This document shows, one piece after another, positions 1 to 64,000 of a stretch of DNA of 64,000 bases (within the stretch, counting starts at the first letter, position 1; each line of letters opens with the position of its first letter). The notes under the pieces were generated by a model, which was given only the letters and a program-made list of their open reading frames with translations, ran no database searches and had not been told where the DNA came from. This stretch comes from Clostridia bacterium (lineage in GTDB: Bacteria; Bacillota; Clostridia; Oscillospirales; Acutalibacteraceae). The stretch covers positions 1-64,000 of the forward strand of contig JAFZUV010000011.1 in assembly GCA_017618135.1 (NCBI GenBank), in the 5' to 3' direction. Both the position numbers and the translations under genes were made by a program.

Positions 1-3000
1 TGCATGGTATTCTCCATGTTCACGGTGTTAACGCTTACGGCGACCGTACCGGCGAGTGCGGAATCGGTTGAAACCGAGACGGCTATATTCATAGGCAGCA
101 CAAGCAAGCTCACAGCCGCGTTTATACCTATGGATATAACTCAGGATAATGACGGCTCTACCGCTATGACAGGTACCCATTATTATCAGATTTCGTTTAA
201 GTGTAAAATCCTTAAAAACGGAACTTCGGGCAGGGCTGATGCAATGCCTTCTATCGGCATACTTCACCCGAATAGCAAAGCCCAACAGACCGAAACCGAC
301 CCGGCATGGGCAGGCGATTACAACAACAATACAGGCGCTACATATACAAGCGGTGTATATACTTCGAGATTTTCTATTAATTACAGTAATGCCAAACGCC
401 GTGATGACGCAAGCGACGCCGGCTATAGGTCTTTCTATATCACAATAGGAAACGCCGCTCCCAGAAATGAGTCGCAAAACTCCTATGTGAACTACGGCGT
501 TTCGTTTATATTCAGCGATATTACGCTTTATGAGTGCGATAGTGACGGCAACAATGTTCAGGAAGAAAACTTAATTCCCGCAATAAACGATGACAACATT
601 GATTTTAAAGGTACATATTTTATGCGTAAAGACTGTGCCAACCAGTGGGATAGCCCGTTTGGTTCTAAAACAGGCAAGTGGCATGTTCTTTCTATGCCTA
701 ACGATGTAAAGGCTATAACCGTACCGAGCGACTATAACACTTCCTCAAGCTATGACGCCGCTAACTTTACTAAGCAGGGCGATACTGCTTATATCCGTGA
801 GTATTATACAAATTCAAATTACTCCGATTTAACATTTGCAAAGCTTGCTGACAGCAACAACGCCGGCTTTGAAGTAATACCCGATGATGTAAACAAAAAG
901 ATGATAATTATTGACGCCAACCATGAAGACGAACCCGATTCCAATTCGGGTGACGGCGCCCAGTATTCGCCTACTAAGAACAAACCGGCGAACATCTTTA
1001 TACCGATATCCTTTGGTCAGTATTCAATGACTCAGATTGGTGTGACAAGTAATATTGACTATCTTCTCAAGATAACAATGAAGGCTGTTCGCCTTGAGGG
1101 CGAAGGCCATCCGGTGCTTGGCAGAATAGTAGGCTGTAAAAATGACACCAGCGGTAACAACGGTAGAGCTTCGCAGGCAATGGCATATTCTTGCTATAAC
1201 ATTGATACCGGTGACTATTATGCCAACCCTGTTACAGGCAACGAAACCATCAATGACACCTCAGGCAACAGAATAGCCTATACATATAATGAGGCAACCG
1301 GTGATTTTGTAGGTTACATCCGTGTTCGTGCTTCTGATAACGACTATGCTTCAAGATGGGGCATAAACGAAATTATAACCATAGGCAACGCCGAGCGCGC
1401 ACCCGGTGTGGCAAAATTCGATTCAACGGCATTTAATTCATCCTTCGCCATAAGCGATATTACGATGGATGTTTATGCATATTCGGGCAAAATGGGCGAC
1501 CTTGTAGCGTCCGATATAGCTCCCCATTTCTATGCCGATACAGTAGACGATACCTCAAACTGGGCATATCAGTGCAAAGGCAGTAACGCATATTCAAATT
1601 ATGCCAATGACCTTATCCGTTCAAGCCAGTACAAATGGTGTGTTGACGGATGCACAGGTATGGTACATGCCGAAAATCTTACAGCTTGTATGAACGGCGT
1701 GCATGCGCTTGAGCGCCATGCGGCAACAGCTGCAACCCGTGAATACTGGGGTTGCTCTAACTGCCGCAAGGTCTACGCCGACCCTTACGGCAAAGAAGAG
1801 ATAACCGATACCTCTGCCACAAAGCAGATTTTAGTTCTCCCCGCAACGGGTGACGCCAGCGTAAGCGCGTTTATGCCTGTTAAAATCAGTACTATATCCG
1901 GATATCAATGGTTCAAATTCACCTGTAAGGTAAAATGTTTCGGTGAAGGTGAACCGGTCGTATCGACCATCCGCAATGTTTATAACGGAACAAATCAGGC
2001 GGCAGCCACCGCTTCAAATGATGACGACGGCGATATGAGTGTTGTTGAGTCTTCGTATGACGCTGCTACCGGAACACTTACCGGATACATCAAATGCTGG
2101 ACTCCGTCAAACTATAACAAGGGCGACCGTTATCCGTATCTTCGTTACAACCCGCTTACCGGCGCAAATCTTTTGATAGTAGTAGGTAACGGCAGATATT
2201 CCGCAACCGACGGCAGTGCATATTTGGATACAACTTATACCACAACCTTTGCAATAAGCGAGCCTGAGCTTTATAAGCTTAATTGCACAACTTCCGGAAA
2301 CGACGGTCTTTCAACAGCAAAAACCGCAAGCATATTAAGTGAAAACCTTGCTACACCGATAACGGATAAAACAGTTAACTTCACTGATGACTATGTAAAA
2401 TCATTTACAGCGGCAAACAACCCGATGGCGGCGCCAATCGGCAAGTGGTACAGAACAGGTGTGGATAGAACAGATGTTAAAAACTATAACACACCCGACG
2501 GTTTCTTTGAAGGTACCACAAACAATAGAGTGCTGCGTGCTTCAGGTCCTACCAATAATTCCAATGTTATGATTGCATGTTATGAAACCTTTATCGATTC
2601 AAACACAACCTATCAGTTTGACCTTGATTACAGTGTTTTCGGCGGCGCTGAACCGCGTATTTTTGTACAAACGGCTAATAAGGACAGCGGTTACAGTACT
2701 CTTACCGAGGCGGTAGATACTGTAAACGGCAATCATATTACATATGAATTTACTACCGGAACTTTGCGTGGTTCCGGCGGCGGTAACTTCAAAATTCAGC
2801 TGGGCGTTAGCAGTGAGTCGCAGAATAATCAGACTACCGTTTACTTCAGCAACGCTTCGCTTTGCAAGAAAACCGGTTCTACGCTTGGACCAAACCACCT
2901 TATTAACGGTGATTTCTCCCTTACACCTGATTCTTTTAATGGCATTTATACAACCTCTATGACCGATTCCGAAATAGAGGCTACTGTTCCCTGTTGGTCG

Positions 3001-5406
3001 GATTTAAATAATTCCATAATAGGCGCTGTTAAAGGATCTAAGAGATATTACAATGTGACTCTGCTTCAGTCCTCCGGCTATATTTTCGGAAGTGAAGACG
3101 CAACCGGTAAATCGGATATTGCAATTAAACTTAACGGTCACGCCTCCTTCGGCACACAGCTTAAGTTCTATGCAGGTCTAAAACCGAGCACAAAATATCG
3201 CCTTGTGTTTAATTACAGAACAAATGGCGATGAGCCTGAGCTTTCCGCGGATTCCACTAAGTCCGGCGTTTCCGCTCCTACTGTTACAATGACAAACAGA
3301 TTCCCGCGTGGTAATTTCAGCGCGCAATATGATATAACCACAAACAGCTCTTATACCAATTCGCCCAACAGCTACGGCAACGCTAATACGAAGTTCATAT
3401 TCAAGCTTGGCGGTTACAGTCAGGGCAAAAGCCTTTACATAAGCGGTGTAACTCTCTATGAGCTCTCCGGCGACAGTCCCGTAGGCGGTAATATTGTAGG
3501 CGAATTAAACCCGGTTCTTCCGGATGGTGTTTACGACGCTGTTATTCCGAACGCAGGCAACGAATATCCGGTTTTATACAACGATAGCGGCGAGAAAAAT
3601 ATGAACAGATATGTAGCTGTCGGATGGTACGGTTTTAACGAGAAGAAAGATTACAGTACGGAAAACGGCTCTGTGGTTAAGGTTTCCTCTGATTTCTTCC
3701 AGAGAACGGCATACAGCACCCGTATTAAGAATCTTGCGAATGCTGTAGTCGGTAATCGTACAGCCGATGCTATGAACCCTGATTATAACCCGAACGGTGA
3801 CAGCGTAGTTGCCGATGTAAGAGACCTTGTTCATATGAAGATTAAGAATCTGAACTATGAAAAGGTATTTAATGGCGGCGCTCAGGCGAAAGCCGAGTAT
3901 ATGATTAAAAACATCATAGATGTTAAGAATGATTCAAGCGGTGATGTAGAAGGTGGCAATTCTTGGTTTGTTTCCGAGTCCAAAGGTAATAACAATAATA
4001 CCGGTATAGATGCAGACCATCCGCTTAAATGGATATCTACAGCAAACAGCAAGGCCAAAGCAGGCGATACTATTTACTTAAAGCGCGGTGATACCTGGCG
4101 TACAACCGAAATTACTGCTGATTCTGTAATAGAGCTTAAATCCGGCGTTCACTATGCGGCTTACGGTAACGGTGAAAAGCCTGTGATTTCAGGCTCGGCT
4201 GAAGACTATGCTGATAATAATTGGTATCAGCTCTCAGGTAACCCGAACATATGGTATACAACATATTATTCGGGTAATGCTACAACAAAAGCAAACGCCG
4301 GTATGATTTACTTTATTGATAATAAGGGTAAAATCACATTCGGCAAGAGCATAGCGAAGCCCAGCGGCGATGAGAGCTATTCGTATTCGTTCTCTGATCT
4401 TGACAGTGACCTTGAATTCTTCGCACCGATAAAGATAGGTAGTACTACAGAGATGGCGGGTAACTCCAGCCTGACATTTGGCCGCATTTATGTATATTCT
4501 ACAAAGAATCCTACTAAAAGATTCTCGACCATTGAGATTGCTACAAACCATCCTCAAGTAGTATATGCAAACAGCGGAACAAACGGTACGGATAAGATTA
4601 CAACCATGAATAACATTGCCGTTAAATACGGTGGCTATCACGGAGTTACGGGTGTTAACGGCGGAAGAAACGTTATACTTAATAAATGTGAAGTTGCTTA
4701 CATAGGCGGCGGCAACCAGGGTTATAATCGCCTGGGTAACGGTGTTGAATTCGGTGACGGTTACACAAACGGTCGTGTTTACGATTCTTATATCCACGAT
4801 TGCTTTGACGCCGGCCTTACCTTCCAGTCCTACAACGATAGTTCTTCCGGCTTTGAATTCAGCTATATCTGTTTCGAGCGCAATGTTATAGAGAATTGTG
4901 CTTACGGAATAGAGTTCTTTACAGAGAATCCCAATGACAGAATGTGGGATATTCGCTTTAATAACAATGTGATTCGTAACGCCGGCTATGGTCAGTGGAG
5001 CGAGCAGGAGCGAGCAGACGGCGGTTGGAGAATTTCTAACATCTGCGGCTCAAAGAACAATTATATGAACCTTATCAAAAATGACGGGCGTAATTGTCAA
5101 ATCAAGAATAATATTTTTGATTGTACCCGCAATGTTCATGTTTCGTGGTATTGGAATTCAAGCGATAGCTCTAACGCAAGGCACGAAAATCTTGATGTTA
5201 GCGGCAACACCTATTTCCAGAAGAAAGGTGCACTTGACGATATCGATTCACCGCGTGTTATGAACTACGGCAAAAAATCAACGGGTGACGGTACAAAGAC
5301 CGGTGGCAACCTGAAATATGCTTCTTCGCGTGACGCTTTCGTTGCGGCGGTAGCTACATTTGATGATGATCCGATGGGCGTTTATTGGCTTGATGACAAC
5401 CATTAA
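1..5406 (+). CDS. Giant secreted modular protein with C-terminal right-handed beta-helix (5' partial)
   Basis: The frame is open to the first base. The first in-frame ATG (position 4) begins what looks like the second half of a signal peptide ending near PASAES, so the true start probably lies upstream. About 1800 residues are visible. The first ~550 residues hold repeated beta-sandwich-like modules (for example FIPMDI and FSDITLYE near residues 40-180, FIPISFGQYS and FAISDITMD near 330-490) that are clearly paralogous to the protein at 15616-20322. A Cys-containing stretch with CSNC lies near residue 580, and further sandwich-like modules follow. A single 12-residue calcium-loop-like segment (DYNPNGDSVVAD, residues 1260-1271) resembles half a dockerin. 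The last ~450 residues have the NSWFVSES start and the N/G-rich turns typical of parallel beta-helix (pectate-lyase-like) folds. A role in binding or cleaving surface polysaccharide is inferred from the adjacent sugar ABC transporter genes. No catalytic residues were assigned. Confidence 0.8.
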   Translation, partial: CMVFSMFTVLTLTATVPASAESVETETAIFIGSTSKLTAAFIPMDITQDNDGSTAMTGTHYYQISFKCKILKNGTSGRADAMPSIGILHPNSKAQQTETDPAWAGDYNNNTGATYTSGVYTSRFSINYSNAKRRDDASDAGYRSFYITIGNAAPRNESQNSYVNYGVSFIFSDITLYECDSDGNNVQEENLIPAINDDNIDFKGTYFMRKDCANQWDSPFGSKTGKWHVLSMPNDVKAITVPSDYNTSSSYDAANFTKQGDTAYIREYYTNSNYSDLTFAKLADSNNAGFEVIPDDVNKKMIIIDANHEDEPDSNSGDGAQYSPTKNKPANIFIPISFGQYSMTQIGVTSNIDYLLKITMKAVRLEGEGHPVLGRIVGCKNDTSGNNGRASQAMAYSCYNIDTGDYYANPVTGNETINDTSGNRIAYTYNEATGDFVGYIRVRASDNDYASRWGINEIITIGNAERAPGVAKFDSTAFNSSFAISDITMDVYAYSGKMGDLVASDIAPHFYADTVDDTSNWAYQCKGSNAYSNYANDLIRSSQYKWCVDGCTGMVHAENLTACMNGVHALERHAATAATREYWGCSNCRKVYADPYGKEEITDTSATKQILVLPATGDASVSAFMPVKISTISGYQWFKFTCKVKCFGEGEPVVSTIRNVYNGTNQAAATASNDDDGDMSVVESSYDAATGTLTGYIKCWTPSNYNKGDRYPYLRYNPLTGANLLIVVGNGRYSATDGSAYLDTTYTTTFAISEPELYKLNCTTSGNDGLSTAKTASILSENLATPITDKTVNFTDDYVKSFTAANNPMAAPIGKWYRTGVDRTDVKNYNTPDGFFEGTTNNRVLRASGPTNNSNVMIACYETFIDSNTTYQFDLDYSVFGGAEPRIFVQTANKDSGYSTLTEAVDTVNGNHITYEFTTGTLRGSGGGNFKIQLGVSSESQNNQTTVYFSNASLCKKTGSTLGPNHLINGDFSLTPDSFNGIYTTSMTDSEIEATVPCWSDLNNSIIGAVKGSKRYYNVTLLQSSGYIFGSEDATGKSDIAIKLNGHASFGTQLKFYAGLKPSTKYRLVFNYRTNGDEPELSADSTKSGVSAPTVTMTNRFPRGNFSAQYDITTNSSYTNSPNSYGNANTKFIFKLGGYSQGKSLYISGVTLYELSGDSPVGGNIVGELNPVLPDGVYDAVIPNAGNEYPVLYNDSGEKNMNRYVAVGWYGFNEKKDYSTENGSVVKVSSDFFQRTAYSTRIKNLANAVVGNRTADAMNPDYNPNGDSVVADVRDLVHMKIKNLNYEKVFNGGAQAKAEYMIKNIIDVKNDSSGDVEGGNSWFVSESKGNNNNTGIDADHPLKWISTANSKAKAGDTIYLKRGDTWRTTEITADSVIELKSGVHYAAYGNGEKPVISGSAEDYADNNWYQLSGNPNIWYTTYYSGNATTKANAGMIYFIDNKGKITFGKSIAKPSGDESYSYSFSDLDSDLEFFAPIKIGSTTEMAGNSSLTFGRIYVYSTKNPTKRFSTIEIATNHPQVVYANSGTNGTDKITTMNNIAVKYGGYHGVTGVNGGRNVILNKCEVAYIGGGNQGYNRLGNGVEFGDGYTNGRVYDSYIHDCFDAGLTFQSYNDSSSGFEFSYICFERNVIENCAYGIEFFTENPNDRMWDIRFNNNVIRNAGYGQWSEQERADGGWRISNICGSKNNYMNLIKNDGRNCQIKNNIFDCTRNVHVSWYWNSSDSSNARHENLDVSGNTYFQKKGALDDIDSPRVMNYGKKSTGDGTKTGGNLKYASSRDAFVAAVATFDDDPMGVYWLDDNH

Positions 5407-5414
5407 TTGAATCT

Positions 5415-5448
5415 TTTCCCGTGGGGCGGATATCCGCCCCGCGGGAAA
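5415..5448 (+). terminator. GC-rich hairpin after the first giant gene, probable terminator
   Basis: The two 17-nt arms 5415-5431 and 5432-5448 are complementary throughout, with one T-G wobble, centred on a GGAT/ATCC palindrome. It starts 8 bases after the stop codon. No T-run follows, so it may stop transcription weakly or mainly protect the upstream 3' end. Confidence 0.5.
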
Positions 5449-5450
5449 CC

Positions 5451-5536
5451 GGATATCAGATGACAGACATCAGATGTCAAACGGTATATGTGCCTGTGGC
5501 ACATATTTAACATCTAATGTCTATTGTCTAATATCT
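5451..5536. repeat. Nested imperfect inverted repeat
   Basis: Arms of 28 nt (5451-5478 and 5509-5536) pair with about five mismatches plus wobbles. Inside sits a perfect 9-bp stem, ATATGTGCC-TGT-GGCACATAT (5486-5506). The left arm also contains the small palindrome GACATC-A-GATGTC (5466-5478). The element fills the gap upstream of the solute-binding protein RBS. It resembles a miniature transposable or REP-like element, or a structured mRNA leader. No second copy was seen in the window. Confidence 0.6.
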
Positions 5537-5560
5537 AATAAACAGATTAGGAGAATTATG

Positions 5561-8389
5561 ATGAACAGAAGCAAAACAAGACTATTGTCTTTAATATTGG
5601 CAGTAGGTTTAGTGCTTTCGTCTTTTAGTATTTGTGCTAATGCGGAAGGAGAAATTGTAAAGAGCGAAGAGGCTGAGTCTGCGGATTTGGTTGCAGATAA
5701 TTCCGTTGCGGTGTCTTCAACATCATATTCTGCTTATCTTTCCGGATTTGAAAATGTGAATTATGCCACCGGCGCAGTTGAGGTTGAGGTAGGCGCTGTG
5801 GTATCGGATACACCGGTAAATATTCCGGTAAGTGTTACGGAGGACGCTTTTTATAGCTTAGGATTTTTGTATAAGGCGACAGATGAGCAGAATACCTCAC
5901 TTGAATTTGGTGTAACCGTAGACGGGGAAGCTCCGTTTGACGAGGCAAAGAAACTTAATCTGTCAAGGATATATACGAATGCCGAAGGCGGTAACCGTGT
6001 TGACGGCCTCGGTAATGAGTTTACCGCTAAACAGGTACCGTATGACGGTTTTTATTTTGCCGAGGTTACGGATGTTACCTTATGGACAAACGATCCGTAT
6101 TACATTCATCTTACTCCCGGCACACATACCATAACTGTTATAAAGTCACTTGGTGAGTTTGAAATCAAATCATTTACTCTCGGAACAAAAGCCGAAATCG
6201 GCAAGTATTCAGCGCCCGATAAATCAAAGCTTTATAAAGGTAAGCCTATAATTATTGAGGGTGAAGACGCACAAATTAAAACCAGCTATTGGCTTGGTGG
6301 TAAAAGTGATAATTCAAGCGATACCGTAACTCCTAACAGTACAACCAAGAGTGTGGTTAACTATATAGGCGGCGGCAACTGGAAAACCAATGGCGAAACA
6401 CTCACTTGGGAGACGCCTGAGGTTGAAGCGGGCTATTACAGCCTCGCGTTTATGTATCGCCAAAGCGCGATACTCGGCGCTAAGGTATACAGAAGCCTTA
6501 AAATAGACGGTGTTTCTCCTTTCAAGGAGGCTGATGCAATCGGCTTTTCGTATTCGTATAAGTGGGAAGAATCGGTATTTTCAAATAAAAAGGGTATTCC
6601 GTATATGGTATACCTGTCTGAGGGCAAGCATACATTATCGCTCACCGTAGTTCCCGGCGAGATTTCTGAAGTGAGAGATTTGCTTAAGGACTCGGTTGCC
6701 GAGCTCAGCTCCTTATATATTGATATTACAATGATAACAGGCGAGACGGTTGATATTTACCGCGACTATGATTTGTTTAAGCAAATTACGGATATGAAAA
6801 AACGCCTCGCGTCTATACATAAAAAACTTTCAAAAGCAAGCAGAACACTGCAGATGATAACCGGTGAGCGCAGCGGTTCATATATATCCATAATCAATAA
6901 TATGGACCAGGTACTTGAGCTGATGTTCAATAACCGCTATACGGCGCACAGATACAAGGATACATATTATTCAAGGTATACTTCATTGGCTTCCGTGCTT
7001 TATGAAATGAGCGAAATGCCGCTTGATATTGATAAGATTGCGCTTACAAAGCGCGGTGAGAGCGAACCGTTTGAAACGCCAAACGCATTCGAGAGTCTCG
7101 GGTTTACTCTTAAAAAATTCTTGGTTTCATTTACGCAGGATTATAACAACATATCCATTGCCGAGTCTGGAACCGATAGCGTTACTATATGGGTTAACTG
7201 GGGTCGTGACCAGGCTCAGGTATTAAATTCTCTTATTCAGACATCCTTTACACCAAATCATAATATTGCAGTAAATATTCAGCTTGTTAATGCTTCGGTT
7301 GTTCAGGCTATTCTTTCGGGTAAGGGACCGGATTGCCTCTTGCAGCACTCGCGTTCAGAGCCTGTAAACCTTGCGATGCGCGGTGTACTTTACGATATGA
7401 ATAAGTTTGATGATGTAGATGAAGTTTTAAAGAACTTTGGTGAAGACGCGGCGTTACCGTATTACTATAAAGGCGGTCTTTACGGACTTCCGGATACTCA
7501 GTCGTTCTACCTGATGTATTATCGAAAAGATATCTTCAGTGAAATGGGACTTAAGGTACCCGAAACATGGGCTGATTTTGAAGAGGTGGTAAGACTTCTT
7601 GCTACAAACAATCTTACGGCTTGGATGCCTAATAATACGGCGACAAGTATGGCGCAGGCAAACGCCGGTATCGGCAGTATAAATCTTTTCCCGACATTAC
7701 TTTTACAGAAGGGAATAGAGCTTTACACTCCGGACGGCAGAAGCACAAATCTCTCAAGCGCCGAGGCAACTCTTACCTTTAATGAGTGGACAGATTTTTA
7801 TACAATGCTTAAAATGCCTCGCACACTTGATTTTTACAACCGTTTCCGCACAGGGTCATGCCCGATAGGTATTTCTACCCATACAATGTATACAACTCTT
7901 AAAGTTGCTGCCCCTGAGATTGACGGGTTGTGGAGCGTGGCGTTAGTCCCCGGTACAGTCAGGGAAGACGGTACGATTTCTCATATTACTTCCGGCGGTG
8001 GTACAGCGTGTTCAATACTTAAACTCACTAAAAACCCGCAGGCCGCATGGGAATTCCTTAAATGGTGGACTTCAACCGAAGCGCAGTTAGCTTTCTCAAA
8101 CGAGATAGAGTCCATCCTTGGACCAACAGGGCGTGTGTCACTTTCAAATGTTGAGGCGTTTTCCTCACTCGATTGGGATGCCGATATGCGAGATACAATA
8201 GTTACGGCAATGAAGCAAATTGAAGAAGTACCGGAGTATCCGGGAAGTTATTATGTGTCGCGTTCGGTTTATCAGAGCTTCTGGAATGTGGTTGAGAACA
8301 ACCGTAATCCTAAGCAGATGTTATTAAAGTACAGCGAAGAAGCAAATGAGGAAATTGAAAGAAAATGGCTTCAGTACGAAAACAGATAG
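5561..8389 (+). CDS. Extracellular solute-binding protein (family 1) with N-terminal carbohydrate-binding-like modules
   Basis: The chosen ATG lies 7 nt after an AGGAG (5549-5553); an upstream in-frame start at 5474 would lie inside the inverted repeat and is unlikely. The product is 942 aa, about twice a normal sugar-binding receptor. Residues 1-30 form a signal peptide cut after CANA, without a lipobox. Two galactose-binding-like modules follow (about 35-200 and 215-395; the second opens IIIEGEDAQI, as in CBM6/35-type folds). A helical linker covers about 400-530. The MalE/UgpB-type binding domain covers about 540-920, with GPDCLLQ, GLYGLPD and MYYRKDIF. It should deliver an oligosaccharide to the permeases encoded just downstream. 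Lack of a lipid anchor is odd for a Gram-positive receptor; the N-terminal modules may hold it to glycan instead (inference). Confidence 0.85.
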   Translation: MNRSKTRLLSLILAVGLVLSSFSICANAEGEIVKSEEAESADLVADNSVAVSSTSYSAYLSGFENVNYATGAVEVEVGAVVSDTPVNIPVSVTEDAFYSLGFLYKATDEQNTSLEFGVTVDGEAPFDEAKKLNLSRIYTNAEGGNRVDGLGNEFTAKQVPYDGFYFAEVTDVTLWTNDPYYIHLTPGTHTITVIKSLGEFEIKSFTLGTKAEIGKYSAPDKSKLYKGKPIIIEGEDAQIKTSYWLGGKSDNSSDTVTPNSTTKSVVNYIGGGNWKTNGETLTWETPEVEAGYYSLAFMYRQSAILGAKVYRSLKIDGVSPFKEADAIGFSYSYKWEESVFSNKKGIPYMVYLSEGKHTLSLTVVPGEISEVRDLLKDSVAELSSLYIDITMITGETVDIYRDYDLFKQITDMKKRLASIHKKLSKASRTLQMITGERSGSYISIINNMDQVLELMFNNRYTAHRYKDTYYSRYTSLASVLYEMSEMPLDIDKIALTKRGESEPFETPNAFESLGFTLKKFLVSFTQDYNNISIAESGTDSVTIWVNWGRDQAQVLNSLIQTSFTPNHNIAVNIQLVNASVVQAILSGKGPDCLLQHSRSEPVNLAMRGVLYDMNKFDDVDEVLKNFGEDAALPYYYKGGLYGLPDTQSFYLMYYRKDIFSEMGLKVPETWADFEEVVRLLATNNLTAWMPNNTATSMAQANAGIGSINLFPTLLLQKGIELYTPDGRSTNLSSAEATLTFNEWTDFYTMLKMPRTLDFYNRFRTGSCPIGISTHTMYTTLKVAAPEIDGLWSVALVPGTVREDGTISHITSGGGTACSILKLTKNPQAAWEFLKWWTSTEAQLAFSNEIESILGPTGRVSLSNVEAFSSLDWDADMRDTIVTAMKQIEEVPEYPGSYYVSRSVYQSFWNVVENNRNPKQMLLKYSEEANEEIERKWLQYENR

Positions 8390-8422
8390 TAGATGTAAGA
8401 TTAAAAGAATTGTGGTGATTTA

Positions 8423-9346
8423 ATGAGCGGAAAAAAGTTAGGCAAAAGGTCGGGTGTTTTTTCTACCAGTGAAAATGTAGCTTTTCATCTTATAATGCTC
8501 CCGTTTATGCTGTTTTTCCTGTTGTTTAATATACTTCCGGTATTGTCGTCTATAGTGCTCAGTTTCTTTGATTACGATATGGTTTCTAATCCGATTTTTA
8601 TCGGACTCCAGAATTATTCAAGAATGTTTACCGGTGACGATACCTTTATGAAGGTGCTGGGCAACACTCTTCGCTTTTCAATAATTGCGGGACCGGGAAG
8701 CTTTATACTTGCTTTCCTGCTTGCCTGGATGATAAACGAATTTTCCAGAACAGTCAGAGTTATTCTTACATTTATTTTCTATGCTCCGGCGCTGGTTGGT
8801 AACGCGTATTTTATATGGCAGATATTTTTCTCGGGCGACAGCCTCGGCTACCTTAATAACTTTCTTATAAGTTTCGGCTTTATAACCGAGCCGATAAACT
8901 GGTTCCAGAATACGGATTATAATATGACGATACTGCTTATTATCCAGTTATGGATGAGTATGGGTGTTTCGTTCCTTGCAAATATAGCAGGTCTGCAAAA
9001 TGTAAGCGCCGAGATGTATGAGGCCGGTGCTATAGATGGTATCAGAACCCGTTGGCATGAGCTTTGGTACATAACGCTTCCTTCAATGAAAACCATTTTG
9101 TTGTTCGGCGCGGTAATGCAGATACAAGCGGTGTTCTCGGTAAGCAGTCTTATGACAACACTGGTGGGCTATCCAAGCGTTAACAATTCAGTTGATACGC
9201 TGGTTTCATATATTTCAGACATCGGTACTGCCCGTTATGAGATGGGTTATGCATCGGCATTGTCCGTTATACTGTTCTTACTTGTTTTGGCTTTCAGATA
9301 CGGAATAGGCGCATTACTCAATCTTATCGGTAAGAGCGACAGTTAA
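8423..9346 (+). CDS. Sugar ABC transporter permease, MalF/UgpA type
   Basis: This 307-aa inner-membrane protein has about six hydrophobic helices and the BPD_transp_1 EAA loop (EAGAIDGIRTRWHELW from residue 200) that docks the ATPase. It starts 34 bases after the solute-binding protein and is followed 14 bases later by a MalG-type partner, so the two probably form the heterodimeric channel for that receptor. The N-terminal MLPFMLFFLLFNILPV helix fits the family. No ATPase gene of the MsmX/UgpC kind is present in the locus; in many Bacillota one shared ATPase serves several such importers. Confidence 0.93.
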   Translation: MSGKKLGKRSGVFSTSENVAFHLIMLPFMLFFLLFNILPVLSSIVLSFFDYDMVSNPIFIGLQNYSRMFTGDDTFMKVLGNTLRFSIIAGPGSFILAFLLAWMINEFSRTVRVILTFIFYAPALVGNAYFIWQIFFSGDSLGYLNNFLISFGFITEPINWFQNTDYNMTILLIIQLWMSMGVSFLANIAGLQNVSAEMYEAGAIDGIRTRWHELWYITLPSMKTILLFGAVMQIQAVFSVSSLMTTLVGYPSVNNSVDTLVSYISDIGTARYEMGYASALSVILFLLVLAFRYGIGALLNLIGKSDS

Positions 9347-9360
9347 GGGGGATATTGTAA

Positions 9361-10227
9361 ATGAGAACTAAAAAACCGCAATATCGTCGATATACACGCT
9401 CTACTTTCGGAAATGTTATGTATTTCTCCATACTTTTCCTTGCCGGTGCATTTACGATATTGCCACTTATCTACTGCGTTATAACATCGTTTAAGCCACT
9501 TGATGAGCTGCTTATTTTCCCGCCGCAGTTTTTTGTAAAAAGACCTACGCTTTCAAATTATCTTGAACTTCCGAATTTGCTTGGTAAAATGCAGGTGCCT
9601 GTTCTGCGTTATTTCTTCAACAGTATATTTATTGCAATAGTAGGTACCTCACTTCATATTATAGCGGCGTCTATGGCGGCATTCACTTTTTCAAAATCGA
9701 GAATAAAGGGCAGAAACGTTTATTTTACAATAGTTCAGGTAATGCTTCTTTATAACAGTGTTACACTCAGCGTGCCTCAGTATCTTATCTTCACAAAGCT
9801 TCATATGATAGATACTTACTGGGTTTACATTCTTCCGGCAATTCCTTCGGCGGTAGGATGCTTCCTTATGAAACAGTTTATGGACGCTTCAGTTCCGGAT
9901 ACGCTTATGGAAGCGGCTCGTATTGACGGTGCCGGAGTTGTAAGAATGTATGCGAAAATTATTATGCCTATTCTTAAGCCTGCATGGATGACGATTCTCC
10001 TTTTGTCATTCCAGTCGATGTGGACTATTATTCCAAACGGTACTATCTTCAGCGAGCAGTTAAAGGCGCTTCCTCAAGTTATGAGTACCATTGCTACCGG
10101 CGGTATAGCCAGGTCGGGCAGTGCCATGGCGGTTACAGTGCTTTTGATGATACCGCCTATCGTTGTTTTCCTGTTTACACAAGGAAATGTTATGGAAACT
10201 ATGAGTACTTCGGGCATTAAGGAGTAA
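9361..10227 (+). CDS. Carbohydrate ABC transporter permease, MalG/AraQ type
   Basis: This 288-aa membrane protein has six predicted helices and an EAA loop beginning EAARIDGAGVVRMYAKI at residue 184. The N-terminal FTILPLIYCVITSFKP is typical of the MalG/LplC branch. A strong AAGGGGG ribosome-binding site lies about 9 nt upstream. It is the natural partner of the permease at 8423-9346 and forms with the solute-binding protein a three-gene importer unit that lacks only the ATPase. A 119-base gap with a hairpin follows before the next gene. Confidence 0.93.
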   Translation: MRTKKPQYRRYTRSTFGNVMYFSILFLAGAFTILPLIYCVITSFKPLDELLIFPPQFFVKRPTLSNYLELPNLLGKMQVPVLRYFFNSIFIAIVGTSLHIIAASMAAFTFSKSRIKGRNVYFTIVQVMLLYNSVTLSVPQYLIFTKLHMIDTYWVYILPAIPSAVGCFLMKQFMDASVPDTLMEAARIDGAGVVRMYAKIIMPILKPAWMTILLLSFQSMWTIIPNGTIFSEQLKALPQVMSTIATGGIARSGSAMAVTVLLMIPPIVVFLFTQGNVMETMSTSGIKE

Positions 10228-10297
10228 GCGGAATTTTGATTGAGTACTTATAATGCGAGTTAATTGCTTTGTGTTAGAGACTATAGATAATAACAGG

Positions 10298-10320
10298 ACC
10301 TGATCCGAGTCGGGTCAGGT
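10298..10320 (+). terminator. Intergenic hairpin, weak terminator or processing site
   Basis: ACCTGATCCG (10298-10307) pairs with CGGGTCAGGT (10311-10320) around a three-base loop, with one wobble pair. No T-run follows. It sits between the permease pair and the NHL/Yip1 gene and may tune relative expression within the cluster. Confidence 0.45.
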
Positions 10321-10346
10321 ATGCCTGTGAAGGGTTGTGACTATAA

Positions 10347-12467
10347 TTGAAGAGATTGGTGTCGGTAATAGCCGTAATAGCCATTGTGTTTGCTCTTTGT
10401 TTTTCTGTATCGGCAAGTGAGCCTACAAGTTCGTTTGTCCACGAGGAAACGGCAAACGGAACTGTAACGGCTCAGCTGTCTCGGGAAATGTATAGCGCTG
10501 TGCGCGTTATAACGGCAAATTCTTTGGGCCTTGAAAAATCACTTACGGGGCTTAGTGATTTGTGTTGTGATGAAGACGGTCTTACATATTTACTTTGTTC
10601 TGATCGTTCAATCATAGTTGTACTGAACAAGGATTATACTTTGAACAAGACTTTTTCTGTTGTAGACGAAGGCGGAAATGCGGTTTATTTTGAGGGAGCT
10701 CAGGGAATTTATGTTGACCAAGGAAAGTTGTATATATGCGATACCCGTCAAGCAAGGATACTTGTCTGTGATTTGGACGGTAAACTGCTTGAAACGCTGA
10801 ATAAGCCCGAGTCAAGCTTAATTCCGGAAGAGTTCTATTATCAACCGTGCAAGATAACAAAGAATAACAGAGGCTACACATATATTCTCAGTCTTGGTTG
10901 TTATTATGGCGCGTTGGCGTATTCACCGGAGGGTGAATTCTTAGGATTTTACGGCGCTAACACTGTTAAAGCGTCTGCACTTGATACTATTTCATATCTT
11001 TGGGACAGACTTACACAGACGGACGCTAAAAAATCACTTACAGTAAAAAAGTTACCGTACTCGTTCGTTGATTTGTGTCTTGACAGCAAGGGTTATATGA
11101 TAACCTGTACGGGTTCTGTTGATGACGATACCAACGGTACCGGTCAGCTCAGAAAGCTATCCCCGGGCGGAGACGATATACTTTACAAAACGAGCTTTGA
11201 CGGTTCTTCAGTTTCAGCTTCGAGCTATAATTTTGTCGAAGAAAAAATTATTAAGAGGTTTGGTGTTAACAAACCGCAGAATGTTATAGCGGTTGATGTT
11301 GACGAGGACGGATTTATATACGCTCTTGATTCACGACATGCGCTTATTTATGTCTACGACGATGAATGCAATATGATTTGCGGATTTGGCGGTGGCGAGG
11401 ATTATCTTCAAAGGCTTGGCGGATTTGATAGTGTTACTTCGCTTAAAGTTAACGGTACCGATGTCCTTGTAACCGATTATGATAATTTTGCACTTACAGT
11501 TTTTGAGCGTACGGATTACGGTAATCTTATAACTAAAGCACAGAGCCTTTACCTGAAGGGCGAATATGATGAAGCGGCGCCTTTATGGGAACAGGTTTTA
11601 GCTCTTAATTCAAACAGCCAGCTTGCCTATCGCGGTCTTGCGATGGCGAGTATAAACAATAAAGAGTATACAAAGGCTTTAAAGTATGCAAAAGCAGGAC
11701 TTGATTATTCAGTTTATGACATGGCTTGGAAGGTTGTTCGTAACAAGTATATCTCTGACAATTTTGTTTGGTTGTTCGGACTTATTGTATTAGTTGTCGG
11801 CGGACTGATTGTATTGTCGGTTTATGCTAAACGCAAGGGTTTTGTATTGCTAAAAAGCGAAAAAGTAAAAATTGCTCTTTCAACTCCGGTTCATCCGTTT
11901 AACGCTTTTGATGATATACGGTATAAAAATAAAGGTTCTATACTTGTCGCTTGTGTTATAGTATTTTTATACTATCTCGGCAAGGTATTTGAGGCTACCG
12001 GATCCGGATTTCTTTTCACAAGAAGCGATCCAACCACATATAATACCGTTTATACAATAATAGGTACCATCGGATTAGTTGTTTTGTGGTCGGTATGCAA
12101 CTGGCTTATATGCAGTTTGTTCTCCGGCAAAGGCAAGCTTTCGGATGTGTTTATAGTCACAGCTTATTCACTTATTCCGTTGACCGTTTATACTTATGTG
12201 AGAGTTATACTGTCGCATGTTTTGTCGATATCCGGTTTATCTATTATGGACGGTATATATACAGTTGTGTTGCTGTTCACATTCTTCATACTCAGTATTG
12301 CCATTATGACAGCTCATGAATATGACTTCTTTAAATTCCTATCCACATCCATTGTGACTGTACTGTTTATGATATTAGTTGTGTTTGTTATATTCCTCGT
12401 AGGGGTACTGCTTCAGCAGGTTGGCGAGTTTATATTATCTTTGTTACAGGAAATCTTCTACAGGTAG
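10347..12467 (+). CDS. NHL-repeat / TPR / Yip1-domain membrane protein
   Basis: The start is TTG, because an in-frame TAA lies immediately before it (10344-10346) and an AGGG lies 12 nt upstream. The 706-aa product has a signal peptide ending near VSASEP. A beta-propeller made of NHL-like repeats follows (about residues 55-390, for example YVDQGKLYICDTRQARILV and VDEDGFIYALDS). A TPR pair comes next (about 395-455, AQSLYLKGEYDEAAPLWEQV), then one transmembrane helix near 470-490 and a five-helix Yip1-like domain (about 525-700). Proteins of this kind commonly sit beside sugar ABC transporter and DUF5696 genes in Clostridia, but their job is not established. An extracytoplasmic sensor or scaffold for the importer is a reasonable inference. 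Confidence 0.8.
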   Translation: MKRLVSVIAVIAIVFALCFSVSASEPTSSFVHEETANGTVTAQLSREMYSAVRVITANSLGLEKSLTGLSDLCCDEDGLTYLLCSDRSIIVVLNKDYTLNKTFSVVDEGGNAVYFEGAQGIYVDQGKLYICDTRQARILVCDLDGKLLETLNKPESSLIPEEFYYQPCKITKNNRGYTYILSLGCYYGALAYSPEGEFLGFYGANTVKASALDTISYLWDRLTQTDAKKSLTVKKLPYSFVDLCLDSKGYMITCTGSVDDDTNGTGQLRKLSPGGDDILYKTSFDGSSVSASSYNFVEEKIIKRFGVNKPQNVIAVDVDEDGFIYALDSRHALIYVYDDECNMICGFGGGEDYLQRLGGFDSVTSLKVNGTDVLVTDYDNFALTVFERTDYGNLITKAQSLYLKGEYDEAAPLWEQVLALNSNSQLAYRGLAMASINNKEYTKALKYAKAGLDYSVYDMAWKVVRNKYISDNFVWLFGLIVLVVGGLIVLSVYAKRKGFVLLKSEKVKIALSTPVHPFNAFDDIRYKNKGSILVACVIVFLYYLGKVFEATGSGFLFTRSDPTTYNTVYTIIGTIGLVVLWSVCNWLICSLFSGKGKLSDVFIVTAYSLIPLTVYTYVRVILSHVLSISGLSIMDGIYTVVLLFTFFILSIAIMTAHEYDFFKFLSTSIVTVLFMILVVFVIFLVGVLLQQVGEFILSLLQEIFYR

Positions 12468-12497
12468 ATATTAGTTTATTGAAGGGATGCTTTTTCA

Positions 12498-14696
12498 ATG
12501 ACTTTTAAAAGAATATTATGTTGTTTACTGGTTTTGGCTGTGATGTTCACATGCCTTTCCGGTTGCGGTGAGAGCAAAACTCAGTCTTATAATAAGAAGG
12601 CGCATATTGATTCGGTTGAAACCTCGGTAGTGGCTTCAAACGATAAATTGGTGCTTAAATGGGATGATAATGCTAAATGCATTTTGCTCGAAAATAAGAT
12701 AACGGGCAAGGTTTGGTCTCCCATACCTTATGATAAGTACTTGACCGGCGAGGTAAGCTCAACGCTTAACATTTATGTTCAGGAGATGCAGTCTTATCAG
12801 CGCGAAATGTTTAGCAGTGATGACATAATAGGTAAAGATAAAATCAGCTGTAAGAAGGTTGATAACGGGGTTGAGGTCACATATTACTTTGATAAGGTAA
12901 AGATTTCGATACCACTCACTTATACACTGCGTGAGGATTCTATGCTTCTTACTATAGATGCATCAAAGGTTGTTGAGGGAGATAATAACTATCGACTGTA
13001 TTATGCGGCCCCCGCAACCAAGTTGTGTTCTGTATTGCAGTCTGAGCAGGACGCATATATGTTTGTGCCTTTTGGCAGTGGCGGCATTGTCAATACTACC
13101 GCTCAACCTGACGGACAAAAGAAAGTTGATGCTTATAATAAAAATGTGGCGGCACTTTCTACAACTAATGCTATTGATCCTGCAGAGAGCGGCGGTATGC
13201 AGGTGTTTGGGATTAAAGATAAAGGCGATGCGATATTAGGCATAGCTGAGGACTGCGCCGGAGGAGTTGGTCTTAATATTTCCGCCGGAGATCTTCAGAG
13301 TGATTATTCAAACATATATCCGGTATTCTATTTTGTAGATTTTGACGATGTAAAGGGCAGAGCTGCGAATTCCGGCGATGTAAGGCAATTATCAGAGCGT
13401 ACTCAGGCTAAGATGTCCGTGGGCTTTTACCCGCTGTCAGGCGAGGAAGCAAACTATAACGGTATGGCTCGCAGATACAGAAAATATCTTGAAGATAATG
13501 ATTATATCAGAGAAAAATCGAATAATGATGAGTTTACTTCACCTTATTCTGTAACAATGGTTGGAGGAGTAAAAACAACTTCTTCTATCGTAGGAATACC
13601 GGTTTCCACACTGAAAACAACAACAACATTTAATGAGGCTGAAAGTATTGTTTCAGATTTGATCGATTACATTGGCGTTAAGCCTGTTATAAGGCTTCAG
13701 GGCTTTGGAAACAGCGGTATAAACTACGGTGAGATTGCCGGAGGTTATGAGTTCGCTTCAAAATTCGGCTCTGATAAAAAACGGATTTTACTTGAAGAGT
13801 ATTGTAAGAAAAACAACATTTCGATATATACGCAGTTCGAAATGATTAAGTTTTCAAAATCCGGTTCGGGATTTTCTTATGCGTTTGATGCAGCTAAGAC
13901 CGCGACTCTCCATGTAGCTCAGACGAGTGGCGTAAATGTTCCGTTGCGTGATGCAAACTCAAATAATACTTATCGTTTGCTTGCAAGAGCTAAACTTTCT
14001 AAAGCGGTTGATAAGTTGATATCTTTTGCCGAAAAGAAAGATATTTCAGGTATAAGCGTGTCGAGTCTTGGTGAGATTTCATACTCCGATTATAGTGACG
14101 GTTCAAAGTATTCAACAACCAATAGAATGCAGGAAGATACGAAAGAGTATATAGGCCGTCTTTTAAAGACAAAGCGCAGCGTTGCGGGCAGTGCTTCGAC
14201 TTATTTCGCGGCGGGTCTTGTTGATACTGTGTTCGAGGCACCGCTTGAAACATCGGGTATGTATCAGGTTGAATACGATATACCTTTCTATCAGATGGTT
14301 TTCGCCGATGTTACTCCGCTTTATTCCGCTCCAATCAATACGGATTCAAACCCGCAGCGCAAAATTATGCTTGCCGCTGCAAGCGGAACAGGACTGGGAT
14401 TTTCAGTTGTAAGCGAGTTTGAAAAGAGTTATATGGAAAACAATGTTTATGACTTATATGCTTGTGTTTACGAGAAAAATAAAGATTTTATAAGGGATAC
14501 GGTAAAAGACTATAATAAAGTCTATAAGGCGGTTTCAGGTTCAAAGATCAGTAGTTTTGAATACATTGATAACTTTGTCAGCAAAACAACTTTTGAAAAT
14601 GGAACGGTGGTATATGCCAACCATTCTTCTAAAGAAACCGAGTCACCTGTTGGAAAATTAAAAGGATATGGATTTATGATGGGGAGTGAAGGATAA
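12498..14696 (+). CDS. DUF5696-type lipoprotein of sugar-uptake loci
   Basis: This 732-aa protein has a lipoprotein signal with lipobox LSGC (Cys23), so it should be anchored on the outer face of the membrane. The body starts with a beta-rich segment (LENKITGKVWSPIP, about residues 70-80). A long alpha/beta region later includes PVIRLQGFGNSG and YTQFEMIKFS (about 390-460), suggestive of a TIM-barrel-like fold. The pattern and context match the DUF5696 family as I know it; no enzymatic activity is established. The stop overlaps the next start (TAATG), so it is translationally coupled to the third permease. Glycan binding or processing at the cell surface is an inference from position only. Confidence 0.7.
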   Translation: MTFKRILCCLLVLAVMFTCLSGCGESKTQSYNKKAHIDSVETSVVASNDKLVLKWDDNAKCILLENKITGKVWSPIPYDKYLTGEVSSTLNIYVQEMQSYQREMFSSDDIIGKDKISCKKVDNGVEVTYYFDKVKISIPLTYTLREDSMLLTIDASKVVEGDNNYRLYYAAPATKLCSVLQSEQDAYMFVPFGSGGIVNTTAQPDGQKKVDAYNKNVAALSTTNAIDPAESGGMQVFGIKDKGDAILGIAEDCAGGVGLNISAGDLQSDYSNIYPVFYFVDFDDVKGRAANSGDVRQLSERTQAKMSVGFYPLSGEEANYNGMARRYRKYLEDNDYIREKSNNDEFTSPYSVTMVGGVKTTSSIVGIPVSTLKTTTTFNEAESIVSDLIDYIGVKPVIRLQGFGNSGINYGEIAGGYEFASKFGSDKKRILLEEYCKKNNISIYTQFEMIKFSKSGSGFSYAFDAAKTATLHVAQTSGVNVPLRDANSNNTYRLLARAKLSKAVDKLISFAEKKDISGISVSSLGEISYSDYSDGSKYSTTNRMQEDTKEYIGRLLKTKRSVAGSASTYFAAGLVDTVFEAPLETSGMYQVEYDIPFYQMVFADVTPLYSAPINTDSNPQRKIMLAAASGTGLGFSVVSEFEKSYMENNVYDLYACVYEKNKDFIRDTVKDYNKVYKAVSGSKISSFEYIDNFVSKTTFENGTVVYANHSSKETESPVGKLKGYGFMMGSEG

Positions 14697-15586
14697 TGAG
14701 CAAGAAAAAAGTTAAAGGCATAGAGTCGCTTCGCCGTAGATATGGTTATACCTTCGTTGCCCACTGGATAATAGGTCTTATAACCTTCTTTGTTATTCCG
14801 CTTGTTTATTCTGTGCTTTATTCACTTAGCGATATTGTTATTAACGAAAGCGGTTTTGAGCTCAGTTTTGTAGGATTTAAAAATTACGCTTCAGCTTTGC
14901 TTGAAGATCCTGATTATCTTAATAATGTGAGAGATTCAGTAATTTCAATGTTTTATGCTCTCCCGATGATAATAGCGCTTAGTCTTATTCTTGCCGTGCT
15001 TCTCAACCAGAAATATAAGGGCAGAACCATAATGCGCATCATCTTTTTCCTTCCTGTTATTATTGAGTCGTCTGTTGTGGTAAGTCTATTGTCTGATTCT
15101 TCAATTAACTCGCCTATATTCAATTTCAGTACTGATGGGCAGGGAATTATGGATTATGATGTTATACTTGCCAATCTGAGTTTGCCGTCCCAGATAACGG
15201 ATTTTCTTACCTTCTTCCTTAAAAACGCGGTAAGTCTTACATGGAGCTGCGGTGTACAGATTATTTTGTTCCTTGCAGGACTTCAAAGTATACCGGAATC
15301 TTTGTACGAGGTTTCAAAAATTGAAGGCGCAAATAAATGGGAAGAGTTTTGGCAGATAACAGTTCCTATGTTGAGACATGTTTTATCGCTAGTAATAATA
15401 TACACAATGATTTCTAAGTTTACGGCTTCAGATAATATAATAGTATCCGGCTCGGTTGAACTTATGAAAAATATGAATTACAGTATGGCTTCGGCAATGC
15501 TTTGGTTCTATTTTATAATTGTCCTTGCGGTTATAGGTTTGGTTCTGTTCTTATACAACAGGTACTGCTTGCGTAAGTGGGATTAG
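14696..15586 (+). CDS. Sugar ABC transporter permease (third of the locus), MalF type
   Basis: This 296-aa protein has a cytoplasmic Lys/Arg-rich N-terminus, six predicted membrane helices and an EAA loop (EVSKIEGANKWEEFWQI from residue 205). The start codon overlaps the preceding stop by one base. It belongs to the same branch as the permease at 8423 rather than the MalG-type one at 9361, and no second MalG-type gene is seen. It may therefore pair with the 9361 product as an alternative complex, or with a protein encoded elsewhere. Its tight coupling to the DUF5696 lipoprotein suggests those two work together. Confidence 0.9.
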   Translation: MSKKKVKGIESLRRRYGYTFVAHWIIGLITFFVIPLVYSVLYSLSDIVINESGFELSFVGFKNYASALLEDPDYLNNVRDSVISMFYALPMIIALSLILAVLLNQKYKGRTIMRIIFFLPVIIESSVVVSLLSDSSINSPIFNFSTDGQGIMDYDVILANLSLPSQITDFLTFFLKNAVSLTWSCGVQIILFLAGLQSIPESLYEVSKIEGANKWEEFWQITVPMLRHVLSLVIIYTMISKFTASDNIIVSGSVELMKNMNYSMASAMLWFYFIIVLAVIGLVLFLYNRYCLRKWD

Positions 15587-15615
15587 ACTTGCGTTTTCAA
15601 AGAAAGGAAAAAACT

Positions 15616-18600
15616 ATGTTTTTTAGAAAAGCGATTGGCGGCATTTGTAAACATCTTAAACTGGTAACCTGTGCGGCATTAGCAATTTGCATTTTAGCGG
15701 CGACGCTTACCCTGTCGCCTCTCTCAACTGTTGCGGATACCGTAAATTCAGTGAGTACGCAAGATGCGATATTTGTCGGAAAAGTAAGTGCTAACAGGTA
15801 TGCCGGAACATTTATACCGGTAGATATACCCGCTGCCACGGGTAGTGCAAATATGTATTCCGGTGATACATTCTTCAAGCTTACCTTTGATTGTAAAATG
15901 CTTTCCGGTAGCAAGCCGTATATCGGCGTTATGCGTGTTGCATCCGAAGGAGGTTATATGAATACATATACCGAGCCTTCCTGGTGCAATAATGCTGCAG
16001 ATGTCAGTGTTTCAGACGGGGTATGTACAGCATACTTTAAGGTGGATTTCCAAGACCGTTTTAACTCTTATAATCGTGGCTGGCGTTCTTTCTATATAAC
16101 CGTTGGTAATGCCGAGCATGACGGCGGAGGTGTTTCGGAGAAAGACTATGATGCTTCTTTCATTATGAGCAACACAAGTCTTGTTGTTTGTGACGAAGCT
16201 CATAATGTCCTTGACGGAACTAACAGGCTACCTGATTTTTCGGCGGAGAATATAGATTTCAGCGGCATATATTATACCCGCTCAAACGGTTGCGGCGAGT
16301 GGGACTGTCCTTCCGGCGCAACATCAATGAAATGGCATATTGATTCAAGTTCTTATCTGGTTAAGCATACAACAGTGCCGGAAAACTTCAGTGTTTCGTC
16401 AAATTATGACGCGGCGAACTTTGTGCTTACTCCGGCTACAGATAGTTTAAGGGAATATTATACAAACGATAAGTATGCCGGTTTGTATTTTGAAAAGCTT
16501 GCTAACAGCGAAGATAAAGGTTTTGGTATTATAAGCAGCGACCTTAATAAAAGGTTTGTATTTCTTGATGCAAACCGTCAGGATGAGCCGGATAATACCA
16601 CTGTTGACGGATATGTACCCACTAAAAACAAAGCGGCAAATGTATTTATACCGTTGTCGCTCGGTCAGTACACATTGACTGACGGGAAACCGGCGGATAA
16701 TAAAAAGGTTATTCTTAAGGTCACAATGAAAGCTACCCGCATTGAGGGTGACGGCGCCCCGGTATTGGGAAGAGTTGTCGGTAAGGTCGACAATACATCC
16801 GGCACCCCGTCTTGGGCTTGGGGACTGTCAACCATAAATGTACGCGGTTCGGCATACTATACAAACTATAACCGCAGTGATAACGGCGGCGGTGTAAGGC
16901 CGCAGTGTACTTATGATCCGAAAACCGGCGAATTTGTGGGTTGGGTAGGCGTTGAGACTGATAATGTTAATTATAATACCCTTTTTGGCGTAAGTGAAGT
17001 TCTGACTATCGGTAACGCCGAGCATGTTTATCAGACAGGTACTTTCGATTCGACGAGTTTTAATTCCTCGTTTTCAATAAGCGATATTAAGGTTGACCTT
17101 TATGATGTAAGTATAAGCGGAAACGAGCACACTCCTACCACCCTTATAGCCGAGGATATCGCGCCCGGACTTGTTGCGGATAATATTGATGCTGAAGGTG
17201 ATTGGTATTTCGATTTTAAATCCGGTCCGAAAGCTTCTGACCATGTAGACGACCTTATCCGCGCAGGACAGGATAAGTGGCATATAGACGGTGAGAAATC
17301 CCTTATATCCTTTATAAATATGGAAGAGATTAACGGATATGCCACTAAGTATTCTCTCATTGAAAGTGGAGCTTCAGGTACTATAAGCAGATTTATGACG
17401 CTTAAAGCCGGAGCTACCTATCAGTATGTTTTTAGGAGTAAATACGAAAGTGCGGCCAAGGCTAAGCCGTTTGTTGAATTTATAACTACGGCAGGTGCCC
17501 TGAAGGCAGATACAAGCAATTATATATCCAATAGCGGAGGCTTTTACAATACCGTATACACCTTCAAAACTCCCACAAATCTTACGGATGTTAAAAATGT
17601 AAGGCTCGGGATTGATTTCCCGTCCGCCGATATAAGCGGAACTTTTGGTGGTTTTGAGCTTTATGAGATAGGCAGCGATGGTAATAGGACTGCTAAAAAT
17701 CTTATGATGACGGTATTCTTGAGCGAGAACGAGACTGTATATCCTTATTCAGCCACCGCGGGGGATAATATATGGATGACGGAAGGTACGCTGGGCAGCG
17801 GCGGAACAACCTTCGTAGTTGATTACAAGGATGATAGCTTTTACCTATTGCCATCCGCATCTAAGATGCTGATGTTCTGTGGAACGACTACCACCAAAAC
17901 TGAGGGTACCGGTGAGTCTAAAGTTGACTATCCCACAGAACCGGTTGATGGTAACAGTAAACTCTGGGTAAAATCAACAATTACTAAGAATAAAAAATAC
18001 AGGTTTTCAGCTAATATCAAATATGCCGGAACAGGAGCGGGCGGCGAGGTTATCGGGTTTTCATTAGCTACTACACCGCTCACGGCCTTTAAGGATATTA
18101 CCAACTATACAAAAACAGTTGATCCCGATAATTATTTTGAAGTTTACGAGTTTACTGCTCCCAGTACTCTTGCCAAGAAAAATAATTTCAGGGCTACATT
18201 TAATGTACCCAATGCACTTGTATCCGGTTATCTTGCAAATGTATCTTTAAGAGAAATAGATGATAGCGGAAATGTTATTGGCGAAGAGCTCATCGAAAAC
18301 GGCGACTTTGCCACAGGTGACGCTACCGGTTGGACACGCGAGGGTGATTTTGCGTATTTCAGTTTCGTTGATATACCCGAAAACTTCTTCTCAAAAACGA
18401 ATCCTAACAATTTGCATGCAATTCAGTACAGGGATACGGCTAACTTCTTGCTGCTACAGCAAATGTTGCAGATAAAAGCAAACACAAGTTATGAATTAGG
18501 ATACACCTCTCTTATTACGGGATATAACAACACTGAGCCTTACGGTATCCTTTATCAGAAAATATTTAATAATGTTTCAAGTCTGGCCGAGGCTAAAGCG

Positions 18601-20322
18601 CTTGATGCAGATCCCAATCGCACGAAAGTACCGACAAGTTCATGGGTTGATATGAGCGATGATGATCGAAACCCCGATCTTGCCAATCCCGATGTAGTGA
18701 CGACCAAGACGGTACTGAATAAAGAAACCTTCGGCGATGACTTTGACTCATCGGATCCTAAAAATCAGGCTATCCGTGTTACGAAGAAGTTTACCACTTC
18801 GGAGTTGCTCAGAATGAGTACTGATAACAACTTGTCTATCCGTTTCTACTTTATGTCGGATTCCTCAGGTTATATTTCTGATTTTACGCTGTATGAACTT
18901 GATGCAAACGGTAACAGAATAGGTAACAACTTGGTTCTGGACGGTGATTTCAGCAGCGGCGTAGAGGTTTTTGACTCTGATAGTCCCTGGAAATATGCAA
19001 ATGAAGGTAATATAAGAAATATAGAGCTTGAAAAAGGATTTTTCGAGAATTATTCAGTGCCTTCAACGATGCTTCGCAGTGATGGTTCAGTTGCAAACGA
19101 AACATATGGAAATCAACTGTTTGTTGACCCGAAATCAAGATATTATTTCAGCGGTAATTATGTTAAGACTAACTTTGTGGGCCTTAATCCCGAGGTGCTT
19201 TATCGCTCTGTTGCGGCAAACGGTGAGTATGTATCTATTCCGTTTGAGTTGTATTTTGATTCAATTAGATACTATTTTGAAACTCAGGGAGGATTTTTAA
19301 TACCCGACGACGCTCTTATCAATTCCGAAGGCAAAGCGGATATTATAGTAAGACTCAACAATCTTGATCACGGTAAGGGATATTTCTGTAATCTCACTCT
19401 CACTCAGGACAATTTCAGCAGAAACTTGTTTGATATCAGTAAGGTTAATCCAAATAGCTTTATTGAAATGAAGTATGATCCGGAAATATTCCAGCCTTTT
19501 GAGGGTGATGACGGTTTTGAAGATTTTGATTGGGACACTGATGTCGATGTTGCAAATCTGACAACCGGCGCAATTACCGGAACTGTATATAACAGTGATG
19601 GAGACGCGCTTTCCGGCGTCAAAATGAAGCTTATGCCAGGAAACATTACAACTGCTACGGATGAGGACGGCGTTTATAAATTTGATAACCTTGCTCCCGG
19701 AGATTATTCGCTTTACTTAATTGAAGAAAGCGGTAATGAGTTGTTCTGCTGTGAAGTCAATGTTGAAGCCGGTATGCTTACCGAAGTCCCCGATATAACC
19801 TACCTTACTGATGAGGATGAGGAAGATGAGTACGATGACGAAGATGATGAATATGATGAGGATGACGAAGGTACAGTTATATTAGACGGCGAAGCAACCA
19901 AGCAGAAATACGGACAGATAAAGGGCTATTGTTACGATAGCACAGGAAAGCTTGTTGCAGGTGTTGACATATATGCGAACAGCAAGTCTCATCATGTTAA
20001 GACCAACTCAAAGGGCATATTTGAGTTTGATAAAGTTCCGCCCGGGAAATACAAGATTTGTACTATTTTGGATAATGGATCGGTTTATGTGTTAAAAACG
20101 GTCAAAGTGGAAGCGGGTAAAGGCATAATCATTCGCGTTATGTTGCCTGATACCGATAGCGGATTGCCGATCTGGCTGATTATTCTTATTATTGTAGGTT
20201 CTATGCTGATTATATCATTGCTGACGCTTCTGATTGTTTTCTTGATTGTTAAGAAAAAGAAAAAAATGTGGGCGGTAACATTGCCGGATCTTCCTGAAGC
20301 GGTAGAAGAAATAGCGGAATAA
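15616..20322 (+). CDS. Giant membrane-anchored modular surface protein with CnaB-like repeats
   Basis: The ATG at 15616 follows an AAAGGA and opens a clean signal peptide (MFFRKAIGG, cut near TVAD); the upstream in-frame ATG at 15577 lies inside the permease gene. The product is 1568 aa. Residues ~40-550 parallel the protein at 1-5406 module by module (FIPVDI, FIMSNTSLVV, FIPLSLGQYTL, FSISDIKVDL). More beta-sandwich, CBM-like modules follow to ~1300. Two carboxypeptidase-regulatory/CnaB-like domains (about 1317-1390 and 1434-1510) flank an Asp/Glu-rich linker (about 1399-1419). A transmembrane helix (about 1517-1550) and a KKKKK stop-transfer signal end the chain. It is inferred to display glycan-binding modules at the membrane for the importer. 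It closes the operon; a strong terminator follows. Confidence 0.83.
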   Translation: MFFRKAIGGICKHLKLVTCAALAICILAATLTLSPLSTVADTVNSVSTQDAIFVGKVSANRYAGTFIPVDIPAATGSANMYSGDTFFKLTFDCKMLSGSKPYIGVMRVASEGGYMNTYTEPSWCNNAADVSVSDGVCTAYFKVDFQDRFNSYNRGWRSFYITVGNAEHDGGGVSEKDYDASFIMSNTSLVVCDEAHNVLDGTNRLPDFSAENIDFSGIYYTRSNGCGEWDCPSGATSMKWHIDSSSYLVKHTTVPENFSVSSNYDAANFVLTPATDSLREYYTNDKYAGLYFEKLANSEDKGFGIISSDLNKRFVFLDANRQDEPDNTTVDGYVPTKNKAANVFIPLSLGQYTLTDGKPADNKKVILKVTMKATRIEGDGAPVLGRVVGKVDNTSGTPSWAWGLSTINVRGSAYYTNYNRSDNGGGVRPQCTYDPKTGEFVGWVGVETDNVNYNTLFGVSEVLTIGNAEHVYQTGTFDSTSFNSSFSISDIKVDLYDVSISGNEHTPTTLIAEDIAPGLVADNIDAEGDWYFDFKSGPKASDHVDDLIRAGQDKWHIDGEKSLISFINMEEINGYATKYSLIESGASGTISRFMTLKAGATYQYVFRSKYESAAKAKPFVEFITTAGALKADTSNYISNSGGFYNTVYTFKTPTNLTDVKNVRLGIDFPSADISGTFGGFELYEIGSDGNRTAKNLMMTVFLSENETVYPYSATAGDNIWMTEGTLGSGGTTFVVDYKDDSFYLLPSASKMLMFCGTTTTKTEGTGESKVDYPTEPVDGNSKLWVKSTITKNKKYRFSANIKYAGTGAGGEVIGFSLATTPLTAFKDITNYTKTVDPDNYFEVYEFTAPSTLAKKNNFRATFNVPNALVSGYLANVSLREIDDSGNVIGEELIENGDFATGDATGWTREGDFAYFSFVDIPENFFSKTNPNNLHAIQYRDTANFLLLQQMLQIKANTSYELGYTSLITGYNNTEPYGILYQKIFNNVSSLAEAKALDADPNRTKVPTSSWVDMSDDDRNPDLANPDVVTTKTVLNKETFGDDFDSSDPKNQAIRVTKKFTTSELLRMSTDNNLSIRFYFMSDSSGYISDFTLYELDANGNRIGNNLVLDGDFSSGVEVFDSDSPWKYANEGNIRNIELEKGFFENYSVPSTMLRSDGSVANETYGNQLFVDPKSRYYFSGNYVKTNFVGLNPEVLYRSVAANGEYVSIPFELYFDSIRYYFETQGGFLIPDDALINSEGKADIIVRLNNLDHGKGYFCNLTLTQDNFSRNLFDISKVNPNSFIEMKYDPEIFQPFEGDDGFEDFDWDTDVDVANLTTGAITGTVYNSDGDALSGVKMKLMPGNITTATDEDGVYKFDNLAPGDYSLYLIEESGNELFCCEVNVEAGMLTEVPDITYLTDEDEEDEYDDEDDEYDEDDEGTVILDGEATKQKYGQIKGYCYDSTGKLVAGVDIYANSKSHHVKTNSKGIFEFDKVPPGKYKICTILDNGSVYVLKTVKVEAGKGIIIRVMLPDTDSGLPIWLIILIIVGSMLIISLLTLLIVFLIVKKKKKMWAVTLPDLPEAVEEIAE

Positions 20323-20328
20323 TCTTTT

Positions 20329-20366
20329 AATCCTAAAGGAGCTGTTAAGTTCCTTTAGGATTTTTT
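20329..20366 (+). terminator. Rho-independent terminator of the surface-uptake locus
   Basis: A perfect 12-bp stem (20329-20340 with 20351-20362), a 10-nt loop and a run of Ts ending at 20366 lie 7 bases after the stop codon. Confidence 0.92.
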
Positions 20367-20375
20367 AATATAGTA

Positions 20376-20404
20376 TTGACCAGGCACAAAATATATACTA
20401 TAAT
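20376..20404 (+). promoter_or_regulatory. Sigma-A promoter of the glycosidase operon
   Basis: TTGACC (20376-20381), a 17-bp spacer and a consensus TATAAT (20399-20404). Transcription would start near 20411, giving a leader of about 67 nt. Confidence 0.85.
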
Positions 20405-20462
20405 GTCTATATGTAGTTATAAGTCCTTAATTGTGCTATATATTGGTATATAATTGTTTAGC

Positions 20463-20471
20463 GGGGGGGGG
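20463..20471 (+). promoter_or_regulatory. Nine-G homopolymer acting as ribosome-binding site
   Basis: Nine consecutive Gs stand where the Shine-Dalgarno sequence is expected, 6 nt before the ATG at 20478. Such a tract can pair with the 16S 3' end in several registers and is prone to length change. Confidence 0.6.
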
Positions 20472-20477
20472 TAAGAA

Positions 20478-21389
20478 ATGAAAAGATTAGTGGGTGTATC
20501 AACGGGCTCTCTTCAGATAAAATATGGTGATAGACGCACACTTGAAATTTTAAGTGAAATAGGTGCTGATTCGGCGGATTTTTCACTTGAATTTGATACT
20601 AATGATTATAGAAATACCGATTGCGTTTATGCAAAAGGCGATGAGGCGATAAGAGAGTATTATTCCGAGCTTAAAGAGTATGCAGACAGTCTGGGTATTA
20701 TAATCGGTCAGACTCACGGTAAGCTTCCGGGATTTAGAAATATAAAATCCGAAGATGACGCGTTAGTGGAAAACACGAGGCTTGATTGTATAGCTACAGC
20801 GGCACTCGGCGCGCCGGTTTGCGTAATACATAACGCGACTTCTATATTTTTAGGCCCTGATCCGGACCCTGAGCTCATGCATAAGCTCAGTTTAGATATG
20901 TTTTCCCGTATACTTCCTTATGCCAAAGAAAACGGAATAAAAATTGCTACCGAAACATTCGGGGATGCGGTAAGATATTCAGCGTGTGACTTTTTCGGCA
21001 ATATTGATGAATTCCAAAAGGCATACGCTAATATTAAGGCGATTGACGAGCTTAAAGATTTTATTACTGTATGTGTGGATACCGGACATTCAAATAAGGC
21101 TATGAGATATAACAATCCCAAGCCTGCTGATGTAATACGCCGTATGGGTAAAGAGGTTACGGTGTTGCATCTTAATGATAATGATACCTTTAAGGACCAG
21201 CATAAGATACCCATGACGGGAACTATTGATTGGAAAGATGTATTTGACGCACTCGATGAAATAGGTTATAGCGGCATTTATAATATGGAATTGGAGCTTT
21301 GCCATTTTGGAAAAGATTTCCAAATTGAAACCGCCGAATTCGCGGTTAAGTTAATGAAATACATTTTAAAGGAAAGGTACGGCAATTAA
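20478..21389 (+). CDS. Sugar phosphate isomerase/epimerase-like TIM barrel protein
   Basis: This 303-aa cytosolic protein belongs to the xylose-isomerase-like/AP-endonuclease-2 superfamily. The barrel signature includes IIGQTHGKLPG near residue 75, IATETFG near 155, CVDTGHSNKA near 198 and VLHLNDND near 233, providing the Glu, His and Asp metal ligands usual in the fold. The C-terminal GIYNMELEL carries a further conserved Glu. It is the first gene of the operon after a strong promoter and precedes GH3 and GH36 glycosidases, so isomerisation or epimerisation of a released sugar is likely. The exact substrate cannot be read from the sequence. Confidence 0.85.
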   Translation: MKRLVGVSTGSLQIKYGDRRTLEILSEIGADSADFSLEFDTNDYRNTDCVYAKGDEAIREYYSELKEYADSLGIIIGQTHGKLPGFRNIKSEDDALVENTRLDCIATAALGAPVCVIHNATSIFLGPDPDPELMHKLSLDMFSRILPYAKENGIKIATETFGDAVRYSACDFFGNIDEFQKAYANIKAIDELKDFITVCVDTGHSNKAMRYNNPKPADVIRRMGKEVTVLHLNDNDTFKDQHKIPMTGTIDWKDVFDALDEIGYSGIYNMELELCHFGKDFQIETAEFAVKLMKYILKERYGN

Positions 21390-21410
21390 GGCTGTAAATA
21401 GTGGTGTAGT

Positions 21411-23558
21411 ATGCCGGATAAAATTAAAAGCAGGGTTGATACCCTAATATCAAATATGTCGCTTCGCGCAAAAATCGGGCAGTTAAATCAACCCGAAACA
21501 CCTACTGAGAATAATATTGAGGAGTTTAAAGAAGCAGTAAGACGCGGTGAAGTGGGTTCAATACTTATGTCAGTCGGCGCGACGGCAGGCAATGATGCAC
21601 AAGGGGAAATTAATGTTGATTTCTACAATGAGCTTCAAAAAATTGCTGTGGAGGAAAGTCCTGACGGAATACCGATCCTTTTTGGTCGAGATGTTATTCA
21701 CGGTCATAGGACGGTTTTTCCTATACCGCTTGCAATGGCGGCATCATTCAATCCCGAGCTTATAAAAAAGTGCTATCGTGACACTGCAATCGAAGCTACA
21801 AACGACGGTGTACATTGGACATTTACGCCTATGCTTGATTTGTGCCGTGACCCCCGTTGGGGTAGAATTATCGAGGGAACGGGGGAGGACCCGTATATAG
21901 GCGCCCGCATAGCCGAGGCGGTAGTAGCCGGACTTCAAGGCGATGATGTTTCAAATAAGGATAGTATGCTGGCTTGTGCCAAACACTTTATCGGATACGG
22001 AGCAAGCGAGGGCGGCAGAGATTATCATCGTACCGAAATATCGGATTATAGTCTTTACAATTATTATCTTCCGGCATTTCGTGCCGCAATAAAGTCCGGA
22101 GCTATGACAGTGATGTCATCGTTTAACGATATAAGCGGTCAGCCTATTACTTCAAGCCGTAAATATCTTACCGATATTCTAAGGAATAATCTCGGTTTTG
22201 ACGGTTTTGTGGTTTCCGATTATGACGCCGTTATTCAGCTTATAAAGCAGGGCGTTGCAGAAAATTCGGAAGAATGTGCTTCTATGGCTTTAAATGCCGG
22301 CCTTGATATGGATATGCACGATGGATGTTATATGGATAATCTCGAAAAAGCCGTAAATAGCGGTGCTGTCAGTGTGGATGTAATTGATGAAGCGGTAAGG
22401 CGTATACTGACGGTAAAAATGAAGGCGGGATTATTCGAACATCCTTATACAAAAAAAATAAAACTCAATCGTACCGAACATTTAAAAGATGCTCGTGAAA
22501 TGGCTGGAGAATCAATCGTCCTACTTAAAAATAATGATGTTTTACCTATAAATAAATCTGCAAAGGTGGGTCTTATAGGGCCTTTCTCGCACGAACGCAG
22601 AAGTCTGCTCGGTAGTTGGACTATTGACGGCAAGGCTGACGAAACGCCTACTTTAGCTGAGCGAATGCGGGAGGTGATAGGCGGCAACCTTAATTGCATA
22701 AGTTCAAGTACTCTCGGGTGGAACAGTGTTAATAAGAACATCGCGGCGGCGGATGTGGTTGTACTTGCTCTCGGTGAAAGCTGGAGTGCTACCGGTGAAT
22801 CGCGAGCGGTTTCTGATATCACAATTTCAAGTGAGCAGAAAGAGCTTATTAAAAAAGCAAAAACCTATGGTAAAAAGACTGTGGGAGTGCTTTTCTGCGG
22901 CAGACCGATTGCTATCGAAGAAATCGCAGAAGACCTTGATGCAGTACTATATGCTTGGCATACCGGAAGCGAGGCGGCAGGGGCCGTAAGTGATATACTG
23001 TTTGGCGATGTGCAGCCCTGTGGCAGATTACCGGTAACTCTTCCGCGAAAGGCTACGCATATTCCGCTTTATTACAATGTTACCTCAAGTGGCAGACCGG
23101 TCAACTGTTATTATGGCGAAAATCCGGGCAACTGCTATATTGACAGTATGCCAACTCCCTATTATCCTTTCGGTTACGGTCTTACATATACAACTTTTAA
23201 GTATTCCGATATTAAAACTGATATCAGTAAGATTGCTGTTTCGGAACTTAAGGCGGGCAAAAAGCTGAGAGTTTCGGTTAATGTTACAAATAAAGGCACT
23301 GTATCCGGAAAAGAAACAGTACAGCTTTATATTCGGGATGTTTGCGCAAGTATTATGCGACCTATAAGAGAACTTAAAGCATTTAAGAAAATCAGAATAG
23401 CACCCGGCAAGGCGGAAAATGTCACATTTGATATCGGATATGAGGAATTGGGCTTTTTCGATGATAAGGGTAACTATATTGTGGAAAATGGTAAAGTTGA
23501 GTTATACATCGGTGAAAACTGTCTTACCGGGAAGAAAACATCAATAGAAATTGTTTAG
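21411..23558 (+). CDS. Glycoside hydrolase family 3 beta-glucosidase-type enzyme
   Basis: This 715-aa protein has no signal peptide, so it acts in the cytosol on imported oligosaccharide. The N-terminal barrel holds KHFIGYG and the nucleophile region GFVVSDYDAV, with the predicted catalytic Asp270. The alpha/beta sandwich follows (VLLKNNDVLPI, VLFCGRPIAIEE). A fibronectin-III-like domain at about 610-715 completes the usual three-domain GH3 layout. It would remove beta-linked glucose or a related sugar from non-reducing ends; xylosidase activity is possible. It lies 21 bases after the isomerase/epimerase and 17 bases before the GH36 gene, within one operon. Confidence 0.93.
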   Translation: MPDKIKSRVDTLISNMSLRAKIGQLNQPETPTENNIEEFKEAVRRGEVGSILMSVGATAGNDAQGEINVDFYNELQKIAVEESPDGIPILFGRDVIHGHRTVFPIPLAMAASFNPELIKKCYRDTAIEATNDGVHWTFTPMLDLCRDPRWGRIIEGTGEDPYIGARIAEAVVAGLQGDDVSNKDSMLACAKHFIGYGASEGGRDYHRTEISDYSLYNYYLPAFRAAIKSGAMTVMSSFNDISGQPITSSRKYLTDILRNNLGFDGFVVSDYDAVIQLIKQGVAENSEECASMALNAGLDMDMHDGCYMDNLEKAVNSGAVSVDVIDEAVRRILTVKMKAGLFEHPYTKKIKLNRTEHLKDAREMAGESIVLLKNNDVLPINKSAKVGLIGPFSHERRSLLGSWTIDGKADETPTLAERMREVIGGNLNCISSSTLGWNSVNKNIAAADVVVLALGESWSATGESRAVSDITISSEQKELIKKAKTYGKKTVGVLFCGRPIAIEEIAEDLDAVLYAWHTGSEAAGAVSDILFGDVQPCGRLPVTLPRKATHIPLYYNVTSSGRPVNCYYGENPGNCYIDSMPTPYYPFGYGLTYTTFKYSDIKTDISKIAVSELKAGKKLRVSVNVTNKGTVSGKETVQLYIRDVCASIMRPIRELKAFKKIRIAPGKAENVTFDIGYEELGFFDDKGNYIVENGKVELYIGENCLTGKKTSIEIV

Positions 23559-23575
23559 CTTTGTGAGGATATACT

Positions 23576-25756
23576 ATGATTGCTTTTAAAAACAGTATTT
23601 TTCATCTTTCAACAGATAATACGAGTTATTTAATAGGAATTTTTGGCGGGCAACTCATAAATCTTTATTACGGAAAACGATTAAATTCTGTTCCGGAAAT
23701 AAGTGACATATTGCCTATTGATTATTCTCGTATTTTTTCTCCGAATGATATTAATATAGATGGAAAAAAATGTTCTACGGATAATCTTACCATGGAATAT
23801 CCTACTTTCGGCAGTGCTGATTTGCGTACACCTGCTTTCTCAGCTACATATACTGACGGTACTGCCGTTACTCGCTTTGAGTATGAGGACTATGAAATAC
23901 ATAAAGGCAAATATGATATACCCGGTCTGCCTTCGGTTTATGCTGAGGACGGGGACAGGGTATCGTCCCTTTGTATAACTATGAGCGATAAGGTCAAGGG
24001 CGTTGAGGCAAAGCTTAACTATGCTGTTTTTGAAGAATATGATGCTATAACCAGAAGCGTGGAAATAATCAATTCCAGCAATAGCGTAATGGACATTGAT
24101 AAGGCATTGAGCTTAAGCATTGATTTCCGCTGTGCTGATTTTGATATGATAACGCTCAATGGTGCCTGGGCGCGTGAGCGATTGCCTGAAAGGTCGCCGC
24201 TGTCGTACGGCACAAAACAGGTCGAGAGTATGCGCGGAATAACATCGCATCACGAAAACCCGTTTTTTGCATTGGTAGATAAAAATACCGATGAATTTGT
24301 CGGTGAGGCTTATGGATTCAATCTTATTTATTCGGGTAATTTTGTGGCAGGCGCGCAAAGAGATGCGTATAATGTGACTCGCGCATTTATGGGTATTAAC
24401 CCTCAGAATTTTAAATGGCGACTTGAGGGCGGCGAGCATTTTAATACCCCCGAAGTGGTATTGGTATATTCGGATTGCGGTATAGGGAAGATGTCAAGAA
24501 CATTTCATAAGCTGTACCGCGAGCGTTTATGCAGCGGTAAGTTCAGGGATATAAGGCGTCCGGTGCTCATAAACAACTGGGAAGCCACTTATTTTGATTT
24601 TAACGAAGAAAAGATATTGGAGATTGCTAGGACCGCCAAAAGCTTAGGCGTTGAGCTTATGGTGCTTGATGACGGGTGGTTCGGCACCCGTAATGGCGAG
24701 TCCGGCTCTCTTGGTGACTGGGTACCGAATACGCAAAAGCTTCCAAACGGAATTACTGGTTTGGCAAAAAAAGTTAGGGCGCTCGATATGAGCTTTGGAC
24801 TTTGGGTCGAGCCTGAAATGGTATCACCTGACAGCGACCTCAACCGCGCACATCCTGATTGGTGTTTGCATATTGAGGGGCGAGAGCCTACGCTTGGCAG
24901 AAATCAATTGGTTTTAGATCTTACAAGAAACGAAGTCGTAGATTATATAAAGTCGGTATTTGACCGCTTGTTATCCGGTGGTGACATTTCGTATGTTAAG
25001 TGGGATATGAACCGCAGTATGACCGAGGTAGGTTCGGCGGTTGGCGGGCCTCAAGCACAGGGCAAGGTTTATCACAGATATATTTTGGGACTTTATGAGA
25101 TTATGAATTATGTAACAGAAAAATACCCTGATGTTTTGTTTGAGGGATGCTCGGGCGGCGGCGCCAGATTTGACGGCGGAATTCTTCACTATTTTCCTCA
25201 GATTTGGACAAGTGATGATACTGACGCGCTTGAAAGACTGTATATACAGTACGGTACCAGCATTTGCTACCCTTATTCCGCTATGGGTGCGCATGTTTCG
25301 GCTGTGCCTAATCATCAGGTTTACAGAACTACACCGATGAAAATGCGTGGGGATGTGTCAATTTGCGGTCAACTTGGTTATGAGCTTGACCTTAATAAGT
25401 TGGATGACCAGGATAAAGAGTGCGTAAGAAAACAAATAGAAGATTATAAGGCTTTAAGCGATGTTTTTCACACGGGCGATTTGTATAGATTGATGGTGCC
25501 GGTAGGAAACAACGCTGCAATCAATGAGTTTATATCTGAGGACAAAAATACGGTTATTGTTTGCAGTTACATAATGAAGGGTATACCTAATGCTCCCCGT
25601 GACTATGTTAAACTTCGCGCACTTGATAAAAAAGCTAAGTATAAAGACCAAAACGGCAAAGTATATACCGGTGAACAGCTGATGAGCTTCGGAATAAAGG
25701 TTGATTATACTGCCGATTATCGCAGCAATATAACGGTGTATAATAAAGTTAACTGA
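23576..25756 (+). CDS. Alpha-galactosidase, glycoside hydrolase family 36
   Basis: This 726-aa cytosolic enzyme has the normal length for bacterial GH36 tetrameric alpha-galactosidases. An N-terminal beta-supersandwich leads into the barrel with VLDDGWFGTRN, LWVEPEMVSPDSDLN and YVKWDMNRSM, where Asp477 is the predicted nucleophile. GCSGGGARFD and WTSDDTDALER follow, the latter carrying the predicted acid/base Asp. It would hydrolyse terminal alpha-galactose from raffinose-type or galactomannan-derived oligosaccharides. Pairing with a GH3 enzyme suggests that the imported glycan carries both alpha-Gal and beta-linked residues. Confidence 0.95.
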   Translation: MIAFKNSIFHLSTDNTSYLIGIFGGQLINLYYGKRLNSVPEISDILPIDYSRIFSPNDINIDGKKCSTDNLTMEYPTFGSADLRTPAFSATYTDGTAVTRFEYEDYEIHKGKYDIPGLPSVYAEDGDRVSSLCITMSDKVKGVEAKLNYAVFEEYDAITRSVEIINSSNSVMDIDKALSLSIDFRCADFDMITLNGAWARERLPERSPLSYGTKQVESMRGITSHHENPFFALVDKNTDEFVGEAYGFNLIYSGNFVAGAQRDAYNVTRAFMGINPQNFKWRLEGGEHFNTPEVVLVYSDCGIGKMSRTFHKLYRERLCSGKFRDIRRPVLINNWEATYFDFNEEKILEIARTAKSLGVELMVLDDGWFGTRNGESGSLGDWVPNTQKLPNGITGLAKKVRALDMSFGLWVEPEMVSPDSDLNRAHPDWCLHIEGREPTLGRNQLVLDLTRNEVVDYIKSVFDRLLSGGDISYVKWDMNRSMTEVGSAVGGPQAQGKVYHRYILGLYEIMNYVTEKYPDVLFEGCSGGGARFDGGILHYFPQIWTSDDTDALERLYIQYGTSICYPYSAMGAHVSAVPNHQVYRTTPMKMRGDVSICGQLGYELDLNKLDDQDKECVRKQIEDYKALSDVFHTGDLYRLMVPVGNNAAINEFISEDKNTVIVCSYIMKGIPNAPRDYVKLRALDKKAKYKDQNGKVYTGEQLMSFGIKVDYTADYRSNITVYNKVN

Positions 25757-25772
25757 TTTGGAGGTTAATTCT

Positions 25773-26843
25773 ATGATGAAGACATCGCCGGCAGTATTTG
25801 CAGTAGGCAGAGAGTATCAGATTATGGTTCCCGTAGAGGGCAACAGCCTTTTTTGGATAGAAGTAGGTACCGATAGCTTTTATGATGAACAAAACGGCAT
25901 AATGCGTTCTATTTGTTCAACTCATAGGGTAAAGGTGCCGGCAAATGTATTAGATACAGCAGGTGAATATACTGTCTGTGAAAGGGAAATAATTGACCGG
26001 AAGCCGTATTTCCCCGAAACGAAGGACACTAAAAGGACGACATTTAAGTTTAAGCCGGTACCTCAAAGTAACGCTCGCGTTTATCATATTGCGGATACTC
26101 ATAATCAAATCGTGGCACCGGTAAAGGCGGCTGAGCTTTTCGGGAAAATCGATTTGCTTATTATGAACGGTGATATACCGGACCACAGCGGAGATATATC
26201 TAATTATGATACTATCTATAAAATAGCAGATATACTTACGGGTGGCGAAATTCCAATAGTATTTGCTCGCGGAAATCATGATATGCGCGGTTATTTTGCT
26301 GAGTTGATTGCCGAGCACACACCCAATCTTAACGGCAATACATACTATACCTTCAGGCTTGGCAGTATTTGGGGTTTGGTGCTCGATTGCGGGGAAGACA
26401 AGGATGATTCAAACGCGGAATATGGTTATACAGTTAGTTGTCATAAATTCCGCGAAAGGCAGACTGAATTTATAAAGTCGGTTATTGATAATAAAAAAGA
26501 TGAATACAGGGCAAAGGGTGTAGAGCACAGAATAATAGTTTGTCATAATCCGTTTACCTACATTCAGCAACCACCGTTTGATATTGAGAAAGAAACATAC
26601 AGCGAATGGGCAAATCTGATTAAAGACAATATTAAACCCGAGCTTATGCTCTCAGGTCATGTACATAAGCTTTTTGTATCTAAGATAGGCGATAAGTGGG
26701 ATAGCATAGGGCAACCGTGTACGGTGATCTCCGGTTCTGATAAAAAAGAAAACTATCATGCCGGCTGTGGAATAGTTTTTTCATCGCCGCCGAAGGCAAG
26801 CTTCTATGATAGTGACGGTAATGTTCAGAAATTAAATATTTAG
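25773..26843 (+). CDS. Calcineurin-like metallophosphoesterase
   Basis: The ATG at 25773 lies 8 nt after GGAGG, which is preferred over an in-frame TTG at 25758 that overlaps that site. The product is 356 aa without a signal peptide. A beta-sandwich N-terminal region (about 1-100) precedes the dinuclear metal centre motifs HIADTH (Asp108, His110), NGDIPD (Asp134), ARGNHD (Asn168, His169) and LSGHVHK. The N-terminal sandwich plus phosphoesterase layout recalls purple-acid-phosphatase-like proteins. It ends the glycosidase operon and is followed by a terminator. The substrate is unknown; dephosphorylation of a sugar phosphate or an envelope phosphodiester are alternatives. Confidence 0.88.
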   Translation: MMKTSPAVFAVGREYQIMVPVEGNSLFWIEVGTDSFYDEQNGIMRSICSTHRVKVPANVLDTAGEYTVCEREIIDRKPYFPETKDTKRTTFKFKPVPQSNARVYHIADTHNQIVAPVKAAELFGKIDLLIMNGDIPDHSGDISNYDTIYKIADILTGGEIPIVFARGNHDMRGYFAELIAEHTPNLNGNTYYTFRLGSIWGLVLDCGEDKDDSNAEYGYTVSCHKFRERQTEFIKSVIDNKKDEYRAKGVEHRIIVCHNPFTYIQQPPFDIEKETYSEWANLIKDNIKPELMLSGHVHKLFVSKIGDKWDSIGQPCTVISGSDKKENYHAGCGIVFSSPPKASFYDSDGNVQKLNI

Positions 26844-26846
26844 TAT

Positions 26847-26874
26847 CAAAAGAGCCGTTTTTTCGGCTCTTTTG
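26847..26874 (+). terminator. Terminator of the glycosidase operon
   Basis: AAAAGAGCCG and CGGCTCTTTT pair around six Ts, with an outer C-G pair. The arms are A- and T-rich on both sides, so it could work in both directions. Confidence 0.85.
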
Positions 26875-26894
26875 TAATTAGTGAATTTGCGGTG

Positions 26895-26923
26895 TTGACA
26901 ATTACATTTCTTTGTGTTAAAAT
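26895..26923 (+). promoter_or_regulatory. Promoter of the tRNA-Ser pair
   Basis: Consensus TTGACA (26895-26900), a 17-bp spacer and TAAAAT (26918-26923), ending 13 bases before the first tRNA. Confidence 0.85.
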
Positions 26924-26936
26924 GATTTGGTCACAC

Positions 26937-27025
26937 GGAGAGGTATCGAAGCGGTCATAACGAGGCGGTCTTGAAAACCGTTTGGCAGCGATGCCACATG
27001 GGTTCGAATCCCATCCTCTCCGCCA
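26937..27025 (+). tRNA. tRNA-Ser (anticodon UGA)
   Basis: The 7-bp acceptor stem pairs GGAGAGG (26937-26943) with CCTCTCC (27015-27021), followed by discriminator G and an encoded CCA. The anticodon loop CTTGAAA gives TGA at 26972-26974. The long variable arm and the T-loop GGTTCGAATCC fit a class II serine tRNA reading UCA. Confidence 0.96.
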
Positions 27026-27070
27026 ATAGATTTTTACGATTTTATATAATATAAAAGCGTTCATCATTTT

Positions 27071-27164
27071 GGAGTAGTACTCAAGTTGGTGACGAGGCGC
27101 CCCTGCTAAGGGCGTAGGTCGGCTAATCCCCGGCGCGAGAGTTCGAGTCTCTCCTACTCCGCCA
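27071..27164 (+). tRNA. tRNA-Ser (anticodon GCU)
   Basis: The acceptor stem pairs GGAGTAG (27071-27077) with CTACTCC (27154-27160), then G and an encoded CCA. The anticodon stem CGCCC/GGGCG encloses the loop CTGCTAA, giving GCT at 27105-27107. The long variable arm is that of a serine tRNA reading AGC/AGU. It is probably co-transcribed with the tRNA 45 bases upstream. Confidence 0.96.
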
Positions 27165-27204
27165 AATATTAAAAGCATCCTCTTTAAGGATGCTTTTAAT
27201 ATTT
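27164..27204 (+). terminator. Terminator of the tRNA pair
   Basis: A 17-bp perfect stem (27164-27180 with 27188-27204) starts on the last base of the tRNA CCA end, and its right arm is T-rich (CTTTTAATATTT). Confidence 0.85.
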
Positions 27205-27215
27205 AGTATATTTAT

Positions 27216-27227
27216 AGAGACTCGAAC
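27216..27227 (-). repeat. 12-base inverted copy of the tRNA-Ser T-arm
   Basis: AGAGACTCGAAC is the exact reverse complement of 27141-27152 in the second tRNA. A small TTTGCC-GGCA-GGCAAA hairpin follows at 27235-27250. The match is short and could be chance; otherwise it is a remnant next to a tRNA end. The rest of 27205-27282 shows nothing recognisable. Confidence 0.3.
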
Positions 27228-27282
27228 AGGACGGTTTGCCGGCAGGCAAATTGCGACCTTTCTGTAGCTTAGAATTGAATAA

Positions 27283-27311
27283 TTGATTTGTCGGTGCGTT
27301 TATGATATGAT
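27283..27311 (+). promoter_or_regulatory. Upstream promoter of the two-component operon
   Basis: TTGATT (27283-27288), a 17-bp spacer and TATGAT (27306-27311). It gives a leader of about 125 nt before the response regulator and may provide basal expression. Confidence 0.6.
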
Positions 27312-27387
27312 ACTTTGGGTGTTATAATTTGAAAATGAAATAAACACACGAGGCGTTCTGTATATTAAGCATTGATTTTGTTGTGTT

Positions 27388-27419
27388 TTTAACTTCATTT
27401 AAGGTACAGGATTTATAAT
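27388..27419 (+). promoter_or_regulatory. Predicted response-regulator box and promoter 1
   Basis: Direct repeats TTTAA (27388-27392) and TTTAAG (27398-27403) lie 10 bp apart. The second ends 10 bp before a perfect TATAAT (27414-27419). The repeats occupy the -35 position, the arrangement used by PhoB/OmpR-type activators. The same architecture occurs at 29436 and 31378. Confidence 0.6.
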
Positions 27420-27441
27420 TGAAGCTAAAGGAGGCGGAAAT

Positions 27442-28119
27442 ATGCGCATACTGCTTGCGGAGGATGAAAAGGCTCTTTCCAAGGCTATTATAAAGATATT
27501 TGAAAAAAACAACTATTCGGCAGACGCCGCGTATGATGGAGAAGAAGCACTGATGTATTTAGAATCTGGTTGCTATGATGCGGCAGTGCTTGATATTATG
27601 ATGCCTAAAATGGACGGTATAGCCGTTCTTAAAAAGTTAAGAGCAACCGGCAATCAGATTCCGGTTTTAATGCTTACGGCAAAATCGGATATTGAGGACA
27701 GGGTTTTGGGACTTGACAGCGGCGCGAACGATTATCTGCCAAAGCCTTTTGATACCAGAGAACTTTTGGCGCGCATACGAAGTATAACCCGCATTAAAAC
27801 AGAAGCGGATACAAAACTTACAATAGGCAATATTACTCTTGATCGTGCTACCTTCGAGTTGTCTTCTCCTGCCGGAAGCTTTCGCCTTGCAAATAAGGAA
27901 TATCAAATAATGGAATACTTTATGCAAAATCCGCACAGAGTTATTTCAACCGATATGCTTATGGAAAAAATATGGGGATGGGATAATGAAGCTGAAATCA
28001 ATGTAGTGTGGGTGTATATTTCGTATCTTCGCAAAAAACTTACCGCACTCGGCGCTGATATCAGTATCAAGTCATCACGAAACGCAGGGTATTTTTTGGA
28101 GGACGGCAATGATAAATAA
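27442..28119 (+). CDS. Response regulator, OmpR/PhoB family
   Basis: This 225-aa protein has an N-terminal receiver domain (acidic pocket E7/D8, phospho-acceptor Asp51 in VLDIMMPKMDG, conserved Lys in PKPFD). A C-terminal winged-helix DNA-binding domain ends with NVVWVYISYLRKKL. A strong AAAGGAGG site precedes the ATG. The gene overlaps the kinase gene by 11 bases, so they are coupled. It probably binds the tandem TTTAAG boxes found upstream of itself, of the 29501-31304 genes and of the ABC transporter genes. Confidence 0.95.
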   Translation: MRILLAEDEKALSKAIIKIFEKNNYSADAAYDGEEALMYLESGCYDAAVLDIMMPKMDGIAVLKKLRATGNQIPVLMLTAKSDIEDRVLGLDSGANDYLPKPFDTRELLARIRSITRIKTEADTKLTIGNITLDRATFELSSPAGSFRLANKEYQIMEYFMQNPHRVISTDMLMEKIWGWDNEAEINVVWVYISYLRKKLTALGADISIKSSRNAGYFLEDGNDK

Positions 28120-29350
28120 ACTAAAACGAAGATTTTTGATAATCGGCACTGTTTTTATGTTTATATTGATGTCTGTATTGGTGCTCATTATGAACACCGT
28201 GAACTTCCACGAAGTAACTGTTGACGCCGACTCTGTTTTAGATGTTCTTTCGCAACCGGATACACATTTTTTTGAGGACAGGCAGGAAAGGGAAAAACCG
28301 GACGGAATTGATGGTTTTGTTCCTCGCGGAATGTCGCCGGAAGTCCCTTACGAATCAAGATTTTTTATTGTTAGGATATCTGAGGATGGAGAAATACTAC
28401 AGTCCGACCTTTCAAGAATAATCTCCGTGGATGATGAATCGGTAAAAAATTATATAGACGAAGCACTACAAAGTAATAAAACGCGCGGTTTTATAGATAA
28501 CTTTCGCTATTTAAAAACAATGGATGAAAATGAAACGAAAATTTTGTTTCTTGATTGCGGAAGAAAAATTGATTCGTTTAAAAGTTTTATGACGATTAGT
28601 ATAATAGTAGGTCTTGCGGGATGCATTATAATCTTTATTGCGTTTGTTTTTACCGCCGGTAAAATAGTGGCTCCTATCGCCGAAAGCTATGAAAAACAAA
28701 AGCGCTTCATTTCAGACGCCGGGCACGAGATAAAAACACCGCTTACAATTATAAATGCCAATGTTGATTTATTGGAATCCGACGGAGAAAAGGAAGAGCT
28801 TACCGATATTCGCCAGCAGACAAAGCGACTTACAGAACTTACGAACAATCTCGTTTTGCTTTCTAAAATGGAAGAGGCGGATCATAAGCTTACAAAAATA
28901 GACTTTCCGCTTTCGGACCTTGTCAGAGAAACCGCGGGAACATTTAGTGCTCTTATTGCTTCAAACAGCATTGATTTCAGCGTGATTGTTACACCGGATA
29001 TTACTTTAAGCGGTTCACCTGATGCGGTTCGGCAGTTATTGTCGGTCTTACTTGAAAACGCCGTAAAATATTCGCCTACGGGTGGCTCAATCGCTCTTAA
29101 GCTTATAAAACATAGAAAATCAGCAATTCTTACGGTAAATAACACCACTAAGGAAATGATAAAAGATTATGATTTGAATAATATCTTCGACAGATTTTAC
29201 CGCTCGGACTCTTCAAGAAATTCCGAAACCGGAGGTCATGGTATAGGACTTTCTATCGCAAAAGCTATCGTAGAGGCGCACGGCGGCACGATTTCAGCTT
29301 CAACTAAAACGGGTTTTGAATTTTTAATAACAGTTACATTACCAATATAG
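28109..29350 (+). CDS. Sensor histidine kinase with extracytoplasmic sensing domain
   Basis: This 413-aa protein has a first membrane helix at about residues 10-31, an extracellular segment of about 130 residues and a second helix at about 160-184. The phosphorylation site is His206 in SDAGHEIKTPLT. The ATP-binding domain has LLENAVKYSP (N box) and GGHGIGLSIAKAIVEAHGG (G box). No HAMP domain is evident; the second helix runs almost directly into the H-box helix. The sensing segment contains a Pro/Gly-rich stretch (IDGFVPRGMSPEVPYE) that recalls stretches in the two proteins encoded downstream, hinting that they may touch (inference). Confidence 0.95.
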   Translation: MINKLKRRFLIIGTVFMFILMSVLVLIMNTVNFHEVTVDADSVLDVLSQPDTHFFEDRQEREKPDGIDGFVPRGMSPEVPYESRFFIVRISEDGEILQSDLSRIISVDDESVKNYIDEALQSNKTRGFIDNFRYLKTMDENETKILFLDCGRKIDSFKSFMTISIIVGLAGCIIIFIAFVFTAGKIVAPIAESYEKQKRFISDAGHEIKTPLTIINANVDLLESDGEKEELTDIRQQTKRLTELTNNLVLLSKMEEADHKLTKIDFPLSDLVRETAGTFSALIASNSIDFSVIVTPDITLSGSPDAVRQLLSVLLENAVKYSPTGGSIALKLIKHRKSAILTVNNTTKEMIKDYDLNNIFDRFYRSDSSRNSETGGHGIGLSIAKAIVEAHGGTISASTKTGFEFLITVTLPI

Positions 29351-29363
29351 CTTTTAATGCGGG

Positions 29364-29395
29364 AAGAGGGTGCAAGGACACCCTCTTATTTTTTT
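29364..29395 (+). terminator. Terminator after the histidine kinase
   Basis: AAGAGGGTG and CACCCTCTT form a 9-bp stem with a 6-nt loop, followed by A and seven Ts. Confidence 0.93.
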
Positions 29396-29435
29396 GAAAA
29401 TATCCAAATAAAAAATCAAAAGTTTTTTTGCACAG

Positions 29436-29468
29436 TTTAAAGTACATTTAAGAATAGTCTATTATAAT
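29436..29468 (+). promoter_or_regulatory. Predicted response-regulator box and promoter 2
   Basis: TTTAA (29436-29440) and TTTAAG (29447-29452) are 11 bp apart and followed after 10 bp by TATAAT (29463-29468). No -35 hexamer is seen, so activation by the adjacent regulator is likely. It drives the small-protein/beta-helix operon. Confidence 0.65.
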
Positions 29469-29500
29469 TCGTATAGAAACTTGAGAAAGGAGTTACAGAG

Positions 29501-29521
29501 ATGAAATATATAAGACTTTAG
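29501..29521 (+). CDS. Six-codon leader micro-ORF (MKYIRL)
   Basis: ATG to TAG spans only seven codons including the stop. It is preceded at 8 nt by a full AAAGGAG (29486-29492) and lies just after the -10 element of promoter 2. The strong RBS argues that ribosomes load here. It may be a translated leader that controls the downstream genes, or a degraded gene start. An 8-bp inverted repeat follows (29530-29564). Confidence 0.4.
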   Translation: MKYIRL

Positions 29522-29529
29522 AATTGGGC

Positions 29530-29564
29530 TTATAAAGGGTAAGCATACAATAAATACTTTATAA
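29530..29564 (+). repeat. AT-rich inverted repeat in the leader of the beta-helix operon
   Basis: TTATAAAG (29530-29537) and CTTTATAA (29557-29564) can pair around a 19-nt loop, between the micro-ORF and the RBS of the next gene. The stem is weak. Confidence 0.35.
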
Positions 29565-29591
29565 AACATTTTTAAAAAGGAGATTTATGCT

Positions 29592-29942
29592 ATGTTAGTT
29601 AACATCACAAAAAAAGTAGTCATTGTTTTTATTATAGGAGTGCTTATAGGTGCAATTATTGCAACAACAGGATTTTTGATTTTTGCAAAAACATCAAGGT
29701 CAACATCTAATGGTATGATGCCGCCTTCATTCAGTCAATCCGAAAATTCCGGTTTGCCGGGTGAAAACGGCGGAAACAGTCAAAACAATTTTGGTAACAA
29801 TAATCAGCCGCCTCAGATGCCGGGAGCCGGCAACTCGGCAAACGGAGAAAACAGCCAAGCTTTTCAGCAGCCTGAAATGTCAAATGGAAATAATCAGGGT
29901 AGTGTGCCGCAGCTTCCCGGGAACAGCAATTCTTCAAACTAA
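29592..29942 (+). CDS. Small membrane protein with Asn/Gly/Pro/Gln-rich outer tail
   Basis: The ATG at 29592 lies 9 nt after AAAAAGGAG. The 116-aa product has one membrane helix (about residues 8-31) and an extracytoplasmic tail of about 80 residues that is almost only Asn, Gly, Ser, Pro, Gln and Met (for example SNGMMPPSF, GNNNQPPQMPGAGN). Such a tail should be disordered. No family was recognised. It stands 18 bases before the beta-helix gene, in an operon apparently activated by the neighbouring two-component system. A role as a wall spacer, an adaptor or a partner of the transporter's outer loops is conjecture. Confidence 0.7.
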   Translation: MLVNITKKVVIVFIIGVLIGAIIATTGFLIFAKTSRSTSNGMMPPSFSQSENSGLPGENGGNSQNNFGNNNQPPQMPGAGNSANGENSQAFQQPEMSNGNNQGSVPQLPGNSNSSN

Positions 29943-29960
29943 AATAAAGGAGGCGGTCTT

Positions 29961-31304
29961 ATGACAAAAAGAATGCCGATAATAAGTGTTGCGGTCATTC
30001 TTGTTTTATGTATAATTCTTGGAGGTCTTGTGCTTATCACCGTAAAGCAAATAAGCGCGGGCGACAATGAAACACAGTCAGAAAACGGTTTTAATTCGGA
30101 GGCAAGCGGCAATACAAGTTATTCCGCCGCAACCGAAATAAAAGAATCGACAGAATTTAGTGATAAAACCTACACTTCCGAAACAGCGGAAGAAAATGCC
30201 CTTTCAGTGAGCGGAGATGTGGTGGTTACGGCAACAGGTATAACAGTAAATAAAACCGGCGATTCGGACTCAGGAGATAACACAAGCTTTTACGGAACTA
30301 ACTCTGCGGTAATAGCAAAGGATGGTGCAACGCTTAATATAAAAGGCGCAAAAATTACCACCGACGCGTCAGGTGCAAACGGTGTGTTCTCGTACGGCGG
30401 CACAGCAACAACACAGAATGCGTCCGGTGACGGAACAACCGTTAATATAAGCGATTCAACTATTATTACAAAACAGGATAATTCAGGCGGAATTATGACT
30501 ACCGGCGGAGGAGTAATGAACGCTGAAAATTTAACGGTTGAAACCGCCGGTAGGTCGAGCGCCGCAATCAGAAGTGACAGAGGAGGCGGAACTGTTACAG
30601 TAAATAAGGGAACCTACAAAACAACAGGCATAGGTTCGCCGAGCATATACTCGACCGCTGATATTACCGTTAAAAATGCTGAACTGATTTCCACCACTTC
30701 TGAAGGTGCAATTGTGGAGGGCAAAAACAGTATTACCCTTGAAAACTGCACATTAGAGGACAATAATACAGAGCTTAACGGGCAATCTACCACATATAAA
30801 AATATTTTTCTTTATCAGTCAATGTCGGGTGACGCCGATACGGGAAATGCCGTATTTACCGCAAAGGATTGTATTATTACTACGAAAAACGGCGACACTA
30901 TCTATGTTACCAATACTTCCGCCGTCATCACGCTCGAAAATAATACATTTACAAGCACGGATAATAACGGATACTTTTTGAGAATACAGAAAGACTCATG
31001 GGGAAATAACGGCTCTAACGGCGGAAATGTGACTCTTAATATGAAAAATCAAAAGGTCGCCGGAGATATTTATGTGGATAGTATATCTACTCTTACGATG
31101 ACGCTTGATAATAACAGTTGTTTTGAGGGCGTTATAAATAAGGATAATATTACATCATCTGTAAAGCTTACAATTGATAAAACATCAAAAATAAAACTTA
31201 CCGGAAATATTTATTTAAGCTCTTTTGAAAACGGGGATTCGACAAACTCAAACATCGATTTTAACGGTTATAAGATTTATGTTGACGGCAAGGAATTATC
31301 ATAA
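29961..31304 (+). CDS. Membrane-anchored right-handed beta-helix surface protein
   Basis: This 447-aa protein has an N-terminal membrane helix (about residues 6-29) with no obvious cleavage site and a short Ser/Asn-rich linker. Residues ~70-440 form a long series of short beta-strand repeats (AVIAKDGATLNIKGAKIT, TTVNISDSTIIT, AVITLENNTFTS, TLTMTLDNNSCFEG). These are typical of a parallel beta-helix with Asn/Thr ladders, as in adhesin-like or carbohydrate-binding proteins such as the Cthe_2159 type. No catalytic motif was seen. It is inferred to be an exposed binding or structural protein whose expression, and perhaps placement, depends on the flanking two-component system and ABC transporter. 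Confidence 0.75.
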   Translation: MTKRMPIISVAVILVLCIILGGLVLITVKQISAGDNETQSENGFNSEASGNTSYSAATEIKESTEFSDKTYTSETAEENALSVSGDVVVTATGITVNKTGDSDSGDNTSFYGTNSAVIAKDGATLNIKGAKITTDASGANGVFSYGGTATTQNASGDGTTVNISDSTIITKQDNSGGIMTTGGGVMNAENLTVETAGRSSAAIRSDRGGGTVTVNKGTYKTTGIGSPSIYSTADITVKNAELISTTSEGAIVEGKNSITLENCTLEDNNTELNGQSTTYKNIFLYQSMSGDADTGNAVFTAKDCIITTKNGDTIYVTNTSAVITLENNTFTSTDNNGYFLRIQKDSWGNNGSNGGNVTLNMKNQKVAGDIYVDSISTLTMTLDNNSCFEGVINKDNITSSVKLTIDKTSKIKLTGNIYLSSFENGDSTNSNIDFNGYKIYVDGKELS

Positions 31305-31317
31305 TATCCTATACAGA

Positions 31318-31362
31318 ATTACACCAAAGTCTTCCGATCATTTCGGCAGATTTTGGTGTAAT
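31318..31362 (+). terminator. Long hairpin after the beta-helix gene
   Basis: ATTACACCAAA (31318-31328) pairs with TTTGGTGTAAT (31352-31362), and a further partial stem lies inside. Only a weak AT stretch follows, so termination may be partial, allowing some read-through into the transporter genes. Confidence 0.6.
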
Positions 31363-31377
31363 ATAAATATCTGAATT

Positions 31378-31409
31378 TTTAAGTATATTTTAAGTTAAGG
31401 TAATATATT
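31378..31409 (+). promoter_or_regulatory. Predicted response-regulator box and promoter 3
   Basis: TTTAAG (31378-31383) and TTTAAG (31389-31394) are 11 bp apart, with an extra TTAAGG directly after (31395-31400). A TATATT -10 element (31404-31409) follows 9 bp after the second box. It precedes the ABC permease gene by 32 bases. Confidence 0.6.
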
Positions 31410-31441
31410 GTTATATCAAAAACCAAAGGTGGTAGATTTAT

Positions 31442-33076
31442 ATGTATGTCATCAAAAATGCTTTTCGGTGTATTTCGCGTGCAAAAGGGCGAAATGTTTT
31501 AATAGGCCTTGTTGTCCTTTTGCTTTCTGTTTCTTCCTGCATAGGGCTTTCAATTAAAGAAGCAAATAGAACGCTTAAAAAGCAGTATGCCGACGATATG
31601 GAGATAACAGCTACCGTTAATCCCAAAGATATGAGAAAAAACAGAAATATTTCTCTCGATAAATTAACGGAATTATCAAATAGTGAGTTCGTTAAGGAGT
31701 TTAATTATTCATCATCGGTATATTTTGCGGCAGGTGACGGAATAGAGCCGCTTGATGTAGCCGGTTCATTTAAACAGAACAAGGATTTTAAGGATAAATA
31801 CGGCGATGTTAAAAATGGCGAGACCAGAACCACAACCGAAACCCAAACCGAAAGCAGTGAATCTTCAACCGGTAGTGAGAACTCGGAGTTTCCGGAAAAA
31901 CCGGAGGGCGGATTTCCGACCGGTGGGGGACAATCAGGTAATAAAACATTTATCACTAATAACAACTTTTTCTTTAATATGGCGTCAATGAACGATTTTA
32001 CGGTAACGGCATATAATTCCGATACCTCGCTACCGGAGTATATTTCGTCACTTGGCGTAATAACATCAAGTGACGAAAACCTAAACTGTGTAATTTCAAA
32101 AAGTCTTGCTGAAGAAAATGAATTGGAAATAGGCAGCACATTTACGCTTAAAAACCCCGATAATGAAGAAGAGGTTTATGCATTTACGGTTGCAGGCGTT
32201 TTTGATTCATCCGAAACAGATGAATCTCAGGACACTTCTTCCAACGCTTCTTTTACCGATAACTATATTTATATAAGCAGTGCTGCTATGGAAAAAATAC
32301 TGTTGAGTTCCGCTGAAACCAACCCTGAAACAACAGAAGACAGCGAAGAAACTGCAAAGGCACTAACTGCAAATTATAAAGGCACATTTATATTTGCCAA
32401 TCTGGATAATTATAATAAGTTCAGCGAATCTTTAGGCGATGATTACACACTTGTTTCAAGCGATGTATCAAACTATGAGCAAAGTATCTCGCAACTCGAA
32501 ACGCTTGGGAAATATGCAACATATTTCTTAATAGTCATATTTATAATAGGCGCATTTGTGCTTATCATTATAAACCTGTTCAGTATTCGCAACAGGAAAT
32601 ATGAAATAGGAGTTCTTACGGCAATAGGAATGAAAAAATGGAAGGTTGCCACACAATTTGTTATAGAACTTTTTGTTGTTACATTTGCGGCATTAATTAT
32701 CGGAAGCACAATAGGCAGTGTCGCCAGTGTTCCTGTGACAAACAGTTTACTTGTTACAATAAACTCTGAAGAAAAAACCGAATCGGAAACTTCAAAGCAA
32801 CCCGGCGATTTTCCTGCGACAGACGGGAACATATCCGGTGATGTTTCGGGGAAGATGACCCCTCCCGGGGGCTTTGGCGGCGACTTCAAGCAAATGATTG
32901 GAGATTTCGAAGGAAATGTTAATAACTATATTATCAGTATTTCTTCTGCAACGGATATGACTGTAATACTTCAAATGATTTTGGTAGGTATGGGTTTAAC
33001 ACTTGTTTCTTCTGCGGCTGCAGTTACATTTGTTATGAGATATGAACCGCTTAAGATACTAAATAACAGAGATTAA
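31442..33076 (+). CDS. MacB/FtsX-type ABC transporter permease
   Basis: This 544-aa protein has the MacB layout: a first helix at about residues 18-38, a large extracytoplasmic domain (about 40-360), then three helices (about 362-385, 408-433, 510-532) of the FtsX domain. The outer domain carries unusual low-complexity Pro/Gly stretches (FPEKPEGGFPTGGGQSG near residue 150 and MTPPGGFGGDFKQM near 480, the latter between the third and fourth helices). It pairs with the ATPase 13 bases downstream. MacB/LolCDE-like systems move or release lipoproteins, peptides or toxins by mechanotransmission. Here the neighbouring surface proteins are plausible clients. Confidence 0.9.
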   Translation: MYVIKNAFRCISRAKGRNVLIGLVVLLLSVSSCIGLSIKEANRTLKKQYADDMEITATVNPKDMRKNRNISLDKLTELSNSEFVKEFNYSSSVYFAAGDGIEPLDVAGSFKQNKDFKDKYGDVKNGETRTTTETQTESSESSTGSENSEFPEKPEGGFPTGGGQSGNKTFITNNNFFFNMASMNDFTVTAYNSDTSLPEYISSLGVITSSDENLNCVISKSLAEENELEIGSTFTLKNPDNEEEVYAFTVAGVFDSSETDESQDTSSNASFTDNYIYISSAAMEKILLSSAETNPETTEDSEETAKALTANYKGTFIFANLDNYNKFSESLGDDYTLVSSDVSNYEQSISQLETLGKYATYFLIVIFIIGAFVLIIINLFSIRNRKYEIGVLTAIGMKKWKVATQFVIELFVVTFAALIIGSTIGSVASVPVTNSLLVTINSEEKTESETSKQPGDFPATDGNISGDVSGKMTPPGGFGGDFKQMIGDFEGNVNNYIISISSATDMTVILQMILVGMGLTLVSSAAAVTFVMRYEPLKILNNRD

Positions 33077-33089
33077 GGAGGAATGCAAA

Positions 33090-33743
33090 ATGTCTGAATA
33101 TGTTTTAGAACTTAAAGACCTTTGTTACAGTTATGTTAAGGGTGGAAAGAATATTATAGACGGGCTTAATTTAACCTTTGAAAAAGGAAAAATATATGCG
33201 ATAGTCGGAAAATCAGGGGCAGGGAAAACAACACTGTTGTCTCTTCTGTCCGGTCTTGCTAAACCGACTTCGGGTGAAATATTGTTTAATGGTAGTGATA
33301 TTGCTAAAATTAACAAATACAATTACCGAAGCAAACTTGTCGGGGTTGTTTTTCAAAGCTTTAATCTTTTGCCGTATCTAAGCGCGACTGAAAATGTTAT
33401 GCTTTCAATGGATATTTCGGGTAAAAAAATCAAAAATAAAAAAGAACTTGCTAAAAAACTTTTAGAAAAAGTCAATCTTGAAGAAGAGGATCTAAACAGA
33501 GGAATACTAAAATTATCAGGAGGACAGCAACAGCGGGTAGCAATAGCAAGGGCGTTATCATACGAGCCGGATATCATCTTCGCTGACGAACCAACAGGAA
33601 ATCTTGATATTGACACACAGAATGATATTATGAAAATACTAAGAACTCTTGCAAATGAGGGTAAGTGTATTATAATTGTCACACATTCGCCTGATGTATC
33701 AAAGCTGTCTGATGTAATATACGAACTAAAAACAATCAAGTAA
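33090..33743 (+). CDS. ABC transporter ATP-binding protein, MacB/LolD type
   Basis: This 217-aa ATPase has Walker A GKSGAGKTT (about residues 39-47), a Q-loop in VFQSFNLLPYL, signature LSGGQQQRVAIARA, Walker B IIFADEPTG and switch His in VTHSPD. The NLLPYLSATENVML segment is typical of the LolD/MacB branch that serves FtsX-like permeases. It starts 13 bases after the permease behind a GGAGG site and forms the cytosolic motor of that transporter. It closes the two-component/beta-helix module. Confidence 0.95.
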   Translation: MSEYVLELKDLCYSYVKGGKNIIDGLNLTFEKGKIYAIVGKSGAGKTTLLSLLSGLAKPTSGEILFNGSDIAKINKYNYRSKLVGVVFQSFNLLPYLSATENVMLSMDISGKKIKNKKELAKKLLEKVNLEEEDLNRGILKLSGGQQQRVAIARALSYEPDIIFADEPTGNLDIDTQNDIMKILRTLANEGKCIIIVTHSPDVSKLSDVIYELKTIK

Positions 33744-33839
33744 AAAAAGGCGTATGTATATTTCTATACACCCTGAAAAGACTAAAATCAGCTCACCTAT
33801 CAAAAGGTAGAAGCTAAAAAATATTTATTCAAAACTATT
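33744..33839 (+). other. Intergenic segment with two small hairpins
   Basis: A TGTATA-TTTC-TATACA stem lies at 33755-33770, and an AGCT/ACCT to AGGT/AGCT stem lies near 33790-33815. Neither is followed by a T-run. No gene and no known riboswitch were recognised. Confidence 0.4.
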
Positions 33840-33899
33840 CGCCTTTCATTTTTTTGTTCTTGGGTGCATATAATTTTTTGTAGCAAAAAATGAAAGGCG
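33840..33899 (+). promoter_or_regulatory. Inverted repeat that covers the RBS of the S1-domain gene
   Basis: CGCCTTTCATTTTTTTG (33840-33856) pairs with CAAAAAATGAAAGGCG (33884-33899), 16 bp with one bulged T. The right arm contains the AAAGGCG that serves as the Shine-Dalgarno sequence of the ATG at 33908. Folding would hide the ribosome-binding site, which suggests translational control. On the other strand the stem ends in a T-run and could act as a terminator. Confidence 0.55.
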
Positions 33900-33907
33900 A
33901 GATAAAA

Positions 33908-34828
33908 ATGAAAGAATTTTATCCTGAGGGTATGCTCTTAAAATCGCAGGAAAATGCAAAATGGCTTTTAAGCGCCGATTCTGTTTCTTCTGCTGCGGCG
34001 GACGGCGTGATATTAGAAGCTATGGCAGTTTTATGTGACCGATCACATGATATTACTGTTGATCTCGGTTGTATGAAAGGTATAATCGCCCGTGAGGAAG
34101 GTGCGATAGGTATTGCCGAAGGTAAAACGCGTGATATAGCTTTGATTTCCAGAGTGGGTAAACCGGTTTGCTTTAAGGTTATAGATGTTCAATATGACAG
34201 CTTTGGCATTCCTTTTGCCCGTCTTTCAAGGCGTGCCGCGCAGGAGGATTGTCTTGATTACATATTAAGTACGGCGGAATGTGGAGATATAATTGCGGCA
34301 AAGGTGACCCATCTTGAGACTTTCGGTGCGTTTTTGGATATAGGTTGCGGCAATATTGCGTTGCTTCCCATAGATTCAATTTCAGTTTCAAGAATTTCTC
34401 ACCCGTCTGACCGACTTAGTGTGGGCGATAACTTAAAGGTTATAATAAAGGATATTGCGCCGGACGGCAGAATTACTCTGTCGCTTAAAGAGCTGCTCGG
34501 CACTTGGGAGGAAAACGCCCAAAGCTTTTTGCAGGGGCAGACAGTGTCGGGTATCGTAAGAAGTGTTGAAGAGTACGGTATTTTTGTAGAATTGGCTCCC
34601 AATCTTGCCGGACTTGCTGAACCCTCACCCGATATAAGAGTCGGTCAGGGCGTATGCGTATATATTAAAAGCGTGATACCCGAAAAAATGAAAATCAAAC
34701 TTATTATAATAGATAAGCTTGATTGCAGACCGACTGAAAAAATCAAATACTATTATGAAGGAAATCATATTGACAAATTTTGTTATTCACCTGACGATTG
34801 CCGGAAACAAATATGTATAAGCTTTTAA
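33908..34828 (+). CDS. S1-domain RNA-binding protein (ribosomal protein S1-like)
   Basis: The ATG at 33908 lies 8 nt after AAAGGCG; the in-frame ATG at 33890 sits inside the hairpin arm and lacks an RBS. The product is 306 aa. It contains three OB-fold S1-like segments: about 40-110 (degenerate), 115-195 (VTHLETFGAFLDIGCG and GRITLSLKELLGTWEEN) and 205-270 (VSGIVRSVEEYGIFVELAPN). It is shorter than classical S1 but similar in size to the S1 homologues of many Clostridia. It would bind mRNA, either on the ribosome or as a free regulator. The leader hairpin raises the possibility of self-regulation (inference). Confidence 0.82.
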   Translation: MKEFYPEGMLLKSQENAKWLLSADSVSSAAADGVILEAMAVLCDRSHDITVDLGCMKGIIAREEGAIGIAEGKTRDIALISRVGKPVCFKVIDVQYDSFGIPFARLSRRAAQEDCLDYILSTAECGDIIAAKVTHLETFGAFLDIGCGNIALLPIDSISVSRISHPSDRLSVGDNLKVIIKDIAPDGRITLSLKELLGTWEENAQSFLQGQTVSGIVRSVEEYGIFVELAPNLAGLAEPSPDIRVGQGVCVYIKSVIPEKMKIKLIIIDKLDCRPTEKIKYYYEGNHIDKFCYSPDDCRKQICISF

Positions 34829-34835
34829 AATCCGA

Positions 34836-34864
34836 TTGATTTTAATGTTTAAATGAGATATAAT
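34836..34864 (+). promoter_or_regulatory. Promoter of the mrp-trmB operon
   Basis: TTGATT (34836-34841), a 17-bp spacer and a perfect TATAAT (34859-34864). The leader before the ATG would be only about 10 nt. Confidence 0.75.
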
Positions 34865-34881
34865 AAACTAAAGGTGATAAA

Positions 34882-35703
34882 ATGTCAAAAGAAAGTTGTA
34901 GTGGAAATTGTGCCTCGTGCGCAAGTAATTGTGAGGAGCGTAAGTCGGAAAGCCTGTTTGAACCTACGGGTGAATTTAATGATATTAAACATATTGTTGC
35001 CGTAGTAAGCGGGAAGGGCGGCGTCGGAAAATCGGCAGTAACTTCAACGCTTGCAGCAGAGCTTTGCCGAAGGGGTTACAAGGTAGGAATACTTGATGCT
35101 GATATTACAGGACCTTCAATACCTAAGGCATTTGGGATTACATCGCGGGCTATGCAGAACGATACAGGTATATTACCGGCGGAAACCAAGAACGGCATTA
35201 AAATCATTTCGGTAAATATGATGCTCAGCGATTTGGAACAGCCTGTGGTTTGGCGCGGTCCGGTGATAGCGGGTCTGGTGAAGCAGTTCTGGCAGGATGT
35301 GGTTTGGGGTGACCTTGATTATCTTCTTATAGATTGTCCTCCCGGTACGGGCGATGTTCCGCTTACAATATTCCAAACTATAAGGCTTGACGGTATAATT
35401 ATGGTTACATCACCGCAGGACCTGGTATCTCTAATTGTTAAAAAGGCACTTAATATGGCGAAAATGATGAATATAAATATTATAGGTGTAATTGAGAATA
35501 TGAGTTATATTGTGTGCCCCGATTGCGGTAAGAGAATAAATGCCTTCGGCGAGAGCGGTACAGTTTATGAGGACTTTAGCGTTAAGCTTCTTGGTAAGCT
35601 TCCGATAGACCCCGATTTGGCTGTTATGATGGATAACGGCGCGGTTGAGCACTACGAAAGCGAATTGCTTTCAGAAGCTGTAAGCGAGATGGAATCGTTA
35701 TGA
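34882..35703 (+). CDS. Mrp/NBP35-family P-loop ATPase, Fe-S cluster carrier type
   Basis: This 273-aa cytosolic protein has the deviant Walker A SGKGGVGKS near residue 45, switch DADITGPS and IDCPPGTGD, all hallmarks of ApbC/Mrp Fe-S carriers. A C-terminal CPDCG (CxxC) matches the cluster-bridging pair of the family. The N-terminus is unusual: Cys6, Cys10, Cys13 and Cys17 within the first 17 residues, a spacing different from the eukaryotic Nbp35 motif. The stop overlaps trmB by 4 bases (ATGA). It is inferred to deliver Fe-S clusters to client enzymes. Confidence 0.9.
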   Translation: MSKESCSGNCASCASNCEERKSESLFEPTGEFNDIKHIVAVVSGKGGVGKSAVTSTLAAELCRRGYKVGILDADITGPSIPKAFGITSRAMQNDTGILPAETKNGIKIISVNMMLSDLEQPVVWRGPVIAGLVKQFWQDVVWGDLDYLLIDCPPGTGDVPLTIFQTIRLDGIIMVTSPQDLVSLIVKKALNMAKMMNINIIGVIENMSYIVCPDCGKRINAFGESGTVYEDFSVKLLGKLPIDPDLAVMMDNGAVEHYESELLSEAVSEMESL

Positions 35704-36374
35704 GGATGCGTCATAAGAAGCACTTGACTGAGCGACTTGACGCAGTATCGGACATACTGTTTGTAAGCGAGCACGAGGATAGAAATTTTAACACCGCTGT
35801 TTTAAAAAAAGAGTATATAGATATCAGCAAATGGTTCGGTAACAACAATCCGGTTTTTCTTGAGATCGGCTGTGGTAAAGGCGGGTTTGCCGTGGAATAT
35901 GCGAGAGGTCATAGAGATATCAATGTTATCGCTGTGGAAAAGGATGCAAATGTAATTGTATCGGCCTGTGAGCTTTGCAAATCCGAAAACATACAAAACC
36001 TTAAATTTATCAAGTGTGCGGCTGAATATCTGGAAAAGTATATAAAACCTAATAGTATAAGCGGTATTTTTCTTAACTTTTCCTGTCCTTTTCCAAAAAA
36101 CAAATATGCCTCTCACCGTCTTACTTCAAGCCGCTTTTTAGAGATTTACAAGCGGATTATGGCGCCGGGTGCTAAGATAGAACAAAAGACGGATAATATG
36201 CATTTTTTCGAGTTTTCAATCGAGCAACTGTCTTTTGCCGGATTTAATCTTCAAAACATAAGCCTGGATTTACACAACAGCGATTTTGAAAATAATATAG
36301 TTACCGAATATGAAAGCAGATTTGCGGCGCAAGGCTTGCCGATTTATCGCCTTGAGGCTTATATACCCACTTGA
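35700..36374 (+). CDS. trmB: tRNA (guanine-N7)-methyltransferase
   Basis: This 224-aa class I SAM methyltransferase makes m7G46 in tRNA. The SAM-binding motif FLEIGCGKGGFAVEYA lies near residues 50-65, and AVEKDANVIV is the next conserved strand. The LTSSRFLEIYKR helix and a C-terminal YESRF match TrmB. The region that normally reads DPWPK reads SCPFPKNK here (Cys129 and Phe131), so the usual acidic residue is replaced. Overlap with the mrp-type gene indicates co-expression. Function is likely, but activity could be altered by that change. Confidence 0.87.
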   Translation: MRMRHKKHLTERLDAVSDILFVSEHEDRNFNTAVLKKEYIDISKWFGNNNPVFLEIGCGKGGFAVEYARGHRDINVIAVEKDANVIVSACELCKSENIQNLKFIKCAAEYLEKYIKPNSISGIFLNFSCPFPKNKYASHRLTSSRFLEIYKRIMAPGAKIEQKTDNMHFFEFSIEQLSFAGFNLQNISLDLHNSDFENNIVTEYESRFAAQGLPIYRLEAYIPT

Positions 36375-36384
36375 ATTAAATATT

Positions 36385-36422
36385 ACGCGGTCACCGTATG
36401 AAAAGATTTACGGTGACCGCGT
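36385..36422. terminator. Bidirectional terminator between trmB and the M23 gene
   Basis: A perfect 14-bp stem (36385-36398 with 36409-36422) with a 10-nt loop lies between convergent genes. A short T-run follows on the plus strand and an AT-rich run follows on the minus strand. Confidence 0.9.
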
Positions 36423-36454
36423 TTTGCCCCTAAGCGAAGGCGAGGGCATTGTTT

Positions 36455-37165
36455 TTAGTTTAGTCCGAGTACTTCGAGAGGTGATACAGCTTTATCATTT
36501 TCATATACTTCGATGTGAATGTGGGGCTGATCGTTTGCTTCGCCCGGAACTGTGCCGGAAGTGCCTATAACCGTCCCGCATTTTACTTCGTCACCCTCTT
36601 TTACATTGAGGCTTTCGAGTCCGCAGTATTTTATTGTAAAATCATCACTGTATTGTACTGTAAGAACCCTGCCGAGAGTGGCGCTTTCCTCAGAAGATAT
36701 TACTGTTCCGTCAGTAGCACTTTTGACATCTGTTCCGTTTTTGCACAGGATATCTATGCCTGTATGAATCCGCATATCGCCGTATGTCGCCGAGTACTGC
36801 AGAGCAGTGTCGCTGAACGCCTTTGAAATGTTACCGTCAACCGGCATCATAAAACCGGGCTTTTGCTCGGTTATTTGAATTTCCTGCGTGTCCTCATAAG
36901 GAATATCGCTTTCGGTTTTTCCTACGCTTGAGCTTGGCTCTGGGATATCAAAGTCCGGTTCGGATATATTGCTATTATATGAGCTGTCATTTGATGAGTA
37001 TGTCTTATCTTTGCTTGAATTTTTTTCATCATCTTTAACTTTTGTGTTCATACCCGATATAGCAAGGTAGGAAATAGCGCCTATAGCTAAAAGGCATAAA
37101 ACGATTATCATAACAAAACTCGTTTTGCTGATTTCACCTTTCCGTTTCTCTTCCTCATAATCCAT
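36455..37165 (-). CDS. Membrane-anchored M23 (LytM-type) peptidase, SpoIIQ-like
   Basis: The ATG at 37165 lies 8 nt after GGAAGG; an in-frame GTG at 37174 overlaps that site. The 236-aa product has a membrane helix at about residues 15-37, a Ser/Asp-rich linker and a C-terminal M23 domain with HTGID (His134, Asp138) and HIHIE (His215, His217). The zinc ligands are therefore intact. One helix plus one LytM domain resembles SpoIIQ of sporulating Clostridia, where the zinc site is kept, but other cell-wall hydrolases share this plan. It faces the wall and would cut peptide crosslinks. Confidence 0.85.
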   Translation of the reverse strand: MDYEEEKRKGEISKTSFVMIIVLCLLAIGAISYLAISGMNTKVKDDEKNSSKDKTYSSNDSSYNSNISEPDFDIPEPSSSVGKTESDIPYEDTQEIQITEQKPGFMMPVDGNISKAFSDTALQYSATYGDMRIHTGIDILCKNGTDVKSATDGTVISSEESATLGRVLTVQYSDDFTIKYCGLESLNVKEGDEVKCGTVIGTSGTVPGEANDQPHIHIEVYENDKAVSPLEVLGLN

Positions 37166-37190
37166 ATTTAACACCTTCCTTTAAAAATTT

Positions 37191-37219
37191 TCAGTATGAC
37201 TGTTTTTCGGTCATACTGA
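37191..37219. terminator. 10-bp hairpin upstream of the M23 gene
   Basis: TCAGTATGAC (37191-37200) pairs perfectly with GTCATACTGA (37210-37219). On the plus strand TTTTAGTTTTT follows, the form of a terminator, though no plus-strand gene precedes it. On the minus strand it lies in the leader 12-15 nt before the RBS of the M23 gene. Confidence 0.5.
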
Positions 37220-37327
37220 TTTTAGTTTTTGCGCAACCTTCACTCATATTCTTGGAAAAATGTTTTAAATATATTCATTTAAAATAAAAAAATATAAAAA
37301 GCAGAAACGAGGGTGGTTCGCTTTATA

Positions 37328-37912
37328 ATGAAGGCGGTCTGTACGCGCTGCGGAACAGAATACGGCGAGGTTGATTTGCGCAATCACGACGGTGAAACCA
37401 AAATAATAAACGCCGTCGCGGCGACCTGTGTTGAGAATGGTTATTCGGGTGATATATATTGCCTTAGCTGCAACAGTTTAGTTTCGTCGGGCAGTGAAAC
37501 CCCGCTTGCGGAGCACACTGTGGGCGACTGGCTTTCAGACGCTGACGGGCACTGGCATCACTGCTCTGTTTGTGATAGTGATGTTGACCGCGGGGAGCAT
37601 AGGTTTATCTGGAGGGTAACAAAGAAAGCTACTTCCGCCGAGAACGGATTAAAAGAAGAGCTTTGTTCTGTGTGCGGCTACAAATCAGGCAAATCCGAGA
37701 CAATAGAATATGCGGGATACGAGCCGGACGACATAAACAACGACGGTGTGGTCAATAATCAGGATATTGCGCGGCTTTTCCAGTATTTATCCGGTTGGGG
37801 TGTACCCGTAAACAACAGGGCTATTGATGTTAACAAAGACGGAAATGTTAATAATCAGGATCTTGTTTTCCTTTTTCAAGCACTGTCCGGATGGGAAGTT
37901 GACTTAGTTTAG
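37328..37912 (+). CDS. Dockerin type I protein without signal peptide, possibly truncated
   Basis: The ATG at 37328 is taken as the start; a GTG at 37313 is the other choice, and neither has a well-placed RBS. The product is about 194 aa. The first ~130 residues are Cys/His-rich with CTRCG, CLSC, CSVC and CSVCG pairs like those that separate modules in surface proteins. The end is a type I dockerin with two calcium loops, DINNDGVVNNQD and DVNKDGNVNNQD, each followed by the LFQ helix. Dockerins bind cohesins in cellulosomes, yet no signal peptide is present. The gene may therefore be the 3' remnant of a larger secreted protein. A cohesin protein is encoded about 1 kb downstream. Confidence 0.7.
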   Translation: MKAVCTRCGTEYGEVDLRNHDGETKIINAVAATCVENGYSGDIYCLSCNSLVSSGSETPLAEHTVGDWLSDADGHWHHCSVCDSDVDRGEHRFIWRVTKKATSAENGLKEELCSVCGYKSGKSETIEYAGYEPDDINNDGVVNNQDIARLFQYLSGWGVPVNNRAIDVNKDGNVNNQDLVFLFQALSGWEVDLV

Positions 37913-37953
37913 AATAATGCGGTTCATACCAAACTTTTAAACAGTGTTATAAA

Positions 37954-37982
37954 GAAACCACCTCAGATTGTGAGGTGGTTTC
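37954..37982 (+). terminator. Terminator after the dockerin gene
   Basis: A 12-bp stem (GAAACCACCTCA with TGAGGTGGTTTC) with a 5-nt loop; the only Ts are inside the right arm. Confidence 0.75.
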
Positions 37983-38009
37983 GTCGTAGGTCAGTTTTTT
38001 AAATTATAG

Positions 38010-38038
38010 TTGAAGATTGTTTTATAAAATGGTATTAT
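38010..38038 (+). promoter_or_regulatory. Promoter of nadE
   Basis: TTGAAG (38010-38015), a 17-bp spacer and TATTAT (38033-38038), 31 bases before the start codon. Confidence 0.7.
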
Positions 38039-38069
38039 ATTATAAAATCCGAACTTAAGGGGTGAAAAA

Positions 38070-38795
38070 ATGTTTAACGCGCACAATGTAAAGGAAAACT
38101 GCGTACAGTGGATAAGAGATTTCTTTAAGGAAAACGGCGACGGATGTAACGCGATAGTCGGTATATCCGGCGGAAAGGACAGCTCCGTCGTTGCCGCGCT
38201 GTGCGTTGAGGCACTTGGAAAAGACAGGGTGATAGGCGTCCTTATGCCAAACGGTCATCAACACGATATTGATATGGCGGAACTGCTTGTAAAGCACTTG
38301 GGTATCCGTAGCTTTACTGTCAATATAAAGGAGGCTGTGGACGGAATTATAAAGAACATACCTTTTGATTTGAGCGAGCAGAGCAGAACAAACCTTCCTC
38401 CGAGAATTCGTATGTCAACGCTTTACGCGGTTGCTCAAAGCAATAACGGCAGGGTGGCGAATACCTGTAATTTATCAGAAGATTATGTCGGATATTCTAC
38501 CAGATACGGTGATTCCGCGGGAGATTTCAGCCCGTGCGCTAATCTTACGGTCAGAGAGGTAAAGGCGATAGGCAGAATATTGGGACTGCCTGACGCTTTG
38601 GTTGACAAAGTACCTATTGACGGTCTTTGCGGTAAAACTGATGAGGGAAATTTAGGCTTTACATATGATGAGATTGACCGTTATATAAGAGAGGGTATAA
38701 TAGATGACGCCAAGAAGAAAGAAAGAATAGACAGGCTTCATAAAACAAATCTTTTTAAGCTTCAGCTGATGCCTTCCTTTGACCCCAAAATATAA
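38070..38795 (+). CDS. nadE: Ammonia-dependent NAD+ synthetase
   Basis: This 241-aa enzyme converts deamido-NAD+ and ammonia to NAD+ using ATP. The PP-loop SGGKDSS lies at residues 33-39. NTCNLSEDYVGYSTRYGDSAGDFSP is the deamido-NAD/ATP contact region, and the C-terminal KVPIDGLCGKTDEGNLGF is typical of the family. There is no glutaminase domain, so it uses free ammonia. An AAGGGGTG ribosome-binding site precedes the ATG. It appears to be a single-gene transcription unit with its own promoter and terminator. Confidence 0.95.
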   Translation: MFNAHNVKENCVQWIRDFFKENGDGCNAIVGISGGKDSSVVAALCVEALGKDRVIGVLMPNGHQHDIDMAELLVKHLGIRSFTVNIKEAVDGIIKNIPFDLSEQSRTNLPPRIRMSTLYAVAQSNNGRVANTCNLSEDYVGYSTRYGDSAGDFSPCANLTVREVKAIGRILGLPDALVDKVPIDGLCGKTDEGNLGFTYDEIDRYIREGIIDDAKKKERIDRLHKTNLFKLQLMPSFDPKI

Positions 38796-38798
38796 AAC

Positions 38799-38826
38799 AA
38801 GACCGTCAGGCAAATCTGACGGTCTT
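38799..38826. terminator. Bidirectional terminator between nadE and the cohesin gene
   Basis: AAGACCGTCAG (38799-38809) and CTGACGGTCTT (38816-38826) pair perfectly around six bases, between convergent genes. Confidence 0.88.
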
Positions 38827-38837
38827 TGCTGTATATT

Positions 38838-39917
38838 TCAAACAAGTATCATTAAAACAAGCGTTCTGATGATGCCAATCGGAATTTCACCTGAGATTGC
38901 GGCGCGTTTTATTTTATCAACAATACCCGGTTGTTTGCCATTTCCAAATAAACTGCGCAACACCCGGTCTACCGCAATATCAACATTTACTGTTTTGTCG
39001 TCGTTTATTACAGATTTTGAATTTGCGCCGTTGCTTGAAGTATTATCTGCAATGAATTTTTCTATATCAGTCACTTCGTAGTTGATTTCCGGGAAAACAA
39101 CTTGACCGTTTAAGAAATAAATTAAATTAGATATGGTTGTTTCATCAAATTTATCAAGCAAATTATTAATTGATAACGCGGCGGGTTTTTCATTGGTGTA
39201 AACTATTATGTTAGTTTTAGCGCCGCATTTTGTGCAGTGCTGTGAGAGCATACCGTGTTTTTCCCCTTTAGCGGTTATATCTATGGTAAATTTGTCTTCA
39301 AGCTTATGAGCGGTTGCCTTAAATTCTTCAGGGTTTGAATGACCGCATTTTGTACAGTAGCTGACTTTTATACCGTCTTTTGTGCAGGTGGGTATCACAG
39401 GGGCCTCCCAACCCTCGTAAATATGTTCTCCGGAGCATGATTTTTTAAGCTTCAATGTTCCGCTTTTTGCTGTGTGTTTAACAGTTTTACAATCGGTATT
39501 TGAGATATATGTTTTACTAAGCGAAAGGGAACTCTTTTTAAGCTTTGCTTTTTTATTAACAGTAAACTCAAAGCAAACAAGACTGCCGTTTTCATTAATT
39601 ACATAATCTCCAGTATATGCAATGGCAATTCTGCCGTTCTTTGAGTGGTCAAATGTGCTGAAATCCGGCAATATTCCACCGAGGGGTTTCTTATACTCCA
39701 GTTTTGTTTTATCAAAATTTAAATTGAAGGCAATATTTGAAAAACCGGAGTTGTTTTCAATTTTAACGGACACAAAAACAGTATCTCCGGGATTTGCGGA
39801 AACGTCGGAAATGCTGAGTATAACCGCCTTTTTTTCGGCAAAAGACGGGAATGTAACGATGCTCAGCATCATAAAGATCATTAAAACACAAGAAATTAAA
39901 GAAATAATCTTTTTCAA
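38838..39917 (-). CDS. Small secreted cohesin-domain protein
   Basis: A TTG at 39917 behind GGGTG is preferred; an in-frame GTG at 39926 is part of that site. The product is about 359 aa. A signal peptide (MKKIISLISCVL, cut near SFA) leads into a type I cohesin-like domain (about 33-150: ISDVSANPGDTVFVSVKI, FNLNFDKTKLEY, CFEFTVNKKA). A Cys-rich segment follows (CTKDGIKVSYCTKCG, HCTKCG; about 165-240), then a region of unknown fold and a hydrophobic C-terminus (IPIGIIRTLVLMILV) that could anchor it. One cohesin could present one dockerin protein at the surface, as in simple ruminococcal systems. It has its own promoter. Confidence 0.8.
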   Translation of the reverse strand: MKKIISLISCVLMIFMMLSIVTFPSFAEKKAVILSISDVSANPGDTVFVSVKIENNSGFSNIAFNLNFDKTKLEYKKPLGGILPDFSTFDHSKNGRIAIAYTGDYVINENGSLVCFEFTVNKKAKLKKSSLSLSKTYISNTDCKTVKHTAKSGTLKLKKSCSGEHIYEGWEAPVIPTCTKDGIKVSYCTKCGHSNPEEFKATAHKLEDKFTIDITAKGEKHGMLSQHCTKCGAKTNIIVYTNEKPAALSINNLLDKFDETTISNLIYFLNGQVVFPEINYEVTDIEKFIADNTSSNGANSKSVINDDKTVNVDIAVDRVLRSLFGNGKQPGIVDKIKRAAISGEIPIGIIRTLVLMILV

Positions 39918-39950
39918 GATAATCACCCAAACTTATAAAATCACATAATA

Positions 39951-39979
39951 ACTATAACATTTAACTCTTTATTTGTCAA
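39951..39979 (-). promoter_or_regulatory. Promoter of the cohesin gene
   Basis: Reading the minus strand: TTGACA (39979-39974), a 17-bp spacer and TATAGT (39956-39951), 33 bases before the start codon. Confidence 0.8.
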
Positions 39980-40061
39980 TTGTATAATGGCACAAAGAAT
40001 ATACAATTCAGCCTGAAAACACTAAAAAATCCAAAAATAACCGTGAAATGCTTTTTTTCTC

Positions 40062-40090
40062 TTGACAAACAACTCAAAGAAGTGTAATAT
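40062..40090 (+). promoter_or_regulatory. Promoter of the aromatic amino acid operon
   Basis: Consensus TTGACA (40062-40067), a 17-bp spacer and TAATAT (40085-40090). Transcription would begin near 40097, directly before the leader peptide RBS. Confidence 0.85.
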
Positions 40091-40117
40091 AAGTCTATCA
40101 AAAAGGAGGTTACGGAT

Positions 40118-40198
40118 ATGTCTGTTGTAACAAGCTGTTTTTACTTTTATTACTTTAGTACGGACTGCCTGCCTTCTTCGAAGAGTTCAGCAGAATGA
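40118..40198 (+). CDS. Phe/Tyr-rich leader peptide of the aromatic operon attenuator
   Basis: A 26-codon reading frame starts 8 nt after AAAAGGAGG. Its residues 8-13 are Phe-Tyr-Phe-Tyr-Tyr-Phe (40139-40156) and it ends with TGA at 40196-40198. It lies between a strong promoter and an intrinsic terminator, upstream of genes that make phenylalanine and tyrosine. This is the classical arrangement of attenuation by ribosome stalling: lack of charged tRNA-Phe or tRNA-Tyr would stall the ribosome here and favour an antiterminator. The product itself is not expected to have a function. Confidence 0.88.
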   Translation: MSVVTSCFYFYYFSTDCLPSSKSSAE

Positions 40199-40224
40199 TT
40201 TGCTGCATCTTTAGTTGGTTGGTC

Positions 40225-40262
40225 AGTCCGCATTTGGCATTGTAGCCGATGGCGGGCTTTTT
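40225..40262 (+). terminator. Attenuator terminator of the aromatic operon
   Basis: AGTCCGC (40225-40231) pairs with GCGGGCT (40252-40258), and TTGGC/GCCGA extends the stem after a two-base mismatch. Five Ts, a G and four more Ts follow. CGGACTG at 40161-40167, directly behind the Phe/Tyr codons, can pair with CAGTCCG at 40224-40230, which would break the terminator. A competing CTGC/GCAG stem lies at 40165-40192. Confidence 0.8.
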
Positions 40263-40291
40263 GTTTTATTAACGGTTTTGAGGAGAAAGTT

Positions 40292-41473
40292 ATGAATGAA
40301 AAAATGAGAGCGCTCGGAAAGAGTCCTTCAAAAATCAGAGAAATATTTGAGTATTCAAGGGGGAGAAAAGCTCTCCTCGGCGAGGAAAATGTTTTTGATT
40401 TCAGTCTCGGTAATCCGAGTATACCCGCGCCCGAAAGCGTAAATGAGTCCATCAAGGAACTCGTTTGTGAGAGTGACAGCGTGGCATTGCATGGGTACAC
40501 TTCTGCACAGGGTGATTTAAGCGTCAGGCAGTCGATCGCAGATTCAATAACAAAGCGTTTCGGTGTTACCGCTACGGCAGATGATATTTATATGACTTGC
40601 GGAGCGGCGGCGTCGCTTACAATCACACTTAAGGCAATATGCAATCCCGGTGATGAGGTTATAGTATTATCACCGTTCTTTCCGGAATATAGTGTATTTA
40701 TTGAGAACGCGGGAGCAAAGCGTGTCGAAGTTAAAGCATTGCCTCCGGATTTCACTCTTGATTTTAATGCTCTGGAAAACGCCATAACAGTGAATACCGT
40801 TGCGGTACTTATAAATTTCCCCAATAATCCTACCGGTGCGGTATTGAATGAAGATGAGGCAAAAAGATTATCTTCGGTTTTAGAAAAAAGATCACAAGAG
40901 TATTCCAAAGCAATATATTTAATTTCCGATGAGCCTTACAGAGAACTGAGCTATGAAGAAGAAGTACCTTTTATGCCCAATTATTACAAGAATACAATAG
41001 TTGATTATTCTTTCAGCAAATCACTATCTGTGCCCGGTGAGCGCATAGGGTATATATTTGTACCGTCTGTTGTTCATGAAAGCCGAGATGTATATGCTGC
41101 TGTCTGCGGAGCCGGCAGAAGTATGGGATATGTATGCGCGCCAAGTCTTATGCAGTACGCGATAAAGAACTGTGTTTATGATACTTCTGATATTGAGGAG
41201 TACAATCAAAACAGAATTCTGTTTTATAATTCTTTATCCGATTTAGGATATACCGTAACTAAACCCGGCGGTGCCTTCTATTTGTTTGTAAAATCTCCTT
41301 CCGGTGACAGTAACGAATTTTGCGAACGGGCAAAAAAATATGAGATACTTATGGTTCCCAGCGATAGCTTCGGCGTAAAAGGGTATGCAAGAATTGCTTA
41401 TTGCGTTAAACGGGAAACTATAGAAAAATCCATTCCGGCGTTTAAAGCGCTTATTGAGGAGTATAAAGAATAA
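40292..41473 (+). CDS. PLP-dependent aminotransferase, probably aromatic
   Basis: This 393-aa fold type I aminotransferase has the PLP lysine Lys243 in YSFSKSLSVPGERIGY. NFPNNPTGAVL, SDEPYREL and the C-terminal RIAYCV (Arg for substrate carboxylate) complete the aspartate-aminotransferase pattern. It is the first structural gene behind the Phe/Tyr attenuator and precedes pheA by one base. The likely role is amination of phenylpyruvate and 4-hydroxyphenylpyruvate; a wider substrate range, including aspartate, cannot be excluded. Confidence 0.9.
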   Translation: MNEKMRALGKSPSKIREIFEYSRGRKALLGEENVFDFSLGNPSIPAPESVNESIKELVCESDSVALHGYTSAQGDLSVRQSIADSITKRFGVTATADDIYMTCGAAASLTITLKAICNPGDEVIVLSPFFPEYSVFIENAGAKRVEVKALPPDFTLDFNALENAITVNTVAVLINFPNNPTGAVLNEDEAKRLSSVLEKRSQEYSKAIYLISDEPYRELSYEEEVPFMPNYYKNTIVDYSFSKSLSVPGERIGYIFVPSVVHESRDVYAAVCGAGRSMGYVCAPSLMQYAIKNCVYDTSDIEEYNQNRILFYNSLSDLGYTVTKPGGAFYLFVKSPSGDSNEFCERAKKYEILMVPSDSFGVKGYARIAYCVKRETIEKSIPAFKALIEEYKE

Positions 41474-41474
41474 T

Positions 41475-42563
41475 ATGTCAAATCTTGATGAAGCGAGAAA
41501 ATCAATAAATGAAATAGATAAACAAATGGCTCCGCTTTTTGAAGCCCGTATGGACGCGGTGGGCAGAATAGCGGATTATAAGCGTGAACACGGCCTGAGC
41601 GTTGAGGATTCAGCGAGAGAACAAAAACTGCGTGAAAGTAACTGTAAGCTTATCAGAAACGATGATTATAAATCATATTATGTGAGTTTTCAGAATGCGG
41701 TGATGGATATTTCAAAGTCATATCAGCACCGTTTGTTGGACGGTATGAGAATAGCGTTCAGCGGCGCAAAGGGGGCATTTGCCGATATTACTGCGGCAAA
41801 AATTTTTCCTGACGGTGAGCAAATAGGATTCAGAGATTTTAAAGCTGCGTACGATTCAGTTGCAAGAGGCGAGTGCGATAGCGTGGTTTTACCGCTTGAG
41901 AACAGCGTAGGCGGCGATGTCGGAACCGTAATGGATTTGTGTTTTTTCGGCACGCTTTTTGTTAACGGAATATATGAAACTGAGATAATTCAAAATTTGA
42001 TTGCCATAAAGGGAACATCAATAGGCGATATTAAAACAGTAGTGAGTCACCCGCAGGCACTCAGCCAATGCTCGGAATATATACGGAAAAACGGTTTTGA
42101 AACGATGGAATCCGTAAACACGGCGGTTGCGGCGAAATATGTCAGTGAGTCAAAACGAGGTGACCTTGCGGCAATAGGCAGTGCTTTTGCGGCAAAAGAA
42201 TTCGGATTATCCATTCTTGAAAGCCATATAAACGAGAGCGGCAGCAATACGACAAGATTTGCGGTATTATCTCGTGCCGCAAAGGCTCCGGATAAGAATG
42301 ATGACCGCTTTATATTATTATTCACGGTCAAGAACATTGCCGGTGCACTTGGAAAAGCTGTTTCCATTATAGGTGAACACGGGTTTAATCTTCGTGCGCT
42401 TAAAAGCAGGCCTACAAAAGAGCTTGTATGGAATTATTATTTTTATGCCGAAGGAGAAGGAAATATCAACAGCGATAAGGGGAAAAAAATGCTTTCTTCG
42501 CTTAAAAATTACTGCTTGGATATTAAGGTGTTGGGTAGTTTTGAAAAAGAAATTCGTATTTAG
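41475..42563 (+). CDS. pheA: Bifunctional chorismate mutase / prephenate dehydratase
   Basis: The ATG at 41475, one base after the preceding stop, is chosen over an in-frame TTG at 41454. The product is 362 aa. An AroQ-type chorismate mutase covers about 1-85 (LDEARKSINEIDKQM, MDAVGRIADYKREHG). The prephenate dehydratase domain covers about 95-270 (AFSGAKGAFADITA, LPLENSVGGDVG, GSNTTRF with the catalytic Thr). A C-terminal ACT domain (about 275-355, NIAGALGKAVSIIGEHGFN, LKSRPTKE) should mediate feedback inhibition by Phe. The ESRP motif reads KSRP here. It makes phenylpyruvate from chorismate. Confidence 0.95.
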   Translation: MSNLDEARKSINEIDKQMAPLFEARMDAVGRIADYKREHGLSVEDSAREQKLRESNCKLIRNDDYKSYYVSFQNAVMDISKSYQHRLLDGMRIAFSGAKGAFADITAAKIFPDGEQIGFRDFKAAYDSVARGECDSVVLPLENSVGGDVGTVMDLCFFGTLFVNGIYETEIIQNLIAIKGTSIGDIKTVVSHPQALSQCSEYIRKNGFETMESVNTAVAAKYVSESKRGDLAAIGSAFAAKEFGLSILESHINESGSNTTRFAVLSRAAKAPDKNDDRFILLFTVKNIAGALGKAVSIIGEHGFNLRALKSRPTKELVWNYYFYAEGEGNINSDKGKKMLSSLKNYCLDIKVLGSFEKEIRI

Positions 42564-42590
42564 GCTGAGCATATCGAAAGAGGTAATAGT

Positions 42591-43598
42591 ATGACAATAC
42601 CCGTAAAAACAGAGTTCGGCGTGTATGATGTGGTAATTGGGCACGGTCTTTTGTGTAACGCCAATAAACTTTTAAATCTTAACAGAAAAGTGCTTGTGGT
42701 TACTGATGACGGTGTTCCGGAGGTTTTCCCGCAATCAATCGCCAATCAATCGCTTGAATCACTCGTTTTGGTTATTCCTCAGGGTGAGAAATCAAAAAAT
42801 ATTGATAATTACAAAAGAATACTTGAAGCACTGCTCGGCGCTGATTTTACAAGAAGTGATTGTATTGTTGCCGTAGGTGGCGGAGTTGTAGGCGATATGG
42901 CAGGGTTCGCCGCCGCAACTTATATGCGCGGAATAGACTTTTACAATATTCCTACAACGGTATTATCTCAGGTTGATTCGTCTATCGGAGGAAAAACCGC
43001 GATAGATTTTGGCGGATTTAAAAATACAATAGGCGCCTTTTATCCGCCCAAAGCGGTAATGGTAGACTTTGATACACTTAAAACACTTGACAGCCGTCAG
43101 ATTTCCAACGGTCTTGCCGAATCGCTTAAAATGGCGGCAACTTGTGACAGTGAGCTTTTCGGTGTTTTTGAGAGGGGACAAGCATTATCTGAACTTGAAA
43201 AGGTAATTACCGCTTCAATAGGCATTAAAAAAAGAATAGTTGAAGCGGATGAACGCGAGGCGGGACTTCGCAGTTTACTTAATTTCGGTCATACCTTGGG
43301 TCATGCTATTGAAAGTGTTCAAACCGGACTTTTACATGGAGAATGCATAGGTATAGGTATGCTTTATATGTGCTCCACACAGGTCAAAGAACGCATAGGA
43401 CGAGCCCTTAAACTGCTTAATTTGCCCGTAGATACAAATATAGAGTTTGAGTGTATACGCAGTGCAATATTACATGATAAAAAGACGAGCGGTGATGAAA
43501 TAAAAATGGTTTATGTGGAAAATATCGGTTCATACGAATTTATAAGCGAAAAAACAGACGCTTTCTTAGAAAAAACAGAAAGGATTTGGCAAAAGTGA
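42591..43598 (+). CDS. aroB: 3-dehydroquinate synthase
   Basis: This 335-aa NAD- and zinc-dependent enzyme cyclises DAHP to 3-dehydroquinate. Typical motifs are AVGGGVVGDMAGFAAATYMRG, PTTVLSQVDSSIGGKTAI and NFGHTLGHAIE, the last carrying zinc ligands. It is slightly shorter than the usual ~360 aa. An AAAGAGGT site precedes the ATG. Its stop overlaps the GTG start of aroC by four bases, so the two are translationally coupled in the operon. Confidence 0.96.
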   Translation: MTIPVKTEFGVYDVVIGHGLLCNANKLLNLNRKVLVVTDDGVPEVFPQSIANQSLESLVLVIPQGEKSKNIDNYKRILEALLGADFTRSDCIVAVGGGVVGDMAGFAAATYMRGIDFYNIPTTVLSQVDSSIGGKTAIDFGGFKNTIGAFYPPKAVMVDFDTLKTLDSRQISNGLAESLKMAATCDSELFGVFERGQALSELEKVITASIGIKKRIVEADEREAGLRSLLNFGHTLGHAIESVQTGLLHGECIGIGMLYMCSTQVKERIGRALKLLNLPVDTNIEFECIRSAILHDKKTSGDEIKMVYVENIGSYEFISEKTDAFLEKTERIWQK

Positions 43599-44683
43599 AA
43601 AATACATTCGGCGACAGCATAAGTATAACGCTTTTCGGAGAAAGTCACGGAACTGCTATAGGTGCGGTGCTTGATGGTGTTGCACCCGGAATAAAGGTTG
43701 ATGACGATTTTATAAAAAAACAGCTTTCTCTTCGCCGTCCTCAGGGGGTTATATCAACATCCCGCCGCGAGGAGGACAAATACACTATTGTAAGCGGTGT
43801 TCTTGACGGTTTTACCTGCGGTACGCCGATTTGTATAATGATAGAAAACAGTGATGTACAATCTGCTGATTACAACTGTTTAAAGGATTTGCCGAGACCT
43901 TCGCACGCTGATTTTACCGCGAGAGAAAAATATCACGGTTTTGAGAATGCTGCAGGCGGCGGTCATTTCAGCGGCAGAATTACTGCCGCGATAGTTGCGG
44001 CGGCGGCAATTATATTGCCGGCACTTAACAGAAAGGGCATATATATAGGCACGCATATAAAAAAAATCGCCAATTTGACTGATAGGGATTTTTGTGATTA
44101 TAAAGAAGATATAATATCTCTCTCAGATAAATCTTTTGCGGTGCTTGATCCTGATTTGGAAGATGATATGAATAAAGTAATACTTTCTGCGGCAAAGGAC
44201 GGCGACAGCGTAGGCGGAGTATTGGAAACCGCGGTATACGGTATGCCTTCAGGAATTGGTGAGCCTTGGTTTGATACTGCTGAAGGTAAACTTGCTCACG
44301 CGCTGTTTTCCATTCCTGCCGTAAAAGCGATTGAGTTTGGAACCGGTTTTGGCTTTGCGGATTTGCGCGGCAGTGAGGCTAATGATGTTTTTACTGTAAA
44401 AGACGGTAGAATAATTACCGAAACAAACAATAACGGCGGTATTCTCGGTGGTATTACAAGCGGTATGCCCATACTGTTAAGGTGCGCTGTAAAGCCTACG
44501 CCTACTATCGGAAAACCTCAGAAAACCGTGGATATGAAAACACTTAGCGAACAGCAAATCGTTGCCGCGGGCAGGCATGATCCCTGCATTGTACACAGAG
44601 CGAGGGTAGTTATAGACTCTATAACCGCCATTACCATATCGGATATGCTGGCTATGCGCTTTGGTACAGATTGGCTGGCATAA
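43595..44683 (+). CDS. aroC: Chorismate synthase
   Basis: The start is taken as GTG at 43595, ten bases after AAAGGA and overlapping the aroB stop (GTGA); an upstream TTG at 43586 is too close to that site. The 362-aa product converts EPSP to chorismate and needs reduced FMN. Signature motifs are FGESHGTAIGAVLDG at the N-terminus, RRPQGVISTSRREED, GGGHFSGR and the C-terminal GRHDPCIVHRA. It lies in mid-operon and is followed after one base by the aroE-aroK fusion. Confidence 0.96.
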   Translation: MKNTFGDSISITLFGESHGTAIGAVLDGVAPGIKVDDDFIKKQLSLRRPQGVISTSRREEDKYTIVSGVLDGFTCGTPICIMIENSDVQSADYNCLKDLPRPSHADFTAREKYHGFENAAGGGHFSGRITAAIVAAAAIILPALNRKGIYIGTHIKKIANLTDRDFCDYKEDIISLSDKSFAVLDPDLEDDMNKVILSAAKDGDSVGGVLETAVYGMPSGIGEPWFDTAEGKLAHALFSIPAVKAIEFGTGFGFADLRGSEANDVFTVKDGRIITETNNNGGILGGITSGMPILLRCAVKPTPTIGKPQKTVDMKTLSEQQIVAAGRHDPCIVHRARVVIDSITAITISDMLAMRFGTDWLA

Positions 44684-44684
44684 T

Positions 44685-45938
44685 ATGGAGTATGGTTTGA
44701 TAGGCGAAAAGCTTTCACACAGCTTTTCAAAAGATATACATAATAAGCTTTATGATTATGATTATGAGCTTATAGAGCTAAGTCATTGTGATTTGCCTGA
44801 TTTTTTAGAAAGACGAAATTTTAAGGGAATAAATGTAACAATACCCTATAAAACAGAAGTTATGAATTATCTTGACCGCATAGATGACGCGGCAAGGGAA
44901 ATCGGTGCGGTCAACACCGTAGTCAATCGCGCGGGCAAGCTTTTCGGATATAATACAGACGCCTTTGGGTTAACCTCTTTAATAGAAAAGAATAATATTG
45001 ATTTGCTCGGCAAAAAGGTGTTGATTTTAGGCAGCGGCGGCACCTCAAAAACTGCGTCGTTTGCGGCAAACAAGCTTAAAGCTTCAAGTGTATTGAGGGT
45101 ATCCCGTACACAAAAGGAAGGGTTTATTACATATTCAACGGCGGAAAGTATGTATACCGATGCCGATATAATAATAAACACAACTCCGTGCGGTATGTTT
45201 CCCAACGCTAATGAAACACCGATTGATCTGTCAAAGTTTAAAAATCTTAAGGCGGTAATTGATGTTATATATAATCCGCTTAAAACCCGGCTTTTGCTTG
45301 AGGCAGAAAAGTTAGGCGTTGTTGCGGTTGGCGGACTTTATATGCTTATTATGCAGGCAGTTGGCGCGGCAGAGCTTTTCATAAGTAAAAAGCTTGATGC
45401 GGATATTGTTAATAATCTTTACAGAGCAATAAAAAGAAATAAACAGAATATAGTGCTTACCGGTATGCCCGCGTCGGGTAAAACAACCGTCGGTAAAAGG
45501 ATTTCAGATATTTTATCAATGAGTTTTTTTGATAGTGATGAAGTTATAACAAAAAAAGCAGGAAAAACTCCCGCCGATATTATACGCGATACAGGAGAGG
45601 CAAATTTCAGAAAAATCGAACGCGATATTATTTCTGACATATCGTCAAATAATCACGCTGTTATTGCAACAGGCGGAGGTGTTCCCACAATTTACGATAA
45701 TATACTGTCACTTAAATCAAACGGTAAAATCTATTTTATTGATCGTCCTCTTGAGTTTTTGGACATAACGGACGACAGACCGCTATCTGCCTCAAATAAG
45801 GCACTGCGGGCGCTTTATGAACAAAGGATAGATACTTACCGCGAGACGGCAGATGTTATTATAAAAAACGACGGCGATATTGAGTATGTAATTAACAAAA
45901 TAAAGGAAGATTTTTGCAATGAAAATATTGGTAATTAA
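44685..45938 (+). CDS. aroE-aroK: Fused shikimate dehydrogenase / shikimate kinase
   Basis: The ATG at 44685, one base after the aroC stop, is chosen; an in-frame ATG at 44661 lies inside aroC. The product is 417 aa. Residues 1-255 are shikimate dehydrogenase: GEKLSHSFSKDIHN, the catalytic pair Lys56 (NVTIPYKTEV) and Asp92 (NTDAFG), and NADP loop GSGGTSKTA. Residues ~258-417 are shikimate kinase: Walker A GMPASGKTT, FFDSDEVI, FRKIERD, ATGGGVP and the lid DDRPLS. One polypeptide thus performs two successive-group steps of the pathway. Separate genes are the rule in bacteria, so the fusion is notable. It overlaps aroQ by 20 bases. Confidence 0.95.
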   Translation: MEYGLIGEKLSHSFSKDIHNKLYDYDYELIELSHCDLPDFLERRNFKGINVTIPYKTEVMNYLDRIDDAAREIGAVNTVVNRAGKLFGYNTDAFGLTSLIEKNNIDLLGKKVLILGSGGTSKTASFAANKLKASSVLRVSRTQKEGFITYSTAESMYTDADIIINTTPCGMFPNANETPIDLSKFKNLKAVIDVIYNPLKTRLLLEAEKLGVVAVGGLYMLIMQAVGAAELFISKKLDADIVNNLYRAIKRNKQNIVLTGMPASGKTTVGKRISDILSMSFFDSDEVITKKAGKTPADIIRDTGEANFRKIERDIISDISSNNHAVIATGGGVPTIYDNILSLKSNGKIYFIDRPLEFLDITDDRPLSASNKALRALYEQRIDTYRETADVIIKNDGDIEYVINKIKEDFCNENIGN

Positions 45939-46359
45939 CGGACCGAACCTTAATATGCTCGGCATTCGGGAGCCGGACATATACGGCAAAGGCACATATT
46001 GTGACCTTAAAGATTTGATAATCGGATATTCGGTCAAATCGGGAGTTGACGTCGAGGTATATCAGTCAAACTCCGAAGGCGCGATTGTTGAAAAAATACA
46101 AGACGCATACGGTGAGGTTGACGGTATAGTAATCAATCCCGCCGCATATACCCATACAAGTATAGCTATTCTGGATGCTCTTAAAGCTGTAGATATACCT
46201 ACGGTTGAAGTGCATATTTCTGATGTAGAAAGCAGGGAAGAGTTCAGAAAAGTAAGCTATATCCGGCCGTTTTGTAAAAAAAGTGTAATTGGAAAAGGGT
46301 TTGCAGGTTATGTTGAGGCATTGGATTATTTAATTGATAATTACGGTGACAGAAAATGA
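45919..46359 (+). CDS. aroQ: Type II 3-dehydroquinate dehydratase
   Basis: This 146-aa enzyme dehydrates 3-dehydroquinate to 3-dehydroshikimate. The N-terminal INGPNLNMLGIREPDIYG contains the conserved Asn/Arg/Tyr of the flexible lid. NSEGAIVEKIQDA and NPAAYTHTSIAILDAL carry the other catalytic residues, and VEVHISDVESREEFR is the substrate-binding strand. It forms dodecamers in other species. It overlaps the kinase gene by 20 bases and aroA by four. Confidence 0.96.
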   Translation: MKILVINGPNLNMLGIREPDIYGKGTYCDLKDLIIGYSVKSGVDVEVYQSNSEGAIVEKIQDAYGEVDGIVINPAAYTHTSIAILDALKAVDIPTVEVHISDVESREEFRKVSYIRPFCKKSVIGKGFAGYVEALDYLIDNYGDRK

Positions 46360-47558
46360 CAGTTTACATAAATCCGTCAAAAGCAAACGGCGTAATATCT
46401 GCTCCTCCATCAAAATCCATAGCTCATCGCGCATTGATTTGTGCGGCATTGTCAGGTGGTTCAAAGGTTTTCAATATAGAGTACAGTAACGATATAAAAG
46501 CGACCTTAAAAGCTCTTGAAAGAGCGGGTGCGAATGCGAGCATCAACGGCGATACGATTACTATCGGAGGTTTAAAACCGTGTGAATTATCTGATGTAAG
46601 CGTTGATTGCGCTGAGAGCGGCAGTACGCTTAGATTTTTAATTCCACTTTCTATGATTTCGGGTGCGCAAGTTATATTCAAAGGCTCAAAGCGGCTCTTT
46701 AAGCGAGATTTATCAGTTTATTCCGAAATTGCAAAATTAAACGGAATAAGTTTTATTCTGTCCGGCGACTCACTTACAGTATCTGGTAGGCTGAAAGCAG
46801 GAGTTTTTACCGTCAGAGGTGATATTTCGAGTCAGTTTATATCCGGTCTTATGTTTGCGTTGCCGCTGTTAGATGAAGATAGTTCAATTGAGTTTTCATC
46901 GCCACTGCAAAGCAAGCCGTATGTTGATATAACCATAGCTGTTTTAAGCTGTTTTGGGGTTGAAATTGAAAACACTGAAAATGGTTACTACATAAAAGGA
47001 AATCAGCAGTACAAATGTTTTGATTATATCGTTGAGGGTGATTATTCAAACGCCGCGGCGTTGGACGCTTTTAATTTGTTTGGGGGACAAGTAGCGATTG
47101 ACGGTTTAAATCCCGATACACATCAGGGCGACAGAGTATACAAAAATATTTTTAAAACTATTTCGAGCGGTGGCAGTTATGATTTAAGCGATTGTCCCGA
47201 TTTAGCTCCGTTGCTTTTTGGCGTTTCGGCTTTTCTTTCGGGTGCGCGTTTTATCGGTACCGCGCGGCTTAAAATAAAGGAAAGTGACAGGGCAAATGCA
47301 ATGAAAGAAGAACTCGAAAAATTCGGAGCGAAGATTTTTGTGTATGATAACGAGGTAATAGTAGAAAAATCACCGTTGCACGCACCGATATTGCCACTTA
47401 ACTCTCACAATGACCATAGGATTGTTATGGCACTTTGCCCGCTTTTATCGGTGTTTGGTGGTGAAATATACAGCGCCGAGGCAGTTAATAAAAGCTATCC
47501 TTCTTATTTTAATGATATTAAAAAGCTTGGTATAGGGGTTAAAATAAATGATAATTGA
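46356..47558 (+). CDS. aroA: EPSP synthase (3-phosphoshikimate 1-carboxyvinyltransferase)
   Basis: This 400-aa enzyme transfers the enolpyruvyl group of PEP to shikimate-3-phosphate. Conserved segments are APPSKSIAHRALICAAL at the N-terminus, AESGSTLRFLIP, DISSQFISGLMFALP, RLKIKESDRANAMKEEL and SHNDHRIVMA. It is somewhat short for the family (~430 aa). The start overlaps the aroQ stop (ATGA), and its end overlaps tyrA by 11 bases. Confidence 0.96.
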   Translation: MTVYINPSKANGVISAPPSKSIAHRALICAALSGGSKVFNIEYSNDIKATLKALERAGANASINGDTITIGGLKPCELSDVSVDCAESGSTLRFLIPLSMISGAQVIFKGSKRLFKRDLSVYSEIAKLNGISFILSGDSLTVSGRLKAGVFTVRGDISSQFISGLMFALPLLDEDSSIEFSSPLQSKPYVDITIAVLSCFGVEIENTENGYYIKGNQQYKCFDYIVEGDYSNAAALDAFNLFGGQVAIDGLNPDTHQGDRVYKNIFKTISSGGSYDLSDCPDLAPLLFGVSAFLSGARFIGTARLKIKESDRANAMKEELEKFGAKIFVYDNEVIVEKSPLHAPILPLNSHNDHRIVMALCPLLSVFGGEIYSAEAVNKSYPSYFNDIKKLGIGVKINDN

Positions 47559-48411
47559 CAAACAAAGCACAATATTAGTTGTGGGTCTTGGCCTGATTGG
47601 AGGAAGCTATGCAATGGCTCTTTCAAAAAGAGGTTATACCGTTTTTGCTGTAAGTAAAGAGCAGGACGATATAGATTATGCAAAAGAGAAGGGTATAATA
47701 AAGGACGGCAGCACCGAGGTTGACTCAAAATTTATATCAAATGCCGATATAATTATATTTGCGTTATATCCGCATATTTTTGTCGATTGGATGAAAAAAT
47801 ACGGGCAATATATATCACCCGGTACACTTATTACTGATGTTACCGGAGTTAAAGGTGCCGTAATAGACAGAATAAATGATTTTGTGCCGGAAGGCGCCGA
47901 ATTTATCGCCGCTCATCCAATGGCGGGAAAAGAAGTGTACGGAGTTCAAAATGCGGATGACGGTATTTTTCACGATGCCAACTTTATCATCGTTCCTACA
48001 CGCGATAACACACCGTCTGCAATTGAAAAATGCAGGTTGCTCGGTGAAATTTTAGGGTTTAAAACCATATCTTATCTCAACCCGAAACAGCATGATGAAA
48101 TGGTCGCGTTTTTGTCACAACTTACGCATTGCATAGCGGTATCGCTTATGTGTGCAAACGGAGACCCGAATCTTGTGAACTATACCGGCGATTCGTTTAG
48201 AGATTTAACAAGAATTGCAAACATAAACGAGGAAATGTGGAGCGAGTTGTTTTTGCTTAATAAGCAGGCACTCTTATATGAAATGGATTGTTATCGTGTA
48301 TGCTTTGACAAGCTTTACAACGCGATAAACGATGGCGATGAACAAACAATTAAGAGTATGATGCGATTGTCCACCGCCAGAAGAAAGATGTTTAATAAGG
48401 ACGGCAAATAA
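47548..48411 (+). CDS. tyrA: Prephenate dehydrogenase
   Basis: This 287-aa NAD-dependent enzyme makes 4-hydroxyphenylpyruvate from prephenate. The N-terminal Rossmann fold reads VVGLGLIGGSYAMAL. AAHPMAGKEVYGVQNAD has the catalytic His, and LTHCIAVSLM with FRDLTRIA belongs to the helical dimer domain. No C-terminal ACT domain is present, so feedback control may rest on DAHP synthase or the attenuator. It is one base apart from the DAHP synthase gene. Confidence 0.94.
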   Translation: MIIDKQSTILVVGLGLIGGSYAMALSKRGYTVFAVSKEQDDIDYAKEKGIIKDGSTEVDSKFISNADIIIFALYPHIFVDWMKKYGQYISPGTLITDVTGVKGAVIDRINDFVPEGAEFIAAHPMAGKEVYGVQNADDGIFHDANFIIVPTRDNTPSAIEKCRLLGEILGFKTISYLNPKQHDEMVAFLSQLTHCIAVSLMCANGDPNLVNYTGDSFRDLTRIANINEEMWSELFLLNKQALLYEMDCYRVCFDKLYNAINDGDEQTIKSMMRLSTARRKMFNKDGK

Positions 48412-48412
48412 A

Positions 48413-49444
48413 ATGAATATGGATTTTTTAAGAAAACTGCCTATTCCAAAGGATGTAAAAGAGCAGTACCCGGTTACAGATAAGTTATCGGCAATAAAGG
48501 ATGCAAGAGATAGGGAAATATCAGATATTTTTTCAGGAAACAGTGATAAGTTTTTACTGATAATAGGACCCTGTTCGGCGGATAACAGTAAAGCGGTGTT
48601 GGATTATATAGGCAGACTGAGAATTGCCGCAGATAAGGTTAAGGATAAAATAATCGTTATACCCCGTATATACACCAATAAACCGCGTACTACCGGCGAA
48701 GGATATAAGGATATGCTTCATCAGCCTGACCCTGAAAACAACCCTGATATGCTAAGGGGAATAGTAGCAATCAGACAGCTTCATATGAGCGCGCTCAGCG
48801 ACTACGGCTTTACATGCGCCGATGAAATGTTATACCCTGAAAACCACCGTTATTTATCCGATTTGCTTGCTTATGTAGCTGTTGGCGCACGCTCGGTTGA
48901 AAACCAGCAACACCGCCTTACCGCCAGTGGACTTGATATTCCTGTGGGAATGAAAAATCCAACCGGCGGAGATATGAATGTAATGCTTAATTCCATTATA
49001 GCGGCGCAGGGAAGTCATACTTTTATTTATCGCGGGTGGGAAGTACGCTCGCAAGGAAACCCGATGGCACACGCAATTCTTCGCGGTTATGTTGATTTTA
49101 CCGGGAGGGCTGTTTCGAATTATCATTACGAGGACCTGTGCCTTTTGGGTGAATTATATTCCAAAAACGGGGTTAAAAATCCGGCGGCTATTGTAGATGC
49201 CAATCATGCTAATTCAGGCAAGCGTTATCTTGAACAGATAAGAATTGCCGAAGATATAGTTCATAGCCGTAACAATAATAACGATATTAAAAAGCTTGTA
49301 AAGGGCATTATGATAGAAAGCTATATTGAGGACGGTAATCAGCCCGTAGGCGGCCACATATACGGCAAATCAATTACCGACCCCTGCCTCGGCTGGGAAA
49401 AGACCGAAAAACTGATTTATAGAATAGCGGATATCATTAAATAG
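48413..49444 (+). CDS. aroF: 3-deoxy-7-phosphoheptulonate (DAHP) synthase, AroFGH type
   Basis: This 343-aa class I enzyme condenses PEP and erythrose-4-phosphate, the first step of the pathway encoded upstream. Motifs include LLIIGPCSADN, PRIYTNKPRTTGEGYKDM, GARSVENQQHR, GMKNPTGGD, DANHANSGK and GGHIYGKSITDPCLGW. This is the AroG/AroF/AroH branch common in enterobacteria and also found in Clostridia. The N-terminal extension (KLPIPKDVKEQYP) suggests allosteric binding of an aromatic amino acid, but Phe or Tyr specificity cannot be read. It is the last gene of the operon and a strong terminator follows. Confidence 0.95.
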   Translation: MNMDFLRKLPIPKDVKEQYPVTDKLSAIKDARDREISDIFSGNSDKFLLIIGPCSADNSKAVLDYIGRLRIAADKVKDKIIVIPRIYTNKPRTTGEGYKDMLHQPDPENNPDMLRGIVAIRQLHMSALSDYGFTCADEMLYPENHRYLSDLLAYVAVGARSVENQQHRLTASGLDIPVGMKNPTGGDMNVMLNSIIAAQGSHTFIYRGWEVRSQGNPMAHAILRGYVDFTGRAVSNYHYEDLCLLGELYSKNGVKNPAAIVDANHANSGKRYLEQIRIAEDIVHSRNNNNDIKKLVKGIMIESYIEDGNQPVGGHIYGKSITDPCLGWEKTEKLIYRIADIIK

Positions 49445-49457
49445 TCAACAGAAATAT

Positions 49458-49507
49458 AAAACCGGCAACTATGCATAAATCTGAATTGCATAGCTGCCGG
49501 TTTTTTT
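49458..49507. terminator. Bidirectional terminator between the aromatic and ATP synthase operons
   Basis: Arms from 49458 to 49475 and from 49487 to about 49504 pair with a single mismatch and share the core ACCGGCA/TGCCGGT. Seven Ts follow on the plus strand and an A-run on the left gives Ts on the minus strand. Confidence 0.92.
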
Positions 49508-49508
49508 A

Positions 49509-51199
<1,691 letters not shown>

Positions 51200-52000
51200 C
51201 TATTCGCCGCTTCCTGCCACTATTTCGGTTATTTCTTGAGTTATAGCGCCTTGACGGGCGCGGTTATACTTGATTTGCAGATCCGATATTATCTGCCGCG
51301 CATTCTTACCGGCGTTATCCATAGCTATACGCCTCGCTGCAACTTCACTTGCAAAGCTTTCGCGTACACAGTCCATAATAACTCCGGAAACATATTCCGG
51401 TACGGCAAACTTAAGTACCGTTATTTCATCCGGTTCAAAAACGGTAGATACTTTATTAACGCTTGATTTTTTTATGGGTAGTATCCATTTGACATCAGGC
51501 GTTTGTGTCATAATGGAAATATATTTTGTATAAACGATGCCCAACCTGTCAAACTCGCCGTCTGAAAACTGTTTGCACAGCCTTTGCGACAAGTCGTTAG
51601 CGTCGCTTAAAGAGAATTTTTCGCTTGAAAGGAAGCCGTCTCCAAATCGGTCACAAGCACGCTTTCCTATGGGCAATATTTTTGCATTCTCAAACTGCCT
51701 TAAAAAGCGAAATACATTTGCGTTGTATCCGCCGGCAAGTCCTCTGTCACCGGCAATCGCCAATAAAAGAGTTTTGTCGCCTGAAGGCTCCCTTAAAAAG
51801 GGACTTTTTGCACAATCCCTTGAGCCTGAAAGCAGGGAAACAACATTTTCAATGGAACCGCGATATTCGCCGGCGGCTGCCATATTTGCGTTCGCTTTTT
51901 TTATTTTTGACGAGGCAACAAGTCCCATTGCATCAGTAAGATGCAATGTGGAATCAACGCTTTTTATTCGGTTTTTGAGGACTTTAGTGTCAAACGACAT
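51200..52000 (-). CDS. atpG: ATP synthase gamma subunit
   Basis: This 266-aa central rotor stalk subunit is slightly shorter than the usual 285 aa. The N-terminal coiled-coil helix begins SFDTKVLKNRIKSVDSTLHLTDAM. The middle Rossmann-like domain has LLAIAGDRGLAGGYNANVFR, and the C-terminal helix ends KYNRARQGAITQEITEIVAG, both highly conserved. It lies five bases after atpA. Confidence 0.95.
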   Translation of the reverse strand: MSFDTKVLKNRIKSVDSTLHLTDAMGLVASSKIKKANANMAAAGEYRGSIENVVSLLSGSRDCAKSPFLREPSGDKTLLLAIAGDRGLAGGYNANVFRFLRQFENAKILPIGKRACDRFGDGFLSSEKFSLSDANDLSQRLCKQFSDGEFDRLGIVYTKYISIMTQTPDVKWILPIKKSSVNKVSTVFEPDEITVLKFAVPEYVSGVIMDCVRESFASEVAARRIAMDNAGKNARQIISDLQIKYNRARQGAITQEITEIVAGSGE

Positions 52001-52005
52001 ATTGA

Positions 52006-53499
52006 TTAATCTCTCATTTCTTCAAGAATTTCTTCAAGAGAATTGATTTCCTTTTCGTCAAAATTTCCGCTTTCAAGACTTAAAAGTAAATCCTCCGCCC
52101 TGTTTTCAAGAGTTTCATAAAGCCTTGTTTCATAGTCCTTAACCCTTTCAACGGGTACAGAGTTAAGATAACCGTTTGTAACGGCATAGATGATTGCGAC
52201 CTGACAACCCACCCTTACAGGACTGTTTCGTTTTTGTTTTAACACTTCAACAATACGCTCGCCAAGCGCCAAACGCGCTTTTGTGTCTGCATCCAGGTCA
52301 CTTCCGAATTGTGCGAAAGATTGAAGCTCACGGTACTGCGAATAAATGAGCTTCAGCTCGCCGGAGACCTTTTTCATCGGCTTAAGCTGGGCGGAGCCGC
52401 CAACACGCGATACTGAAATACCGGGGTTTATAGCCGGCATTACACCGGCGTGAAAAAGCTCTGTCTCAAGGAAAATCTGACCGTCAGTAATTGAAATTAC
52501 ATTTGTAGGTATATAAGCTGAAACATCGCCGGCCTGTGTTTCAATAATAGGTAGAGCGGTGATAGATCCTCCGCCGTATTGCTTTGATACACAAGCGGCG
52601 CGCTCAAGCAGTCGTGAATGCAAATAAAAAACATCACCCGGATATGCTTCACGACCGGGCGGTCTGCGAATAAGCAGTGACAATGCTCTGTATGCCACCG
52701 CATGTTTTGACAGGTCATCATATATTATTAAGACGTCCTTACCCTGCTTTCTGAAATACTCAGCCATAGCGCAGCCCGAATATGGCGCTATATATTGAAG
52801 CGGTGCGGTTTCAGATGCGGATGCGGATACTATTATTGTATAATCCATAGCACCTGCTTTTGAAAGTTCGTTTACAAGGCCAACAACCGAAGTGCTTTTT
52901 TGACCGATAGCAACATAAACACAAAGCACATCGGTATTTTTTTGGTTAATTATTGTATCTATTGCAATCTCTGTTTTACCTGTCTGCCGGTCGCCTATCA
53001 GCAGTTCCCGCTGACCTCTGCCTATCGGTATCATACTGTCGATAGCCTTGATACCGGTTTGAAGCGGCACGGATACGCCTTCGCGTTCTATAATGCCGGG
53101 AGCCTCCGCCTCTATGGGCATATATTCTGTAGCGTCAATGGGACCTTTGCCGTCGATAGGCTGTCCGAGAGCATTGACGACACGACCTAAAAACTTTTCG
53201 CCTGCCGGTACTGAAAGAACTTTACCGGTGCGCCTTACGAGTGTACCTTCCTTTATGTTGTTGTCATCAGACAATATAGCTACGGATACAGTATCCTCTT
53301 CAAGATTTTGCGCAAGACCGGCACTGCCGTCCTCAAACTCTAAAAGCTCGTTTGACATACATTCTCGTATGCCGTAAACACGGGCTATTCCGTCTCCAAC
53401 AAGAATTACACGACCGGTTTCTTTCATTTCGATATGTGAATTATAATTCTTGATTTGTTCTTTTATGATATAACTAATGCTTTCGCGAGTGTTGCTCAT
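52006..53499 (-). CDS. atpA: ATP synthase F1 alpha subunit
   Basis: This 497-aa non-catalytic nucleotide-binding subunit has P-loop [29 protein letters not shown], the arginine-finger region [16 protein letters not shown] and [21 protein letters not shown]-like text ([17 protein letters not shown]). The N-terminal crown domain ([18 protein letters not shown]) is intact. It overlaps atpH by four bases. Confidence 0.97.
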
Positions 53500-54026
53500 C
53501 CGCCAATCACTTCCTTAATATCATTAAGTTGTTTTTTAATGCTGCCGTCGATAACCTTATCGTCAAACTCGACTTTTATGCCGCCAAGTATTGAACGGTC
53601 TACTACAGGTTTAATATACACTTGACAACCCAGTTTTTTTGAGAGATTGGCTTTTAGCTTTTCTGTTTGTTCGTTATCAAGCGGCTCGGCGCTTGTGACT
53701 TTCGCGGTAATTCGGTTTTCAGCCTGCTTTTTCAGTTCGCCGAATATTTTAATGCAGTCATCTAAAGCTCCGACCTTACCGTGCTCACAGAGTACCTTTA
53801 AAAAATTAAGAACATATATGTTTATTCTGTTACCGAAAGCCTTATCCAGTGCAGTTGTTCTTTCATTTTTAGGTATGCCGGGGGAGCTTAAAAGTAAAAC
53901 ATAATCCGGGTTTTCGTCAAAAACCGCCTTTATTATTGAAAGGTCACTTTGATATTCGCTTAATTTGTTTTCCTCCATTGCCAACATAAACAGGGAAGAG
54001 GCAAAGTCGTTACTTGTCGATATCAT
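53496..54026 (-). CDS. atpH: ATP synthase delta subunit
   Basis: The ATG at 54026, behind AGGTGAG, is chosen; an in-frame GTG at 54035 is possible. The 176-aa peripheral-stalk subunit has an N-terminal helical domain ([32 protein letters not shown]). Its C-terminal region has [21 protein letters not shown] and the conserved [21 protein letters not shown]. It overlaps atpF at its 5' end by 17 bases. Confidence 0.92.
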
Positions 54027-54525
54027 CTTGCTCACCTATTCTGTCAATAAAAGAATCAATTAGTTGTTTATGGTCGTTTTCGTTTATTTCACGCGAGAGT
54101 ATTTTTTCGGCAAGGAGAGAGGATACATCGACAATTTCATTCTTAATATCCTTTTGTGCGCGTAATTTTTCAAGCTCCGCTTCCGTTTTTGCACGCGCCA
54201 CTATGGCGTCCGCTTCCTCCCGGGCGTCTTCAACGATTTTTTCGGACCGCGATGAAGCGGTAACGGTTGCTTTTTTTATTATGTCTTCGGCTTTTAATTT
54301 TGCACCGTTCAATTTAGTCTCATACTCAATCTTAAGATTTTGTGCGCTTTCATTTGCCGAAGTTGCTTTATTATATTGCTCTTCGACCTCATCATGACGC
54401 TTTTTAAAAATCTTCTCAACAGGCTTAAACAAGAATCTTTTGAGCACTAAAAAAAGTATTGTGAGGTTTGCAAGAGCAATGATTATCTGCCATATATTTA
54501 CAGATATTACATCAAGTTGTTGCAT
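54010..54525 (-). CDS. atpF: ATP synthase F0 b subunit
   Basis: This 171-aa protein has a single N-terminal membrane helix (NIWQIIIALANLTILFLVLK) followed by a long charged coiled coil (KIFKKRHDEVEEQYNKA, EAEKLRAQKD-like heptads), the peripheral stalk. It ends with the helix that contacts delta (NDHKQLIDSFIDRI). The gene lies 13 bases after atpE. Confidence 0.94.
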   Translation of the reverse strand: MQQLDVISVNIWQIIIALANLTILFLVLKRFLFKPVEKIFKKRHDEVEEQYNKATSANESAQNLKIEYETKLNGAKLKAEDIIKKATVTASSRSEKIVEDAREEADAIVARAKTEAELEKLRAQKDIKNEIVDVSSLLAEKILSREINENDHKQLIDSFIDRIGEQDDIDK

Positions 54526-54538
54526 TTCAGTTTCCTTT

Positions 54539-54826
<288 letters not shown>

Positions 54827-54844
54827 TTATTCCTCCGTTTATTG

Positions 54845-55750
54845 TTAACTATTTTGTTTTGACTTTGCTTTTTTTGCAGCTCTTTTTGCTTTTTTTGCGG
54901 CGTAATCTTCAGCAGGAAATCCGCCTGCGACATAAAGCATTGTAAGCATCGCAAATATGAATGCCTGCAAAAGCCCGCTGAAAATATCAAAGTAAACTGA
55001 AAGCACGGCGGGAATACCTATTTGCAGGAAAGGAAAGCTTCCGAGTATTCCGGGTAGTTTTCCAAAGATAAGATTCGAAAGTCCTTTAAGCGCCACTGCT
55101 ACAAGAACTGAAATAACCGACCCGGAAAGCACATTTCCGTAATGGCGGAAAGCCATCGAAACAGGAGTCGCAAATTCGCTTATTATGTTAAGCGGCGCTA
55201 AGAAAGGAACGGGATCTCCAAAGGATTTTAAGTAATGAACAGGCCCACACTTAAACTTATAATAAGTGATAAGGAAAAACACTAATATTGCCCAACCGGC
55301 AGTGGTGTTTATATCTGATGTGGGGGGATACAGACCAATAAGCGTCATCAAACTTGAAAAAGCTGACAGGCCCATAATTGCGGCAACAAATGGCGCAAAC
55401 GGCGCAAAGTATTCGCCCATATTGCCTTTGACTAAATTTTTTGTTTTTTCAACAACCCATTCGGCAATAATCTGGCGTTTCATTTCACCACGCGCTGATA
55501 TGCCGTGTGTTATGTATTTACAAAGCCATAGAACAGACCAGATAACAACCCAAGAGTTTACCTGAGTCTCACTTATGGGCAAATCAAAGAAGGGAAGCCT
55601 TAATGTAAAGAAAACAAGCGCTCCGGATATATTTATATCATCCGACTGCGGTGTGAAAAGCACTTTAAGCATGATGGCAAATATCGGTCCTGCAGCCAAA
55701 AGACACAGGTAAAAAATATCAATAGCCAAAAACGCTTTTTTGTTCCTCAC
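54845..55750 (-). CDS. atpB: ATP synthase F0 a subunit
   Basis: This 301-aa membrane protein starts with GTG at 55750, 7 nt after GGAGG. The conserved stator arginine is Arg202 in MAFRHYGNVLSGSV, and the last helices contain LQAFIFAMLTMLYVAGGF. It provides the ion half-channels against the c-ring. The C-terminus is very Lys/Ala-rich (AAKKAKRAAKKAKSKQ). Length is above the 240-270 aa norm, partly due to a longer N-terminus. Confidence 0.94.
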   Translation of the reverse strand: MRNKKAFLAIDIFYLCLLAAGPIFAIMLKVLFTPQSDDINISGALVFFTLRLPFFDLPISETQVNSWVVIWSVLWLCKYITHGISARGEMKRQIIAEWVVEKTKNLVKGNMGEYFAPFAPFVAAIMGLSAFSSLMTLIGLYPPTSDINTTAGWAILVFFLITYYKFKCGPVHYLKSFGDPVPFLAPLNIISEFATPVSMAFRHYGNVLSGSVISVLVAVALKGLSNLIFGKLPGILGSFPFLQIGIPAVLSVYFDIFSGLLQAFIFAMLTMLYVAGGFPAEDYAAKKAKRAAKKAKSKQNS

Positions 55751-55782
55751 ACTAACACCTCCTTTGTACGATGATAGATTTT

Positions 55783-56160
55783 TTATTTTTTAAACTGCCT
55801 TGCGGCTATTGCAATTCTCGGGAAGAAAATAGGAATAATTACCGAAATTGAATTGAAACAATCAAGCAACACTCCTATCATAGCAAGTAAGAATATCGCA
55901 AAGAACCTTGCGGTTTGAGAAAAACGCAAAACCTTTTTGGCGTCGTCCGGGTCTTTTTCAACCGCTTTCTGAACGCCTAAGCCCATAAAAAAGAAATTGC
56001 CTACGCCTATTATAATACCTAATATGTTGCCGAGTAACACAGTATAATCAAAGCGGCAAAGAGCAATCAAAAATATCGCCTGCATAAGGAGGCTTAAAAC
56101 ACCGGCAAAAGATGCGATATATTTCGTTTCTTTTACAATTGTATCGCTAATTCTTGCCAA
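55783..56160 (-). CDS. atpI: ATP synthase subunit I-like membrane protein
   Basis: The start is TTG at 56160, 7 nt after GGAGGG. The 125-aa protein has four hydrophobic segments (for example SLLMQAIFLIALC, LLGNILGIIIGVGNFFFMGLG) and lies first in the atp operon, where AtpI normally stands. AtpI helps to assemble the c-ring and may assist Na+ or Mg2+ handling. The assignment rests on size, membrane pattern and position. Confidence 0.82.
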   Translation of the reverse strand: MARISDTIVKETKYIASFAGVLSLLMQAIFLIALCRFDYTVLLGNILGIIIGVGNFFFMGLGVQKAVEKDPDDAKKVLRFSQTARFFAIFLLAMIGVLLDCFNSISVIIPIFFPRIAIAARQFKK

Positions 56161-56194
56161 ATCAAACCCTCCCTTAAAAATGATATACTACAAT

Positions 56195-56223
56195 ATTTTA
56201 TCATACAACAACAATGCAGTCAA
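56195..56223 (-). promoter_or_regulatory. Promoter of the ATP synthase operon
   Basis: Reading the minus strand: TTGACT (56223-56218), a 17-bp spacer and TAAAAT (56200-56195). The leader is about 28 nt before the TTG start of atpI. Confidence 0.82.
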
Positions 56224-56277
56224 CGGTTAAAGCGGTAAATTTACAAATATATAATGAATGCTTTAATCGTTGACTGC
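56216..56277. repeat. 18-bp inverted repeat overlapping the atp -35 element
   Basis: Arms 56216-56233 and 56260-56277 are complementary with one mismatch and are separated by 26 AT-rich bases. The left arm contains the -35 hexamer of the atp promoter. It may be the terminator of the upstream lysine operon, an operator, or both. Confidence 0.6.
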
Positions 56278-56292
56278 GAAATCACTTTGAAG

Positions 56293-57345
56293 TTATTGAG
56301 CCAGCCACGGGTTGTTGGGATCCGGATCTGTGGGATCCCATCCGCGGCGAGGATCATTTACATCGATTTTTATTGGCTCCGGTGGTGAAATGGGCTCCGG
56401 AGCGTCACTGCGGTACATAGTTATTGTAGTGCCTAAAGGGCAGTTGTCATAAATCCATTTTGCATCCGCCGTGCATAGTCTTATGCATCCTGCTGACGCG
56501 GCGGTTCCCAGCTTGTTGTATTTATTGTAATTCAAATCTGCGTTGTTTTGTGTGTTATACGGAACCGAGTGAAAGAGTATGTGACCTGTAATTCTGGTAC
56601 AGTACTGACCGAAAACATCACCTTTAAGGTCTTTCCATCTGTACTTATTGAGAGAATTAAAAGTGCCTGTTGGAGTCTTATCTTCAAGCCCTGTTGAGCA
56701 ATACATTGCCTTTACCGGAACGGTGTATTCGCCGTTTTCATTTTTCACATAAACCGTTATAATGTTTTTTGTAATATTAACTTTGAGATAATATGGTTTT
56801 TCTGTGTTGATGGCGGGAGCAGCAACTTGTTCCGTTACCGTAGCGGCAACCGGTATTTCGGTATCCGAGAGGTATTTCCCTGAGCAAAAGCCTTGAGTGT
56901 TGTTGTAGTCCACTCTATACCAGCCGGTTGAACTTTTTCCCGTGACCGCAACCGGAGCGCCCTTTTTGATGCTTCCCATAATTTTCCCCTCTTTGCCGGG
57001 ATAGGTCCTCACATTCAGGTTTATGGTTGCATACATAGTAGCGGACAAATCTGTTACGGTGAACTGAGGAAGCTTGACGGGCTCGGAGTTTTCCTCTAAA
57101 GAAGCAACCTCGGATTCAACTGTATTTTCAGCGGTATTGTCTGAATATACAGTTTGAGATACTATTCGGGATGTAACATCCTTACCGGATTTATTGTTCT
57201 TATTTACCTTATTAGCGTTAAGCACGGCATAAACCGACACTAATGTAATCATTATAAGGGCGGCGACAGTTATAATATACGCTGTCGGTATATTACGCTT
57301 TCTTTCGCTGTCATTCACATCTTCCGTAATGTGCGTCCCTTCCAT
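56293..57345 (-). CDS. L,D-transpeptidase (YkuD) with SH3b domain
   Basis: The ATG at 57345, 7 nt after GGAGG, is preferred to an in-frame GTG at 57351. The 350-aa product has one membrane helix (about residues 18-38) and a Ser/Glu-rich linker. An SH3b wall-binding domain covers about 103-160 (TINLNVRTYPGKEGKIMGSI). The YkuD domain covers about 178-305 with HSVPY and SAGCIRL (catalytic Cys287). The C-terminal tail is Pro/Asp-rich. Such enzymes form 3-3 crosslinks between meso-DAP residues or attach proteins to peptidoglycan. It starts 22 bases after lysA in the lysine-riboswitch operon, a functionally meaningful neighbour because its substrate residue is DAP. Confidence 0.93.
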   Translation of the reverse strand: MEGTHITEDVNDSERKRNIPTAYIITVAALIMITLVSVYAVLNANKVNKNNKSGKDVTSRIVSQTVYSDNTAENTVESEVASLEENSEPVKLPQFTVTDLSATMYATINLNVRTYPGKEGKIMGSIKKGAPVAVTGKSSTGWYRVDYNNTQGFCSGKYLSDTEIPVAATVTEQVAAPAINTEKPYYLKVNITKNIITVYVKNENGEYTVPVKAMYCSTGLEDKTPTGTFNSLNKYRWKDLKGDVFGQYCTRITGHILFHSVPYNTQNNADLNYNKYNKLGTAASAGCIRLCTADAKWIYDNCPLGTTITMYRSDAPEPISPPEPIKIDVNDPRRGWDPTDPDPNNPWLAQ

Positions 57346-57366
57346 TAGCACACCTCCGCAAGCAGA

Positions 57367-58677
57367 TTATATGTCCAATGCGCAAATATCAAAAAGAGTC
57401 TCTCTTTTTACCGATATCCGATTATCGCCACCTTTAAGCATTACTATAGGCGGTCTCGGAATTCGGTTATAATTTGACGCCATGGAGTAGTTGTAAGCAC
57501 CTGTTGTAAGGCAGGCAATAATATCTCCTCGCTGTATTGATTCCGGTACCGGGACATTCTTTTGAATAATATCTCCGCTTTCACAGCAACGACCTACAAT
57601 ATTAGCTTTCATATTGCAGGGTTCGTTCATTTTGTTAGCTGTGAGTAAAGTATACTCAGCCTTATACATAGCATATCTTACATTATCGGTCATACCGCCG
57701 TCAACCGAAACAAAATTAATAAAATTCGGAATTCTCTTAACTGTGCCGACAGTATATACCGTCATACCCGCATCAGCCACAATGGCGCGGCCCGGCTCGA
57801 AAATAATTTTAGGCAATCTGATATTTTCCGATTTGCATAAACGCTTTATAACATCAACTGTTGACAAAATAATACTTTTAATATCAACTGTTGGCTGCTC
57901 GAAAAGATATTTTACACCAAAGCCGCCGCCTAAATCAAGTATTTCCGCTTCATAACCGAGAGATTTTTTAATTTCCGCGATAAATTTTATCATTATTGCC
58001 GAAGTTCTTGTGAAAACATCAGCATCAAATAACTGCGAACCTACATGGCAGTGATAACCGGATAGCTTTATATTCTTTTGACTTAATGCCGTTTCGGTTA
58101 TTCTCTTAGCCTGACCGGTCTCTATTGCCGAACCGAATTTTGAATTAACCTTGCCGGTTGATACGGCGGCAAAGGTGTGAGAGTCGATTCCCGGAGTTAT
58201 ACGGAGTAATACTTTCTGAACCGTTTTTCGGTTCAGGGCTTCTTTTTGTATTGCAAAAAGCTCTTCTTCGTTGTCAACAACAAAATATCCCACATTGTTG
58301 TCCATAGCAAAACTAATGTCGTCATCGGTTTTATTGTTTGAGTGAAAAAGAGCGTTTTCTAAAGGAAATCCGGTTTGAGCGGCAGTATATATTTCACCGC
58401 AGGACACAACATCAACATACATATTCTCGCTTTTCATAATCCTGTATATTTCTTTGAATGAAGATGCTTTTGACGCGTATGCGATAGCCGCGTTTTCTCC
58501 AAGACAGTCAAGTATTGCGCTGTTAAAAGTACGGCAACGCTCCCTTATCCTGTCTTCGTCGAGAAGATAGAGCGGCGTACCGTATTTTTCGGCAAGTTTT
58601 ACAACATCCTGACCGGCAAAACACAAATGTCCTTCGTTATTCGATGTGATATTTTCGCAAATAAATCTTTCTTCCAT
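57367..58677 (-). CDS. lysA: Diaminopimelate decarboxylase
   Basis: This 436-aa PLP enzyme makes L-lysine from meso-DAP. The N-terminal alanine-racemase-like barrel has the PLP lysine Lys70 in YASKASSF, HSNNKTDDDI and HCHVGSQLFD, then DLGGGFGVKYL and EPGRAIVADAGMTVYTVG. The C-terminal segment has CCESGDII and GAYNYSMASNYNRIPRP. Its ATG overlaps the last base of the ddh stop codon (TAATG). Confidence 0.96.
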   Translation of the reverse strand: MEERFICENITSNNEGHLCFAGQDVVKLAEKYGTPLYLLDEDRIRERCRTFNSAILDCLGENAAIAYASKASSFKEIYRIMKSENMYVDVVSCGEIYTAAQTGFPLENALFHSNNKTDDDISFAMDNNVGYFVVDNEEELFAIQKEALNRKTVQKVLLRITPGIDSHTFAAVSTGKVNSKFGSAIETGQAKRITETALSQKNIKLSGYHCHVGSQLFDADVFTRTSAIMIKFIAEIKKSLGYEAEILDLGGGFGVKYLFEQPTVDIKSIILSTVDVIKRLCKSENIRLPKIIFEPGRAIVADAGMTVYTVGTVKRIPNFINFVSVDGGMTDNVRYAMYKAEYTLLTANKMNEPCNMKANIVGRCCESGDIIQKNVPVPESIQRGDIIACLTTGAYNYSMASNYNRIPRPPIVMLKGGDNRISVKRETLFDICALDI

Positions 58678-59654
58678 TACAGTAAGTTCTTTCTCAAGTT
58701 TTCTGCGGTGTCCGCCGAGAGATCTGCCGGTGCTACATCAAAAAGGGTTATACAACCGGTCTCACCACGATTTTTCTTTTTGTATACAGCTCTTGCCGCG
58801 GCAATAAGCACTCCGGCTGTAAATTCGGGATTTGAATCAAGCGTCAAGCTGTATTCGATTGTATGATTGTGGGCATTATTCTCACCGCTTTTACCACTTC
58901 TTATAACAAATCCACCGTGGGGTAACCGGGAATGCTGTTTTTTCATTTCTTCAGCTGATATAAAATGCACAACCGTATCATAATCGGCAAAATAGTCCGG
59001 CATAGTTTTGATTTGATTTTCTATTTTTGTAAGATCAGCACCGTCCTGTGCTACAACGAAGCATTCTCTTAAATGCTTTTCTCGTGTTGTAAGCTGTGGG
59101 TTTTTTCCGGAACGAACAGCAGCTAAAGCACTGTCTTTAGGAATAGTATATTGCCGCGCGTCAATAACGCCGTCTATACGCCTTACTGCGTCCGAATGAC
59201 CTTGGCTTACGCCTTTGCCCCAAAATGTGTATGTGTTTCCGCAAGGTAGTATTGACTCGGCATATATTCTGTTAAGCGAGAACATACCCGGATCCCAGCC
59301 TGCTGAAATAAGCGCTAATGTGCCGCCTTTTTTTGCCGCTGTATCGACTGCGGTAAAATGCTCGGGTATTTTAGGATGAGTATCAAAGCTGTCTACAACC
59401 GAGAAATTTTCTGCGAGCATAGGGGTAAGTTTCGGCAAATCGGTAGCGGAACCGCCGCATATTATCATGACATCTATTTCATCACTGTAATTTACAGCGT
59501 CGTCAGCGGGGAAAACTTTTGAGGAAAGAACAGTTTTGACACTCGCCGGATCGCGTCTTGTAAAAACGCCGAAAACTTCCACATCATTATTCTGGTTTGC
59601 GCAGTATTCAACACCGCGCCCTAAATTGCCGTAACCGTAAATTCCGATTTTCAT
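58677..59654 (-). CDS. ddh: meso-Diaminopimelate dehydrogenase
   Basis: This 325-aa NADPH enzyme converts tetrahydrodipicolinate and ammonia to meso-DAP in one step, bypassing the acylated intermediates. The N-terminal nucleotide-binding motif is GIYGYGNLGRGVE. VFTRRDPASV, DSFDTHPKIPEHF, ISAGWDPGMFSLNRIY and WGKGVSQGHSDAVRRI are characteristic. It overlaps dapA by four bases (ATGA) and lysA by one. Together the three genes cover aspartate semialdehyde to lysine except for dapB, which is not in the window. Confidence 0.95.
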   Translation of the reverse strand: MKIGIYGYGNLGRGVEYCANQNNDVEVFGVFTRRDPASVKTVLSSKVFPADDAVNYSDEIDVMIICGGSATDLPKLTPMLAENFSVVDSFDTHPKIPEHFTAVDTAAKKGGTLALISAGWDPGMFSLNRIYAESILPCGNTYTFWGKGVSQGHSDAVRRIDGVIDARQYTIPKDSALAAVRSGKNPQLTTREKHLRECFVVAQDGADLTKIENQIKTMPDYFADYDTVVHFISAEEMKKQHSRLPHGGFVIRSGKSGENNAHNHTIEYSLTLDSNPEFTAGVLIAAARAVYKKKNRGETGCITLFDVAPADLSADTAENLRKNLL

Positions 59655-60556
59655 AGATTTTCCTCCTTAAATTTAACGCCGTATTTTTTCATTTGAGTGA
59701 ACAGATTTTCCTTATGTATGCTTTCGATTTGGGTGAGGGGTAGCCTCAGAGTATTACTTCCATATCCCATAGCTGCGACAGCCGCTTTTACCGGGATAGG
59801 ATTGACTTCGCTGAACAGCGCCGATATAAGCGGCAAATATTCAAGCTGCATTTTAGCAGCGGTTTTATAATCGCCTTTTAAGCACAGTTTGCACATGCGT
59901 GATGTTTCTTTCGGCAATAGATTTGACAAAACAGAAATAACGCCGCTGCCGCCTAACGACATAACGGGAACAATCTGATCGTCATTACCGGAATATATGC
60001 TGAAATCATCATCCGTAAGACTTGCTGTTTCGGCAATTTGAGATATGTTGCCCGAGGCTTCCTTTATACCCACAATGTTTGGGTGCTCCGCAAGCTCCGC
60101 AACGGTTTTTGGTAAAATGTTGCAGCCTGTTCTTGACGGTACATTATATAGAATGCAGGGCTTGTTTGATACATCGGCTATATCGGAAAAAGATTTTATA
60201 AGACCGGCTTGCGTTGCTTTATTGTAATATGGAGTTACGAGCAACACAGCGTCTGCCCCCATTTCACATGCGGCAACAGTGAGTTCTTTGGCGTAATCTG
60301 TATCGTTAGAACCCGTTCCGGCAATTACCGGGACTCTGTGAGCGGTGTGCTCAACACAAAATTTAATTACGGCTTGATGCTCTTCATCGGTGAGTGTTGA
60401 GCCCTCACCTGTTGTGCCGGCGGCAACTATTGCATCAATTCCCGATTCAATTTGACAGTCAATGAGTCTGCCAAAACCTTCAAAATCAATTTCTCCGTTT
60501 TCAAAAAATGGCGTGATTATAGCGGTAGCGGCGCCCTCAAACACCTTTTTCTTCAT
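59651..60556 (-). CDS. dapA: 4-Hydroxy-tetrahydrodipicolinate synthase
   Basis: The ATG at 60556, 8 nt after GAGG, is preferred over an in-frame GTG at 60565 that overlaps it. The 301-aa TIM-barrel aldolase condenses pyruvate with aspartate semialdehyde. Typical motifs are TPFFENGEIDFEGF, GTTGEGSTLTDEEH, the YNVPSRTGCN loop with its Tyr, and the Schiff-base Lys165 in GIKEASGN. It is the first gene behind the lysine riboswitch. Confidence 0.96.
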   Translation of the reverse strand: MKKKVFEGAATAIITPFFENGEIDFEGFGRLIDCQIESGIDAIVAAGTTGEGSTLTDEEHQAVIKFCVEHTAHRVPVIAGTGSNDTDYAKELTVAACEMGADAVLLVTPYYNKATQAGLIKSFSDIADVSNKPCILYNVPSRTGCNILPKTVAELAEHPNIVGIKEASGNISQIAETASLTDDDFSIYSGNDDQIVPVMSLGGSGVISVLSNLLPKETSRMCKLCLKGDYKTAAKMQLEYLPLISALFSEVNPIPVKAAVAAMGYGSNTLRLPLTQIESIHKENLFTQMKKYGVKFKEENL

Positions 60557-60599
60557 TAAAATCACCTCAAAAACCTTGTGTTAAACCGTCCTTTAAAAT

Positions 60600-60630
60600 A
60601 AAAAAGACGGCTACCGATAAAGCAACCATC
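60600..60630 (-). terminator. Expression-platform terminator of the lysine riboswitch
   Basis: On the minus strand GATGGTTGCT (60630-60621) pairs with GGTAGCCGTC (60615-60606) through several G-T wobbles, followed by six Ts (60605-60600). It lies directly after the aptamer and 44 bases before dapA, and would form when lysine is bound. Confidence 0.8.
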
Positions 60631-60633
60631 AAA

Positions 60634-60800
60634 GTATGATAGCACTCCGCATTTCTGCGACAGTAGCCGAAATATTGTTTCCGGCTCCCAGAGCACAGCT
60701 TGCCATACCGCCTCTTCGGCGTACATCCCTTTCGCAGCGCGGTCCTTGGCAGACCGTTACAAGCACCGTTACTATTGATAATACGCGCCTCTATCGTTTA
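60634..60800 (-). promoter_or_regulatory. Lysine riboswitch (L-box) aptamer
   Basis: Read on the minus strand, the leader carries the conserved L-box segments in order: GATAGAGGCGCG, then an AGTAA turn, GAAAGGGATGTACGCCGAAG, GGCTACTGTCGC, and a closing strand GCTATCAT that pairs with the first segment as P1. It starts at the predicted transcription start and is followed by an intrinsic terminator and dapA. It should turn the dapA-ddh-lysA-L,D-transpeptidase operon off when lysine is abundant. The boundaries are approximate. Confidence 0.9.
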
Positions 60801-60804
60801 GAGT

Positions 60805-60833
60805 ATTTTAACACCTGTTATTTGCATTGTCAA
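60805..60833 (-). promoter_or_regulatory. Promoter of the lysine operon
   Basis: Minus strand: consensus TTGACA (60833-60828), a 17-bp spacer and TAAAAT (60810-60805). The start near 60798 coincides with the first paired strand of the riboswitch. Confidence 0.88.
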
Positions 60834-60878
60834 GCGGTTTAATAAAATATTTTTATTGTGTGTTTCGATTCTTCCGAC

Positions 60879-60907
60879 TTTACAAAACCATACAACGATT
60901 GTATAAT
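60879..60907 (+). promoter_or_regulatory. Promoter of fhs
   Basis: TTTACA (60879-60884), a 17-bp spacer and a perfect TATAAT (60902-60907), 29 bases before the fhs start and divergent from the lysine promoter. Confidence 0.8.
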
Positions 60908-60936
60908 ATGTTTGTATATTCTACGGGGGGTTGTTT

Positions 60937-62613
60937 ATGTCATATAAAACCGATATTGAAATAGCTCAGGAGTGCAAAATGCGGCCGATAACCGAAATAG
61001 CTCGCCGCGCCCATCTTGAAGAAAAATACATAGAACAGTACGGCAGGTATAAGGCTAAGGTTGACCTGTCGATTTTAGGCGATACCCTCAGAAAAGAAGG
61101 TAAGCTGATACTTGTAACCGCCATTACCCCTACGCCGGCAGGAGAGGGCAAAACCACAACCACAATAGGACTGGCGGATGCACTTGCACATATAGGTAAG
61201 GATGTTACGGTCGCTCTGCGTGAGCCGTCATTAGGTCCTGTTTTCGGTATAAAAGGCGGTGCCGCCGGAGGCGGATATGCTCAGGTGGTTCCTATGGAGG
61301 ATATAAATTTGCATTTTACAGGCGATTTTCACGCGATAGGCGCGGCAAATAATCTGCTTGCCGCTATGCTCGATAACCATATTCAGCATGGTAATTCGCT
61401 TGGGATTGACACCCGTAAAATAACTTGGAAACGCTGTGTTGATATGAATGACAGGCAGCTGCGATTTGTAATTGACGGTCTCGGCGGCAGAATAAACGGT
61501 ACTCCGCGTGAGGATGGGTTTGATATAACAGCTGCGAGTGAGATTATGGCAGTGCTTTGCCTGTCAACCTCCATAACAGATTTAAAAAGGAGGCTTTCCA
61601 ATATAATTGTAGGCTACACCTTTGATGACAAGCCCGTAACTTGCGGAGATTTAAAGGCGGCGGGAGCTATGACCGCGCTTTTAAAGGATGCGTTAAAGCC
61701 CAACCTTGTTCAAACCCTTGAAGGCACGCCTGCTTTTGTTCACGGTGGTCCGTTTGCAAATATAGCGCACGGATGCAATTCGGCAATAGCTACTAAAATG
61801 GCTCTGAAAATGGGTGATTATACTGTAACAGAAGCAGGTTTTGGCGCGGATCTCGGCGCCGAAAAGTTTTTCGATATAAAGTGCAGAAAGGCAAAGATTA
61901 CACCTGATGCGGTTGTAATAGTAGCGACAGTTCGTGCACTTAAAATGCACGGAGGCTTAAATAAAACAGAACTGCTGGAAGAAAATTTGAATGCACTTGA
62001 AAGGGGCGTTCCGAATTTACTTCGTCATGTATCGAACATTAGAAATGTATATAAGCTTCCTTGCGTGGTGGCAATAAACCGTTTCCCGACCGATACCGAT
62101 AATGAAATTGATTTCATTATGCATAAATGCAAAGAACTTGGGGTTAACACAGTGCTTTCTACAGTTTGGGCGGACGGAGGAAAGGGCGGCGAGGCTCTTG
62201 CGCGGGAGGTTATAAGGCTTTGTGAAGAAGAACAGGGCGATTTTACCTATTCTTATGACGACGACCTTTCAATCACTCAAAAGATAGAGGCGGTTGTTAA
62301 GAAGGTGTACGGAGGCGACAGCGTAGATATTGCACCGAACGCCAGAAAACAGATTGAAAAGCTTGAAAAGCTGGGTTTTTCACATTTTCCGGTATGTATA
62401 GCAAAAACGCAGTACAGCTTTTCTGATAATCCGGTTCTGCTCGGCGCACCGGAGGGCTTTAGCATATCCGTTAAGAATGTAAAGGTATCCGCAGGCGCGG
62501 AATTTATAGTTGTGCTCACAGGTGATATTATGACTATGCCGGGACTTCCAAAATCCCCTGCTGCCGAACTCATAGATGTTGATGAAAACGGCAAGATAAC
62601 GGGGTTGTTTTGA
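60937..62613 (+). CDS. fhs: Formate--tetrahydrofolate ligase
   Basis: The ATG at 60937 follows a GGGGGG site; an in-frame TTG at 60931 is less likely. The 558-aa enzyme makes 10-formyl-THF from formate, THF and ATP. The P-loop is [16 protein letters not shown] near residue 65. [50 protein letters not shown] and [17 protein letters not shown] are near-invariant. In anaerobes it feeds one-carbon units to purine synthesis or acetogenic pathways. It ends one base before the dipeptidase gene. Confidence 0.97.
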
Positions 62614-62614
62614 T

Positions 62615-64000
62615 ATGAACAGAGTTTTATCCGGGCTGAAACCCGGAAGAGTATTTGAAATTTTCGAGGATATATGCGCCATACCTCATGGTTCGGGAAA
62701 CACTGAAGCCATAAGCAATTACTGCGTAGAATTTGCAGTGAAGCGCGGGCTTGATGTGTATCGCGACGACTTCAATAATGTTATTATAAAAAAACCTGCT
62801 TCCGGGGGTTATGAAAACTCTGCTCCCGTTGTGCTGCAAGGTCACCTTGATATGGTTTGTGAGAAAGAACCCGGCTTTGATTTTGATTTTAAGAAGGACG
62901 GGCTTTGCCTTAAAACGGAAGGTGATTTTGTAAGTGCTCACAATACAACTCTCGGAGGTGACGATGGTATAGCAATAGCTATCATTCTTAGTATACTTGA
63001 TGATGACAGTCTGTCTTGTCCTCCTGTTGAAGCTGTGTTTACTACCGATGAAGAAACCGGTATGTACGGCGCGGCAGGGCTTGATGTGTCAATTATAACC
63101 GCCAAGAGGTTTATTAACATTGATTCTGAGAATGAGGGTGTTTTTACTGTTGGTTGCGCCGGCGGAGCGCGGGTGGATATGAGTGTTCCTTTAAAAACCG
63201 AAGTCCTGCCAAAGTCGGCATACCGAATTAAAATTTCAGGGCTTTCGGGCGGTCATTCGGGTACGGAAATAAACAAGGGCAGGTTAAATGCGAATAAATT
63301 GCTCGGCAAATTTTTAGCCGAACTCGAAAAAGTGTTTATAGGCGAGATATACGGCGGCAGTAAGGATAACGCGATACCGGTGTTTGCAACATGTGTTATG
63401 GCAAGTGACGAAGATGTTATTGTTCGCGCGGCGGAATTCGAAAAGCAGAACCGGGTTTCGGCGGATGACGGTTTAAGGGTTACCGTTGAACGCTGTCGGT
63501 GTGACCGCTTTTTTGACCTTGAATCTTCGAACAAAATAATAGGTTTAATAAATGCTCTGCCCTTTGGCGTTATTGCGTTAAGCCGGGATATTAAAGGGTT
63601 GGTGGAAACTTCACTTAATGTAGGTATCATTAAATCTTGTAATGATAATTTTTCCGTATCCTTATCGGTAAGAAGCTCAAAATCCGCAGAAAAAGAGGCG
63701 ATTATAAACAATCTTAAAATTATAGGCGGGGACTTCGGTGCGCGTGTGACTGTGCGAGGAGATTATCCGGCTTGGGAGTATCGTCAAACCTCTCCTTTAC
63801 GCGAAACAATGACTTCGGTTTACAAAAGAATGTACGGCAAGGAGCCGTGTATAGAGGTGATTCACGCCGGTCTGGAGTGTGGGCTTTTCAGTCAAAAAAT
63901 AGACGATATTGACGCCGTTTCGGTTGGGCCCGACCTTTTTGATGTTCATACACCACGGGAAAGATTGTCAATATCTTCGGTAAAAAGGACTTATAAATTT
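62615..64000 (+). CDS. pepD: Aminoacyl-histidine dipeptidase, M20 family (3' partial)
   Basis: The reading frame is open from the ATG at 62615 to the end of the window (462 codons); the family is about 480-490 aa, so only the last residues are missing. Zinc-site motifs are QGHLDMV (His77, Asp79), LGGDDG (bridging Asp116), TTDEETGMYGA (catalytic Glu146, ligand Glu147) and, near the end, HTPRERL. SGLSGGHSGTEIN marks the start of the dimerisation/lid domain. It would hydrolyse X-His and other dipeptides in the cytosol. It is co-transcribed with fhs, though no metabolic link is obvious. Confidence 0.93.
   Translation, partial: MNRVLSGLKPGRVFEIFEDICAIPHGSGNTEAISNYCVEFAVKRGLDVYRDDFNNVIIKKPASGGYENSAPVVLQGHLDMVCEKEPGFDFDFKKDGLCLKTEGDFVSAHNTTLGGDDGIAIAIILSILDDDSLSCPPVEAVFTTDEETGMYGAAGLDVSIITAKRFINIDSENEGVFTVGCAGGARVDMSVPLKTEVLPKSAYRIKISGLSGGHSGTEINKGRLNANKLLGKFLAELEKVFIGEIYGGSKDNAIPVFATCVMASDEDVIVRAAEFEKQNRVSADDGLRVTVERCRCDRFFDLESSNKIIGLINALPFGVIALSRDIKGLVETSLNVGIIKSCNDNFSVSLSVRSSKSAEKEAIINNLKIIGGDFGARVTVRGDYPAWEYRQTSPLRETMTSVYKRMYGKEPCIEVIHAGLECGLFSQKIDDIDAVSVGPDLFDVHTPRERLSISSVKRTYKF

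Follow-up and report, generated by a model that had tools for sequence, protein, structure and literature searches.

Regulators of the OmpR/PhoB family make wide use of tandem 11-bp repeats. In Pho boxes, which are read by an OmpR-type regulator, the tandem 11-bp repeats replace the -35 element, and the half-site is unlike TTTAAG. In streptococci the box of the stress regulator CiaR has the form NTTAAG-N5-TTTAAG, with the final G of both halves being important, and is located approximately 10 bp before the -10 element (PMC3091779); the same paper states that CiaRH is apparently absent outside streptococci. BAS0540 of Bacillus is described as binding TTTAAG-N5-TTTAAG boxes, its own promoter included (PMC4938410). 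The genes for polyphosphate polymerase and DUF4956 are reported to be contiguous in streptococci and clostridia, near Gram-positive pel loci (PMC7112168).

We have analysed a window of 64,000 nucleotides from a Clostridia bacterium, in which a response regulator gene and two neighbouring transcription units are each preceded by a box of this kind. The original prediction was that the local OmpR/PhoB-type regulator governs a regulon to which its own gene belongs; at the level of sequence this is supported by the rarity of the motif, by its spacing preference, and by the boxes of orthologs. We consider it very probable that the regulator encoded at 27442-28119, a member of the OmpR group that reads CiaR boxes, binds at all three sites, and that these form a self-activating regulon. 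The binding mode is already known; what is new is that it extends to gut Clostridia and Bacilli, and what the regulon contains. Among the literature matches listed, judged by title and start of the abstract, we found no published description of this system.

Gene module and promoter architecture

All features described here are on the forward strand. An OmpR/PhoB-family response regulator of 225 aa (27442..28119), assigned to the family by its receiver domain (Pfam Response_reg, PF00072, 3.4e-32) and its winged-helix domain (Trans_reg_C, PF00486, 1.8e-20), is followed by a sensor histidine kinase of 413 aa (28109..29350; Pfam HisKA and HATPase_c). Since a terminator-like hairpin, recognized by consensus scan only, lies 3' of the kinase gene (29364..29387), the downstream genes probably require a promoter of their own. 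The next operon has in its leader a putative micro-ORF, MKYIRL, with a Shine-Dalgarno sequence (29501..29521), and encodes a small membrane protein of 116 aa (29592..29942), in which one hydrophobic N-terminal segment precedes a tail rich in Gln, Asn, Pro and Gly, and a protein of 447 aa with an N-terminal helix and a predicted beta-helix fold of the surface type (29961..31304). The module continues with an FtsX/MacB-type ABC permease of 544 aa (31442..33076; Pfam FtsX and MacB_PCD) and its ABC ATPase partner of 217 aa (33090..33743; Pfam ABC_tran).

The small membrane protein has no Pfam or NCBIfam match at 0.001, and its relatives are present in 22 of the 80 named loci (E 1e-6). The beta-helix protein has no significant Pfam match; its predicted fold (mean pLDDT 90.2) aligns to beta-helix structures, and among the matches listed (50 of the 502 chains aligned) the solved Cthe_2159 structure is absent and other beta-helices are present. 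A direct comparison with the Cthe_2159 family (PF14262) gave no match at E up to 10, a result in which the HMMER filters may hide weak matches; the beta-helix homolog in locus L031 matches this family at 1.2e-10.

Promoter 1 (27387..27419), 5' of the response regulator gene, contains the half-sites TTTTAA/TTTAAC and TTTAAG (27398-27403), a 10-bp spacer, and TATAAT (27414-27419). It can be read as TTTAAC-TTCA-TTTAAG-N10-TATAAT (27388-27419) or, alternatively, as TTTTAA-CTTCA-TTTAAG from 27387, which matches the 11-bp register of the other two sites. Promoter 2 (29436..29468), 5' of the small-protein/beta-helix operon, is TTTAAA-GTACA-TTTAAG-N10-TATAAT, and promoter 3 (31378..31409), 5' of the permease gene, is TTTAAG-TATAT-TTTAAG-N9-TATATT. 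The sequences and coordinates originally given for the three tandem-repeat/-10 sites were confirmed unchanged. The notion of a shared tandem TTTAAG box holds for the repeat architecture and is slightly too tidy as a title, because two perfect copies of TTTAAG exist in site 3 only: the second half-site is TTTAAG at all three sites, and the first half of sites 1 and 2 lacks the final G. The gap from the second repeat to the -10 element is 10, 10 and 9 bp, respectively. The best matches to TTGACA with spacers of 16-18 bp are 2/6, 3/6 and 2/6, and thus there is no good -35 hexamer, as had been claimed; site 1 has a 4/6 match with a 19-bp spacer, and for site 2 a promoter scan gives a marginal alternative, TTTAAA-18-TATTAT (9/12). 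No small RNA was recognized by eye under the three boxes of the window, and Rfam at its gathering threshold returned two tRNAs only. In L062 a short terminated stretch is found 3' of a box.

This layout bears on the sign of the regulation. The regulator could bind the boxes and repress these promoters, as CiaR is reported to do at satAB of Streptococcus suis, where its site overlaps the -10 element (PMC9241815). The boxes of the window, however, end 9-10 bp before the -10 element and have no good -35, which is the geometry of CiaR-activated promoters (PMC3091779); we consider repression unlikely.

Recognition helix and half-sites

The recognition helix of the window regulator, VVWVYISYLRKKL, is identical to that of CiaR, VVEVYVSKVRKKL, at 9 of 13 positions; with respect to the CiaR pattern VVEVY[VI]SK[VI]RKKL, the changes of E to W and K to Y, and an L at a V/I position, are outside the streptococcal variation. 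This exact helix is common to 19 of 30 regulator orthologs. The other two OmpR-type regulators of the genome have helices TVDVHVKRLREKL and IVDVNIHRLRTKI, one of the two with 6 and the other with 4 identities to CiaR (of 13), and the local regulator is the only one of the three with a CiaR-like helix.

Some of the named genomes show parallel changes of the half-site at several promoters. Three genes of L062 have TTTCAG as their first half, and in L068, L072, L074 and L080 the beta-helix and permease genes are preceded by TTTAAT with TTTAAC or TTTAAT; the helix of these last four shares 6/13 positions with CiaR, which does not exceed the number for one of the other regulators of the window's genome. 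TTTCAG halves are present also in L059, L063 and L073, whose helix ends in SRIRKLL or SRLRKLL. The covariation of motif and helix is only partial, because L060, with a similar helix, has TTTAAG.

A phosphate regulon of the PhoB/PhoP type, with a diverged Pho box, would display the same geometry and would respond to phosphate or polyphosphate state. PhoB is the second-best NCBIfam match of the regulator, and the regulons of relatives include an operon for a VTC-domain polyphosphate polymerase; the score of 176.6 bits, however, is far below the PhoB equivalog cut-off of 296.2, both half-site and helix resemble those of CiaR, and in one close relative (one genome) the box is in front of an HtrA-type protease, so that a Pho regulon appears quite unlikely.

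Conservation of the box in relatives

We have studied the spacing of the box in 106 regions from the named loci, located 5' of the genes for the beta-helix protein, the regulator and the permease, with a score that was tuned to this architecture. A gap of 5 bp between the half-sites with one of 10 bp to the -10 element, the (5,10) combination, was found in 51, 43 and 23 of these regions at thresholds of 14, 15 and 16; the 168 alternative combinations averaged 3.17, 0.97 and 0.21. In a second set, of 51 regions, the peaks are at (5,10) and (4,10), with fewer occurrences at the overlapping (5,9) and (6,9). The 20 regulator regions in the spacing and beta-helix-gene scans were collected with a permissive BLAST cut-off; several of the genes are not OmpR-type regulators, and were kept in the counts. 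Box counts are not independent, because many of the loci are related; boxes of relatives were listed from a score of at least 14.5, and the counts for orthologs, permeases and VTC operons start at 13.5.

Among the beta-helix genes, 49/80 have a box at a score of at least 14 and 37/80 at a score of at least 15 (5 and 0 in the reversed control), and 31/80 are below 14. For the regulator orthologs, that of the window included, the numbers are 15/30, 13/30 and 6/30 at 13.5, 14 and 15 (reversed control 0/30), with 15/30 scoring under 13.5. At a score of 14 a box precedes the permease gene in five of six named homologs, four of these five matches coming from similar MAGs, and in 5/15 family homologs; the remaining 10/15 are below 14, and the reversed control also has 1. 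In relatives the box mostly precedes also a VTC/DUF4956/Cthe_2159 operon adjoining the regulator (5/7 at a score of at least 14, with 0 in the reversed control; 6/7 versus 2 at 13.5); three Cthe_2159 genes scored alone have no box, and no homolog of this operon was found in the window's genome. No box is present at the kinase starts (0/21), and only 1/180 other intergenic gene starts has one at a score of at least 14 (4/180 at 13.5), a control in which the HtrA-type gene of L207 was counted neither for nor against. In L096 the box is 159 bp 5' of the small-protein start, and in promoter 2 of the window it is 156 bp. Conservation before orthologous loci is upheld by half of the regulators and by the spacing preference, with many orthologs lacking a good match. 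The original prediction missed the known CiaR box, and in relatives the VTC/DUF4956/Cthe_2159 operon and the one HtrA-type protease.

The same data address whether the boxes, while real, have a reader in this genome other than the adjacent regulator. Two further OmpR-type regulators are encoded there, in a family in which repeats of this kind are commonplace, but their helices are farther from CiaR, half of the orthologs of the adjacent regulator have a box before the regulator gene itself, and the box accompanies the regulator gene also in loci without beta-helix genes (e.g., L155 and L157); a different reader of the boxes is thus very unlikely.

Frequency in the window and in the genome

The pair TTTAA-N5/6-TTTAA occurs in the 64-kb window only at the three sites, versus 2.59 occurrences expected, and is not over-represented. 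The full pattern TTTAA-N5/6-TTTAAG-N9/10-TATAWT, which was fitted to these sites, has three matches in the whole genome (1.63 Mb), each of them inside the module and all sharing a strand; the backward control gives 0 and 0, and there is none in 12 simulated genomes of equal size generated from the window's dinucleotide content. Thus the complete motif is absent elsewhere in the genome, and the random genome-wide frequency that would count against the original prediction was not observed. A looser pattern, TTAA-N6/7-TTAAG-N9/10-TANNNT, also recovers the same three sites only, with 3 matches in the backward control and an average of 5.3 in the simulations: here it is the co-location that is unusual, not the number. 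The perfect tandem TTTAAG pattern with TATAAT has no match in the window's genome. The case rests on the architecture as a whole, together with its position and conservation, and not on the count of the bare TTTAA pair.

That AT-rich intergenic sequence resembles the box by chance at ordinary sigma-70 promoters would agree with the frequencies of the bare pair and of the loose pattern, and with the sigma-70-like reading of site 2, but is largely refuted by the conservation tests (the (5,10) peak, its agreement with the second set, the rarity of matches at other intergenic starts), and is hardly credible given three full-pattern matches against none in the controls.

Proposed mechanism and significance

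We suggest that the adjacent sensor and regulator probably activate their own expression jointly with that of a cell-surface protein operon and a membrane transporter. The kinase would sense a cell-envelope cue and phosphorylate the regulator, which may bind as a head-to-tail dimer to the two TTTAAG half-sites, one helical turn apart; in this position it would take the place of the -35 element and recruit RNA polymerase to the -10 element 9-10 bp downstream. Regulator and kinase, small membrane protein and beta-helix surface protein, and the FtsX-type ABC transporter would all be switched on.

A broader reading, which we find plausible but hold only tentatively, is that CiaR-type signalling is an old, Bacillota-wide circuit of envelope control and no peculiarity of streptococci. 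Its core in gut Clostridia and Bacilli would be a self-activating sensor-regulator pair with joint control of a beta-helix surface protein of carbohydrate-binding type, of an FtsX-type ABC transporter and, in many cases, of a VTC/DUF4956 operon; the HtrA link and the csRNA-like short transcripts of streptococci would represent branches that are derived or shared in part, with the TTTAAG half-site drifting along with the recognition helix. If the link to CiaR is true, the well-studied streptococcal system would be one branch of a wider family, and the targets of the small systems would hint at the purpose of the family. The analysis assigns a defined DNA code to a sensor-regulator pair that is found in many Clostridia and Bacilli of gut and rumen, and with it gives lists of predicted targets among proteins without an assigned role (beta-helix surface proteins, small Pro/Gly-rich membrane proteins, FtsX-type permeases, VTC and DUF4956 proteins). 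With only three detectable promoters in 1.6 Mb of genome, the regulon is small enough to be tested completely.

Comparison with known systems

With the PhoB/PhoP regulators the system of the window shares tandem 11-bp repeats in the place of the -35 element, and differs from them in the half-site and in a PhoB score below cut-off. The VTC/CotH/DUF4956 cluster has its counterpart in the operon, mostly boxed, that adjoins relatives of the window regulator, whereas no VTC homolog was found in the window's genome. BAS0540-BAS0541, a CiaRH homolog, likewise binds tandem boxes (TTTAAG-N5-TTTAAG), including one at its own promoter, but has a predicted regulon of 23 genes with different targets (PMC4938410), compared to three detectable promoters here. 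Streptococcal CiaRH is similar in the tandem TTTAAG box, the gap to the -10 element and the recognition helix, and, through one close relative, in an HtrA-type protease under the box; the comparison covers box and helix, and the predicted regulon of the window consists instead of its own two-component system, a beta-helix surface protein and an FtsX-type ABC transporter.

The tandem promoters and their genes

The original prediction placed three promoters, each with tandem TTTAAG-type half-sites ahead of a -10 element, under a local OmpR/PhoB-type regulator. On re-reading, all three sites are present: when site 1 is read from 27387, as TTTTAA-CTTCA-TTTAAG-N10-TATAAT, it shares one 11-bp register with site 2 at 29436 (TTTAAA-GTACA-TTTAAG-N10-TATAAT) and site 3 at 31378 (TTTAAG-TATAT-TTTAAG-N9-TATATT). 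The claimed absence of a -35 element is also borne out, the best match at 16-18 bp being at most 3/6 in each. The genes involved all lie on the forward strand. Site 1 precedes the response regulator (27442-28119) and sensor kinase (28109-29350), site 2 a small membrane protein (29592-29942) and a beta-helix surface-type protein (29961-31304), and site 3 an FtsX/MacB-type permease (31442-33076) and its partner ATPase (33090-33743). Two tRNA genes stand upstream of the module; terminator-like hairpins follow them (27164-27204) and the kinase (29364-29387), and the regulator-kinase pair therefore seems to be transcribed separately from the operon that follows it.

A tiny ORF with a Shine-Dalgarno sequence occurs in five of the eight leaders examined upstream of the small membrane protein (MKYIRL at 29501-29521 in the window and, in loci of relatives, MFC in L096, MLFTYI with a GTG start in L079, MIFSRYIQ in L066 and MNK in L062) and is absent from L056, L070 and L073; its sequence is not conserved between leaders. 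The small protein itself has no Pfam or NCBIfam match. Its relatives, found in 22 of 80 named loci (the best 80 of 408), conserve a hydrophobic segment, often have tails rich in PPEMP-like repeats, and adjoin the beta-helix gene in 22 of 23 frames, the exception being the first of two in L073. The window permease has similar Pro/Gly-rich stretches. By eye, the ORF at 37313-37912 ends in dockerin-like repeats and the genes before the metallophosphoesterase (20478-25756) resemble glycoside hydrolases, so the host genome may be that of a plant-fibre degrader.

Occurrence in the genome

The bare TTTAA pair occurs in the window at chance frequency (3 observed, 2.59 expected). The predicted promoter pattern held up in the genome-wide search: with the -10 element included, and fitted to the three window sites themselves, it occurs three times in 1.63 Mb, always in the module and on one strand, and is found neither when read backwards in this genome nor in 12 simulated genomes. 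Because of that fitting a looser pattern was also run, which again returned just the same three sites; since its backward control also gave 3 and the simulations averaged 5.3, this count proves nothing, and what stands out is that all three sites fall within one 4-kb stretch, before three genes.

Conservation in relatives

An alignment scan with the beta-helix protein yielded 408 relatives; the 80 that matched best, mostly from gut and rumen MAGs, were taken as loci. Upstream of the beta-helix gene or its small-protein partner a box reaches a score of 14 in 49 of these 80 and 15 in 37 (reversed control 5 and 0); at 14 it also precedes 6 of 20 regulator-like genes and 5 of 6 permease homologs (control 0 for both). 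Some of these loci carry the titles Candidatus Saccharibacteria, Methanobrevibacter, Treponema or Planctomycetales, and the bins may be mislabelled or contaminated. In L062 (9375-9545) two CiaR-type boxes stand in tandem before the small-protein/beta-helix genes, and the short stretch between them, ending in a hairpin and T-run, looks like a putative csRNA-type transcript.

The strongest single result is the spacing preference. Repeat spacings of 0-12 were combined with -10 distances of 4-16 over 106 upstream regions: at a score threshold of 14, 51 of these showed the (5,10) combination, at 15 43 did and at 16 23, while the other 168 combinations had means of 3.17, 0.97 and 0.21 and maxima of 27, 11 and 5. 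The scores favour the architecture used to build them, to which the reversed, spacing and other-gene controls are a partial answer, and many loci are mutually related. A second test on 51 regions peaked at (5,10) and (4,10); counts were lower at (5,9) and (6,9), two combinations whose register overlaps with those peaks.

Within the host family, 94 of 250 genomes searched have relatives of the regulator at E 1e-55; the best 30 matches, our own included (58-100% identical), were used as loci. Conservation at these orthologs is partial: within 250 bp upstream of the gene (126 bp in L188), 15, 13 and 6 of the 30 have a box at 13.5, 14 and 15 (reversed control 0), and the other 15 fall below 13.5. 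A good match is absent from a large share of orthologous promoters, reflecting either half-site drift or control that is not universal. At a score of at least 14, boxes precede 5 of 15 permease starts (reversed control 1), 5 of 7 VTC starts (reversed control 0) and 0 of 21 kinase starts. Other genes' intergenic starts reach 14 in 1 of 180 cases and 13.5 in 4; the one at 14, in L208, lies directly behind the kinase and ahead of a gene that encodes a cyclophilin-type isomerase domain (L208:4931-6481). By the same intergenic-start count, 8 of 15 regulators, 5 of 6 VTC genes and 5 of 14 permeases have a box, as do 0 of 9 kinases, 0 of 3 Cthe_2159 genes and neither the one ATPase nor the one glycosyltransferase. 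The perfect pattern, absent from the window's own genome, has 4 matches in 200 family genomes versus 1 in the backward control: two before an OmpR-type regulator, one before a beta-helix homolog and one before another secreted-type protein.

The regulator and its targets

Five Trans_reg_C matches occur in the genome; judged by full sequence, three are OmpR-type regulators. The recognition helix of the local one is of the CiaR kind, identical to streptococcal CiaR at 9 of 13 positions, compared with 6 and 4 for the other two and 3 for E. coli OmpR; the exact helix, VVWVYISYLRKKL, occurs in 19 of the 30 orthologs, and the remaining 11 differ at one position. Within several relatives' genomes the half-site departs from TTTAAG alike at two or three promoters: L062 has a TTTCAG first half before beta-helix, regulator and permease, and L068, L072, L074 and L080 have TTTAAT with TTTAAC or TTTAAT before beta-helix and permease; L060 is an exception to the half-site pattern of its helix group.

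The reading best supported, as judged from sequence, is a CiaR-type two-component system that would activate itself and for which this genome shows three detectable promoters, with a predicted activator substituting for the -35 element. In L155 and L157, whose regulators are 71-72% identical, the genes run regulator-kinase-box-permease-ATPase and no beta-helix genes intervene; a VTC-domain/DUF4956/Cthe_2159 operon lies beside the regulator in L157 (7943-11168) and others, VTC operons also occur near the orthologous regulator in L208, L209, L211, L214, L217 and L223, and a search of the window's genome found no VTC homolog. The putative targets, a surface beta-helix protein and an FtsX-type transporter here and a Cthe_2159 protein, polyphosphate polymerase and HtrA-type protease in relatives, point to a predicted role in the upkeep of the cell envelope or surface polymers.

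Known systems offer close parallels. The CiaR site is given in PMC3091779 as NTTAAG-N5-TTTAAG, and the search described there placed the -10 element ten bases downstream; PMC4938410 describes BAS0540, the protein of its Bacillus that most resembles CiaR, as binding the same box, its own promoter included. Streptococcal CiaR regulons have an HtrA-type serine protease under the box (PMC3091779), and likewise in L207, with a regulator 83% identical to ours, a box behind the regulator-kinase pair, 3' of the kinase, directly precedes a Trypsin_2 and PDZ protein (L207:10636-12027).
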